DNA of 46,101 bases, from assembly GCA_020425125.1 (NCBI GenBank), contig JAGQRV010000040.1:24366-70466 (forward strand), read 5' to 3'. Under the pieces are notes generated by a model that ran no database searches, was not told where the DNA came from, and was given only the letters and a program-made list of their open reading frames with translations. A program made the position numbers and the translations under genes. The stretch comes from Paracoccaceae bacterium (GTDB taxonomy: Bacteria > Pseudomonadota > Alphaproteobacteria > Rhodobacterales > Rhodobacteraceae). Below, in pieces: positions 1 through 46,101 of this stretch; position 1 is the stretch's first letter, and each line of letters starts with the position of its first letter.

Positions 1-2
1 GC

Positions 3-428
3 AAGGTCAACCCGACCCAGGCCGAAGCCCTGACCCAGGTCTGCGCCCATATCATGGGCAACGATGCGGCGATGAAGTTCGCCGGCTCGCAAGGGCATTT
101 CGAGCTCAACGTCTACAACCCGATGATGTCCTACAACCTCCTCCAGTCGATCCAGCTTCTGGGCGACGCCGCGGACAGCTTCACAAAGCGGATGCTGCTC
201 GGAACCAAGGCCAACGAGGCCCGAATCGAGAAGCTGATGAGGGAAAGCCTGATGCTGGTCACCGCGCTCGCGCCGACCATCGGCTACGACAACGCCACCA
301 AGGTTGCAAAGACAGCGCACAAGAACGGCACGACCCTGAAGGAAGAGGCCGTCGCCCTCGGCTTCGTCGACGAAGCCACCTTCGACGCGGTGGTCCGGCC
401 CGAACAGATGGTCGGCCCGGAAGACTGA
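3..428 (+). CDS. fumC: Fumarate hydratase class II, C-terminal part (5' end outside window)
   Basis: Only the last 141 residues are present; the gene enters from the left edge. The first visible residues, KVNPTQ, are the end of the fumarase/aspartase superfamily signature (GSSxMPGKVNPTQ), the flexible loop that carries the catalytic serine. The rest ([15 protein letters not shown] and the final small domain with [23 protein letters not shown]) matches class II fumarase rather than aspartase. Class II fumarase interconverts fumarate and malate in the TCA cycle as a cytosolic homotetramer. A GC-rich hairpin follows the stop codon. Family assignment is firm; the missing part cannot be judged. 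Confidence 0.95.
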
Positions 429-436
429 TCGGGATC

Positions 437-458
437 GGGCGGGGGTGTTCCCCCGCCC
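437..458 (+). terminator. Hairpin just after fumC, possible terminator
   Basis: A perfect 9-bp inverted repeat, GGGCGGGGG / CCCCCGCCC with a TGTT loop, starts 8 nt after the fumC stop. It lacks a T-run (CTCTCTGC follows), so it may be a weak terminator or an mRNA-stabilising hairpin. It also helps decide the next start: the in-frame GTG at 445 lies inside the stem, so ATG 469 is preferred. Confidence 0.45.
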
Positions 459-468
459 CTCTCTGCGA

Positions 469-1080
469 ATGGCCGCGCGCCTCACGTTCTGGTTCGAGTT
501 CGCCTCGACCTATTCCTACCTCTCCGCAATGCGCATCGCAGACGCCGCGACGGCTGCCGGCGTCCGGGTGATCTGGCGGCCGTTCCTGCTGGGACCGATC
601 TTCGCCGCACAGGGCTGGCCGGACTCCCCCTTCAACATCTACCCGGCCAAGGGCCGCTACATGTGGCGCGATCTGGCCCGCAGGTCCGCGCTCTACGGCG
701 TGCCGTTCCGCCAGCCCGAGACCTTTCCGCAGAACGGCGTTCTGGCCGCCCGGGTCGCGCAACTGGCGCTGTTCCGTCCCCAGGGGCCGGCCTTCGTGCG
801 GGCGGTCTATGGGGCGCAATTCGCGGATGGCGCCGACATTGCCGAACGCACCACGATTGCCGCCTGCCTCGACCGGGCCGGCCTGCCGCAACATTTTCTC
901 GACGACGCCGGATCGCCGGACAACAAGGCCGCGCTACGGCGCGCGACGGAGACGGCGATGCAGATGGGACTCTTTGGCGCGCCGAGCTTCACTGTCGACG
1001 GCGAGCTGTTCTGGGGCGATGACCGGCTCGAGGATGCGCTCCGTCACGCATTCCGCCAGACCCGAACGGCAGGCGCCTGA
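469..1080 (+). CDS. 2-hydroxychromene-2-carboxylate isomerase family protein (DsbA/GST-kappa fold)
   Basis: A 203-residue protein of the thioredoxin-fold DsbA/kappa-GST group. The opening LTFWFEFASTYSYL matches the family's first strand, in which a serine replaces the thioredoxin cysteine and activates glutathione (the FxSPYSYL pattern). Near the C-terminus GLFGAPSFTVDGELFWGDDRL is the typical GVxGxPtFxV..E.fwGqDRL signature. Characterised members isomerise 2-hydroxychromene-2-carboxylate in naphthalene breakdown with glutathione; most chromosomal members, as here without catabolic neighbours, have unknown substrates. Start chosen at ATG 469 because the upstream GTG (445) lies in the post-fumC hairpin. 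Family secure, substrate unknown. Confidence 0.85.
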   Translation: MAARLTFWFEFASTYSYLSAMRIADAATAAGVRVIWRPFLLGPIFAAQGWPDSPFNIYPAKGRYMWRDLARRSALYGVPFRQPETFPQNGVLAARVAQLALFRPQGPAFVRAVYGAQFADGADIAERTTIAACLDRAGLPQHFLDDAGSPDNKAALRRATETAMQMGLFGAPSFTVDGELFWGDDRLEDALRHAFRQTRTAGA

Positions 1081-1142
1081 ACATTGACGGAATGCGCTCT
1101 CACGGGGCATCAATTGGAAGGGCATCGGAGGGGGCCGGCGGG

Positions 1143-2000
1143 ATGCGCTGGAAGGGACGACAGACAAGCTCGAACATCGAGGACCGCCGCGGCTCCGGCC
1201 GGATGGGCGGCATGGGCGGCCGAGCCGGGATCGGCGGACTTGGCCTGGTTGCGGTTGTCCTCATCGGCATGTTCTTCGGTGTCGACGTGACGCCCTTCCT
1301 GTCGGGAGGCGGCGGCGTGCCGACGTCGCGCGCGCCGAGCGGCCCCAATTCCATCGACGACCCCGCAGAGGAATTCGTCGGCGTTGTCCTGGCCGACACC
1401 GAACAGGTCTGGGGGCAGGCCTTCCGCGACTCCGGCATGACCTACCGAAATCCGGTGCTCGTGCTTTATTCCGGGGTGACCGACTCTGCCTGCGGCAGTG
1501 CCAGCGCGGCGGTCGGCCCGTTCTATTGCCCGAACGACCAGAAGATCTTCCTGGACACCGATTTCTTCCGGATCATGGAGCAGCAACTCGGCTCCCGCGG
1601 CGATTTCGCCAAGGCCTATGTTGTCGCCCATGAGGTTGCCCATCACGTGCAGAACTCGCTCGGCACGCTCCAGAAGGTGAACGCGCTGCGCGCGCGCGGC
1701 TCGCAGGCCGATTCGAACGCGCTGTCGGTCAGGATCGAATTGCAGGCGGACTGCTATGCCGGGGTCTGGGCGCGCGCCGAACAGGACCGCTTCGGCGTCC
1801 TCGAACGCGGCGACATCGAGGAGGCGCTCGATACCGCCGCGCGGATCGGCGACGACGCCCTGCAGAAGGCGCAGCGCGGCATCGTGGTTCCCGACAGCTT
1901 CACCCACGGGACCAGCGAACAGCGGCAGAAGTGGTTCTACACCGGCTATCAAAACGGCGATCCCAATGCCTGCGACACGTTCGGGGCGTCGTCGCTGTGA
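1143..2000 (+). CDS. ypfJ: Neutral zinc metallopeptidase, YpfJ family
   Basis: A 285-residue protein with the typical start MRWKGRQTSSNIEDRRG, a glycine/methionine-rich linker, one membrane segment at about residues 30-48 and a periplasmic catalytic domain. The zinc motif HEVAH is at residues 163-167, followed by the second conserved block IELQADCYAGVWA. Family members are membrane-anchored putative metallopeptidases; no physiological substrate is firmly known. ATG 1143 has a GGAGG about 10 nt upstream and matches the family start; an in-frame ATG at 1092 would add 17 atypical residues. The stop overlaps the next gene's GTG (GTGA), so the two are probably translationally coupled. Confidence 0.9.
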   Translation: MRWKGRQTSSNIEDRRGSGRMGGMGGRAGIGGLGLVAVVLIGMFFGVDVTPFLSGGGGVPTSRAPSGPNSIDDPAEEFVGVVLADTEQVWGQAFRDSGMTYRNPVLVLYSGVTDSACGSASAAVGPFYCPNDQKIFLDTDFFRIMEQQLGSRGDFAKAYVVAHEVAHHVQNSLGTLQKVNALRARGSQADSNALSVRIELQADCYAGVWARAEQDRFGVLERGDIEEALDTAARIGDDALQKAQRGIVVPDSFTHGTSEQRQKWFYTGYQNGDPNACDTFGASSL

Positions 2001-2194
2001 CCGGATCCGACCGCCCGATCAGTCTGTCCAAGGCCCGCAAATCCCGGGAGCGCGAGAAGAAGGCCGTGCAAGCAACTGCCAATTCTCTGAAATTCGGCCG
2101 GACAAAGGCGGAAAGAACGGCAGACGAGGCAGAAGGGAGTCGCGCGCGGCGCCTCATTGACGGCCACCGACGCGAAGACACCCCGAAGGAATGA
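1997..2194 (+). CDS. DUF4169 family protein
   Basis: A 65-residue, very basic, probably helical protein. The pattern ISLSKARKSREREKK..., then NSLKFGRTKAER and RLIDGHR, matches the small DUF4169 family of alphaproteobacteria, whose members also end with FGRTKAEK...LDGHR. Function unknown; the charged coiled-coil composition suggests a binding partner rather than an enzyme. The start is GTG 1997, which overlaps the ypfJ stop in a GTGA junction; no other in-frame start gives the family N-terminus. In related genomes it sits near fumC and an RHH protein, as here. A frame of this size is easily missed. Confidence 0.75.
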   Translation: MTGSDRPISLSKARKSREREKKAVQATANSLKFGRTKAERTADEAEGSRARRLIDGHRREDTPKE

Positions 2195-2384
2195 GATCAC
2201 GGCCGCCGCCTGAAAACCGCAGCGCCGGCGCGAACGCGGTGAGGGGGGTGCCGAACCCTCCGGCGACGGGCCGCGCACCTGCCGGCTTTCACGATCCGAC
2301 GATGCTCCGTGCCTACGCTGTGTCGCGGGCAGTGCGCCGCGCCCTGCGTCCCGGGGTGCGGCACGCCGGCCCCGACCGGACCGC
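2195..2384. other. Non-coding gap between DUF4169 and RHH genes
   Basis: 190 bp, GC-rich. I see no gene, convincing promoter, terminator or repeat in it. Open frames that cross it continue into neighbouring genes in the wrong frame. Confidence 0.4.
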
Positions 2385-2615
2385 ATGACCGGCGCGCGGC
2401 CCCGCAAGCGCTCGCTCACCCTGCGTGGACATGCCACAAGCGTGTCGCTCGAAGACGAGTTCTGGACCGCGTTCCGCGCCATTGCCGAGGAACGGGGCGA
2501 GTCGCTCAGCGCCCTGGCCGCCAGGATCGACGAAGCGCGGGGTCTGGAGACGGGGCTTGCCTCGGCGATCCGGGTCTTCGTTCTCGGCCATTACCGCAGC
2601 CGGAGCGGCAGCTGA
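2385..2615 (+). CDS. Ribbon-helix-helix domain protein (RHH_4 type)
   Basis: A 76-residue protein. RKRSLTLRGHATSVSLEDEFW is the DNA-contacting ribbon and start of the first helix, then a second helix (GESLSALAARIDEAR) and the closing LASAIRVFVLGHYR. This matches the alphaproteobacterial RHH_4 family (PF13467), small predicted DNA-binding dimers. No toxin gene lies next to it, so a stand-alone regulator is more likely than an antitoxin; targets are unknown. It keeps company with fumC and DUF4169, a conserved grouping in Rhodobacterales. Confidence 0.82.
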   Translation: MTGARPRKRSLTLRGHATSVSLEDEFWTAFRAIAEERGESLSALAARIDEARGLETGLASAIRVFVLGHYRSRSGS

Positions 2616-2689
2616 GGTCCGGAGGCACCCTTGCGCTGGCCCACGCGCCTCCGCTACGGGAGATCAGCGTCCCTGATTGCGGAGCCCGG

Positions 2690-3811
2690 ATGGCCCTGCC
2701 CGCCTGCGATATCCTCGACCTGCCGGGTTTCGTGCTGCCGGAAGCGGGACCGCATCTGCGCGACCATGTACGCCCGCCCGAGCGGCGCACGGCGCATTAC
2801 CTGGAACGCTTCGACCGCACCACCCTCTGGTACGATCTGGTCCGTCAGGAGACCGAGAACCGCTATCTGTTCACGGCGCCACCCTTCGCCAATCTCTGGC
2901 CGCTCCTTCGCGATGGCCTGAGCCGCGACGGCCGGCCGGTCCAGGCACGGCTCAGGCGGCAGGCAAAATACGATCAGGTCGTGCTGCCCGGTCCGGCGGG
3001 CGAACTGACGCTGGACATCGGCGGCACGCGCCACCCGCTCACCGTGCGCCCGGACATTGCACAGCGGTTTCGCGGGCTCAATTGCGCGGTGACGATGAAC
3101 AAGGACAATCCGCTCGACTGGATCGGCGACTGGGCGCGGTATCACGTCCGCCGGCATCGGCTCGAAGCGGTGCTGATCTATGACAACGGCTCCACCGCCT
3201 ATTCGCCAGCGGACCTCGCCGATGTCCTTTGCGCGACACAGGGCCTGACCCGCATCGTTATCGCCCGCGCGCCGTTCCCCTATGGCACGACCGACAAGGT
3301 GGAGGCGGGCGAGGTGCGGCCCAACTACCTGCAGCCGGCAATGCTGAACCTGGCCCGGTCCGATCTTCTGCGCCATGCCCGCGCCGTGCTGAACTGCGAC
3401 GTCGACGAACTGGTGATGTGCCGCGACGGATCGTCAGTCTTCGACTCGGCCGCGCGGAGCCCGTTCCGCGCGGCGCGGCTTCCTGTCTACTGGGCCGAGC
3501 CGGGACCAGGCGCGACCGGCCCCGCACCGCAGACGGCGCATCGCTTTCGCCTTGCGGACCAGAAGCGCACGCCCCGGAAATGGTGCGCGGTGCCGGGGGG
3601 CTGGCTGAGCCGGATCGGCGGCTGGCACGTGCACCATATCGGCGGCGAGATCTTCAAGCTCATTCCCGAGGACCGGGCGCATGAAGTTGTGCATTGCCGT
3701 GCCGCCTCGACCGGCTGGCACCCCTTCAAGAGCCGCTACAGGGACAACGCGGAAAGCGTCGAGGACCCCGAGCTCGTGGCCATGATGGCGTCGCTGGAGG
3801 CGGACCGATGA
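2690..3811 (+). CDS. Glycosyltransferase, family 2-like (Glyco_tranf_2_4/GT92 type), copy A
   Basis: A 373-residue protein. Its core (NKDNPLDWIGDWARYH then LIYDNGSTAY) is typical of Rhodobacterales proteins of the Glyco_tranf_2_4 type, with a DxD-like metal/nucleotide site CDVDEL at residues 237-240 and a conserved closing block HCRAASTGWH. It probably transfers a sugar from a nucleotide donor in the cytosol, perhaps in surface polysaccharide synthesis; donor and acceptor are unknown. No membrane segment is seen. ATG 2690 has GGAG just upstream and begins the part shared with the following paralogue. Its stop overlaps the next start (ATGA). Confidence 0.72.
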   Translation: MALPACDILDLPGFVLPEAGPHLRDHVRPPERRTAHYLERFDRTTLWYDLVRQETENRYLFTAPPFANLWPLLRDGLSRDGRPVQARLRRQAKYDQVVLPGPAGELTLDIGGTRHPLTVRPDIAQRFRGLNCAVTMNKDNPLDWIGDWARYHVRRHRLEAVLIYDNGSTAYSPADLADVLCATQGLTRIVIARAPFPYGTTDKVEAGEVRPNYLQPAMLNLARSDLLRHARAVLNCDVDELVMCRDGSSVFDSAARSPFRAARLPVYWAEPGPGATGPAPQTAHRFRLADQKRTPRKWCAVPGGWLSRIGGWHVHHIGGEIFKLIPEDRAHEVVHCRAASTGWHPFKSRYRDNAESVEDPELVAMMASLEADR

Positions 3812-4986
3812 CCTCGACCCTGCCCGAGGACTATTTCGTCGTCGACCCGCCTGGGTGGATCCTGCCCGCGGATGGCCCGCTGCTGCGCCGCCATGTGCGC
3901 CCACAATCCAGACGCAGCCCGCAATATCTGGAGCGCTACGACCGGACGACGCTCTATTACGACTGCGTCTATCTCGATGAGAAGAACAGCTATCTGTTCA
4001 CGGCGCCGCGCTTTCTGAACCTCTGGCAGCCATTCCGGCGCGGCCTTGCGGTCCGTGGCGAACCGGTGTGCCGCCTGCGCCGGCGGACATGGCTCCGCTG
4101 CGAACAGGTCGAAGTGCCCGCATCCCGCGGCGCGCTGACGCTCGACCTTGGCTCCGGAGCGGAGGCGGTGGCGGTACGCAGCGCGACGAGTTCCGCCTTT
4201 GCCGGGCTCAACTGCCTTGTCGCGGTCAACCGCGACAACGCGCTCGACTGGATTGCCGACTGGGCCCGCTACCATGCCGAGGTTCATTGCGCCGAGGGCG
4301 TCGTCCTGTTCGACAACGGCTCCACTGCCTATCCGGCCGAGGCGATCCTCGAACGGCTCGAAGCCGTGCCCGGCATCGCGCGCGCCGCGGTCTTCCGCGT
4401 CCCCTACCCCTACGGACCGGCCGACCGCTCGCGCTGGCACGAAGTCAGCCCCCGCTTCTTCCAGACCGCGATGCTGAACCTCGCGCGGCGGGACCCGCTG
4501 GCGAATGCCCGCGCCGTGCTGAGCATCGACATCGACGAACTGGTGGCCGCCCGGGCCGACGGCACCGTCTTCGACGCGGCCCTGCACCATCGGCTGGGCC
4601 TGGTCACCATCCAGGGAAGCTGGATCTTTCCCGCGCCGGACACCCAGGGCCCGGTCGGTCATGCCGCGCATGTCTGGCGCGGCGATCCGGACCGGCGCAC
4701 GAACCAGAAATGGTGCCTGCGTCCCGGAGGGCTGATGGACCGGTTCGGCTGGGCGGTGCACCGGGTGGACGAGGTATTCCAATCGCTCCTCACACAGCAG
4801 ACGGATTTCGGCCTGCTCCACTGCCGCGGCACGTCGACAGGGTGGAAGGCGAAGCGCTTCGACCTGCCGAAGAACCTCGTGCGCGATGACGCACTCGTTG
4901 CCTTCATGGCAGCACATTTCGCGCTACCCGAAGGGTCGCCTCAGCCGAGCGCCGCCAGCGAGGGGAAGGTTTCCAGCAACCAGTAG
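3808..4986 (+). CDS. Glycosyltransferase, family 2-like, copy B (tandem paralogue)
   Basis: 392 residues, clearly homologous to the preceding protein along its length: shared RRHVRP/LRDHVRP, YLERYDRTTLYYD, YLFTAPRFLNLW, DNALDWIADWARYH, LFDNGSTAY, the DxD-type site DIDEL (about 241-245), NQKWCLRPGG and HCRGTSTGWK. The ATG overlaps the previous stop by 4 nt, so the two are one operon and probably act on related substrates or as a pair. The 3' end overlaps the convergent ccdA gene by 46 bp. Same caveats about donor and acceptor as copy A. Confidence 0.72.
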   Translation: MTSTLPEDYFVVDPPGWILPADGPLLRRHVRPQSRRSPQYLERYDRTTLYYDCVYLDEKNSYLFTAPRFLNLWQPFRRGLAVRGEPVCRLRRRTWLRCEQVEVPASRGALTLDLGSGAEAVAVRSATSSAFAGLNCLVAVNRDNALDWIADWARYHAEVHCAEGVVLFDNGSTAYPAEAILERLEAVPGIARAAVFRVPYPYGPADRSRWHEVSPRFFQTAMLNLARRDPLANARAVLSIDIDELVAARADGTVFDAALHHRLGLVTIQGSWIFPAPDTQGPVGHAAHVWRGDPDRRTNQKWCLRPGGLMDRFGWAVHRVDEVFQSLLTQQTDFGLLHCRGTSTGWKAKRFDLPKNLVRDDALVAFMAAHFALPEGSPQPSAASEGKVSSNQ

Positions 4987-5696
4987 GAGAAGGACGAGAA
5001 TCCGCCGGTGAGCATCAGAAGACCGATCGTCCAGAGCAGCAGCCCCATGGTGCGTTCGACCCGCTCCATGTGCCGCTTGAACCAGCCCATCACGCCGGTC
5101 AGCCGCGGCAGAAAGGCGGCGACCAGAAGGAACGGCAGGCCAAGGCCGACCGCGTAGACGGCGAGCAGCAGCGTTCCCCTGGCGAGAGAGGCCTCGGATG
5201 CCGCCAGCGACAGGATCGCGCCGAGTTGCGGGCCGATGCAGGGAGTCCAGCCGAAGGCGAAAGCGAGCCCGAGAACGTAGGCGCCCAGCGCCGAGCCGCC
5301 GCGGTCGCCGGCGTCGAGCCGCGCCTCGCGGTCCAGGAAGCCGATCCGGTAGACACCCACGAAATGCGCCCCGAACACCATGACCATCAGCCCCGCCGCG
5401 ACGTTGAACCAGCTCTGGTAGCGCAGGAACAGTGTACCGATGGCCGAGGCGGTGAAGCCGAGGAAGAGGAAGACGGTGGAAAGGCCCAGCACGAAGAAGA
5501 GCGCCGGCAGCAGCGCACGACCCCGCGAGTCGCGGGCACCGGCCGACAGGTCGGCCACCGAGACGCCGCTCATATAGGCCAGATACGGAGGAACGATGGG
5601 CAGAACGCAGGGCGACAGGAACGACAGCATCCCGGCGGCCAGCGCAACCAGCATCGCCGGGATCAGCCCCGCACTGAGGATCTCGATTCCAAACAT
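4941..5696 (-). CDS. ccdA: Cytochrome c biogenesis protein CcdA (DsbD transmembrane family)
   Basis: A 251-residue integral membrane protein with about six helices. The family's redox cysteines lie in LSFLSPCVLPIVPPYLAYMSG (first helix) and GWTPCIGPQLG (fourth helix). CcdA carries electrons from cytosolic thioredoxin across the membrane to periplasmic thiol proteins, which keep apocytochrome c and other targets reduced. The start ATG at 5696 (MFGIEIL) is chosen because the upstream in-frame extension is polar and atypical. ccmF and ccmH lie 39 kb away in the same window. It is divergent from the TusA-like gene and convergent with the second glycosyltransferase. Confidence 0.93.
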   Translation of the reverse strand: MFGIEILSAGLIPAMLVALAAGMLSFLSPCVLPIVPPYLAYMSGVSVADLSAGARDSRGRALLPALFFVLGLSTVFLFLGFTASAIGTLFLRYQSWFNVAAGLMVMVFGAHFVGVYRIGFLDREARLDAGDRGGSALGAYVLGLAFAFGWTPCIGPQLGAILSLAASEASLARGTLLLAVYAVGLGLPFLLVAAFLPRLTGVMGWFKRHMERVERTMGLLLWTIGLLMLTGGFSSFSYWLLETFPSLAALG

Positions 5697-5752
5697 GCCT
5701 GCCCCATAGACCAGCCGGCCAGCCCCGTCACGATGGCGTGCGTCACAAAGCC

Positions 5753-5782
5753 GTGGCAGCGCGGCCACCCGGACGCTATACC
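5753..5782 (+). promoter_or_regulatory. Candidate promoter of the TusA-like gene (leaderless)
   Basis: TATACC at 5777-5782 with GTGGCA at 5753-5758 (18-nt spacer) resembles a sigma-70 promoter. A start site 7-8 nt after the -10 box would fall on the A of ATG 5790, and no Shine-Dalgarno sequence precedes that ATG. The message may therefore be leaderless. Confidence 0.35.
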
Positions 5783-5789
5783 GCGCCCC

Positions 5790-6017
5790 ATGCAGGCCGA
5801 TCTCGAAATCGATGCGATAGGGCTACTCTGTCCGCTTCCCGTGCTAAAGGCGCGGAAGCGGCTGATGGGTCTGAAGACCGGGCAGATCCTGTGTCTTCTG
5901 GCCGACGACCCCGCTGCGGTCGTGGACGTGCCCCACTTCTGCCGGGAAGCGGGGCACGAATTGTTGTCGGCCGACGAGGACGGCGCCGCGCGGCGCTATT
6001 TGATCCGCAAGGGCTGA
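5790..6017 (+). CDS. TusA-like sulfur carrier protein
   Basis: A 75-residue protein of the TusA/SirA (YeeD) fold. The signature LLCPLPVLKARKRL carries the sulfur-accepting Cys14 in a CPxP motif, and the C-terminal half follows the family. TusA-type proteins hand persulfide sulfur between cysteine desulfurases and acceptors for tRNA thiolation, molybdenum cofactor and other pathways; the exact partner cannot be read here. Divergent from ccdA. No ribosome-binding site is visible; see the leaderless promoter entry. Confidence 0.88.
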   Translation: MQADLEIDAIGLLCPLPVLKARKRLMGLKTGQILCLLADDPAAVVDVPHFCREAGHELLSADEDGAARRYLIRKG

Positions 6018-6026
6018 GCGGCCGGA

Positions 6027-9000
6027 TCAGCCGCCCACCGACCACCAGCCGCGCCGCTTGGGCTTGGCCGGCTCATCCTCCGCAGGTTCCGGCGAATTGG
6101 CTGCGATCGGTGCCAGTTCCTCGCCGGGTGAAACGGCCATTTCTTCGTCCGTCCCGGACATCTGCGGTTCAGCCCCCGAGAGCGGCTCCTCGGGTTCGGC
6201 TTCCGAAACCTCGGCCAGATCCGCAGAAGACTCGGCCGCAACGTCCGCCGGTCCGGCCTGCTCAGGCTCGTTCGCGTCCGGCGGCTCGATGGCCTCGAGG
6301 GCTTCGGGCCCCGCGGCGGCAACCGGCTCCGACAGCGCGACAGCCATTTCGCCGGCGGCATCTGTGGATTCGCCATCCGTCGGCGCATCCGAAAGCGATC
6401 CGAATGCCGCCACGGCGTCATTCGTCATCTCCGGACTTTCCGGCTGCCAGACGATCCCGGCTTCCGCAACGGCGGCCTCGCCCATCTCGGGCCCCTCGGA
6501 CGCCGCGAATTCCGGTTCGTCCTGCGGCTCGGGCTCGGATGCCTGCGCGGCGATCTCCGGTGCCTGCTCCTCGGTCAGGTCCGGCTGGTCGTCTCCGGAC
6601 TCCTCGTCGCCGTCACCGCCTTCGCCGTCGTCCGCTCCATTCCCGTTATCGCCATTTTCGCCGTTTGCCCCGCCCCGACGGCGGCGGCGGCGGCGGCGGC
6701 GCTTCTTGGGCTTCGGCGACTCTTCATCCTCGGTCGCGGCGGCGGGCACCTCTGCCGCCGTCTCCTCGATCTCGTCCGCCTCCTCGACGAAATCGTCCTC
6801 CTCGACCTCGATCACGGGAAGCGCACTGGGGTCGAGCGACACGACCGGCGCGGCGGCCACCACCTTGCGGGTCGCGGTCTTGAACTTCTCGATGGTGAAG
6901 TCGGGGCTGATCAGATGCATGTCGGCCTCGATCCGGACCGCCATGCCATAGCGGGTCTCGATCCGGGCGACATGCTCGCGCTTTTCGTTGATCAGGTAGT
7001 TCGAGATCGCGATCGGGGCCTTCACCAGCACCTCTCGGGACCGGTTGCGCACCCCCTCTTCCTCGAGTTCGCGCAGGATCGACAATGCCAGGTTGTCATC
7101 CGACCGGACCAGCCCCGTGCCATGGCAATGGGCGCAAGGCTGCGTCGTCGCCTCGATCATGCCGGGACGCAGGCGCTGGCGCGACATTTCCAGAAGTCCG
7201 AAGCCCGAAATGCGGCCCATCTGGATCCGCGCCCGGTCCGTCTTCAGCTTGTCCTTCAGCTTCTTCTCGACCGCCGAGTTGTTCTTCCGCTCGTCCATGT
7301 CGATGAAGTCGATGACGATCAGACCGGCGAGGTCGCGGAGGCGCAGCTGACGCGCGATCTCTTCCGCCGCCTCGAGGTTCGTCTTAAGCGCCGTATCCTC
7401 GATCGAGCCTTCCTTGGTCGACTTGCCCGAGTTGACGTCGATGGCCACCAGCGCTTCGGTCACGCCGATCACGATGTAGCCGCCGGATTTCAGCTTCACC
7501 ACCGGATTGAACATCTCCGACAGGTAGCTCTCCACCTGGTACCGCGCGAACAGCGGCATCGGATCGACGTAGTGCTTCACGTTCTTGGCGTGGGACGGCA
7601 TGATCATCTTCATGAAGTCCTTGGCCGTCCGGTAGCCGGTCTCGCCTTCGACCAGCACCTCTTCGATATCGCGGTTGTAGAGATCCCGGATCGAACGCTT
7701 GATCAGGTCGCCTTCGGCATAGATCTTCGCCGGCGCCACCGATTTCAGGGTCAGTTCACGGATCTGCTCCCAGAGCCGCTGGAGGTATTCGTAGTCGCGC
7801 TTGATCTCGGCCTTGGTGCGCTGTGCCCCGGCCGTGCGGATGATCAGCCCGGCGCCGCGCGGCACATCGAGTTCGCCGGCAATCTGCTTGAGCTTCTTGC
7901 GGTCGGCCACGTTGGTGATCTTGCGGCTGATGCCGCCCCCACGGGCCGTGTTCGGCATCAGCACGCAATAGCGCCCGGCGAGCGACAGGTAGGTGGTCAG
8001 TGCGGCGCCCTTGTTGCCGCGCTCCTCCTTGACCACCTGCACCAGCATGATCTGACGGACCTTGATGACTTCCTGGATCTTGTAGCGCCGTGGCCGGGGG
8101 CGCTGCTGGGTGCGGATCTCCTCGGGACTGTCATCATCCGCGACCGCCTCGATTTCGCCGCTGGCGGTATCCTCGGCTGCCGTCTCTTCGTCCGTGTCGT
8201 CGGACTCGTCCGTGGAAGCGCTCGCCGGAAGGTTGTCGTCGTCGTCATCCGAAGCAACCGAGGTCCCGGACTCCGCATCGCCCGAACCGATATCGGTGTC
8301 CGCTTCGGCGGTCTCGATCTCTTCGGTAATGACATGATCGCCGGCCGCAGCGGCCGCCATTGTCGCCGAAGGGCGGTCGCCGTCGTTGTCGTCAGAGCCT
8401 TCGTCCAAATCCGCCACACCGTCGAGCGCCGCGTCCGGGTCTGTCGTTTCGGCCGCACGTTCGGTCTCGTCTGCCGGCACGGCGGCTGCCTCGGCCGGAG
8501 CAGCCTGGAGGTCTTCGACCTGATCTTCCGCAGGCGACGGGTCGGTCGCAGGCTCCATGATTTCGCTCTCGGACGCCGCTGCCAGAACCGGCGTCGCGTC
8601 GTCCTCGGCCACGGGTACAGGTTCGGCGCTCGCCTCGGGGGATGGGCTCGGTTCAACCGGCATCACGTCGTCGGACAGGCCGCCCGGCTCTTCCCCGTCA
8701 TCCGGGGAAAGCTCGACCACGTCCATACCGGGAATGCTGCGGTCTGGGCCGCCGGCGGCCTCGGCCGTCTCCGGCGCCGCCGCTCCGGTCTTCGGCGTCT
8801 CGCTGCCGGACCGGCTGCGCGACCGGGACCGTGTCCGCCGCACCTTTGTCGGCTTTTCCCCCTCACCGTCGTCCTCGGACCGCTCGGCATCCGCCAAGGC
8901 CTGTTCCTCGGCCATCAGCGCTTCGCGATCGGCAATCGGGATCTGGTAGTAGTCGGGATGAATCTCTGAAAACGCCAGAAAGCCGTGACGGTTGCCACCA

Positions 9001-9182
9001 TAATCGACGAAGGCCGCCTGCAGCGACGGTTCGACCCGGGTGACCTTCGCGAGATAGATGTTGCCAGCTAGCTGGCGCTTGTTCTCGGATTCGAAGTCGA
9101 ATTCCTCGACCTTGGTTCCGTCCACCACGACCACGCGGGTTTCTTCCGCATGGGTCGCGTCGATGAGCATCTTCTTAGCCAT
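6027..9182 (-). CDS. rne: Ribonuclease E
   Basis: 1051 residues. The N-terminus MAKKMLIDATHAEETRVVVVDG is typical of alphaproteobacterial RNase E. The S1 RNA-binding domain starts around residue 40 (GNIYLAKVTRV) but is split by an acidic insertion of roughly 280-300 residues before it resumes at IQEVIKVRQIMLVQV. The catalytic metal-binding aspartates are D582 (DVNSG) and D625 (DFIDM), 43 residues apart as in E. coli. The Zn-link CAHC is at 683-686. The C-terminal third is a disordered scaffold with an Arg10 block, then acidic sequence. RNase E makes the first cut in most mRNA decay and in rRNA/tRNA maturation. ATG 9182 fits the family N-terminus; the frame upstream is atypical. Confidence 0.96.
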   Translation of the reverse strand: MAKKMLIDATHAEETRVVVVDGTKVEEFDFESENKRQLAGNIYLAKVTRVEPSLQAAFVDYGGNRHGFLAFSEIHPDYYQIPIADREALMAEEQALADAERSEDDGEGEKPTKVRRTRSRSRSRSGSETPKTGAAAPETAEAAGGPDRSIPGMDVVELSPDDGEEPGGLSDDVMPVEPSPSPEASAEPVPVAEDDATPVLAAASESEIMEPATDPSPAEDQVEDLQAAPAEAAAVPADETERAAETTDPDAALDGVADLDEGSDDNDGDRPSATMAAAAAGDHVITEEIETAEADTDIGSGDAESGTSVASDDDDDNLPASASTDESDDTDEETAAEDTASGEIEAVADDDSPEEIRTQQRPRPRRYKIQEVIKVRQIMLVQVVKEERGNKGAALTTYLSLAGRYCVLMPNTARGGGISRKITNVADRKKLKQIAGELDVPRGAGLIIRTAGAQRTKAEIKRDYEYLQRLWEQIRELTLKSVAPAKIYAEGDLIKRSIRDLYNRDIEEVLVEGETGYRTAKDFMKMIMPSHAKNVKHYVDPMPLFARYQVESYLSEMFNPVVKLKSGGYIVIGVTEALVAIDVNSGKSTKEGSIEDTALKTNLEAAEEIARQLRLRDLAGLIVIDFIDMDERKNNSAVEKKLKDKLKTDRARIQMGRISGFGLLEMSRQRLRPGMIEATTQPCAHCHGTGLVRSDDNLALSILRELEEEGVRNRSREVLVKAPIAISNYLINEKREHVARIETRYGMAVRIEADMHLISPDFTIEKFKTATRKVVAAAPVVSLDPSALPVIEVEEDDFVEEADEIEETAAEVPAAATEDEESPKPKKRRRRRRRRRGGANGENGDNGNGADDGEGGDGDEESGDDQPDLTEEQAPEIAAQASEPEPQDEPEFAASEGPEMGEAAVAEAGIVWQPESPEMTNDAVAAFGSLSDAPTDGESTDAAGEMAVALSEPVAAAGPEALEAIEPPDANEPEQAGPADVAAESSADLAEVSEAEPEEPLSGAEPQMSGTDEEMAVSPGEELAPIAANSPEPAEDEPAKPKRRGWWSVGG
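6679..6701 (-). repeat. CGG trinucleotide microsatellite inside rne
   Basis: Seven CGG units in a row plus a partial one on the plus strand. On the rne strand they read as CGC/CGT codons and form most of an Arg10 block after KPKK. This basic patch is a likely RNA-binding site; the tract could change length by replication slippage in units of one arginine. Confidence 0.8.
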
Positions 9183-9620
9183 GAAATCTCTTCGCACCCT
9201 CCCTGACCGGGCGGCCGGTCGCGCCGGGAATGCCTGCTCGGGGGGTGTCTTGTTGCGGCGCGGAGCCCGGCGACCTGGCACATGCTCCGCAGCGCTCCCT
9301 CAGGGAGCGTGGAGATTGCGGCTGTCGGTTCGGGGTCCAACGCGTACTGGTCCTTGGCGCCAACCGGCGCCCATGAATGCATCCGACACCGAACAGAGCG
9401 GTCCGGACAATTTCTTGCCCCCTGGGGGCGTCTTTCGTCTGCGTCCCGGTCGGCTGCATCAGCGCAGCCACACACGAAGCCGCAGGGAAACCTGCATGGC
9501 GTCACATCGCCATGACATTCCATTAAACTGCTCGTGCGAGAGTTGACAATGGAATTTACATGCGTCTGCGCAATTTCGCACCCGCATCGGCCCGACGCCG
9601 CATGCGTCCGCGCCCAGCCA
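9183..9620 (-). promoter_or_regulatory. Long leader/promoter region of rne
   Basis: 438 bp without a credible gene between dctD and rne. On the rne strand it holds a candidate promoter (TTGTCA at 9549-9544, TTTAAT at 9527-9522, 16-nt spacer), which would give a leader of roughly 330 nt. Inverted repeats lie along it: CATGGCG/CGCCATG (9495-9514), GGCGCC-AACC-GGCGCC (9356-9371) and CGCTCCCT/AGGGAGCG (9293-9309). Long structured rne leaders mediate autoregulation in E. coli; a similar role here is inference. Confidence 0.45.
9522..9549 (-). promoter_or_regulatory. Candidate sigma-70 promoter for rne
   Basis: Minus-strand -35 TTGTCA (9549-9544) and -10 TTTAAT (9527-9522) with a 16-nt spacer, the best promoter-like pair in the 438-bp gap. 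An overlapping TAATGG gives an 18-nt spacer alternative. The predicted start near 9514 coincides with the edge of the CATGGCG/CGCCATG repeat, which would form the very 5' end of the transcript. Confidence 0.4.
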
Positions 9621-10940
9621 TCAGGTGTAGTTGCTGCGCACGAGACCGTACTTGGCCATCTTCTCGTTCAGGGTGCGGCGGGGCAGCGCCAGTTCTTCCA
9701 TCACCTTGGTGATGGATCCCTGGTGGCGGCGCATCGTGTTGTCGATGAGCATCCGCTCAAAGGCCTCGACATACTGTTTCAGCGGCTTGCCTTCCTGGGT
9801 GATCGGCAGCGGCACCGCCTCATTGTCGGAAATCAGCAGCGAGGTGATCGACCCGCCGCCGCGCTGGCTTTGCAGCACCGCGCGCTCGGCCACGTTCATC
9901 AGCTGCCGCACATTGCCGGGCCAGGGCGCCTGCAAGAGCTGAGCTGCTTCCTGGGCACTGACCTTGGGCGCGTCGACGCCATATTCCTCGGCGAAGTTGC
10001 GGGTGAACTCGGCGAACAGCGCAAGCACGTCCTCGTCCCGATTGCGAAGCGGTGGCAGGGTCAGACGCAGCGCCGACAAGCGATGGTACAGATCGGGCCG
10101 CAGCACATCCTCGCAGCGCGGACCAAAATCCTCCGCCGCGCAGATCGAGATGATCCTCGGCGCCTGCGCCGGATCACCATCGCTGATCTCGGATATCAGC
10201 CGTGCCTGCGTCGCCGGCGCGAGCGCCTGTACGTCCTCGAGCAGAAGCACCCCGCCCCGCGCCTCGACCATGGCGGCACCTTCGCGGTCGTCCGCCCCGC
10301 TGCCGAACAGCCGGGCGATCTGTGCGTCCTCGTCATGGCGACCGCAGAAGACCTGCACCAGCGGCTTCGAGGCGCGCGCGCCCACCGCGTGCAGCGCCCG
10401 CGCCACCAGGGTCTTGCCTGTGCCGGTCTCCCCCTCGATCAGGACGTGGCCGTCGGCCTGGCCGATATTCACGATGTCTTCGCGGATCTGCGCCATCGCT
10501 GCGCTGGTGCCGATCAGGCGGCACATCGCGGCATCGCCGCTGGACAATTCATTGCGGATCGCCCGGTTCTCCAGCGCAATCCTCCGCGCCTGCGTCGCCT
10601 TCTGGACGATCTCGGTCATCCGATCGGGATCGAACGGCTTCTCCAGGAAATCGTATGCGCCGATCCGCATTGCCTCGACCGCCATCGGCACGTCGCCATG
10701 GCCGGTGATCATGATGACGGGCAGCGAGCTGTCCAGATGCATCAGCCGCTTCAGGAAAGTCATCCCGTCGATCTCGGGCATGCGGATGTCGGTCAGGACC
10801 ACGCCGGGATAGCCCTGCCCGACGACCGTTAGCGCCTCGCGAGCACTCGTGAACGTTTCGGTGTCATAGCCGGACAGCGCCAGCCATTGGCTGATCGACT
10901 GACGCATGTGCAGCTCATCGTCGACGATGGCCACCTTCAT
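9621..10940 (-). CDS. dctD: DctD-like response regulator of the NtrC family, lacking the GAFTGA loop
   Basis: 439 residues: a receiver domain (DD at 7-8, phospho-acceptor Asp51 in LTDIRMPEIDG, Lys in EKPFDP), an AAA+ domain with Walker A GETGTGKT (170-177), and a C-terminal Fis-type helix-turn-helix (GSITKVMEELALPRRTLNEKM). The stretch between RLFG and GGVLLLED is about six residues shorter than usual and contains no GAFTGA, the loop that contacts sigma-54; Walker B reads LLLLED instead of hhhhDE. It pairs with the sensor kinase upstream, 49 nt away. ATG 10940 has AGGAGG 6 nt upstream; the in-frame ATG at 10946 would directly abut it. Known DctD activates C4-dicarboxylate transport; no transporter is in the window. 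Confidence 0.88.
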   Translation of the reverse strand: MKVAIVDDELHMRQSISQWLALSGYDTETFTSAREALTVVGQGYPGVVLTDIRMPEIDGMTFLKRLMHLDSSLPVIMITGHGDVPMAVEAMRIGAYDFLEKPFDPDRMTEIVQKATQARRIALENRAIRNELSSGDAAMCRLIGTSAAMAQIREDIVNIGQADGHVLIEGETGTGKTLVARALHAVGARASKPLVQVFCGRHDEDAQIARLFGSGADDREGAAMVEARGGVLLLEDVQALAPATQARLISEISDGDPAQAPRIISICAAEDFGPRCEDVLRPDLYHRLSALRLTLPPLRNRDEDVLALFAEFTRNFAEEYGVDAPKVSAQEAAQLLQAPWPGNVRQLMNVAERAVLQSQRGGGSITSLLISDNEAVPLPITQEGKPLKQYVEAFERMLIDNTMRRHQGSITKVMEELALPRRTLNEKMAKYGLVRSNYT

Positions 10941-10989
10941 CGGCATCCTCCTGTCATCGCCCGCGCAATTGTGGCACCGGGCAAGTGTT

Positions 10990-12747
10990 TCATTCCGCGG
11001 CAATGCTGTCTTCGCCGAACCGCGGCAGGATCATCTCGAACGCCGCGCCGCCTTCGGGGCGATTGCGCGCGGTCAGCCGGCCGCCGAGATCCCGTACGAT
11101 GCTGCTGGAAATCGCCAGCCCGAGGCCAAGTCCGTCGCCAGCCGCCTTGGTCGTGTAGAACGGCTCGAACAGCGAATCGAGATCGGCGATCCCGGCCCCA
11201 TTGTCCAGAACGGTCAAAGACACGTGATCACCCACCGCCATGATCACGTCGATCTGCGGCTCCTTCACCTTGCGGGTGGCATCGACCGCGTTGCGCAGCA
11301 GGTTGATGATCACCTGTTCGATACGGAACCGTTCCGCCAGCACCTCGACCGGCCTGTCCGGCTGACCGACATTCAGCCGGATGGTGCGCTGGCGGAACTG
11401 CGGCTCCATCATGGCCAGCGACGTGGCTGTGGCCTCGCGCAGGTCGACCCGGCCGGTCGCGTCGGTGCCCTTGCTGGCATACGACTTGAGCTGCCGCGTG
11501 ATGGCGCCCATCCGGTCGATCAGGTCGTTGATGCGGTGGAACGAGACCACCGCCTCCTCCGCGCGCTGCCTGCTGACCAGAAGCCGGGCCCCGGCGAGGT
11601 AGGTCTTCATCGCGGCCAGCGGCTGGTTCAGCTCGTGGCTGACCGCCGCCGACATCTCGCCGAGCGCCGCGAGCTTCGAGGACTGGGCGATGGTCAGTTC
11701 GGCCACTTCAAGGTTCTTCTCGGCCTTCTCCCGCTCGGCGATCTCTCTCTGAAGCAGAGAGTTCAGCTTCTTCAGTTCGTCGGATTCCCTCTGCAGCCGG
11801 GCCGATCGACGCTCGGCGGCGCGGGAAGTCAGATAGAACAGCCCGGCAGCGAGCAGCGCGAAGGCCATGATCTCCAGCGCCACGACCGACACGACGCGCT
11901 CGCGCACCATAGAGAAGGTCGAGAAGCTGACGATCTTCCAGCCCTGAAACGGAATGCGCGCCTCGCTGCGCAAGACCGACTGGCCGTCCAGCACCCGCCG
12001 CGACGGGTCGTCCGCCGACAATTGCGGACGAAGCGCGCGGAGAAGCGTGTTTTTCGGCGGTTCCGCGGCCAGCGCCTGCGCCTCGGTCTGGCCGCGCCAG
12101 CGCGGTTCGGTGGTCAGCAGCACCCGGTCGGCGCTGTCCTTGACGATCACCGCCTCGCTGATCCCGTCCCAGCTGCGTTCGTACTTGCGCAGGTCCACTT
12201 CGGTCACGATCACGCCGACCGGCTCGGTTCCCGAGTCGATCCGGCGCGAATAAGTGAACAACGGCCTGTCCGGGTCGTCGAGGACCGTTGTGAAGACGGT
12301 GGCGTTCGAACGCAGCGCGTCGAGCAGGTAGGGCATGCTGCGGTGATCGGTCCCCAGATCGGCCGGATCGCTCGACGCGACGGCGATGCCGTTGCGGTCG
12401 AGGAGCATCAGCCGCTCGGCACCGATCTCGTCGCGAAATTCCACTAGCCGCTCCGACGTGCCGGAATAGTCGCCCGTCTCCAGCGCCTGGGTCAGAAGCG
12501 GATCGCGCGCCAGAAGCTGCGGCACGATCGAATTCCGCCTCAGTTCGCTCATGACGTTGCCCGAGAACAGCGTCAGGCGCAGTTCGGCCTGGTTGCTCAC
12601 GATCTGGGTGTGGCGGGCGGTCAGCACGGCGACGCTGATCCAGATGACAACGACAGCCACGACCGCAAGCAGCGCCAGAACCAGCCGCGGCCTGAAGCGC
12701 ACCGGGGGCAGATCCGGCGCGGTTGCGGTATCATCCACCGATGTCAT
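10990..12747 (-). CDS. dctB: Sensor histidine kinase, DctB-like
   Basis: 585 residues. A membrane helix at about 20-43, a periplasmic double-PAS/Cache-like domain, a second helix near 295-318, a coiled coil (ERRSARLQRESDELKK...), then the HisKA domain with SHELNQPL (phospho-acceptor H371) and a HATPase domain with NLLRNAVDA (N box), DNGAGI (G1) and GLGLGLA (G2). The SHELNQPLAA motif and the architecture fit DctB, which senses C4-dicarboxylates such as succinate in the periplasm. It lies directly upstream of the response regulator in the same orientation. The ligand cannot be proved from sequence. Confidence 0.88.
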   Translation of the reverse strand: MTSVDDTATAPDLPPVRFRPRLVLALLAVVAVVVIWISVAVLTARHTQIVSNQAELRLTLFSGNVMSELRRNSIVPQLLARDPLLTQALETGDYSGTSERLVEFRDEIGAERLMLLDRNGIAVASSDPADLGTDHRSMPYLLDALRSNATVFTTVLDDPDRPLFTYSRRIDSGTEPVGVIVTEVDLRKYERSWDGISEAVIVKDSADRVLLTTEPRWRGQTEAQALAAEPPKNTLLRALRPQLSADDPSRRVLDGQSVLRSEARIPFQGWKIVSFSTFSMVRERVVSVVALEIMAFALLAAGLFYLTSRAAERRSARLQRESDELKKLNSLLQREIAEREKAEKNLEVAELTIAQSSKLAALGEMSAAVSHELNQPLAAMKTYLAGARLLVSRQRAEEAVVSFHRINDLIDRMGAITRQLKSYASKGTDATGRVDLREATATSLAMMEPQFRQRTIRLNVGQPDRPVEVLAERFRIEQVIINLLRNAVDATRKVKEPQIDVIMAVGDHVSLTVLDNGAGIADLDSLFEPFYTTKAAGDGLGLGLAISSSIVRDLGGRLTARNRPEGGAAFEMILPRFGEDSIAAE

Positions 12748-12829
12748 GCTTCAGCGTGACTCCGCCACATCCGCAAATCCAGCGCATTCTTTGCTGTATC
12801 ATCAGCGATGTGCGCCGTTCCGCACCGGC

Positions 12830-13501
12830 TCAGGCGGATTCCAGGGCAGACACGAGCGACGCAAACAGCGCCGCACCGTCCGTTCCCCCCTGCAGCGGCT
12901 CGACCGCCCGCTCCGGGTGCGGCATCAATCCAAGAACCCTTCGGTTCTCGGACAGGACTCCGGCAATGTCGCCGACGGATCCGTTCGGATTGTCGACATA
13001 GCGGAAGGCAACGCGGTCTTCCGCGTCGAGACGCGCCAGCAGGTCTGCATCGACGGTGTAGTTGCCGTCGTGATGGGCGATCGGCAGCGTAATGGTCTGA
13101 CCCGCAACGTAGGTCGAGGTGAACACGCTGCCCGCCGTGCCCACGGTCAGGGCCACGGACTTGCAGCGGAACTTGATCCCGGCATTGCGCATCAGCGCGC
13201 CCGGCAGAAGGCCAGCCTCAAGCAGCACCTGGAAGCCGTTGCAGATACCCAGAACCGCACCGCCCCGCGCCGCGAAATCCACCACCGCGCGGCAGATCGG
13301 CGACCGTGCGGCAATGGCCCCGCAGCGCAGGTAGTCGCCATACGAAAAGCCGCCCGGCAGGCCGACGACGTCGATCCCGTCGGGCAGCGCGGTTTCCTTG
13401 TGCCAGACCATCACCGGCTCGACGCCCGACGCGCGCCGGAACGCGACCGCCAGATCGCGGTCGCAGTTCGAGCCGGGAAAGACGATGACGGCAGCGCGCA
13501 T
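12830..13501 (-). CDS. purQ: Phosphoribosylformylglycinamidine synthase, glutaminase subunit
   Basis: 223 residues, a class I glutamine amidotransferase. FPGSNCDRD opens the protein and Cys87 (GICNGFQ) is the nucleophile; the closing [11 protein letters not shown] holds the catalytic His and Glu. PurQ frees ammonia from glutamine for FGAM synthesis in complex with PurS and the small-type PurL (not in this window). The ATG overlaps the purS stop by one base (TGATG), so translation is coupled. The gene is last in purC-purS-purQ. Confidence 0.96.
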
Positions 13502-13740
13502 CAGGCGATCTCGATGTGGTAGGTCTCGATCACCGTGTTGGCGAGCAGCTTCTCGCACATCTTCCGTACCGCATCTTCGGCGGCAGCCCGATCCTCGCCC
13601 GAAAGGTCGAGTTCGATCACCTTGCCCTGGCGCACCGAGGCGACCCCGGCAAAGCCCAAGGCGCCCAGCGCATGACGCACCGCTTCGCCCTGGGGGTCGA
13701 GCACGCCGGGTTTCAGCATCACGTGAACGGTCGCTTTCAT
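13501..13740 (-). CDS. purS: Phosphoribosylformylglycinamidine synthase subunit PurS
   Basis: 79 residues, starting [25 protein letters not shown], the family hallmark, and ending [12 protein letters not shown]. PurS dimers bridge PurQ and PurL and channel ammonia in the three-protein FGAM synthase of Gram-positives, archaea and alphaproteobacteria. It starts 7 nt after purC and overlaps purQ by one base. Confidence 0.95.
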
Positions 13741-13747
13741 CGCACCC

Positions 13748-14509
13748 TCAATTGATCAGGGTCGGCTTGGTGATGGGTTGCACGGTTTTCGGCAACACGC
13801 CAAGCCGCCGCGCCAGTTCGGTATAGGCATCGACCAGATTGCCGAGATCATGCCGGAACACGTCCTTGTCGAGCTTGGCGCCCGTATTGACGTCCCAGAG
13901 CCGGCACGAATCGGGGCTGATCTCGTCGGCAACGACCAGGCGCTGATAGTCCCCGTCCCAGATCCGGCCGATCTCGATCTTGAAATCCACCAGGCGAATC
14001 CCGACCCCGAGGAACAGGCCCGACAGGAAGTCGTTCACCCGCAGCGCCAGCGCCACCATGTCGTCCATGTCCTGCTGGCTGGCCCAGCCGAAGGCGGCGA
14101 TGTGCTCCTCGGTGACCATCGGATCGCCGAGCTTGTCATCCTTGAAGTAGAATTCCACGATCGGCCGTGGCAGCACCTGCCCTTCGGGAATGCCGAGCCG
14201 CTTGGCGAGCGAACCCGCGGCGCGATTGCGCACCACAACCTCAAGCGGAATGATTTCGACCTGCCGGATGAGCTGTTCGCGCATGTTGATGCGCCGGATG
14301 AAATGCGTCGGAACGCCGATTTCATTCAGTCCGGTCATGAAGAATTCGGACAGGCGGTTGTTGAGAACCCCCTTCCCTTCGATCACGTCATGCTTCTGCG
14401 CGTTGAACGCCGTCGCGTCATCCTTGAAATACTGGACGAGCGTGCCCGGTTCCGGCCCTTCGTACAGGATCTTGGCCTTGCCTTCATAAATCTTCTTTCG
14501 GCGCGCCAT
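13748..14509 (-). CDS. purC: Phosphoribosylaminoimidazole-succinocarboxamide synthase (SAICAR synthetase)
   Basis: 253 residues. [13 protein letters not shown] is the ATP-binding start, [15 protein letters not shown] and LVDFKIEIG are the two family signatures, and [12 protein letters not shown] completes the active site. PurC joins CAIR and aspartate with ATP in de novo purine synthesis. ATG 14509 gives the family N-terminus [13 protein letters not shown]. First gene of purC-purS-purQ; a candidate promoter lies 53 bp upstream. Divergent from the zeta-subunit gene. Confidence 0.97.
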
Positions 14510-14561
14510 GTGGTCTCCGTTTCGGCAAAGGTCGCTTGGGGGGCAACTCCGTATAGGCCGG

Positions 14562-14590
14562 CGTATATGCCAATGCCGCAAGTGTCGCAA
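14562..14590 (-). promoter_or_regulatory. Candidate promoter for purC-purS-purQ
   Basis: On the minus strand TTGCGA (14590-14585) and TATACG (14567-14562) are separated by exactly 17 nt. A start about 45 nt before the purC ATG fits. No operator-like repeat was recognised. Confidence 0.4.
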
Positions 14591-14610
14591 GAACGGCCCG
14601 GTGCAAGCTC

Positions 14611-14639
14611 TTGTGCAGTTAGGATCTAGTCTGCATAAC
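14611..14639 (+). promoter_or_regulatory. Candidate promoter for the zeta-subunit gene
   Basis: TTGTGC (14611-14616) and CATAAC (14634-14639) with a 17-nt spacer lie just upstream of the gene at 14671. The -10 match is modest. Confidence 0.3.
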
Positions 14640-14670
14640 CGCAACCAGTCCGAAGGAGAGGAGACCCGGG

Positions 14671-14988
14671 ATGACGACCTTCGACGAACGCGAGAACGCT
14701 TTCGAGAACAAGTTCGCGCGCGACGCCGAGCTCGAGTTTCTTGCCGAGGCCGCACGAAACAAGCAGGTCGCCTATTGGGCCGCAGAGCTGATGGGAAAAT
14801 CTGCAATGGAAGCGGCGCAATACGCGAAGGAGCTGATCCGCATCGACTTCGAGACACCCGGCCACGAACCCCTGATCCGGCGGGTGATCTCGGACCTGGA
14901 CGGGATCGCCGACGAGGCGACGGTGCGTGCCAAGATGGCGGAATTCCTGGCCAGCGCGCGCGAGCGGGTGATCGGACCCGCAAAGTAG
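14671..14988 (+). CDS. ATPase inhibitor subunit zeta (DUF1476)
   Basis: 105 residues, helical. [31 protein letters not shown]-like N-terminus followed by [22 protein letters not shown] is the DUF1476 pattern. In Paracoccus denitrificans this protein is the zeta subunit that binds the F1 sector of ATP synthase and blocks ATP hydrolysis through its N-terminal helix. The ATG follows a strong GGAGAGGAG ribosome-binding site. It is not near the atp operon here, as is usual for this family. It may be cotranscribed with the next gene, 81 nt downstream. Confidence 0.9.
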
Positions 14989-15069
14989 GCGCCAACGCCG
15001 AAGCCCCACTGCGCGCCCGCAACCGGGCCGAATCCGCCTCCCCGGGACATCCCGGCAAGGAGCCTCAGC

Positions 15070-16095
15070 ATGAGCGACCCGCTCTCCACACTTCTAGTCG
15101 GCCGGGACTGGATTCTGGCCGATGGCGCGACCGGAACGAACCTGTTCAACATGGGACTCGCGTCGGGAGAACCCCCGGAATTCTGGAACGACCTTTACCC
15201 TGACAGGATCCGCGATCTCTATCGCTCGGCCGTCGATGCCGGAAGCGATCTGTTCCTGACCAACAGCTTCGGCGCCAATGCGTCGCGCCTGAAACTCCAC
15301 GACGCCGCATCCCGCGCGTTCGAATTGTCGCGCATCGCGGCAGAACTGGGCCGCGAAGTCGCAGATGCGGCGTCTCACCCGGTGCTTGTGGCTGGCTCGA
15401 TCGGACCGACCGGCGAGATCATGTCGCCGATGGGCAGCCTGACGATGGCAAGTGCGGTGGAGATATTCCACGAACAGGCGGAAGGTCTGAAAGCGGGCGG
15501 CGCGGACCTGCTTTGGGTCGAAACCCTTTCGGCCGCTGACGAGTTCCGTGCCGCAGCCGAAGCTGCCAGACGTGCGGCCATGCCCTGGTGCGGGACAATG
15601 AGCTTCGACACGGCGGGCCGCACGATGATGGGACTGGCGCCGGCCGATCTCGTGGGGCTGGTAGAAAGCCTGCCGCACCCGCCGCTGGCCTTCGGCGCCA
15701 ATTGCGGGGTCGGAGCGTCGGACCTCCTGCGGACCGTGCTCGGCTTCGCCGCGCAGGGTCCCGAGCGGCCGGTGATCGCCAAGGGCAATGCTGGCATTCC
15801 GAAATATGTGGACGGCCATGTCCACTACGACGGCACGCCCGAACTGATGGCGCGGTATGCGACTCTGGCGAGGGATTGCGGTGCGACCGTCATCGGCGGT
15901 TGCTGCGGCACGACATCCGAACATCTGCGCGCCATGCGTGCGGCGCTTGAGGCCCACGAGCCGGGACTGCGACCGAGCCTCGAACAGATCGTGGCCGAGG
16001 TCGGTCCGTTTTCCTCGCCCGGCGACGGCAGCGGCACCGATATCCCCGGCGCGACCCGCCGGGCGACGCGGCGGGGGTCCCGACCGCGAGGCTGA
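15070..16095 (+). CDS. bmt: Homocysteine S-methyltransferase (betaine-homocysteine methyltransferase type)
   Basis: 341 residues, a zinc-dependent TIM barrel. ILADGATGTNLFNMG starts the barrel; the zinc cysteines are in FGANCGVG and GGCCGTT. It transfers a methyl group to homocysteine to make methionine. Annotated homologues are called betaine-homocysteine methyltransferases, but the protein has only the homocysteine domain of MetH and lies 1.3 kb from a stand-alone corrinoid protein, so it may be the homocysteine module of a split cobalamin methionine synthase. AAGGAG precedes ATG 15070. The last 25 residues are Arg/Gly rich and probably disordered. Convergent with the radical SAM gene. Confidence 0.85.
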   Translation: MSDPLSTLLVGRDWILADGATGTNLFNMGLASGEPPEFWNDLYPDRIRDLYRSAVDAGSDLFLTNSFGANASRLKLHDAASRAFELSRIAAELGREVADAASHPVLVAGSIGPTGEIMSPMGSLTMASAVEIFHEQAEGLKAGGADLLWVETLSAADEFRAAAEAARRAAMPWCGTMSFDTAGRTMMGLAPADLVGLVESLPHPPLAFGANCGVGASDLLRTVLGFAAQGPERPVIAKGNAGIPKYVDGHVHYDGTPELMARYATLARDCGATVIGGCCGTTSEHLRAMRAALEAHEPGLRPSLEQIVAEVGPFSSPGDGSGTDIPGATRRATRRGSRPRG

Positions 16096-16139
16096 TCGGG
16101 GCCGCTGCCGCCCCCCGGCGAATCCGCGACACGTCCACC

Positions 16140-17213
16140 TCAGAACAACGAAAGCTGTGCCTGAGGCACCCGGAACAGGTCATTGCGCAGCGGCGGCAGG
16201 TCCCGTGCCAGCCCGAGCCGCGCCATCGCCACCTCGAAGCGCCGGGCGATCAGCGTGGCATGCGCGCCCTCTCCTCGCATGCGCTTGCCGAAGCGCGGAT
16301 CGTAAATCCGCCCGCCCTGAGTCTCGCGCACGCGCCCCAGAACGCGGGACGCGCGGCCAGGATAATGCGTGGCAAGCCAGGCCTCGAACAGCGGTGCAAC
16401 CTCGAGCGGCAGGCGCAGCAACACCCAGCTTGCCGCCTGCGCCCCGGCTTCGCGCGCCGCGGTCAGGACCGGCTCGATTTCGTGATCGGTCAGCGCCGGG
16501 ATCACCGGCGAGAACATGACCCGGACCGGAACCGCCGCCTCGGCCAGCCGCCGGATCACCGCCAGCCGTCTCGCGGGTGCCGGGACCCGCGGCTCCATAC
16601 GCCGCGCAAGGTCGCGGTCCAGCGTGGTCACGGCAATTCCAACCTGGACAAGTCCCACGGCTGCCATTTCGGAAAGAATGTCGATGTCGCGTTCGATCAG
16701 GCTGCCCTTTGTGGCGATCGTGACCGGATGCCGGTGTGCGGCCAGCACTTCGAGCAGACGCCGGGTGATCTTCTGATCGCGCTCCACCGGCTGGTAGGGG
16801 TCGGTATTGGTGCCCAGCGCCAGCGGGGCAGGCTGATATCCCTTTCGACCCAACTCGCGGACCAATGCAGCTGGCGCCTCCGGCTTCGCCGTCAACTTCG
16901 TCTCGAAATCCAGCCCCGGAGACAGACCGAGATAGGCGTGGGTCGGACGGGCATAGCAATAGATGCAGCCATGCTCGCATCCGCGATAGGGATTGACGGA
17001 CCGGTCGAAGAAGATGTCGGGCGACTTGTTGTGGGTGATGATCTTTCGCGGCCGCTCGAAGGCAAGCTCCGTGCGCAGGGGCGGCAGATCCTCGTCCGTC
17101 TCCCAGCCGACGTGTTCGGCCACGCGCGTGTAGGGCTCGAACCGGGCGTCGGGGTTTCCGGTCGCCCCGCGCCCCCGCCGCCGCGCGGCTTCGGGATCAT
17201 TGTTCCGTGCCAT
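16140..17213 (-). CDS. PA0069-family radical SAM protein (spore-photoproduct-lyase-like)
   Basis: 357 residues. The iron-sulfur cluster motif CEHGCIYCYA (CxxxCxxC) follows the family block NPYRGCEHG, and LGTNTDPYQPVE and IATKGSLIERD are further family blocks. The PA0069 group is related to SplB-type radical SAM enzymes; its reaction is not established. Unusually, the spacer of its promoter is a perfect LexA box (17227-17241), so the gene is probably induced by DNA damage, which supports a repair role. Two starts are possible, ATG 17222 and ATG 17213. I choose 17213 because the predicted transcription start falls on or next to it and there is no Shine-Dalgarno; 17222 lies inside the -10 box. 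Confidence 0.87.
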   Translation of the reverse strand: MARNNDPEAARRRGRGATGNPDARFEPYTRVAEHVGWETDEDLPPLRTELAFERPRKIITHNKSPDIFFDRSVNPYRGCEHGCIYCYARPTHAYLGLSPGLDFETKLTAKPEAPAALVRELGRKGYQPAPLALGTNTDPYQPVERDQKITRRLLEVLAAHRHPVTIATKGSLIERDIDILSEMAAVGLVQVGIAVTTLDRDLARRMEPRVPAPARRLAVIRRLAEAAVPVRVMFSPVIPALTDHEIEPVLTAAREAGAQAASWVLLRLPLEVAPLFEAWLATHYPGRASRVLGRVRETQGGRIYDPRFGKRMRGEGAHATLIARRFEVAMARLGLARDLPPLRNDLFRVPQAQLSLF

Positions 17214-17220
17214 GCCCGCC

Positions 17221-17248
17221 ATTATGGAACATTACAAGAACATTTCAA
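17221..17248 (-). promoter_or_regulatory. LexA-controlled promoter of the radical SAM gene
   Basis: Minus strand: -35 TTGAAA (17248-17243), 16-nt spacer, -10 CATAAT (17226-17221). The spacer holds GTTC-TTGTAAT-GTTC (17241-17227), an exact match to the alphaproteobacterial LexA box GTTC-N7-GTTC. Binding there would block RNA polymerase. The expected start (about 17215-17212) coincides with ATG 17213, so the transcript is probably leaderless. Confidence 0.75.
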
Positions 17249-17315
17249 GCGCCGTCACGGCTGCCGGCCGGCGCGTCGCTCTCAGATCCGGACAAGTCGT
17301 TATTGTGACAGTCGG

Positions 17316-17344
17316 TTGACGGATGCGGTGCGACAGAAATAGCA
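17316..17344 (+). promoter_or_regulatory. Candidate promoter for the corrinoid-protein gene
   Basis: TTGACG (17316-17321), 17-nt spacer, ATAGCA (17339-17344). This gives a leader of about 25 nt before ATG 17375. The -35 is strong, the -10 only fair. Confidence 0.4.
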
Positions 17345-17374
17345 TCAGAGCGGTCGCGAGCCACGGAGAGCGCC

Positions 17375-18079
17375 ATGAGTGACGAAGACGACATCATCCT
17401 CGCCGATCTCGATGACGACGACCTCGTCCAGCAGATGTTCGACGACCTCTATGACGGCCTCAGGGAAGAGATCGAGGAAGGCGTCCGGATCCTGCTCGAC
17501 CGCGGCTGGGAACCCTACCGCGTCCTGACCGAGGCGCTGGTCGGCGGCATGACCATCGTCGGCCGCGACTTCCGCGACGGAATCCTCTTCGTGCCCGAAG
17601 TGCTTCTGGCAGCCAACGCGATGAAGGGCGGCATGGCCATCCTGAAGCCGCTGCTCGCCGAGACCGGCGCGCCGCGCGTGGGCAAGATGGTGATCGGCAC
17701 CGTCAAGGGCGACATTCACGACATCGGCAAGAACCTCGTATCGATGATGATGGAGGGCGCCGGGTTCGAAGTTGTGGACCTCGGCATCAATAACGCCGTC
17801 GAGAAATATCTGGAAGCTCTGGAGCGCGAGCAGCCTGACATCCTTGGCATGTCCGCGCTTCTGACCACCACGATGCCCTACATGAAGGTGGTGATCGACA
17901 CGCTGTCCGAGAAAGGACTGCGCGACGATTACATTGTGCTGGTCGGAGGTGCGCCGCTGAACGAGGAATTCGGCAAGGCCATCGGTGCCGACGCCTATTG
18001 CCGCGACGCCGCCGTCGCGGTGCAGACAGCGAAGGATTTCATCGCGCGCAAGCACAACCGCATTGCCGCGGCCGGGTAG
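17375..18079 (+). CDS. Corrinoid (cobalamin)-binding methyl-carrier protein, MtbC/MttC type
   Basis: 234 residues. An acidic N-terminus, a helical B12-binding-2 cap domain (about 15-95, with ILFVPEVLLAANAMK), then the Rossmann-like B12 domain with the DxHxxG motif GDIHDIGKN, in which His115 coordinates cobalt, plus GMSALLTTTMPYM and VLVGGAPL. Such proteins carry a methyl group between a donor-specific methyltransferase and an acceptor enzyme. The homocysteine methyltransferase, DUF1638 and an MttB-like protein in the neighbourhood are plausible partners. GGAGAG precedes the ATG. Confidence 0.93.
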   Translation: MSDEDDIILADLDDDDLVQQMFDDLYDGLREEIEEGVRILLDRGWEPYRVLTEALVGGMTIVGRDFRDGILFVPEVLLAANAMKGGMAILKPLLAETGAPRVGKMVIGTVKGDIHDIGKNLVSMMMEGAGFEVVDLGINNAVEKYLEALEREQPDILGMSALLTTTMPYMKVVIDTLSEKGLRDDYIVLVGGAPLNEEFGKAIGADAYCRDAAVAVQTAKDFIARKHNRIAAAG

Positions 18080-18263
18080 GCACAGACCTGCACGACAGAA
18101 TCAGCGGGGCCCGTTGCGTGCGGCCAACCGGGACCCGGTTGCGGGGGCCCGCAAGTGCGGTCCGATTGCACGGATTCGGACATAACCCCAGTCGGGCGCC
18201 TGACGGCGCCTGCGGGATTGGAAGGACTGGCCTCTCGACCCATATCGGACCGAGGAGGCCGTT
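18080..18263 (+). promoter_or_regulatory. Structured intergenic region between the corrinoid gene and DUF1638 pair
   Basis: 184 bp with four closely spaced inverted repeats: CAACCGGG/CCCGGTTG (18125-18141), TGCGGG/CCCGCA (18140-18153, overlapping), GTCCGA/TCGGAC (18160-18181) and GGCGCC-TGAC-GGCGCC (18195-18210). No T-run follows any of them. It could be a structured 5' leader, a processing region or a small RNA. Short stretches recall cobalamin-riboswitch boxes, but the order and spacing do not fit the consensus. Confidence 0.4.
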
Positions 18264-18422
18264 ATGCCGATCAAGTTGTTTGCCGCGCTCATCATGGGCG
18301 TCATTGTAGCCGGGGCGCTGAGCGTCGCCGCGGTTCATGCGGCCGGAGGCGCCGGTGCACTCGCCGCTCTGCTTCCGCTGGCAGCGGGCGTGGCGTGGCT
18401 GCTGCATCGGTCCAAATCATGA
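18264..18422 (+). CDS. Small two-helix membrane protein, 52 aa, unknown function
   Basis: A short gene with a clear GAGGAGG ribosome-binding site 6 nt before the ATG. The product starts MPIKLFAALIMGVIVAGALS, a first hydrophobic helix running to about residue 24, then a glycine/alanine turn (AAGGAGA) and a second helix ending VAWLLHRSKS. Its stop codon overlaps the start of the DUF1638 gene (ATGA), so the two are translationally coupled. I do not recognise the family. Predicted inner-membrane topology is a hairpin with a basic C-terminus, probably cytosolic. It may anchor or assist DUF1638. Confidence 0.7.
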   Translation: MPIKLFAALIMGVIVAGALSVAAVHAAGGAGALAALLPLAAGVAWLLHRSKS

Positions 18423-19066
18423 CGGCCGTACCCGACGATGCCACGCTGACCCACCGCGGCCTCGAGTCGGAAACCGGCCAGGGTCGGGTTCTTGTGATCG
18501 CCTGCGGCGCGCTCGCCCGCGAGATCATTGCCCTGCGGGACACCAATCGCTGGACCCATCTGACCCTGACCTGCCTTCCCGCCATTCTGCACAATCGCCC
18601 GGAACGGATTGCTCCGGCCGTGGAAGACGTCCTCCGCGCTCGTCAGGCGGGCTTTGACGATGTGCTGGTCGTCTACGGCGACTGCGGCACCGGCGGTGCG
18701 CTTCAGGTCGTCTGCGACCGGTTCGGCGCTCGGATGATCGCGGGTCCACATTGCTATGCCTTCTACGAGGGCACGACGCGGTTTGCCGAACATGCGGATG
18801 AGATTTCGGCGTTCTACCTCACCGACTTCCTGGTTCGGCAGTTCGACGCCTTCGTGTGGAGGCCGCTCGGGCTCGACCGCCATCCCGACCTCCGGGACGC
18901 CTATTTCGCCCATTACGAGACACTCGTCTACCTCGCCCAGACCGACGAACCGGCACTGGACACCAAGGCACGCGCCTGTGCCGACAGACTGGGATTGGCA
19001 TACGAACGCCGCCTCACCGGGTTCGGTGACCTGCCGGCATTTCTGGCGCCACGCGCGGCAGACTGA
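18419..19066 (+). CDS. DUF1638 domain protein
   Basis: 215 residues. Conserved cysteine blocks IACGAL (Cys29), YGDCGTGG (Cys89) and GPHCYAFYEG (Cys112) define DUF1638, whose members are often encoded beside corrinoid methyltransferases in archaea and bacteria. The three cysteines could bind a metal or a cluster. Function is unestablished; a role in methyl-corrinoid chemistry, for example as donor module or reactivation factor, is inferred from neighbours only. ATG 18419 overlaps the preceding small gene; one base separates its stop from the convergent sufE stop. Confidence 0.82.
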   Translation: MTAVPDDATLTHRGLESETGQGRVLVIACGALAREIIALRDTNRWTHLTLTCLPAILHNRPERIAPAVEDVLRARQAGFDDVLVVYGDCGTGGALQVVCDRFGARMIAGPHCYAFYEGTTRFAEHADEISAFYLTDFLVRQFDAFVWRPLGLDRHPDLRDAYFAHYETLVYLAQTDEPALDTKARACADRLGLAYERRLTGFGDLPAFLAPRAAD

Positions 19067-19067
19067 G

Positions 19068-19499
19068 TCAGGCCGCCGCCGCCGTCCGGCCGGCGATCGT
19101 CCGGATCCGTTCCACCATCGCCCTGAGCCCGTTCGAACGCTGCGCCGAAAGGTGATCGTTGAGTCCAAGCCGCGCCAGTTCGCGCCCGGCATCGACCTCG
19201 ATCACTTCGCGGGCGGGCAGTCCGGCATAGAGCGCATGGAGAATGGCGATCAGCCCGCGCACGATCATGGCGTCGCTCTCGCCTTGAAAATCGAACCGGG
19301 CATCCGGCCCTTCGCCGTCGATCTGCGGCAGGATCCAGACCTGGCTGGCGCAACCGTCGACCTTGGTCGCCGGCACGCGAAACGCCTCGTCCAGCGGCGG
19401 CATCGCTTTGCCGAGTTCGATGACGTGACGGTACCGCTCCTCCCAGTCATCAAGAAACTCGAAGGTCTCGGCGATTTCCTCGAATGCATCGGCAGCCAT
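19068..19499 (-). CDS. sufE: SufE-family sulfur acceptor
   Basis: 143 residues. FLDDWEERYRHVIELGKAMPPL and KVDGCASQVW match SufE; Cys50 accepts persulfide sulfur from the cysteine desulfurase SufS for iron-sulfur cluster assembly. AILHALYAGLPAREV is the usual C-terminal block. It stands alone here, away from the suf operon, as is common in Rhodobacterales. AAAGGA lies 9-10 nt before the ATG. Confidence 0.92.
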   Translation of the reverse strand: MAADAFEEIAETFEFLDDWEERYRHVIELGKAMPPLDEAFRVPATKVDGCASQVWILPQIDGEGPDARFDFQGESDAMIVRGLIAILHALYAGLPAREVIEVDAGRELARLGLNDHLSAQRSNGLRAMVERIRTIAGRTAAAA

Positions 19500-19601
19500 G
19501 AGACAATGTCCTTTCCCGCTCCCGACCTATGCGGCAGGGCGTCGTGCGTCCAGTACCGACGCCATCTTTCCAAGGCGTATTCTTTGAGTTAGCAGAGCGG
19601 C

Positions 19602-20048
19602 ATGACAGATACTGCGCGCCATCTCACCCAAATTGCCGCCGTTCTGGGCGTGGCGCTGCTTGCGGCCTGCGGCACCCGCTATGCCGAAAACAGCCTCGCG
19701 CCGGAGGGCGGCTATCCTGCGCCGCTATCCGACGGACGGCCGCTTGTGGCTCAGATCACGGGTCTCCAACTTGAACGCACGGCCGGCGGAGTGATCATTC
19801 GGGCCGAAGGCCTGCCAACGGTCCAGGGCTACTGGAATGCCGGCCTCGTGAATGTGACCAGTGACCGGACACCGAAAGGCAGCCTCGTCTACGAATTCCG
19901 CGCCCGCCCGCCACTGGAGGCGATGCCGGCAGGGACCCCGGCAAGCCGCCGGATCGAGGCTGCGGCCTATGCGAATTCGATCGAGATTCGCGGCATTTCC
20001 ACAATCACGGTGACGGGCGCACAGAACAGCCGTTCCGCTCGCCCGTAA
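19602..20048 (+). CDS. Putative lipoprotein, unknown function
   Basis: 148 residues. A signal sequence (TQIAAVLGVALLAACG) ends in a lipobox, LAAC, with the lipidated Cys23. The mature part is a compact, probably beta-rich domain (AQITGLQLERTAGGVIIRAEGLP ... LVYEFRARPP ... IEIRGISTITVTGAQNSRS). The closing pattern resembles lipoproteins conserved in Rhodobacterales, but I assign no family or function. It lies 102 bp from the divergent sufE and convergent with the DUF6456 regulator. Confidence 0.75.
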   Translation: MTDTARHLTQIAAVLGVALLAACGTRYAENSLAPEGGYPAPLSDGRPLVAQITGLQLERTAGGVIIRAEGLPTVQGYWNAGLVNVTSDRTPKGSLVYEFRARPPLEAMPAGTPASRRIEAAAYANSIEIRGISTITVTGAQNSRSARP

Positions 20049-20073
20049 GGACTTGGGTCCCGCGGCGAAGGCG

Positions 20074-21213
20074 TCAGCCGATCATCGGCGCAAACTTCCC
20101 GTTCCGCTCTTCATAGTGCCTGCGAAGCCGCTGCAGTGCGATCCGCAACACGACCTTTCCCGATCGCGCCGACCACCCCATGGTCTTCTCGGTGGTCTCG
20201 ATGCCTTCGAGGAAGCAGCAGCAACGCAGCACGACATCTCCCAGTCCCGGCCCCAGATCGGCGAGCGCCGAATGAACCCGGTCGCGGGCTTCTTGCGCCG
20301 AATCCGAACGCGAGCCTTGCATGCGCGAACCGTTCGGACGCGGTCCGGTCAGGAAGCTGTCCCAGTTCTGGGTGATCCGCGGGCCCATCTGGGCCAGTTC
20401 GAAATCCTCTCGCAGCCGCTCCCCCGCAGCAACCAGTTCGTCCGACAAGAACGGTTCACCGGACTTGTCGCGCCGCCGCGCCAGCGCCGTCAGCGGGCTT
20501 TCGGCGAGATTGTACTTGATCCGCCGCCCGCCGCCGCCCGGTTCAGCGCGGCTTTCCCAGTCGCGGTGCTGAGCAGCAAAGGGCTGAGCTGCTTCTGCCA
20601 TTCCGTCGACGCTTTCCGTACCGGTTTCCGACAGCATCCTCTTGAGCGCAGCCCGGCCGACGCTGGTAATCGAATATCGGGCAACGCGGCCCGCGACGCT
20701 TCCCGAGATCCATTCGTTCAGGGCCATCAGTTCGGCGACCTCGCGGTCGATTACCGTTGTCTGCGTACTGCGCCCGCCCGGAAGTTCGCGAACCACGACC
20801 GCCTTGTCGAGTTCCTTGGCCACCGCGAGGATGGCACCAGTCTCGGCCAGCCGACGCAGTGCCCGCAGGGCTCCGGCAGACAGGTCCTTGGGGTCCGCGC
20901 CACCGAACTGCGCCTGGATCGTTGCCGTCATGGTTCTGCTATCCTCCGTCGTACAGGGTACATTCGAGCCGGGGGTGCCCGCGGCGCTCAGCCGATCAAA
21001 AGCACCGTCCACGAGCGGGTCGTCACGTCGATTCTCGCAGCGTCGCACGCGCCGCAGAACCGTTGATGCGTGGCAGCCTGTCTCACGCGCGATATCGCGC
21101 AGAGATCTGCCCAGTTCGGTATGGATGACATAGTGGACTGCAGCTTCGGGGATGATGTCGAAGCCTTCCGCGTCCTGGACAGACCCAGATGAGATCGTCG
21201 CCGGTCTCGTCAC
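20074..21213 (-). CDS. DUF6456 helix-turn-helix regulator (GafA-like candidate)
   Basis: 379 residues. An N-terminal helix-turn-helix at about 36-58 (SLRDIARETGCHASTVLRRVRR), a linker, a second winged-helix-like region (LRALRRLAETGAILAVAKELDKAVV ... RYSITSVGRAALKRML), and the C-terminal DUF6456 block (SPLTALARRRD ... FLSDELVAAGERLREDFELAQMGPRITQNWD ... DRVHSALADLGPGLGDVVLRCCCFLEGIE). Start codon GTG 21213, preceded by GAGGAGA. Length and architecture resemble the GafA activator of Rhodobacter gene transfer agent; I am moderately, not fully, sure that GafA carries this domain. Divergent from DUF6477. Confidence 0.8.
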   Translation of the reverse strand: MTRPATISSGSVQDAEGFDIIPEAAVHYVIHTELGRSLRDIARETGCHASTVLRRVRRCENRRDDPLVDGAFDRLSAAGTPGSNVPCTTEDSRTMTATIQAQFGGADPKDLSAGALRALRRLAETGAILAVAKELDKAVVVRELPGGRSTQTTVIDREVAELMALNEWISGSVAGRVARYSITSVGRAALKRMLSETGTESVDGMAEAAQPFAAQHRDWESRAEPGGGGRRIKYNLAESPLTALARRRDKSGEPFLSDELVAAGERLREDFELAQMGPRITQNWDSFLTGPRPNGSRMQGSRSDSAQEARDRVHSALADLGPGLGDVVLRCCCFLEGIETTEKTMGWSARSGKVVLRIALQRLRRHYEERNGKFAPMIG

Positions 21214-21438
21214 TCTCCGTCTCCTCGCTAACGGCCCCCGCGGCGAAAACTCGCCGAAAAGGCGTACCCAGAACCTGTCGCAACGTTTGTTTCAGGTTTA
21301 TTAAAATCGAATACAACGTTAAGCATTGTTTATAATGGCTAAATCTTGATGAGGGGGGCGTCCGGTCAATCGCTGTCTGTGCAACACCGCGCAGACGCGC
21401 CCCAAATTTGCCCGGTTACCTTCAACCGGAGCACCGAG
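21214..21438. promoter_or_regulatory. AT-rich divergent promoter region between DUF6456 and DUF6477
   Basis: 225 bp, with the lowest GC stretch in the window at about 21281-21350. It contains TATAAT at 21331-21336 on the plus strand, two CAACGTT copies 33 bp apart (21281-21287 and 21314-21320, each holding the palindrome AACGTT) and two TTAA half-sites (21301, 21319). No full CtrA box (TTAA-N7-TTAA) is present. Expected to hold both promoters and operators. Confidence 0.5.
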
Positions 21439-21774
21439 ATGACCGATCCGTTGACCCTGCTCGAACGCCTCAATCGGCCCGGACTCCTGGTCCAGGCCGC
21501 GCGTTTCGCACGTGCCGAGTACAATCGTTCACGCCATCTGCGGCGCCTCTTCGCCGCAGCGGACGTGCCCGGTCCCGCAGAAGCCGCACTCAAGCTGATG
21601 GAAGTGGAGGCCGGGCTGGAGCGCGCCCGGCGCGAACGCGACGCGTCCTACAGCGCGGCCCGCCACGTCGTGGCACTGGCCGCGCTCATGCACGAAGCCG
21701 AAATTCTGAAAGCCCGCCGCAGCGACGCTCAGGCGAAGGCGTCAGCGACCTCGCCCTTGCGCCTGGCGATGTAA
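21439..21774 (+). CDS. DUF6477 family protein
   Basis: 111 residues. MTDPLTLLERLNRPGLLVQAARFARAEYNRSRHLRRLF and SYSAARHVVALAALMHEAEIL match the small helical DUF6477 family of Rhodobacterales, to my recollection. Function unknown. ATG 21439 begins the family pattern; the frame extends further upstream without a match. It is divergent from the DUF6456 regulator and its 3' end overlaps the convergent MttB-like gene by 46 bp. Confidence 0.72.
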   Translation: MTDPLTLLERLNRPGLLVQAARFARAEYNRSRHLRRLFAAADVPGPAEAALKLMEVEAGLERARRERDASYSAARHVVALAALMHEAEILKARRSDAQAKASATSPLRLAM

Positions 21775-23270
21775 TCGTCAAGGGCCTCGCACACGGACGG
21801 ATCGAGCGTCGGGGCCTGATACTCTGCCAGCAGCTTTCGCGCCCGCGCATTTGCCAGTGTCCTCGTATCGGGGGCTCCGGCTTCCTCCCAGGTTTCGAAC
21901 GGGCGGTAGTCGAGCACGTCGCTCCGCCAGAAGGCCGTCTTGAAGTTCGCCTGAGTGTGCGCGCATCCAAGATAGTGCCCGCCCGGCCCGACCTCGCGGA
22001 TCGCGTCCATCGCCAGGTCGTCCGTGCTGGCCCCCGGCAGGCCGGCAAGGCGGTGCAGCGCACCGAGCTGATCGGCATCGATCACGAATTTCTCGGGCGA
22101 AGCGACCAGCCCGCCTTCAAGCCAGCCACAGGCATGCAGCATGAAGTTCACGCCTGCCAGCAGAGCCGTGTTCAGCGAATTCGCGCTTTCCATGCCGGCT
22201 TGCGCGTCTGGCAGCTTTGAGCCCGTGAATGCGCCACCCGAACGGAATGGAACGCCAAGCCGCCGCGCCAGCTGTCCCGCCCCATAGATGATCTGCGAAG
22301 CTTCGGGCGTTCCGAAGGTGGGCGCGCCGGAGTTCATGTCGATCGAGGTCACGAAGGCGCCGAAGATCATCGGCGCGCCGGGCCGGACAAGTTGCGAATA
22401 GGCCAGTCCCGCCAGGACCTCTGCCATGACCTGGACCAGCGTGCCGGCCACCGAAACCGGCGACATCGCCCCGCCGACGATGAAGGGCGACAGGATGCAC
22501 GCCTGGTTCGCGGCCGCATAGACCTCGAGCGCCCCCATCATGGTGCTGTCGAAGCTCAATGGCGAATTGACGTTGATCAGCGAGGTCAGCACCGTTTCGG
22601 GGCCGACACGGCCTGGGCCGAACAGGATTTCGCACATTTCCACGCTGTGCCGCGCGCGTTCGGGCGCCGTCACCGAGCCCATAAACGGCTTGTCCGACAG
22701 CGTCATGTGCGCGCGCAGCATGTCGAGATGGCGCTTGTTTGCGGGAATGTCCGTCGGCTCGCAGACCGTGCCGCCGGAATGGTGCAACCAGGGCGTCATC
22801 TGGCCCAGCTTCACGAAGTCGTGAAAGTCCGCGAGCGTCGCGTATCGCCGCCGTCCGTCAAGGTCGAGCACGAAGGGCGGTCCGTAAACCGGCGCAAGGA
22901 CCAGCGTGTTTCCACCGATGTCGACGGATTTCGCCGGATTGCGCGCCGTCTGCGTGAACTGTGCCGGAACGGTCGCACAAAGCCCCCGGGCAAGACCGCG
23001 CGGGAGGTGAACCCGCTCGCCTTCGATGTCTGCGCCGGCATCGCGCCAACGGCTGAGCGCGGCCGGATTTTCCAGGAAGTTGACGCCAATCTCGGAAAGG
23101 ACATCTTCGGCCGCGTCCTCGATCAGCTCCATCGCTTCGCTGCTGAAGAGATCGAAGGTCGGGATCTTGCGCTCGATGAAGCGGGCCGTCTCAACATGAA
23201 GCGCACTGCGCTCTGCCCGCCGCGCCGCACCGCCTCCGCGCCCCCGGCGCCTGTCCGCCACTTCCGTCAT
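21729..23270 (-). CDS. Trimethylamine methyltransferase (MttB) family protein without pyrrolysine
   Basis: 513 residues, COG5598 family. IPTFDLFSSEAMELIEDAAEDVLSEIG, GPPFVLDLDGRRRYATLADFHDF, HSGGTVCEP and SPLSFDSTMMGALEVYA are typical blocks. The frame has no internal amber codon, so it is a non-pyrrolysine member like MtgB, which demethylates glycine betaine onto a corrinoid protein. Whether it acts on betaine or another methylamine is open. The corrinoid protein at 17375 is a candidate partner. ATG 23270 follows AGGAG; an upstream in-frame TTG (23291) lacks a site. Confidence 0.85.
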   Translation of the reverse strand: MTEVADRRRGRGGGAARRAERSALHVETARFIERKIPTFDLFSSEAMELIEDAAEDVLSEIGVNFLENPAALSRWRDAGADIEGERVHLPRGLARGLCATVPAQFTQTARNPAKSVDIGGNTLVLAPVYGPPFVLDLDGRRRYATLADFHDFVKLGQMTPWLHHSGGTVCEPTDIPANKRHLDMLRAHMTLSDKPFMGSVTAPERARHSVEMCEILFGPGRVGPETVLTSLINVNSPLSFDSTMMGALEVYAAANQACILSPFIVGGAMSPVSVAGTLVQVMAEVLAGLAYSQLVRPGAPMIFGAFVTSIDMNSGAPTFGTPEASQIIYGAGQLARRLGVPFRSGGAFTGSKLPDAQAGMESANSLNTALLAGVNFMLHACGWLEGGLVASPEKFVIDADQLGALHRLAGLPGASTDDLAMDAIREVGPGGHYLGCAHTQANFKTAFWRSDVLDYRPFETWEEAGAPDTRTLANARARKLLAEYQAPTLDPSVCEALDDYIARRKGEVADAFA

Positions 23271-23437
23271 CCGTTCTGCTCCTGGGGCCAAATTTCAGAT
23301 ATTCCAGACAAGTGTTAGCGCAAGTGCGTCGCGTTCTCCGCGAAATTGCGCCACTTCGCAGACCAAAGCGACATCGACTTGTGTCAGGGCGCGCGATCCT
23401 GCTTGAACCATGCCCGCCTTCGCCCTAGGCACCGGCC

Positions 23438-25000
23438 ATGACAGCCCAGCATCACGATCGCCTCCTCATCATCGATTTCGGCAGCCAGGTCACCCAGCTG
23501 ATTGCGCGCCGCCTGCGCGAATTGAACGTTTACTGTGAAATTCATCCCTACCAGACCGTCACCGATGCCTTTCTGGTGGGCTTTGCACCACGCGCGATCA
23601 TCTTCTCCGGCGGCCCCGACAGTGTCACGCGCGCGGGCTCTCCGCGTCCGCCGAAATCCGCATTCTCGCTGGGCGTGCCGATCCTCGGGATCTGCTACGG
23701 ACAGCAGGTGATGATGCACGAGCTGGGCGGGCTGGTGGAATCCGGTGATGGAACCGCCGAGTTCGGCCGTGCCTTCGTGACTCCGACCGACCGGAAGTCG
23801 CACCTGCTGGACGGTTGGTTCGAAACCGGACGGGAACAGGTTTGGATGAGCCATGGCGACCATGTCAGCCGAGTCGCTCCCGGCTTCGAAGTCTACGGAA
23901 CCTCGCCCGGCGCCCCGTTTGCCATCACCGCCGATCCGGACCGCAACTTCTTTGCCGTTCAATTCCACCCCGAAGTGCATCACACACCGAAAGGCAGCAA
24001 GCTCTACGAGAACTTCGTGCGCCTCGCCGGGTTCAAGGGCGACTGGACGATGGGTGCCTACCGGGATGAGGCGATCGCGAAGATCCGCGCGCAGGTCGGC
24101 ACCGCGAAGGTCATCTGCGGACTTTCGGGCGGCGTCGACAGTTCCGTCGCCGCGGTGCTGATCCACGAGGCCATCGGCGACCAGTTGACATGCGTCTTCG
24201 TCGATCACGGCCTCCTGCGTGAAGGCGAAGCCAGCGAAGTCGTGTCGATGTTTCGCGACCATTACAACATCCCACTCGTCCACGCCGATGAGGCCGACCT
24301 CTTCATCGACGCGCTTGCGGGCGTGTCGGATCCCGAGATCAAGCGCAAGACCATCGGACGGCTCTTCATCGACGTGTTCCAGAAGCATGCGGCGGAGGTC
24401 GGCGGTGCCGAGTTCCTCGCGCAGGGAACACTCTACCCGGATGTGATCGAATCCGTGTCCTTTTCGGGCGGCCCTTCGGTGACGATCAAGAGCCACCACA
24501 ATGTCGGCGGCCTGCCTGAGAAGATGGGCCTCAAGCTCGTTGAACCCCTGCGCGAGCTCTTCAAGGACGAAGTGCGCGCTCTTGGCCGCGAACTCGGCCT
24601 GCCTGCGCACTTCATCGGCCGGCACCCCTTCCCCGGCCCCGGGCTTGCAATCCGCTGCCCCGGCGAGGTCAGCCGCGAAAAGCTCGCCATTCTGCGCCGC
24701 GCCGATGCCGTCTATCTGGACCAGATCCGGCGCCACGGGCTTTATGACGAGATCTGGCAGGCATTCGCGGTGATCCTGCCGGTCCGCACCGTTGGCGTCA
24801 TGGGCGACGGGCGCAGCTATGATTTTGCCTGTGCCTTGCGCGCGGTGACGTCGGTCGATGGCATGACGGCGGATTATTATCCGTTCTGCCACGATTTCCT
24901 GGGCGAAACGGCAACACGGATCATCAACGAGGTTCCGGGCATCAACCGCGTGACCTATGACGTGACGTCGAAGCCGCCCGGAACCATCGAGTGGGAATGA
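23438..25000 (+). CDS. guaA: GMP synthase (glutamine-hydrolysing)
   Basis: 520 residues. The glutaminase domain has Cys86 in GICYGQQ and FHPEVHH for the His/Glu pair. The ATP pyrophosphatase domain has the PP-loop GLSGGVDSS, and the C-terminal dimerisation domain ends KPPGTIEWE. It converts XMP to GMP with glutamine and ATP, in the cytosol. Length is usual. ATG 23438 fits the family start ([19 protein letters not shown]). Its 167-bp upstream gap toward the divergent MttB-like gene shows no clear operator. Confidence 0.97.
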
Positions 25001-25110
25001 GACGCCGCACTGCAGTAAAATTCAGCTGAAGCGGAATTGACGGCATTGTCAGCGCGGAGGCACCTCCTGTACTCTGTAGACTTGTTGTGGGTGCTGGAGT
25101 GTTCGTGGAG

Positions 25111-25302
25111 ATGCGTGTCTTCAAATGTCCGTCCTGCGGTCATCGGATGCGCTTGCGCGGCTACCGCTGCACACGCTGCTACGCCGAGAAGCCGATCATG
25201 ATGACGGTGGCGCCCTACAAACTCCTGATATTTCTCGGGCTTCTGGTTCTGTCGGGCACGATGCTGATCGACGTCTTGTCGCACATCGCGCACCACGGCT
25301 AG
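25111..25302 (+). CDS. Small zinc-ribbon membrane protein, unknown function
   Basis: 63 residues. Two CxxC knuckles, C6-C9 and C20-C23, form a probable rubredoxin-like zinc ribbon (CPSCGHRM and CTRC), followed by a single membrane helix at about 35-56. A cytosolic zinc domain anchored by one helix is likely. ATG 25111 is chosen for the protein-like start MRVFKCPSCG; GTG codons at 25087, 25099 and 25105 are in frame and one could be used instead, with GGAG at 25096-25099. Family not recognised. Confidence 0.62.
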   Translation: MRVFKCPSCGHRMRLRGYRCTRCYAEKPIMMTVAPYKLLIFLGLLVLSGTMLIDVLSHIAHHG

Positions 25303-25706
25303 CGTCGACCCGGAACGCACCAGAGCATCGGATACGGGATCGCTTCGTCCTTCCCCGTGGAAAGGACACGGGAGTTTCGCAGGGGCCCATCCCCGCCACG
25401 TCAATTCGGGGTCATGTACCGCGATCCGCTCGCGCCTTGAAAATCCGCGCCTGGCGACGGAAATCGGGACGCGTTCGGCCCGGCATGAACGTGCTCGGCG
25501 GCTGCCGGCGCGGAGGGCGGGGATCGCGCGCGGCGCCGCAGGTGACCGGCCGTGCTCAACTTGCGACAGATTCGCTGCATAATTGCAGCACAGGGGACAA
25601 ATCGAAGGCATGGCACCTCGCGACGCCGTGATTTGTTTGACCGCCTCCCCGGCCTGACCCAACGATGCGATGCGGAGGGAAACCAAGGTTTTCTGGGGGG
25701 CATCGA
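25303..25706. other. 404-bp gap before the FadL-like gene
   Basis: No credible gene on either strand. The only structure seen is a perfect dyad, GCTGCA-TAAT-TGCAGC (25574-25589), which overlaps CATAAT, a possible -10 box. Promoter and leader of the FadL-like gene are probably in the last 150 bp. Confidence 0.5.
25574..25589. promoter_or_regulatory. Palindromic candidate operator upstream of the FadL-like gene
   Basis: GCTGCA TAAT TGCAGC, a perfect inverted repeat with 6-bp arms, 118 bp before the FadL-like ATG. It overlaps CATAAT (25578-25583), a fair -10 box, though no good -35 is spaced correctly. Confidence 0.35.
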
Positions 25707-26924
25707 ATGCGAACACGACTAGCTGCCACCGCAGTCTCGGTAACGGTGTGCGCGACCGCTGCCGCACAGGCCGGCGGGATCGACCGCTACGGTCAGAACG
25801 TCGATATCCTGTTCAAGGACGGCAATTATGCCGAGGTCAGCTACAACAGCACGACGCCCTCTGTGACGGGCTACGACCTTCCGCAAAGTCCGCCGGGATT
25901 TCCCGTCACGCTCGACACCGGCGCCAAGTACTCAAACGTGGCCCATGACTTCGGAACGGTCGGCTTCGGCTTCAAATACGATGTGAACGACTCGCTCGCG
26001 CTCGCACTCATCGGCGGCGAAGACTACGGCGCCGATATCCTTTATGGTGGCGACCCGGCCGCAAGCATGCTTGCCGGCACCAAGGCGGAGGCCAACAATT
26101 ACGCCTTGAGCCTCATTGCGAAATACGTCGCGAACGAGAACTTCAGCGTCTATGGCGGCGCGCGGGCGGACCGGGCGAACGGAACCATCGCGCTCAACGG
26201 ACTGGCCTATGGCGGTCCGACCCTGCTCAATCCGGCCACGTTCCAGCCGGTCAGGCTTGGCGCATCCGGTTACCGGGTAAAATTCGATGACGATGTTGGC
26301 TACGGCTACTTGATCGGCGCCGCCTATGAGCGGCCCGATATCGCGCTGCGCCTGAACGTGACCTACTACTCGAAGATCACGCACGAATTCGGCACCACCG
26401 AAACGCTGCCATTCGCCTTTGCCGGCGTGCCGAACAGCGCCTTTTCGACGACGAGCGCGAGTTCGGACACGAATGTCGATGCGCCGCAGGCCATCAACGT
26501 CAATTTCCAGACCGGCATCGCGCCGAACACGCTAGCCTTCGCCGGCATGCGTTGGGTGGAATGGTCGCAATTCAAGATCAAGCCGGAGCAACTCGGTCGG
26601 GACTTGGTAGAGCTTGACGATTCGACGACCTGGACCCTCGGTGTCGCCTACCGCTTCAATCCGAGTTTTGCCGCCTCGGCCGCTGTCCTCTACGAGGATG
26701 GCGGCAGCGACGACCTAGTCTCGCCTCTTGCGCCGACGAACGGATTCACCGCACTCGCGCTCGGCGCCAGCTACCGGTGGGAGAAGATCGAACTCTCGGG
26801 CGGCATCCGGTACGCTTGGCTCGCCGAAGCCGTTCCCGAGACCGGAACGCCGGATGTGGCGCGGGCCAAGTTCGCCGACAACGACGCCGTATCTGTGGGC
26901 GTGAAGCTTGGCTTCTATTTCTGA
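25707..26924 (+). CDS. FadL/OmpP1/TodX-family outer membrane transporter
   Basis: 405 residues. A signal peptide (MRTRLAATAVSVTVCATAAAQA, cleavage about 22/23), then a beta-barrel sequence with alternating hydrophobic strands that ends in LGFYF, the C-terminal aromatic typical of outer membrane proteins. GGIDRYGQNVDILFKDGNYAEVSY after the signal matches the FadL family as seen in Rhodobacterales. Such proteins let long-chain fatty acids or other hydrophobic compounds cross the outer membrane. ATG 25707 gives the signal peptide; earlier in-frame starts add a non-signal extension. Substrate unknown. Confidence 0.85.
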   Translation: MRTRLAATAVSVTVCATAAAQAGGIDRYGQNVDILFKDGNYAEVSYNSTTPSVTGYDLPQSPPGFPVTLDTGAKYSNVAHDFGTVGFGFKYDVNDSLALALIGGEDYGADILYGGDPAASMLAGTKAEANNYALSLIAKYVANENFSVYGGARADRANGTIALNGLAYGGPTLLNPATFQPVRLGASGYRVKFDDDVGYGYLIGAAYERPDIALRLNVTYYSKITHEFGTTETLPFAFAGVPNSAFSTTSASSDTNVDAPQAINVNFQTGIAPNTLAFAGMRWVEWSQFKIKPEQLGRDLVELDDSTTWTLGVAYRFNPSFAASAAVLYEDGGSDDLVSPLAPTNGFTALALGASYRWEKIELSGGIRYAWLAEAVPETGTPDVARAKFADNDAVSVGVKLGFYF

Positions 26925-27024
26925 GCGTGCGCCGCCGATCCGTCACCATTCCTGCGCTTTGCCGTTGAACCCGTGCTGCTGGCCCTGCTAGGCGGGCGGG
27001 CAGATATCGACGAGGTGAGGCAGG

Positions 27025-27885
27025 ATGGCAATTCCCACCGCTGAAGAATGGCGCGCAGACGACCGCAAGCACGTGCTTCTCTTCGGCATGTCCGGGCTCG
27101 GCAAGACCTATGTGTCGAACCTCCTGCGCGACGCCGGAAACTGGTTCCACTACTCGATCGATTACCGGATCGGCACGCGGTACATGGGCGACCACATCGT
27201 CGACAACTTCAAGCGCGAGGCGATGCGCAATCCGTTCCTGCGCGATCTGCTGCTGTCGGATTCGATCTACATCGCGTCGAACATCACATTCAACAACCTC
27301 GCCCCGTTGTCGACCTATCTTGGCAAGCCCGGCAATCCCGAAAAGGGCGGACTTCCCTTCGAGGAATACATGCGGCGGCAGGAACAGCACCGCCAGGCCG
27401 AGATCGCGGCACTGATGGACACGCCCTTCTTCGCCGATCGCGCCGAGGATCTTTACGGCTACACCAATTTCGTCTGCGACAGCGGCGGCTCGATCTGCGA
27501 GGTCGTCGACCCCGACGATCCGCGCGACCCGGTCCTGAAGGCATTGTCGGAAAATCTGTTGCTGGTCTGGATCGAAGGCTCGGAGGCGCACACCGCGGAA
27601 CTGGTCCGCCGCTTCGACCGCAATCCGAAACCGATGTACTACATGCCGGCGTTCCTGCGCGCCAAATGGGCCGAGTATTTGGAGACGAATCGCGCGCGCG
27701 AAGACGAGGTCGACCCGGACGCCTTCGTGCGCTGGACCTACGCCCAGGCGCTCGCCCACCGCCAGCCGCGCTATGCGGCAATGGCGCGGAACTGGGGCAT
27801 CAAGGTCCGTGCCGAAGACATCGCCGCCATTCGCGACGCCGACGGATTTTGCCAACTTGTCAGCCGGACCCTTGAGGCTCGCTGA
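27025..27885 (+). CDS. P-loop ATPase of unknown function
   Basis: 286 residues. A Walker A motif GMSGLGKT at 21-28 follows a beta strand (KHVLLF), after which the family-typical YSIDYRIGTRYMGDHIVDNFK appears; LLVWIEG further on could be the Walker-B-like strand, without a clear DE. The C-terminal half is helical. I recognise it as an uncharacterised ATPase conserved in Rhodobacterales, not as a known kinase. ATG 27025 has GAGGTGAGG upstream. It is 46 bp upstream of metA on the same strand, so the two may be cotranscribed. Confidence 0.78.
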   Translation: MAIPTAEEWRADDRKHVLLFGMSGLGKTYVSNLLRDAGNWFHYSIDYRIGTRYMGDHIVDNFKREAMRNPFLRDLLLSDSIYIASNITFNNLAPLSTYLGKPGNPEKGGLPFEEYMRRQEQHRQAEIAALMDTPFFADRAEDLYGYTNFVCDSGGSICEVVDPDDPRDPVLKALSENLLLVWIEGSEAHTAELVRRFDRNPKPMYYMPAFLRAKWAEYLETNRAREDEVDPDAFVRWTYAQALAHRQPRYAAMARNWGIKVRAEDIAAIRDADGFCQLVSRTLEAR

Positions 27886-27931
27886 GCAAGGCTCTATCTG
27901 AGCGCCCTGTCGCGTCTTCCGGAACCGCCCC

Positions 27932-28849
27932 ATGCCGATCAAGATTCCTTCCGACCTGCCCGCCTTCGACGTGCTGTCGCGCGAAGGCGTCATGGTCATG
28001 TCGGATCTCGAGGCGGCGCAGCAGGACATCCGTCCGCTCCGGATCGGTCTGCTCAACCTCATGCCCAAGAAGATCCAGACCGAAACGCAGTTCGCGCGGC
28101 TGATCGGCTCGACCCCGCTGCAGATCGACCTGACGCTGATCCGGATGACCGAACATCAGTCGAAGCACACGTCGGCCGAGCACATGGAGGCTTTCTATCG
28201 CCCGTTCCAGGACGTGAAGACAGAGAAGTTCGACGGGCTCATCATCACCGGCGCACCGATCGAGCATCTGCCGTTCGAGGCGGTGACCTACTGGGACGAG
28301 ATCTGCGAGGTCTTCGACTGGACCCAGACGAACGTCTTCTCGACCTTCGGCGTCTGCTGGGGCGGCATGGCGATGATCCACCATTTCCACGGCGTCGAGA
28401 AACACATGCTGCCGCACAAGGCCTTCGGCTGCTTCCGGCACGAGACCGCGGCCCCCACTTCGCCGTATCTGCGCGGTTTCTCGGACGAATTCGTCATTCC
28501 GGTCAGCCGCTGGACCGAGATGAAAGAAGCCGAGATCGCTGCCGCGCCCGGGCTCCGCACGCTTCTGGCCAGTGACGAGACCGGCCCCTGTCTGGTCGAG
28601 GACCCGGCGCACCGCGCGCTCTACATCTTCAATCACTTCGAATACGACAGCGGCACCCTGAAAGAGGAATTCGACCGCGACGTGGCGGCTCGAAAACCGA
28701 TTAACGTGCCGGGAAATTACTTCCCGCACGACGACCCCAGCCGGGTTCCCCTGAACCTCTGGCGCAGTCATGCCCATCTGCTCTACGGAAACTGGATCAA
28801 CGAGATATATCAGGGCACGCCCTACGACATCTCCGCCATCGGGGCCTGA
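27932..28849 (+). CDS. metA: Homoserine O-acetyltransferase, MetA type
   Basis: 305 residues, the usual MetA length. Nucleophile Cys142 (GVCWGG), His and Glu in [11 protein letters not shown]. Position 111 is Glu (TGAPIEHL); in this family Gly111 goes with succinyl-CoA and Glu111 with acetyl-CoA, so acetyl-CoA is the likely donor despite the usual name homoserine O-succinyltransferase. It activates homoserine for homocysteine synthesis. The 46-bp upstream gap is too short for a SAM-II riboswitch, which often precedes metA in alphaproteobacteria. Confidence 0.93.
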
Positions 28850-28898
28850 CGGCGAAGGCGATTGCGCCCTCCGCGATCAGGCTCTACCTCTGGTCTCC

Positions 28899-29777
28899 AT
28901 GACAGATCCCGATACACTGCCCTATGACGGTGCAATCACGCGCTTTTTCGAAACCGAAGCGCCGTCCGAGGTGCGCGAGGCCATCGAAAGCGGCGGCAAG
29001 ACGATCCTCTCCCGGTCCTATCCGTATGACGAGCGGATGGACGAGAAGGAATACGACCAGACGATCTATGCACTCCAGATCGAACTCGCGAAGTTCCAGG
29101 ACTGGGTCCAGAGAACCGGCGCGCGGATTGTCGTCCTGTTCGAGGGCCGCGATGCCGCCGGCAAGGGCGGCGCGATCAAGCGCTTCGTCGAGAACCTCAA
29201 TCCCAGGGTGGTCCGGGTCGTGGCGCTGGGGCGTCCGTCCGACACCGAGGCCGGTCAATGGTATTTCCAGCGCTACGTCGCGCAACTCCCGACAGCCGGG
29301 CGGATCGTCCTGTTCGACCGCTCATGGTACAACCGGTCGGTGGTCGAGCGCGTCTTCAGCTTCTGCACGACGGCCGAACGCGATCTGTTCTTCCGTCAGG
29401 CCCCGGGCTTCGAGCGCGCTCTGGTCGAGGACGGGGTTCACCTGGTGAAACTCTGGCTCAACGTGGACCGCGCCGAACAGCTGCGCCGGTTTCTCGATCG
29501 CGAACACGATCTGCTCAAGCAGTGGAAGCTCAGCCAGATCGACGTGGACGGCCTGCACTACTGGGACGCCTATTCCGTGGCGATCCGCGAGACCTTTGCC
29601 GCGACCCATACCGAGCACGCGCCCTGGACGGTGATCCGCGCGGACGACAAGCGCCGCGCCCGGATCGCGACCCTTCGGCGGGTGCTTTCATCGGTTCCCT
29701 ATGACGGCCGCGACGACAAGGTCGCCTGCCCGCCGGACCCGGCCATCTGTGGCGGTCCGGACCTCTGGGATGGCTAA
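28899..29777 (+). CDS. ppk2: Polyphosphate kinase 2
   Basis: 292 residues. Walker A FEGRDAAGKGG (81-91), Walker B block VLFDRSWYNRS and lid EHDLLKQWKLS match class I PPK2, which phosphorylates nucleoside diphosphates with polyphosphate or makes polyphosphate in reverse. SDTEAGQWYFQRYVAQLP is a further signature. ATG 28899 is followed by MTDPDTLPYDGAI; no strong Shine-Dalgarno is visible. The end overlaps the next gene by 8 nt. Confidence 0.94.
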   Translation: MTDPDTLPYDGAITRFFETEAPSEVREAIESGGKTILSRSYPYDERMDEKEYDQTIYALQIELAKFQDWVQRTGARIVVLFEGRDAAGKGGAIKRFVENLNPRVVRVVALGRPSDTEAGQWYFQRYVAQLPTAGRIVLFDRSWYNRSVVERVFSFCTTAERDLFFRQAPGFERALVEDGVHLVKLWLNVDRAEQLRRFLDREHDLLKQWKLSQIDVDGLHYWDAYSVAIRETFAATHTEHAPWTVIRADDKRRARIATLRRVLSSVPYDGRDDKVACPPDPAICGGPDLWDG

Positions 29778-30393
29778 GCGAGGATACCATCACGGCAATC
29801 TGCGCCAGGCGCTGGTGGACGCCGCACTCGACCTGATTGCCGAGCGCGGCCCGACCGGCTTCACCCTCACCGAAGCCGCGAAGGCCGCCGGGGTCACCCC
29901 CGCCGCGGTCTACCGCCATTTCGAAGGCCGCGAGGATCTGATCGCCGAAGCCGCGCGGCAGGGCTACGAGATCTTTGCCGACCTGATGGAATACGCCTAT
30001 GACAGCGGCCGTCCCTCGGCACTGACAGCCTTTCTGGCCACCGGGCGCGCCTATCTTGCCTTCGCCCGCAAGTATCCGGGCCACTACGTCGCGATGTTCG
30101 AAAGCGGCATCTCGGTGAACCGCAATCCCGATCTCGCCAGGGTTTCGGCCCGCGCCAGAAGCGTGCTGGAAGAGGCCGCGCGCAAGTTGTCGCAACACAT
30201 CCCGCCCGGAAAGCGCCCGCCTGCCACGATGGTCAGCGCCCATATCTGGGCCATGAGCCACGGTGTGGTTGAGCTGTTCGCCCGCTCGGGTCCCGGCACA
30301 CAGGCGCCGTTTCCGCCCGAAGACCTTCTCGAAGCCGGAATCGGGATTTATCTCCGCGGCCTCGGGCTCATTCCGCCTGACGATCCGACCTGA
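29770..30393 (+). CDS. TetR-family regulator with WHG-type C-terminal domain
   Basis: 207 residues. Start MAKRGYHHGNLRQALVDAALDLIAERG, helix-turn-helix TLTEAAKAAGVTPAAVYRHFEGREDL (about 34-58). AMSHGVVELF in the C-terminal part matches the WHG domain, which binds small ligands. It overlaps ppk2 by 8 nt and lies convergent to a PHA depolymerase gene, so it may control polyphosphate or storage-polymer genes; this is inference. ATG 29770 is the only start giving the family N-terminus. Confidence 0.87.
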   Translation: MAKRGYHHGNLRQALVDAALDLIAERGPTGFTLTEAAKAAGVTPAAVYRHFEGREDLIAEAARQGYEIFADLMEYAYDSGRPSALTAFLATGRAYLAFARKYPGHYVAMFESGISVNRNPDLARVSARARSVLEEAARKLSQHIPPGKRPPATMVSAHIWAMSHGVVELFARSGPGTQAPFPPEDLLEAGIGIYLRGLGLIPPDDPT

Positions 30394-30400
30394 CCCGGCG

Positions 30401-31609
30401 CTACCGGCATGGCGTCAGCGTGTAGTAGTCCGGCCGTGTCTCGTACAGGGTCGAGGCCCCCCAGATCGTGCCGACATTGTCGCCGGAGCCCTTCGCGCAG
30501 AGGTCGAAGAAGCCGCAGTCCTCGGCCCGGTTCTGTTCCCAGTGCACCCAGTTGAATTCCTCGTGGCTGATGCATGTCGCGCCATCGGGCATCGATGTCA
30601 GCGGGGCGCCGAGCCGGGACGCCATCAGCGCGACCGCTGCCATCTGCGGCCCGTTCCGCGTCGCGTAATCGTCGTCGCCGTACCCCCACCAGTCCCAGCA
30701 GCCCTTCGGATTCTCCACGCCAGACGAGGCGATGGCCTGCGGATAGAGCACCACGATGTGGTTCGCCTCGGCCCAGCCATTGTACCCGGTTGTGCGGGCA
30801 TAGAGGTCCCCGATTTGCTGGCGGCCCTGCTGGCAGCCGTGGAACGCGATGTGGAGCCGGCAGGTCTCGCCCGCGGCGCAGGTTTCGGGCACGTAGACAT
30901 AGCCCATGCCGTCAAGGCTCTCGACGCCGGCATTGCCGACAAAAGGAAGCTGCGAGAATTCCATCAGCCGCGATGGATCGGGGGAAACCGGCGGGTCGAG
31001 ATCGCCATAGAGCCAGGTCAGGATGTCGCCCGCCTGATCCTCTCCGCAATCGTTGATGAACGGCGGCCCGGTCTCGGCGCAGGGAACCGGCCCGCCCGGC
31101 GCCAGGAAGCCGTGGCCCGCCGGGACATCGGTCACAAGGCGGATATCGGCCTCTGCCACGCCCGCCTGGATGTAGAAGCGCCGTGCCGCATCGACCGAAG
31201 GCGGCGCGACCGTGTGATCGTTCGTGCCGCTGAAAAGATAGACGCGATCGGAGACGAGGCCCGTCAGCGGATCAATCTCTCCCGACGCGGCATAGTGGCC
31301 GGCATCGGCGAGCAGCGGCGCCACGTCAGGGCCGGCCGGGTCGGTTTCCATGCAATCCTTCAGGGCCAGAAGCAGCGAACCCTGAGCACAGAAATACGGG
31401 CCGCCGGCCACGACCCCCGCACCGGCAATATGTTCGGAAAACGCAACGTGCATCTGGACGGCCATGAAGGCGCCACTCGACAGGCCGGAAACCGTCGTCT
31501 GCGCCAGATCCAGCGCGAGTTCAGGCAAGTCCTGAGAGACGGCAGCCCCGGCCGGAACAAGCAAGATCGAAAGCGCAGCGACGACTGCACGGATGACCGA
31601 ATGGCGCAT
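30401..31609 (-). CDS. Extracellular short-chain polyhydroxyalkanoate depolymerase, type 2 catalytic domain
   Basis: 402 residues. A signal peptide (about 1-25, VVAALSILLVPAGAAVSQ) is followed by VSGLSSGAF, with the lipase box G-x-S-x-G and nucleophile Ser44. SGTNDHTV carries the catalytic Asp and GHGF the His; IAFHGCQQGRQQIG is the oxyanion-hole block of these enzymes. Type 2 domains hydrolyse PHB outside the cell or in the periplasm. Several cysteine pairs suggest disulphide bonds. No substrate-binding domain is visible, so it may use oligomers. Convergent with the TetR gene, 7 bp apart. Confidence 0.85.
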   Translation of the reverse strand: MRHSVIRAVVAALSILLVPAGAAVSQDLPELALDLAQTTVSGLSSGAFMAVQMHVAFSEHIAGAGVVAGGPYFCAQGSLLLALKDCMETDPAGPDVAPLLADAGHYAASGEIDPLTGLVSDRVYLFSGTNDHTVAPPSVDAARRFYIQAGVAEADIRLVTDVPAGHGFLAPGGPVPCAETGPPFINDCGEDQAGDILTWLYGDLDPPVSPDPSRLMEFSQLPFVGNAGVESLDGMGYVYVPETCAAGETCRLHIAFHGCQQGRQQIGDLYARTTGYNGWAEANHIVVLYPQAIASSGVENPKGCWDWWGYGDDDYATRNGPQMAAVALMASRLGAPLTSMPDGATCISHEEFNWVHWEQNRAEDCGFFDLCAKGSGDNVGTIWGASTLYETRPDYYTLTPCR

Positions 31610-31725
31610 GAGAGGTTCGAATCCGACGAGAAGCCCGAGGTGTCGCGCTCAACTTATCATGGCATTCCCGCTGATCCCATGGCGGAAATCCAGCAGCCGG
31701 AGACACCTTCCCTTCCGTGCCTCGG

Positions 31726-32184
31726 TCAGTCGGATTTGCGTGTCAGCAAGGCAAGGATCGCCTCAACCACTCCTCCCAGCAGCACGCGCCCCGGATCCCG
31801 GGCGAAGATCTGGATCTGACTGCGCAGCAGATCGGCCTCCTTCACGACCCCGTTCAGCTCGCGTTCGATATCCGCGATCGCCATATCCCGCACCTCGACC
31901 GCTGCCTTGGTCTCGCGCTCGACACTCTGTCGTCCGGCAGCCGCGACCAGAATCGCGGCAAGCAGAAAGTCCACCAGCGCAACCACCAAGGCCGCGCCGC
32001 CTCCGCCGAGCGCAGTGCGCAGCGCAAAGAACCCGGCGACGTTCAGCATCACGACGCCGACCGCGGCGGCACCGCCGGCCAGCGCCAGCAATCCGGTCTG
32101 GACGCGCAGCACCGCGAACTGGCGCTGCGCGATCAGACGTTCGCTTTGCAGGACGATCCTGACATCTCGTAGGAGTCGCGCCAT
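31726..32184 (-). CDS. Phage-holin-family membrane protein (YqjE/Phage_holin_3_6 type)
   Basis: 152 residues with two helices, at about 27-55 and 62-85, flanked by a basic N-terminus and a helical cytosolic tail ending LLTRKSD. The layout matches the holin-like YqjE group, which is chromosomal and not phage in most bacteria. It starts 6 nt after the upstream YqjD-like gene; the pair probably forms an operon. The E. coli yqjDE genes are stress-related; function here is inferred only from the shape of the pair. Confidence 0.68.
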   Translation of the reverse strand: MARLLRDVRIVLQSERLIAQRQFAVLRVQTGLLALAGGAAAVGVVMLNVAGFFALRTALGGGGAALVVALVDFLLAAILVAAAGRQSVERETKAAVEVRDMAIADIERELNGVVKEADLLRSQIQIFARDPGRVLLGGVVEAILALLTRKSD

Positions 32185-32190
32185 GACAGG

Positions 32191-32511
32191 CTATTTCCGG
32201 CTCATGCGGCCGACCACGACGCCGAGCGCGAAAATGCCCAGCAGCGTGATCAGCGGCTTCTTCTGGGGCATCTCCTGGATTTCGGTCGCAAGCCTCTGCC
32301 CAAGCCCCTTGAGATCGTCGGGCGTCAGCCCCTTCGCCTCGGCATAGGCACGCAACTGATCCTTCTTGTCCTCGACCGTGGCGGCCAGCGCCCTGCGGGC
32401 CGTTTCAGCCGCGTCCTTGCCTGCATCGACGGCATCCGACGCAGCTTCCGTCAGTTGGTCACGCAGGACAGAAACCTCTTCTTCAAGTTCGCGCTTGGTC
32501 ACCATTGCCAT
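32191..32511 (-). CDS. YqjD/ElaB-like C-tail-anchored protein
   Basis: 106 residues. A long amphipathic helix (LEEEVSVLRDQLTEAASDAVDAGKDAAETARRALAAT) is followed by a single C-terminal membrane anchor (PLITLLGIFALGVVVGRMSRK), like YqjD/ElaB/YgaM, stationary-phase ribosome-binding proteins. AGGAG lies 4 nt before ATG 32511; ATG 32505 is also possible. It is 6 nt upstream of the holin-like gene. Confidence 0.72.
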   Translation of the reverse strand: MAMVTKRELEEEVSVLRDQLTEAASDAVDAGKDAAETARRALAATVEDKKDQLRAYAEAKGLTPDDLKGLGQRLATEIQEMPQKKPLITLLGIFALGVVVGRMSRK

Positions 32512-32737
32512 TCCGCTCCTGTCACAGACATCGTAGTGTCCGATACTTACCTGACATTCTCCAACCTGAATCTAGTCTTGCCCCGGAAGGATGCCAGCCC
32601 CGCCGTTCGGTCGCGGCCTGGGCATCAACGCACCGCGACGTCCAGTCGTTCCGCGTCTGCGATCCAGCGCGCGCGACGCCCTGCCGCACCGGACCTCCGT
32701 CGCCCGGATTGCGCGGCTTGATCGGCCAAGGCCGCCC
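32512..32737. other. 226-bp divergent gap before the acyl-CoA dehydrogenase gene
   Basis: Divergent promoter region for the YqjD-like gene (minus) and the acyl-CoA dehydrogenase (plus). No convincing promoter pair, stress-sigma (GGAAC) motif or inverted repeat was recognised by eye. The open frame that enters it from the right is an upstream extension of the dehydrogenase with atypical sequence. Confidence 0.35.
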
Positions 32738-34372
32738 ATGACAGGCTGGGCCATGACCAAGGCCGCGCCGCGCACCCGCCTCACCACGCATGAGGTCCGC
32801 AACCAGCCGCCGGATTTCGGCGACCGCAACCTCTATCTCGACGATGTGGCCCTGCGCGAAGCGGTCCGGCGCGAGGCCGGCGACTGGCTGGACGCGACAC
32901 TCACCGGTCTTGGCGCACTCGCGGGATCGGCCGAAGTGCTGGCGCTCGGCGACGATGCGAACCGCAATCCGCCCACTCCCCGGATCTTCGACCGCGGCGG
33001 TGCACGGCTCGACGAGGTGTCGTTCCATCCGGCCTACCACCGGCTGATGGATCTGGCGATGTCCGCCGGCATCCACGACATCGCCTGGAAAGACGGCGCG
33101 GAGGCGCCACCGCGGGCGCCCCACGCCGGCCACGCGGCGATGCTGGCGGTCTTCACGCAGGCCGAAGCGGGCGTGATGTGTCCGGTCAACATGACCTACG
33201 CCGCGGTTCCGGTGCTGCGCGCCGATCCGGCAAGCGCCGAATGGGCCGCCCGGATCGTCGGCGGGCGCTACGACCCCGACTTGCGTCCGATCGGCAGCAA
33301 GGCGGGCCTGACCGTCGGCATGGCGATGACGGAAAAGCAGGGCGGCAGCGACGTGCGCGCCAACAGCACCCGGGCGGAACCCGACGGCAGCATGTACCGC
33401 CTGACCGGCCACAAGTGGTTCTGTTCTGCCCCCATGTCGGACGGGGTTCTCACGCTGGCGCAAACCGATGCCGGCCTGTCCTGCTTCCTTGTCCCGCGCG
33501 TCCTGCCGGATGGCGACCGCAACGCGATCGCGCTGATGCGGCTGAAGGACAAGTTGGGCAACCGCTCCAACGCATCGGCCGAGATCGAATACCACGGCGC
33601 GCTGGCCTGGCCTCTGGGAGCTTCCGGGGACGGCGTGCGCACGATCATCACGATGGTGCACCATACCCGGCTCGGCACCATCGCCGCGACGCTCGGGATC
33701 ATGCGTCGCGCCCTGGCGGAAACGCTCCACCGCACCGCCCACCGCCACGCCTTCGGCAAGGCGCTGATCGATCAGCCGGCGATGCAGACGGTGCTGGCCG
33801 ATCTTCAGGTCGAATACGAGGCGGCGGCGGCTCTGGTGATGCATGTCGCGGCACGGTTCGGCGCCCCCGATCCCGAGACGCGCGCCTACAGCCGCCTGGC
33901 CGTGGCTTTGGCCAAGTACATCCTCACCAAGCGCTGCCCGGCCTTCGTCGCAGAATGCCTCGAATGCCATGGCGGCGACGGCTATGTCGAGGACGGGCCG
34001 CTCGCACGCTATTACCGCGAGGCCCCGCTCAACGGAATCTGGGAAGGATCGGGCAACGTCATCGCGCTCGACATCCTTCGGACGCTGGCGCGGGCGCCCG
34101 AGGCGGCGGACGTGCTCCTCGGCCTCTTGGCAGACACCGACGCGGAGTTGGCGGGCGGAATGCGCGATCTCGTTGCAAACTCCACCGAAGGATCGGCCCG
34201 GCACATGGCCGAAGCCCTGGCGCTGCGCCTCCAGGCCGCGCTACTGATTCGCGATGCGCCCGCGCCGGTCTCAGACGCGTTTCGCGGACGCCTTGCCGGA
34301 GCCCTGACCTACGGCGCGCGGTTTCCGATCTCACACGTCAAGGTAGTCGTCGAGCGGGCACGCCTGACGTGA
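32738..34372 (+). CDS. Acyl-CoA dehydrogenase, AidB-like
   Basis: 544 residues. TTHEVRNQPPDFGDRNLYL is the AidB-type N-terminus, MAMTEKQGGSDVRANST is the acyl-CoA dehydrogenase FAD/substrate block, and LECHGGDGYVEDGPLARYYREAPLNGIWEGSGNVIALDILR is characteristic of AidB-like proteins. AidB binds DNA and FAD in the E. coli alkylation response; Rhodobacterales homologues often act as acyl-CoA dehydrogenases. The C-terminal domain is shorter than in AidB. Start 32738 (MTGWAMTKAA) has AAGG upstream; 32753 (MTKAAP) is the alternative. No ada/alkB gene is near. Confidence 0.85.
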   Translation: MTGWAMTKAAPRTRLTTHEVRNQPPDFGDRNLYLDDVALREAVRREAGDWLDATLTGLGALAGSAEVLALGDDANRNPPTPRIFDRGGARLDEVSFHPAYHRLMDLAMSAGIHDIAWKDGAEAPPRAPHAGHAAMLAVFTQAEAGVMCPVNMTYAAVPVLRADPASAEWAARIVGGRYDPDLRPIGSKAGLTVGMAMTEKQGGSDVRANSTRAEPDGSMYRLTGHKWFCSAPMSDGVLTLAQTDAGLSCFLVPRVLPDGDRNAIALMRLKDKLGNRSNASAEIEYHGALAWPLGASGDGVRTIITMVHHTRLGTIAATLGIMRRALAETLHRTAHRHAFGKALIDQPAMQTVLADLQVEYEAAAALVMHVAARFGAPDPETRAYSRLAVALAKYILTKRCPAFVAECLECHGGDGYVEDGPLARYYREAPLNGIWEGSGNVIALDILRTLARAPEAADVLLGLLADTDAELAGGMRDLVANSTEGSARHMAEALALRLQAALLIRDAPAPVSDAFRGRLAGALTYGARFPISHVKVVVERARLT

Positions 34373-34552
34373 CCGGCGCCAACACTCCGGCCGGGACACA
34401 CGGCACGGTGTCATCGAAGCGAATAGGCAGGTGTCCGGAAACCAAATTGCGATAAATTTCGAGCTATCGCGGCCCGGATCGTGTATCCCCTTGGGCATCG
34501 TATCGGGGCGAAAACACCCGAATTGTGACCATTGAAATTGGGGTGTGCGGCC
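34373..34552. other. 180-bp gap before the GtrB-like gene
   Basis: Contains an inverted repeat GCGATA-N10-TATCGC (34449-34470) and an AT-richer stretch toward the GtrB-like start. Likely promoter region for the two-gene glycosyltransferase operon; no clear -35/-10 pair. Confidence 0.35.
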
Positions 34553-35554
34553 ATGCCGGTGGAACTCAACCAGCAGAAGACGATCTCGGTCGTCTCGCCG
34601 TGCTACAACGAAGAAGACAACGTCCGGACCTGCCAGCAGGCGGTGGCGAAGATATTCGCCGAACAGCTGCCCGATTACCGGCTGGAGCACATTTTCGTCG
34701 ACAATGATTCCCAGGACCGCACCCAGGAAATCCTGCGCGAGATGGCGGCGGAGCATCCGAACGTGAAGGTGATCATGAACTCGCGCAACTTCGGCGTGTT
34801 CCGGTCCTCTTTCAACGGCCTGCGCTACGCCACGGGGAACGCGGTTGTCGTCATGCTGCCGGTGGACCTTCAGGATCCGCCCGAAATGATCCCCGAATTC
34901 GTGCGTCTCTGGGAAAGCGGCTACGAGGTCGTCGCCGGCGCCCGCAGCACCCGCGAGGAAGGCTTCTTCCTGCGCAATGCACGCGCAATGTTCTACGGAA
35001 TCATCAACCGGCTGTCGGACGTGGAACTCGAACCGGCCGTGGGTGAGTTCCAGCTGATCGACCGGCGTGTGCTCAAGGCCGTGCTGATGCACGACGACTA
35101 TTACCCGTACATCCGGGGCATCATCGCCTCGGTCGGGTTCCGCCGGATCATCGTGCCCTACACATGGCGCGCGCGGAAGCGGGGCCTGTCCAAGCACAAC
35201 GTGAACAACCTCGCCGACATCGCCCTGAACGCCATATTCGCCTTCTCGCGGGCGCCGATGCGGTTTTGCACCATCAGCGGTCTGGTCATCGCACTGGCAT
35301 GTATGGTATTCGCCATCTTCTCGGCGATCGCGCACATCATCCTGCCCGATGCGGCGCCGCGCGGCACGACGACCATCATCGTCTCGCTGTTCTTCCTCTC
35401 GGGCATTCAGCTTCTGTTTATCGGCATGCTTGGCGAGTACATCACGGCAATCCACAATCAGGTCAGGGGCGGCCCCCTGGTGACGGAACGCGAACGGCTC
35501 AATATCGATCAGCCGGCTGAAATCACGCATCGCAAGACCGCCCGCTCCGCATGA
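34553..35554 (+). CDS. Membrane-anchored family 2 glycosyltransferase, GtrB/dolichyl-phosphate-mannose-synthase type
   Basis: 333 residues. A GT2 domain (ISVVSPCYNEEDNV, FVDNDSQDRTQE, then PVDLQDPPEMIPEF with the D-x-D-like DLQDPP) is followed by two C-terminal membrane helices (about 232-260 and 270-300, LFFLSGIQLLFIGMLGEY). This is the GtrB/ArnC/DPM1 design: the enzyme loads a sugar from a nucleotide donor onto undecaprenyl phosphate on the cytosolic face. Stop overlaps the start of the next gene (ATGA). Part of the glycan island; the donor sugar is unknown. Confidence 0.85.
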   Translation: MPVELNQQKTISVVSPCYNEEDNVRTCQQAVAKIFAEQLPDYRLEHIFVDNDSQDRTQEILREMAAEHPNVKVIMNSRNFGVFRSSFNGLRYATGNAVVVMLPVDLQDPPEMIPEFVRLWESGYEVVAGARSTREEGFFLRNARAMFYGIINRLSDVELEPAVGEFQLIDRRVLKAVLMHDDYYPYIRGIIASVGFRRIIVPYTWRARKRGLSKHNVNNLADIALNAIFAFSRAPMRFCTISGLVIALACMVFAIFSAIAHIILPDAAPRGTTTIIVSLFFLSGIQLLFIGMLGEYITAIHNQVRGGPLVTERERLNIDQPAEITHRKTARSA

Positions 35555-37599
35555 CCCGCATCCTTCCGGCCGCCGTTGCCGGGCTGGCCATTCTCGGTGC
35601 CGCGTCCGGCGCATTGGGATATTTCGCAGGCAGTGGTGACCGTGAGAAGCTGGTCTGGCTGGCCGCCTCCTGCGCCTTGGCCGTGGTCATCTGGGCCGTT
35701 GCCGGCCTGCGCGGCTCAGGGCGTTTTGGCGTTCTCGCGGCGGCTTTTGCCGCCGGTGCTGCCGGTCAGCTTTGGCTGACCGAACCGCTCTGGTTCCCGG
35801 CACTCGCTGTCTCCAAGGGCGTTCTCGCCCATCCCGGGACGGCGATCGCGCTCCTCGCCCTGCTGATCGAGGCCGCGGTCACCGCGCTCGTCCTGGCCGA
35901 GAGGCTACGCGGGGATCCGGCGCGTCTGGCGGGGCTCCGCCGCCTGGGCCTGCCGGCCCTCGTCGTTCTGGTGGCCGCCGCCGCCGCGTTTTCGGCCGCG
36001 CCCACCCCCTATATCGCCTTCGGCCACGCGCCCTCCTACATCCTGCAGGCCGCGGCCGGGGGCGCCCTGACGATCCTCCACCTGGGCTGCATCGCCGCAA
36101 TGCTGTCGGTTACACCCCCGGCCTGGTCGTGGCGACCTCCGGTTGCGGGACTTGCCGTGTTCGCGACTGTCGCCAGCGCCTTTCTCGCGCATTTCGCATT
36201 CCAGTACATTCCCCATGTCGAGGACGAGGTCGCCTACCTCTTCCAGGCCAAGACGTTCGCCGCCGGACATCTGACGATGCCGGCACCGCCGGGACCGGTC
36301 TCGGCCTATTATTTCTACCTCGTGACGATCGACGCAGGCCGGTGGATGGCGGTCACCGCGCCCGGCTGGCCGACGCTGCTGGCACTGGGCGTGCTGCTGG
36401 GGCAGCCGTGGCTCGTCAATCCGGTCCTGGCTGGCCTCTCCGTCTGGCTGGCCTACGCCGTGTTCAGCCGCACGATTTCGCGCGACCGCGGCCTCCTCGT
36501 TGCGGCGCTGATGGCGACCTCGCCCTGGTTTCTGGCGGTCAGCGGGTCGATGATGACCCACGCCATTGCGCTGTTCCTCACCCTTCTCGCCTGGCGGCTT
36601 CTGGTCGTGGCGCCCGATGCCACCCGCACCGGGCCGATGGGCCTCCGCTACCTTGCCGCGGGCCTCGCCATGGGCTGGCTGTTCACCACCCGCCCCCTGG
36701 AAGGCGTGATCGTCGGCGGGCTCACAGGGATCTGGGTGCTGGCGAAGGACCGGAAGCGCCTCGATCGCGTGGCGATCTACGGCGCGGGCTGTATCGCCAC
36801 CGGTCTCGTCTACTTCGCGTTCAACTGGGCAATCACCGGCAGCCCGCTTCACGCCCCCCTGCAGGACTACCTCGCGCGGGAATGGGCAGGGTCAAGCAAC
36901 TCGTTCGGCTTCGGCCCGCATGTGGGCCCCCCGGTCAACGCGTTCGGGGCGCTGGACATGAGCGAGGGTCACAGCCCGTTCGAAGGCTTCGTCAACACGC
37001 TGACAAACCTCGCGGCGTTGAATATCGAGCTGCATGGCTGGGTCATCGGATCGCTGCTTCCGATCCTCGCCGCCCTCGTCTGGCCCCGTCGCCTGACCCG
37101 GTTCGACGCCCTCCTCGGCGTGCTCCTGACGATCGTTGTGGCGGTGATGTTCACCTACTGGTTCAGCGGCGCCTTCTATGTCGGGCCCCGCTACTGGTAC
37201 GTCGCCCTGCCCAGCCTGCTCGGACTCTCGGCCGCCGGATTGCTGGCCTTCCGCGACAGGCTGTCCGGCCAGGCGCAAACCGCCGCCGGACCGGTGCTCT
37301 GGGTGCTCTGCCTGTTCGCCGTGCTGATCTTCCTGCCCTGGCGCGGCGTCACCAAGTACTACAGCTACAACAAGTACGAAGCGAAGCTGGTCGAGATGCT
37401 GGCCGCCGGGGAGTTCGGCAACGACCTCGTGCTGGTGAAGATGATCAACCCCTTCGGCATCGCGATCGCGATGCGCGGCCCCGATCTGACCACGGACGGC
37501 CCGGTCTTCGCCCGCGACAAGGGCGACGAAGAGAACGCCGCAACCATCGCCGCCTATCCCGGCCGGGGCGTCACCTATTTCCCGCCAAGGGACAACTGA
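35551..37599 (+). CDS. Polytopic glycosyltransferase, GT39/ArnT-like
   Basis: 682 residues with a dozen or so membrane helices and a C-terminal soluble part. HVEDEVAYLFQAKTFAAG carries the acidic DE pair in the first large periplasmic loop that is catalytic in GT39/ArnT-type enzymes, which take sugar from an undecaprenyl-phosphate carrier. Later SGSMMTHAIALFLTLLAWR and FTTRPLEGVIVGG are typical of the family. It is translationally coupled to the GtrB-like gene, so the two are probably consecutive steps: charging the carrier and transfer to an external acceptor. Confidence 0.8.
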   Translation: MTRILPAAVAGLAILGAASGALGYFAGSGDREKLVWLAASCALAVVIWAVAGLRGSGRFGVLAAAFAAGAAGQLWLTEPLWFPALAVSKGVLAHPGTAIALLALLIEAAVTALVLAERLRGDPARLAGLRRLGLPALVVLVAAAAAFSAAPTPYIAFGHAPSYILQAAAGGALTILHLGCIAAMLSVTPPAWSWRPPVAGLAVFATVASAFLAHFAFQYIPHVEDEVAYLFQAKTFAAGHLTMPAPPGPVSAYYFYLVTIDAGRWMAVTAPGWPTLLALGVLLGQPWLVNPVLAGLSVWLAYAVFSRTISRDRGLLVAALMATSPWFLAVSGSMMTHAIALFLTLLAWRLLVVAPDATRTGPMGLRYLAAGLAMGWLFTTRPLEGVIVGGLTGIWVLAKDRKRLDRVAIYGAGCIATGLVYFAFNWAITGSPLHAPLQDYLAREWAGSSNSFGFGPHVGPPVNAFGALDMSEGHSPFEGFVNTLTNLAALNIELHGWVIGSLLPILAALVWPRRLTRFDALLGVLLTIVVAVMFTYWFSGAFYVGPRYWYVALPSLLGLSAAGLLAFRDRLSGQAQTAAGPVLWVLCLFAVLIFLPWRGVTKYYSYNKYEAKLVEMLAAGEFGNDLVLVKMINPFGIAIAMRGPDLTTDGPVFARDKGDEENAATIAAYPGRGVTYFPPRDN

Positions 37600-37621
37600 G
37601 CCGCGGGTCTCCCCGGTCCGG

Positions 37622-38026
37622 TCAGGCCGGCCGGGTCCAGGGGAAGCGTCCGGTCAGCACCCGGCCGATCACGATGAAGGCCAGCGCCGCGGCGGGCAGC
37701 ACCAGCAGCCCCTGCGCAACAACCGGCGAGACACCGGCGCCCAGCAGCGCCTCCAGCCCGGCAGCGTTCAGGAAATAGAGCACCACATAGGCGAGGATGT
37801 AGGGCGGCATCCGGGACAGCCCCTTGGTCGCAAAGACCAGCCGGGCATGGGTGAAATAGTTCCAGATCACGCCGACGCAGAAGGCCCCCGCCAGAGCGCT
37901 GTGGGGCGTGAGACCCAGCAGATAAAGCAGCGTGTAGACGGAATAGCCGAAGACCGTGTTGAGTCCGCCGACAGCGATGAACCGCAGGAAGGCGAAGCGC
38001 GGATTGTGCAGCAGGTTCGAAATCAT
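37622..38026 (-). CDS. GtrA-family membrane protein (putative lipid-linked sugar flippase)
   Basis: 134 residues, four membrane helices. FIAVGGLNTVFGYSVYTLLYL and WNYFTHARLVFATKG are the GtrA family signature blocks. GtrA proteins are thought to flip undecaprenyl-phosphate-sugar made by GtrB-type enzymes across the membrane. Its ATG overlaps the stop of the epimerase gene (ATGA) and it is last in the five-gene minus-strand operon. Convergent with the GT39-like gene, 22 bp away, which supports a shared pathway. Confidence 0.87.
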   Translation of the reverse strand: MISNLLHNPRFAFLRFIAVGGLNTVFGYSVYTLLYLLGLTPHSALAGAFCVGVIWNYFTHARLVFATKGLSRMPPYILAYVVLYFLNAAGLEALLGAGVSPVVAQGLLVLPAAALAFIVIGRVLTGRFPWTRPA

Positions 38027-38913
38027 GCCGTTACCTCGGCTTCGAGAATGGCGGCGACCCCGGTGGACAGATCGCAGGTCTGGATGGAACCGAGCGCGCC
38101 GGCAAGTCGCGACACGTCGGCGGCAAGGCGCGGCGGATCCGCCGCCGGGCGCGGACGGGCGCCCAGCCGGACAAGATCGGGCCGGCCGAGCTGGCGCGCG
38201 ATCTCCGCGATCAGCACGCGAACCGGGATGGCCTGCCCGCTGGCCACATTGACGGGCCCAGCAAGCTCCGAGGCCAGAAGCGCCGCCAGAAGACGGCCCA
38301 GATCGTCGGCGTGCAGGAAGTCCCGCTCCTGCAGACCGTCGGTACACTCGACCGGCTCGCCGGCCCGAAGCCCGGCGATCAGGTCGCCCAGCAGCCGTCC
38401 GCGCGGCTCGCCGGCCCCGTAGACGAAGAAGATCCGCGCCCAGGCGAGCGACAGCCCGAGCCGCGGCGCCGCCGCAGACAGCGCGAGCCCGGTTCCTGCC
38501 TTGGCCGCACCATAGAGCGTCGCGGGGTTCAGCGGCGTCCGCTCCGACAGATCGGCGAAAGTCCAGTCGTATTCTGCGCAGCTTCCGGCGCAGACCGCGC
38601 GTGTGCCCCCGGCTTCGGCAAAGCGGCGCACGAGATGGATCGTGGCCGTCATCCAGTCGAGATTGGCCGGCGAAACCCAGCGGTCGCGGGCATCGGCATG
38701 CCAGGCGAGATGGACCAGATGGTCTGCCCGGGCCGCGTCGACCGCCCGCGCCGTCGCCTCGGGATCAAGCAGGTCGCAGGCAAGTGCCCGAAGGCCGGCT
38801 TCGGCCGTGCCGCTGCGGGTCAGGGCCACGACCTCGTGCCCGGCATCCAGCAGCGCCCGTGCCGTCGCACGGCCGATCAGTCCGGACGATCCCGTGAGAA
38901 GGACCCGCGCCAT
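38023..38913 (-). CDS. NAD(P)-dependent sugar epimerase/reductase (extended SDR)
   Basis: 296 residues. LLTGSSGLIGRATARALL is the Rossmann NAD-binding motif and YGAAKAG the catalytic YxxxK, preceded by the SCAEY block. HLAWHA and RIFFVYG are further SDR blocks. In the context of CDP-glucose dehydratase and a C-methyltransferase it is a likely 4-ketoreductase or epimerase that finishes the nucleotide sugar. ATG 38913 overlaps the methyltransferase stop by 1 nt. Confidence 0.83.
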   Translation of the reverse strand: MARVLLTGSSGLIGRATARALLDAGHEVVALTRSGTAEAGLRALACDLLDPEATARAVDAARADHLVHLAWHADARDRWVSPANLDWMTATIHLVRRFAEAGGTRAVCAGSCAEYDWTFADLSERTPLNPATLYGAAKAGTGLALSAAAPRLGLSLAWARIFFVYGAGEPRGRLLGDLIAGLRAGEPVECTDGLQERDFLHADDLGRLLAALLASELAGPVNVASGQAIPVRVLIAEIARQLGRPDLVRLGARPRPAADPPRLAADVSRLAGALGSIQTCDLSTGVAAILEAEVTA

Positions 38914-40154
38914 CAGGTGACCCGGATTTCCGGAACCGCGGTGACGAACCGGGTCCCCTTGGCTGCAAGATCCGACATCTGCTGCATGACCTCGTCGCGG
39001 ATGTTCCATGGCAGGATCACCACGTAGTCCGGTGGATCCGCCCGCAGCGCTTCGACCGGACGAACCGGAATATGGCTGCCCGGCAGCAGGGTGTTCTGCT
39101 TGGCCGGGTTCCGGTCCACGCAATAGGCGATCAGATCGGGACCGATACCCGCATAGTTGAGAAGCGTGTTGCCCTTCGCCGCCGCACCATAGGCGGCGAC
39201 CGAACGGCCTTCGGATTTCGCCGTCTTCAGGAAGTCCAGAAGCCCGTCTCGCACCGCTTCGACCCGCCGGGTGAAGCCCTGATATCCCGCGGCCTCGCCC
39301 AGCTTCGCCGCGGCTTCCGCCGCCCGGACCCGGGCGAGACCCGGCCCTTCGGCCCGGCTGGCCCCGTTCAGGCAGGCATGGACGCGCAAGGACCCGCCAT
39401 GGGTCGGAAGTTCCTCGACATCGAAGACCCGCAGGCCCGCACCGGCGAAGATTTCCTCGACGGCGAGCAGCGAGAGATAGGAATAATGCTCGTGGTAGAT
39501 CGTGTCGAACTGCACCTTGTCGATGAGATTGAGCAGGTGCGGGAACTCCACCGTATAGACCGCGTCGCCGGTCAGCAGCGCCGCCACGCCGCCGACGAAA
39601 TCGTCGATGTCGGGCACATGGGCCAGCACGTTGGCCGAGGCGATCAGCGCCGGCTTCCTGCCCTCGGCCGCCAGCCGCTTGGCCAGCGCGGTGCCGAAGA
39701 ATTCGACCAGCGTCGGCACCCCTTTTTCCTCGGCGGCCTTCGCAACGCTGCCCGACGGCTCGATCCCGAGGACCGGGATCCCCTTCTGCACGAAATACTG
39801 CAGCAGGTAGCCGTCATTCGAGGCGATCTCGATCACCAGGCTGTCCGGACCGAGCCCCAGCCGGTCGGTCATCGTCTCGGCATAGGCACGGCAATGGGCC
39901 AGCCAGCTGTCCGAGAACGACGAGAAATAGGCATATTCGGACGAGAAGATCTCGTCTGCCGGGACCACGTCATCAACCTGGACAAGCCAGCAGTGCTCGC
40001 AGACGCGCGCATGTAGCGGGTAGCGCGGATCCGGCGTGCCGGCGCGCTCCGGCGGAACGTAGGAATTCGCCAGCGGCGACAGGCCGAGGTCGACAAGGGT
40101 CAGCTTCAGGGGGGCGCCGCAATGCCGGCAGGTCGGTTCGGAGTCAACGGTCAC
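38913..40154 (-). CDS. Sugar C-methyltransferase (TylC3-like, zinc-binding N-terminus)
   Basis: 413 residues. N-terminal zinc-binding cysteines C9/C12 and C52/C55 (CRHC, CEHC), the SAM-binding block VIEIASNDGYLLQYF, the family hallmark FDTIYHEHYSYLS and the C-terminal domain with VAAYGAAAKGNTLLNY. These features define NDP-4-keto-sugar C-methyltransferases of the TylC3/EvaC type, which methylate a carbon next to the 4-keto group. Start codon GTG 40154, overlapping the rfbG stop (GTGA). Likely makes a branched 6-deoxysugar on CDP; position and stereochemistry unknown. Confidence 0.85.
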   Translation of the reverse strand: MTVDSEPTCRHCGAPLKLTLVDLGLSPLANSYVPPERAGTPDPRYPLHARVCEHCWLVQVDDVVPADEIFSSEYAYFSSFSDSWLAHCRAYAETMTDRLGLGPDSLVIEIASNDGYLLQYFVQKGIPVLGIEPSGSVAKAAEEKGVPTLVEFFGTALAKRLAAEGRKPALIASANVLAHVPDIDDFVGGVAALLTGDAVYTVEFPHLLNLIDKVQFDTIYHEHYSYLSLLAVEEIFAGAGLRVFDVEELPTHGGSLRVHACLNGASRAEGPGLARVRAAEAAAKLGEAAGYQGFTRRVEAVRDGLLDFLKTAKSEGRSVAAYGAAAKGNTLLNYAGIGPDLIAYCVDRNPAKQNTLLPGSHIPVRPVEALRADPPDYVVILPWNIRDEVMQQMSDLAAKGTRFVTAVPEIRVT

Positions 40155-41230
40155 TGAAAATTCTCCACTCGGCGCTGATAGGCCTCGATCTGGGTCTGGC
40201 AGAGATCGCGGGGCGCGGAGCCGCGCGCCCAGCCGCCATACCAGTCGGCAGTCATGGCAACGGTATCTTCGAAGGACAGGACCGGCCGCCAGCCCAGTTC
40301 GGCGCGGGCTTTCGAGACGTCAAGCCGCAGCATCTTCGCTTCGTGAAGGTCCGCGGCTGCGGGATCGCGTTCGATCCGCCCCTGCCCGAGCGCGGCCACC
40401 ACCGCCTCGGCGACGGCACCCACCGGACGCTCGTCGGCACGGTCGGGACCGAAATTCCAGCCCGTGGCGAATTCGGGGCGGTCCGCAAGCGCAAGGGCCA
40501 GCTGCATGTAGCCGCGCAGCGGTTCAAGAACATGCTGCCACGGCCGGATCGAGTTCGGCTGGCGCAGCACCACGGTCCCGGACGGTCCGAGACAGCCGCG
40601 CACGATATCCGGGATCAGCCGGTCTTCGGACCAGTCTCCGCCGCCGATGACATTGCCGGCACGCACGCAGGCGATGCCGGCGGGATGCGCCTGGCTGCCG
40701 CTGCCCCGGTAGAAGCTGCGGCGCATGGCCGCCGCCGCGATCTCGGTCGCGCCTTTCGACGCCGAATAGGGATCGTGCCCCCCCATCGGATCGGTCTCGC
40801 GGTAGCCCCAGACCTGCTCGACGTTCTCGTAGGCCTTGTCCGACGTGGCGACGATCACCGAGACGAGGTTCTGCGCGGCCCGCAGGGCATCGAGAAGCTG
40901 GACCGTGCCGACAACGTTGGTCGCGAAAGTCTCCACCGGTTCGCGGTAGGAACGGCGCACAAGCGATTGGGCCGCAAGGTGAAAGACGAATTCCGGATCG
41001 GCATCGGCGATCGCCGCGTCGAGCGCGGCGCGATCGTTGAGATCGCCGGTCACCGACGTGACGCCGTCGAGGTCCAGCAGCGACCAGAGGTTCGGCTCGG
41101 TCTCGGGGGCATGGGCGAAGCCGGTCACCCGCGCGCCGACTGCAGACAGCCAGGCGACGAGCCACGCGCCCTTGAATCCGGTATGTCCGGTGACAAGGAC
41201 CCGCCGGCCGGCGAAATCCGCTACCCTCAT
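40151..41230 (-). CDS. rfbG: CDP-glucose 4,6-dehydratase
   Basis: 359 residues, extended SDR. RVLVTGHTGFKGAWLVAWL is the family-specific NAD motif, YSASKGATE the YxxxK, and CVRAGNVIGGGDWSEDRLIPD a CDP-glucose dehydratase block. It converts CDP-glucose to CDP-4-keto-6-deoxyglucose. ATG 41230 (MRVADFAGRRV) overlaps the rfbF stop by 4 nt; the frame upstream reads into rfbF. The usual next enzyme, RfbH, is absent; a methyltransferase follows instead. Confidence 0.93.
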   Translation of the reverse strand: MRVADFAGRRVLVTGHTGFKGAWLVAWLSAVGARVTGFAHAPETEPNLWSLLDLDGVTSVTGDLNDRAALDAAIADADPEFVFHLAAQSLVRRSYREPVETFATNVVGTVQLLDALRAAQNLVSVIVATSDKAYENVEQVWGYRETDPMGGHDPYSASKGATEIAAAAMRRSFYRGSGSQAHPAGIACVRAGNVIGGGDWSEDRLIPDIVRGCLGPSGTVVLRQPNSIRPWQHVLEPLRGYMQLALALADRPEFATGWNFGPDRADERPVGAVAEAVVAALGQGRIERDPAAADLHEAKMLRLDVSKARAELGWRPVLSFEDTVAMTADWYGGWARGSAPRDLCQTQIEAYQRRVENFQ

Positions 41231-42000
41231 GCCCAGATCTTCCACGGCGCCTTGCCGGTCGCCCAATGCTCCTCGAGTTCCTGGCGCTCGCGCAGCGTGT
41301 CCATCGGCTGCCAGAACCCGTGATGCTCGAACGCCATCAGCTCGCCGTCGCGCGCAAGCCCCATCAGCGGCTCACGCTCCCAGATCGTCGCGTCGCCGTC
41401 GAGGTACCGCGCCACCTTGGGCGACAGGACGAAGAAGCCGCCGTTGATCAGCCCGCCTTCGCCCAGCGGCTTTTCCGAGAAATTTTCGACCTTGTTGCCC
41501 TCGATCTCAAGCTGGCCGAACCGCCGCGGCGGGGGAACCGCCGCCACGGTCGCGATCCGGCCATGGGCGCGGTGGAAGGCCAGTTCCGCCGAAATGTCGA
41601 TGTCGCCCACGCCGTCACCGTAGGTCAGGCAGAAGGTTTCCTCTGCTTCGAGAAGCGGCATCACCCGTTTCAGCCGCCCCCCCGTCATGCTGTCGGCGCC
41701 GGTATCCACCAGATGCACGCGCCAGGGCTCCGACGCCGTGCGGGTGATCTCGATCCCGCCGCTGGTCAGGTCCACCGTCACGTCAGAGTTATGGAGATAA
41801 TAGTTGGCGAAATATTCCTTGATCACGTAGCCGCGGTAGCCGAGGCAGACGATGAAGTCCGTAATGCCGTGCGCGGAGTAGATCTTCATGATGTGCCAGA
41901 GGATCGGCCGGCCGCCGATCTCCACCATCGGCTTCGGGATCCGCACCGTCTCTTCGCTCAATCTGGTGCCAAGACCGCCCGCGAGGATCACACATTTCAT
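41227..42000 (-). CDS. rfbF: Glucose-1-phosphate cytidylyltransferase
   Basis: 257 residues. MKCVILAGGLGTRLSEET, IPKPMVEIGGRPILWHIM, FIVCLGYRGYVIKEYF and LTYGDGVGDID identify RfbF, which makes CDP-glucose from CTP and glucose-1-phosphate. ATG 42000 gives the family start; GTG 42006 lies 6 nt after a GAGGG ribosome-binding site and could be the true start, adding two residues. First gene of the five-gene operon; a 9-bp hairpin lies just upstream. Confidence 0.94.
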   Translation of the reverse strand: MKCVILAGGLGTRLSEETVRIPKPMVEIGGRPILWHIMKIYSAHGITDFIVCLGYRGYVIKEYFANYYLHNSDVTVDLTSGGIEITRTASEPWRVHLVDTGADSMTGGRLKRVMPLLEAEETFCLTYGDGVGDIDISAELAFHRAHGRIATVAAVPPPRRFGQLEIEGNKVENFSEKPLGEGGLINGGFFVLSPKVARYLDGDATIWEREPLMGLARDGELMAFEHHGFWQPMDTLRERQELEEHWATGKAPWKIWA

Positions 42001-42019
42001 AACCACATAAATCCCTCAA

Positions 42020-42044
42020 GGCGGGGCGAGACAAGCGCCCCGCC
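42020..42044 (-). promoter_or_regulatory. GC hairpin in the rfbF leader
   Basis: GGCGGGGCG / CGCCCCGCC with a 7-nt loop, a perfect 9-bp stem that ends 20 bp before the rfbF ATG. No T-run follows on the rfbF strand. It could insulate the operon from rpsI read-through or affect translation. Confidence 0.45.
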
Positions 42045-42235
42045 GCCGCAATTACCACGCGGCACCCTGCCCGTGAAGTCGCTGCAGCGCGGAGCGGTAA
42101 ATTGCCTGCTATGCGTGCATCGCAGCGGCGGGGCGACAGCGCCGCACCGCCCGTCCACCCCCCGGCCGTCAACGTCACGCCGCCCCGGGTCGACGCCGGC
42201 GCACCGGGTCCCGTCCGGGACTGCGGCAACGAAAT
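42045..42235. other. Gap between the rfbF hairpin and the rpsI terminator
   Basis: 191 bp, very GC-rich apart from short AT patches near 42105. The rfbF operon promoter should lie here, but no convincing -35/-10 pair was found by eye. Confidence 0.3.
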
Positions 42236-42258
42236 AGGGGGCCACATCCGGGCCCCCT
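42236..42258 (-). terminator. Probable intrinsic terminator after rpsI
   Basis: On the minus strand AGGGGGCC / GGCCCCCT forms a perfect 8-bp stem with a 7-nt loop, followed by ATTTCGTT. It begins 42 nt after the rpsI stop. The T-tract is weak but the position is right for the end of the rplM-rpsI operon. Confidence 0.6.
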
Positions 42259-42300
42259 CCGTATCGAACGCTCCCCGCCCGGACGGCCGGGCCGTCGCGA

Positions 42301-42804
42301 TCAGCGCTTGGAGAACTGGAAGCTGCGGCGGGCCTTGCGGCGGCCGAACTTCTTGCGCTCCACGACGCGGCTGTCGCGGGTCAGGAAGCCCGCGGCCTTC
42401 AGTGCCGAGCGGAGGCTCGGATCATAGAGCTGCAGCGCCTTCGACACGCCGTGCTTGACCGCGCCGGCCTGACCCGACAGGCCGCCACCGGCAACCGTCG
42501 CCATCACGTCGAACTGGTTCTCGACCCCGGCCACCGTGAACGGCTGGCGCAGGATCATCTGCAGCACCGGACGCGCGAAATAGGCGCTCATGTCCTTGCC
42601 GTTTACCGTCACCTTGCCCGAACCCGGCTTGATCCAGACCCGTGCCACCGCATCCTTGCGCTTGCCGGTCGCGTAGGACCGGCCCAGAGAATCGCGGACG
42701 GGCGCGCGCGCGACCTGTTCGGCAACGGCGTCCCCGGCCGTTGCGGCCGCCGGAGTGGCAAGCCGGCCCTTGAGCTCTTCGAGAGACTTGATTTCCTCGG
42801 CCAT
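42301..42804 (-). CDS. rpsI: 30S ribosomal protein S9
   Basis: 167 residues. [21 protein letters not shown] is the S9 start, [27 protein letters not shown] the universal C-terminal tail that reaches the P-site tRNA. It has an N-terminal extension of about 40 residues ([15 protein letters not shown]...), common in alphaproteobacteria. ATG overlaps the rplM stop by one base (TGATG). Confidence 0.98.
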
Positions 42805-43268
42805 CACGCGCTCCGGCTGTTCTTGCGGTTGAGGGACTTCACGTCCAGAACTTCGGGGGATTGTGCCTCGTGCGGGTGCTCGGTACCGGCATAGACACGC
42901 AGGTTGGTCATCTGCTGGCGGCTCAGCCGGTTGCCCGGCAGCATCCGCTGCACCGCCTTCTCGACGACACGCTCGGGATGCGCACCTTCGAGGATCTTGC
43001 CCGCGGTGGTGGACTTGATCCCGCCCGGATGGCCGGTATGGCGGTAATAGACCTTGTCGGTCCGCTTCCGCCCGGTCAGCTGCACCTTGTCGGCGTTGAT
43101 CACGATCACGTTGTCGCCCATGTCCATGTGCGGCGTGAAGGTCGCCTTGTGCTTGCCGCGCAGGCGCATCGCGATGATCGAGGCGAGCCGGCCCAGAACG
43201 ACGCCCTCGGCGTCGATCAGGATCCATTTCTTGTCGATATCAGCCGGCTTGGCTGTATAGGTCTTCAT
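42804..43268 (-). CDS. rplM: 50S ribosomal protein L13
   Basis: 154 residues. [47 protein letters not shown] and [11 protein letters not shown] identify L13. First gene of rplM-rpsI, as in most bacteria. ATG 43268 is preceded by a purine-rich GGGAAAGGGA. A good promoter lies 75-102 bp upstream. Confidence 0.98.
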
Positions 43269-43342
43269 TCGTCGGTCCCTTTCCCGGTCCCTTGTCCGGC
43301 AGGCGCTCGCAGGCGGCACCGCCCTGAATCTCGGATTGGCGG

Positions 43343-43370
43343 TTTCTAGCGACTTCGCACGCAAGGTCAA
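43343..43370 (-). promoter_or_regulatory. Promoter of rplM-rpsI
   Basis: Minus strand: TTGACC (43370-43365), 16-nt spacer, TAGAAA (43348-43343). This is one of the best sigma-70-like pairs in the window and gives a leader of about 65-70 nt, in which L13-type autoregulation could act. Confidence 0.6.
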
Positions 43371-43418
43371 TATCCAATGCGCGGGAAAACCTTCATTGTT
43401 TCAATACCTTCCAATTTG

Positions 43419-43432
43419 GGTATCATGATACC
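43419..43432. promoter_or_regulatory. Palindromic candidate operator before the hydratase-like gene
   Basis: GGTATCATGATACC, a perfect 14-bp palindrome, with a further half-site AATACC 13 nt to its left (43404-43409). It lies 119 bp before the hydratase-like ATG and 49 bp upstream of the rplM -35 box. GntR- or TetR-type regulators of acyl-CoA genes bind sites of this shape. Confidence 0.45.
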
Positions 43433-43551
43433 ATATCCTTCGGCCGGGATTCTGACCGTTCAGGTGCGTCCGGACGGAGAGGCGCGCGGTTTCGCGGCTT
43501 TCCGACTCCGGCGCCCCGCCCTAGTCTTTTCCCCGCAAGGCAGGAGGCGAC

Positions 43552-44343
43552 ATGAGTGACCAGATTCTGATCCGCGAGGATACCGGGGCGGTGGCCCGTC
43601 TCACGATGAATGCACCGGGGCGGCTCAATGCCCTGTCCGACGCCATGCTGGCGGCGCTGAGCGACGGCTTCGCCGCGCTGGCGCAGGACCCGGCGATCCG
43701 CGTGGTGATCCTGCGCGGTGAAGGAAAGGCCTTCTGCGCCGGACACGACCTGAAGGAGATGACGCGCGGCCGCGCGGCCGAGGACGGCGGCGCGGCCTAT
43801 TTCCGCGACCTGTTCCGGCGCTGCTCGGCGGTCATGCAGGCCATTCCGCGCCTCCCGCAGCCGGTGATCGCCGAGGTACACGGCATTGCCACCGCCGCCG
43901 GCTGCCAGCTCGTCGCCTCGTGCGATCTCGCCGTCGCGGCCGAGGGGACCCGGTTCGGCGTCAACGGGGTAAATATCGGCCTCTTCTGCTCGACGCCGAT
44001 GGTCGCGCTGTCGCGCAACGTCCCGCGCAAGAAGGCCTTCGAGATGCTGACGACCGGGCAGTTCATCCCCGCGGCCGAGGCCGAGCGGCTCGGTCTCGTC
44101 AACCGGGTCGTCCCGGTGGAGAGACTCGCAGCGGAAACGCAGGGCCTGGCCGACACGATCGCAGCCAAGCTCGGCTCCGCCGTCCGGATCGGCAAGCGCG
44201 CCTTCTACGATCAGCTGGAGCGTCCTCTGGCCGACGCCTACGCGCTGACCGGCGAGGTGATGGTAGCCAACATGCTCGACCGCGACACCGCCGAGGGCAT
44301 CGCGGCCTTCATCGACAAGCGCGCGCCCGAATGGTCCCAGTGA
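43552..44343 (+). CDS. Enoyl-CoA hydratase/isomerase-family protein lacking catalytic glutamates
   Basis: 263 residues, crotonase fold. RLTMNAPGRLNALSDAM, GEGKAFCAGHDLKEM (CoA and oxyanion-hole block) and ATAAGCQLVASCDLAVA are intact. The two catalytic glutamates of classic hydratases (E144, E164 of the rat enzyme) are Gln119 and Gly139 here, at the correct 20-residue spacing. This resembles the ECHDC3 branch, whose reaction is uncertain, so the usual label enoyl-CoA hydratase may be wrong. GGAGG precedes the ATG. Confidence 0.85.
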   Translation: MSDQILIREDTGAVARLTMNAPGRLNALSDAMLAALSDGFAALAQDPAIRVVILRGEGKAFCAGHDLKEMTRGRAAEDGGAAYFRDLFRRCSAVMQAIPRLPQPVIAEVHGIATAAGCQLVASCDLAVAAEGTRFGVNGVNIGLFCSTPMVALSRNVPRKKAFEMLTTGQFIPAAEAERLGLVNRVVPVERLAAETQGLADTIAAKLGSAVRIGKRAFYDQLERPLADAYALTGEVMVANMLDRDTAEGIAAFIDKRAPEWSQ

Positions 44344-44356
44344 GGGCGGGCGCGGG

Positions 44357-44815
44357 TCACCGGCCGAGGATTTCGTTCAGGCGCGCGGTTTCCTCGTCGC
44401 TCAGCCGCTCGGGCTCGCCCAGCCGCGCCGCCCGGTGTCCCCGGACATAGGCGAAGGCGATCCCCGCCCCGGCCAGCAGAAGCAGCGGACCGGCCAGCCA
44501 CAGGACCAGATTCGTCCCCGTGGTCCTGGGCCGCAGCAGCACGTATTCGCCGTAGCGGTCGGTGAGGTATTTCACCACCTCGGCGTCGCTGTCCCCGGCC
44601 TTCAGCCGCTCGCGCACGAGGATGCGCAGGTCGCGTGCCAGATCGGCATTCGATTCGTCGATGCTTTCATTACGGCAGACGAGGCAGCGCAGCCCGGCCG
44701 AAATGTCCCGCGCCCGCGCCTCAAGCGCCGGGTCGGACAGCATCTCGTCGGGCTGGACCGCGACGGCCGGAACCGGCGCCAGCGCCAGAAGCACGAGCAG
44801 GACAAGCCAGCGCAT
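44357..44815 (-). CDS. ccmH: Cytochrome c maturation protein CcmH (CycL)
   Basis: 152 residues. A signal anchor (1-20), the periplasmic redox pair LRCLVCRNESI (C44, C47), then a membrane helix (about 104-124) and a short tail. CcmH reduces and holds the apocytochrome c heme-binding motif for the CcmF-H ligase. It begins 3 nt after the ccmF stop, so the two are one operon. Confidence 0.94.
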   Translation of the reverse strand: MRWLVLLVLLALAPVPAVAVQPDEMLSDPALEARARDISAGLRCLVCRNESIDESNADLARDLRILVRERLKAGDSDAEVVKYLTDRYGEYVLLRPRTTGTNLVLWLAGPLLLLAGAGIAFAYVRGHRAARLGEPERLSDEETARLNEILGR

Positions 44816-44818
44816 GGC

Positions 44819-46101
44819 CTATTCCGCCGGCAGCGGGGCGGACGGCACGGCACGTTCCCGCACCGCTCCCGGCGCGACGCGGTGGCGCCGGTCGGAGAGG
44901 CTCATGAGCCCGCCGAGGGCCATCACGATCGCCCCCACCCAGATCCAGTTGGCGAAGGGCTTCACGTAGGTCCGCACCGCCCAGCCGCCGTCGGCCTGCG
45001 GATCGCCGATCACCAGATAGAGGTCGCGGAACACCCCGTTGTCGATGGCAGCCTCGGTCGTGGGCATCCGGGCCACCGGATAGAGGCGCTTCTCGGGATG
45101 CAGGACCGCAACCTCGCGCCCATCCTTCGACACCCGGATTTCGGCCATCGTGGAATGATAGTTCGGCCCTTCGACCTTGTGCACGTCTGCCAGTACAACC
45201 TGATAGCCGGCGACGTCGAACGGCTCGCCGATCTTCACGGCACGGATGTCCTCCACCTGCCAGGCGGTGACCAGCGCCACGCCGAGGATCGTCACGCCCA
45301 GCCCCGCATGGGCGGTCGCCTTGCCCCAGTCCGCCCGCGGCAGCCGCGTCAGCCGCGACAGCCGCGCGGCAGGACGGCCCCGCCCGCTTCGCGACCAGAG
45401 ATCGACCGCCGCGCCCGCGATCAGCCAGACCCCGAGCCCGGTTCCCACCGGTGCCAGCAGGCTCCGCCCGGTTCCGAAAGTCCAGGCCAGTGCCGCCAGT
45501 GCCAGCGCCAGAAGGGCCGGCACCACAAGCTGCCGCAATGCCCGGCCGAGGCGCGCGCGCTTCCACGGCAGCAGCGCCCCCACAGGCAGAATGACCGCCA
45601 CGGCCACCATGAACGGCGTGAAGGCCGCGTCGAAGAACGGCGCGCCGACCGAGAGCTTCCGGCCGAACGCCATCTCGGCCAGAAGCGGCCAGACCGTTCC
45701 GATGAAGACCACGAAGGCACCCACGGCGAGCAGCACGTTGTTCGCCACCAGCGCGCTTTCCCGGCTGACCAGCGCGAACACCGCCTTCGACTGCATCGCC
45801 CCGGACCGGGCGGCGAACAGCGTCAGCGCGCCGCCGACGAAGGCCGCGAGAATGGCCAGGATGAACACGCCGCGCGCCGGGTCGTTGGCGAAGGCATGGA
45901 CCGAGGTCAGCACCCCCGAGCGGACGATGAAGGTGCCGATCAGCGAGAAGCCGAAGGCCAGGATCGCCAGCAGGATCGTCCAGCTCTTCAGCGCCTCGCG
46001 CTTTTCCACCACGATCGAGGAATGCAGCAGCGCCGCCGCGAAGAGCCAGGGCATGAACGATGCGTTCTCGACCGGATCCCAGAACCAGAAGCCGCCCCAG
46101 C
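44819..46101 (-). CDS. ccmF: Cytochrome c heme lyase subunit CcmF, C-terminal part (5' end outside window)
   Basis: About 427 codons are visible; the start lies beyond the right edge. The part closest to the edge reads WGGFWFWDPVENASFMPW, the WWD domain that holds heme for ligation. Many membrane helices follow, then a large periplasmic domain (ILGVALVTAWQVEDIRAVKIGEPF ... LHPEKRLYPVARMPTTEAAI) and a last helix. CcmF attaches heme to apocytochrome c together with CcmH. The frame ends with TAG. Confidence 0.96.
   Translation of the reverse strand, partial: WGGFWFWDPVENASFMPWLFAAALLHSSIVVEKREALKSWTILLAILAFGFSLIGTFIVRSGVLTSVHAFANDPARGVFILAILAAFVGGALTLFAARSGAMQSKAVFALVSRESALVANNVLLAVGAFVVFIGTVWPLLAEMAFGRKLSVGAPFFDAAFTPFMVAVAVILPVGALLPWKRARLGRALRQLVVPALLALALAALAWTFGTGRSLLAPVGTGLGVWLIAGAAVDLWSRSGRGRPAARLSRLTRLPRADWGKATAHAGLGVTILGVALVTAWQVEDIRAVKIGEPFDVAGYQVVLADVHKVEGPNYHSTMAEIRVSKDGREVAVLHPEKRLYPVARMPTTEAAIDNGVFRDLYLVIGDPQADGGWAVRTYVKPFANWIWVGAIVMALGGLMSLSDRRHRVAPGAVRERAVPSAPLPAE

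Follow-up and report, generated by a model that had tools for sequence, protein, structure and literature searches.

Radical SAM genes have been placed in SOS regulons before. LexA control of a gene called splB was predicted in 2012 across Alpha- and Betaproteobacteria, using class-specific LexA motifs (PMC3323433); Paracoccus denitrificans and Rhodobacter sphaeroides were among the alphaproteobacterial species, and the accessible part of that paper describes splB as photoreactivation under SOS control. Because that control was predicted so early, SOS control of a radical SAM gene is not new in kind. As far as the accessible text of two further papers goes, SplB/COG1533 radical SAM proteins occur in the SOS regulons of Bacteroidetes (PMC8565304), and a radical SAM protein belongs to the SOS cores of Gram-positives and Balneolaeota (PMC7739468). 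The splB gene of PMC3323433 is likely to be the PA0069 family, which is our subject here; the text available from that paper carries neither locus tags nor the species of each site. In the portions of print that we draw on, PA0069 is an entry in a microarray table and, elsewhere, a chromosomal marker, and a gene annotated SplB was raised in Pseudomonas fluorescens under polyphenol (PMC5435343). The main text of PMC6473078, on Dinoroseobacter shibae, has no occurrence of radical SAM, splB or photoproduct; no radical SAM or photoproduct genes were found in the Caulobacter papers searched, nor anything in the open-licence literature on Rv2578c together with LexA. In the accessible open-licence literature we found the radical SAM gene nowhere described as leaderless or start-locked, and that is the form that the present locus appears to have.

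The gene lies in a window, by which we mean the whole stretch of 46,101 nucleotides that was analysed. Its protein scores 499.6 bits against the PA0069-family model NF033668 (cut-off 360, residues 13–357); the nearest other NCBIfam model, NF038135 (the Rv2578c family), gives 214 bits against a cut-off of 430. On one side is a betaine-homocysteine methyltransferase gene (15070–16095, plus strand, NF005718 over cut-off) and on the other a corrinoid-protein gene (17375–18079, plus strand) with B12-binding domains, so to judge by its neighbours the gene lives among methyl transfer functions, apparently unrelated to DNA repair. No Rfam family matched between positions 15000 and 19000 of the window.

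What first drew attention to the locus was its promoter. The original prediction read TTGAAA, GTTC-N7-GTTC, CATAAT and ATG 17213 in succession, with no Shine–Dalgarno sequence, and that reading is accurate: every element could be located (Table 1). Repressor site, promoter and start codon are packed into some 40 bases. On the minus strand one base separates TTGAAA from the LexA box and seven separate CATAAT from ATG 17213, and the spacer between -35 and -10 is 16 nt. Reading the sequence, we see no Shine–Dalgarno tetramer (GGAG, GAGG or AGGA) before ATG 17213, and no Shine–Dalgarno before ATG 17222 either, which is where the mechanical list of open reading frames starts the gene. We favour 17213 because the box-to-start spacing of relatives clusters at 27; measured from the box start, the distance is 28 for ATG 17213 and 19 for ATG 17222. 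An in-frame TAA (17234–17232, minus strand) inside the box means that the gene starts at 17222, at 17213 or further in, not further up.

Table 1. Features of the radical SAM gene and its predicted promoter (window positions)
Feature	Positions	Strand	Basis
Predicted -35 hexamer, TTGAAA	17243..17248	minus	read from sequence
LexA box GTTCTTGTAATGTTC (GTTC-TTGTAAT-GTTC), filling the promoter spacer	17227..17241	minus	exact box in 98/106 family homologues
Predicted -10 hexamer, CATAAT, abutting the LexA box	17221..17226	minus	read from sequence
Alternative in-frame ATG within the -10, judged not to be the start	17220..17222	minus	box-start spacing of 19 not conserved
Start codon ATG at the predicted transcription start, predicted leaderless	17211..17213	minus	spacing in relatives
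PA0069-family radical SAM gene, 357 aa from ATG 17213, stop included	16140..17213	minus	NF033668; Pfam Radical_SAM
Radical SAM cluster motif CEHGCIYC (C79, C83, C86 of 357 aa)	16956..16979	minus	CxxxCxxC

How much should one make of a single box? Taken alone, GTTCN7GTTC proves little, because the counts show that it is not rare: three in the window where 1.2 are expected (three or more turned up in 12 of 100 shuffles), and 156 in the whole 4.02-Mb genome, where the reversed pattern has 38. The other two in the window (22956–22970 and 31852–31866) have GC-rich spacers and lie inside open reading frames of the mechanical list; we took them to be chance. Could the third be chance as well, a motif and some promoter-like hexamers before an ordinary gene? 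The window count leaves some room for that idea. The survey of relatives, which the original prediction had proposed as one of its checks, refutes it. In 149 genomes of the same taxonomic family the gene had a match in 109, with 106 (the window's included) over the cut-off, and no match at all in the remaining 40. Loci were oriented by tblastn in the family and named sets and by listed strand in the class and phylum sets, and the upstream regions of all 106 homologues were read. An exact GTTCN7GTTC lies near the start in 98 of them (homologous promoters being non-independent observations), compared with 4 of the 423 control windows placed in gene bodies and none of the 104 placed further upstream, all on the same strand. 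Conservation on that scale takes the motif out of the realm of chance, to which we now give practically no credence. Five of the eight homologues that miss the exact box have, by eye, one with a single mismatch (L053, L141, L161, L163, L191). One relative, L056, carries two overlapping tandem boxes, with GTTC three times in 11-nt steps.

The window's own genome tells us what such a box goes with. A stricter form, GTTCN5WTGTTC, occurs 20 times there against 4 for the reversed pattern. We read the neighbourhoods of eleven boxes, and five stand before genes for LexA, RecA, UvrA, a PcrA/UvrD-type helicase and an IMS-domain polymerase (uvrA and the helicase gene are partial in their loci and identified by best match). 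With the strict box before these genes, the motif marks the SOS regulon in this organism. Both lexA (C93) and recA (C83, running off its contig) are encoded, each with a box before it. For another five of the eleven boxes, the neighbours have no family match (L004, L230) or there is no nameable gene (L018, L225, L226). An MT-A70 methyltransferase gene (L229:821–1450, minus strand) starts 50 nt from a strict LexA box at 1501 and is possibly a further SOS member in this genome. As for position, among 40 genomes in which both were placed, lexA and the PA0069 gene share a contig in 17 and are no more than 12 kb apart in 7; in the window's genome the two are on different contigs. One might still argue that another regulator binds the box and that its likeness to a LexA site is coincidental, GTTCN7GTTC being so common in the genome. 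The strict motif before lexA, recA and uvrA in that same genome speaks against this, as does the finding, described below, of the other type of LexA box at the same gene in relatives outside the class. We hold it to be very improbable.

The position of the start codon is as striking as the box. Among the 98 family homologues with an exact box, 92 have a start codon 25–29 nt from the box start, and in 69 the distance is exactly 27. A box of 15, a -10 hexamer of 6 and a discriminator of 6 add up to 27, so the A of the ATG sits where transcription usually starts. In an alignment of 69 relatives, a TTG at -35 (97% T, 64% T, 77% G) lies 8–6 nt before the box, which is a base more than in the window, and the hexamer after the box follows (T/C)A...T (81% T plus 16% C, then 97% A, and 75% T at the end). 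SD-like tetramers are scarce, with 5 in the 15 nt before the ATG of these 69 promoters and 3 in the -16 to -4 stretch of 95 family promoters. TANNNT occurs 5–8 nt before the start in 53 of the 95, and at exactly 6 in 41. The window promoter fails this TANNNT test because its hexamer begins with C; both its CATAAT and its 16-nt spacer depart a little from what is commonest among relatives. There is also a second, smaller TANNNT peak 13–14 nt before the start (16 and 9 cases in the family set), which falls inside the box and, if used, would give a leader of some 7 nt.

Other Alphaproteobacteria have the same gene with a different arrangement. The class survey took in 90 loci, one of them from the same family, out of 143 genomes over the cut-off; 73 of the 90 have the exact box and 17 do not. 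In 48 of 89 class loci the ATG is 38–40 nt from the box start, a second geometry. Here the box spacer begins with TTG in 42 of the 48, against 6 of 87 loci with the window's geometry, so the box itself holds a -35-like hexamer and the -10 follows at its conserved place 17 nt later. TANNNT lies 5–8 nt before the start in 38 of 71 class-set promoters and at exactly 6 in 29, so that the two geometries do not differ in how far the start lies from the -10. With that distance fixed and two box positions, it is the operator that is displaced, by about 12 bp, and not the start codon. The in-box TANNNT, on the other hand, shifts away with the box (5 and 5 cases, now at 25–26 nt), and the hexamer 6 nt before the start is the only one to keep its place across the two geometries. 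SD-like tetramers precede 9 of the 71 class-set starts.

In a protein tree of 216 tips, the second geometry is scattered over the deep branches of the Alphaproteobacteria, and the first is nearly confined to the family of the window. Five tips outside it were labelled as first geometry (L117, L307, L309, L320, L321), wrongly so for L307, L320 and L321; in these three, one ATG lies upstream across the -10 and another at 39–40. The second geometry also occurs inside the family, in L148 among the earliest tips and in L190, L097, L076 and L113, side by side further in. The history of the operator's position was probably one main shift and one return; the 36 parsimony changes on the tree mix box loss, longer spacing and mislabels and give no count of events. 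In a set of 80 named loci the exact box is missing in 14, at least 7 of these being Gammaproteobacteria to judge from their titles.

Is a locked start simply how SOS genes look in these bacteria? It is not. All 30 lexA loci have the box upstream, 35–258 nt from the start, as do 25 of 30 recA loci, where the distance is 63–89 nt. An SD-like tetramer stands before 22 of 30 lexA starts and 20 of 27 recA starts (recA starts could be assigned in 27 of the 30 loci), and none of the 30 or of the 27 has TANNNT at 5–8 nt. Since the spacing varies and a Shine–Dalgarno sequence is mostly present, locked spacing without one is not general to SOS genes here. We also observed that the direct-repeat box at lexA and recA (L236–L295) runs the other way round from the one at the radical SAM gene; a forward box is additionally present in one lexA locus and two recA loci. 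Rhizobiaceae-type loci of the radical SAM gene are a control of another sort. The box is present in 23 of 26 named loci, and 50–87 nt separate the box start from the first start codon, which has an SD-like tetramer before it in 20 of the 23. The longer spacing mostly goes with a Shine–Dalgarno sequence, and no indirect argument is stronger for reading the lack of one elsewhere as leaderless translation. Three Rhizobium rhizogenes/Agrobacterium loci (L072, L079, L081) have the gene without an exact box upstream, the best match having two mismatches.

These comparisons bear on a rival that accepts LexA and rejects the leaderless message. An upstream promoter, the in-box TANNNT used as a -10 or a start at ATG 17222 would each give the mRNA a short leader, and there is something to be said for all this: ATG 17222 is in frame, some relatives do have TANNNT 13–14 nt before the start and the Rhizobiaceae-type relatives combine longer spacing with a Shine–Dalgarno sequence. 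Yet neither ATG in the window has a Shine–Dalgarno sequence before it, and the in-frame TAA bars a start further up. The start is fixed at a discriminator of 6 in two geometries while the in-box hexamer moves (13–14 versus 25–26), and the Shine–Dalgarno sequence appears where the spacing is longer. We think a leader unlikely. The leaderless mRNA of the original prediction has thus gained support by comparison, from a start that keeps its place in two geometries and from a Shine–Dalgarno sequence that is rare there and mostly present at longer spacing. The layout is not universal: it is missing from the Rhizobiaceae-type loci and apparently from the non-alphaproteobacterial ones.

What of the gene further afield? 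We collected 31 homologues from non-alphaproteobacterial Pseudomonadota, of 32 over the cut-off. The box GTTCN7GTTC is found in 0 of 31. In its stead, 22 of the 31 have an exact CTGTN8ACAG within 97 nt upstream of the model start, where shuffles lead one to expect 0.16, and this is the LexA box of gamma- and betaproteobacteria. All five named Pseudomonas loci have it; nine of the 31 loci do not. PA0069 itself was reportedly placed by Cirz et al. in 2006 in the experimentally defined LexA regulon of P. aeruginosa. LexA control, it appears from these promoters, stayed with the gene while the operator sequence changed. GGAG or GAGG in the short stretch before the start of some of these loci (L414, L418 and L424, for example) suggests that the leaderless form may be confined to Alphaproteobacteria. 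The claim that this radical SAM gene belongs to the SOS regulon therefore finds support in comparison, with one box at nearly all family homologues and the other LexA box outside the class. Comparison likewise supports the predicted operator, promoter geometry and start codon and, across two operator types, LexA control. Putting all the loci together, we regard LexA control and, in many Alphaproteobacteria, leaderless translation as well supported by comparison.

The function of the protein is another matter. The original prediction saw in the family a resemblance to spore photoproduct lyase (SPL) and took SOS control to point to a part in DNA repair. Like SPL of Bacillus, the window protein belongs to the radical SAM superfamily, and that much stands: C79, C83 and C86 are invariant in 45 of 45 aligned proteins. 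The rest of the resemblance is thin. SPL needs a further cysteine as hydrogen donor. The window protein has three cysteines only, all in the cluster motif, and among the 45 aligned proteins no cysteine is conserved outside the cluster, no other column having one in more than 11. Querying PDB sequences with the protein matched no SPL chain up to E 10, and a profile search gave seven matches up to E 1, none named SPL; short local stretches matched the profile weakly in SkfB (E 0.0073) and NifB (E 0.027), which are peptide- and cofactor-maturing radical SAM enzymes. The AlphaFold2 model of the protein has a mean pLDDT of 79.4 and a pTM of 0.80.

One can therefore imagine an SOS-controlled, leaderless gene whose enzyme modifies RNA, a protein or a small molecule rather than repairing DNA. 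The missing hydrogen-donor cysteine, the lack of an SPL match in the PDB and the weak profile matches to SkfB and NifB all lean that way, and we take the possibility seriously without holding it to be probable. Against it is the regulation: LexA control with both operator types across Pseudomonadota points to a function tied to DNA damage, its kind left unspecified. A DNA-repair function thus remains a reasonable reading of the regulation, not of the chemistry. Most likely, we infer, damaged nucleic acid is the target of the product, or else the product has a part in damage tolerance.

Our preferred reading, then, is of an SOS gene that LexA represses and that is transcribed from its own start codon onwards, with a product that probably serves damaged nucleic acid or damage tolerance, and we think it very likely to be right. 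In undamaged cells LexA would sit on GTTC-N7-GTTC between -35 and -10 and keep RNA polymerase off. On DNA damage, RecA filaments would bring about the self-cleavage of LexA and so free the promoter. Transcription would start at or beside the A of ATG 17213, and the message would be translated without a Shine–Dalgarno sequence into a radical SAM [4Fe-4S] protein. In this scheme LexA binding, induction, the exact 5′ end and the role of the enzyme are what we infer from the layout and its conservation.

More speculatively, selection may keep this SOS gene leaderless in most Alphaproteobacteria. Operator, core promoter and start codon would then form one module of about 40 bp, in which the operator moved some 12 bp, from overlapping the -35 into the spacer (with an apparent return in one nested group), as the start codon stayed at +1. 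We offer this tentatively, as an idea that could well be wrong. If true, the damage response keeps a message that can be started without a leader, for example when normal initiation is impaired. The locus is of interest for two further reasons. Here two operator sequences, unrelated to each other, link an uncharacterised radical SAM family to LexA control throughout the Pseudomonadota, and control through two operator types is a strong reason to seek its substrate among the products of DNA damage. Here too is a natural experiment on leaderless translation: one gene and one regulator, predicted to be leaderless in two geometries, set against a Rhizobiaceae-type form that has wider spacing and a Shine–Dalgarno sequence.

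Set beside the systems already described, the locus has several partial likenesses. The splB of PMC3323433 is, like the window gene, an SPL homologue under predicted LexA control; there it is treated as a photolyase, and the accessible text mentions neither a leaderless mRNA nor promoter geometry. In the systems of PMC8565304 and PMC7739468 a radical SAM gene is a recurrent SOS member, as here, although their LexA motifs differ from the window's and the subfamily is not stated in the text available. Dinoroseobacter shibae offers an alphaproteobacterial LexA motif, with lexA and recA among the predicted targets in the accessible text (PMC6473078). Deinococcus deserti, a bacterium studied for its DNA-damage response, has mRNAs that begin at the start codon; the leaderless examples tkt and Deide_09130 are not radiation-induced, however, and the regulator is DdrO/IrrE, not LexA, according to the accessible part of PMC5552922. 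Against this background, what would be new at the present locus is its conserved leaderless architecture, as predicted from these promoters, and the two geometries in which it comes.
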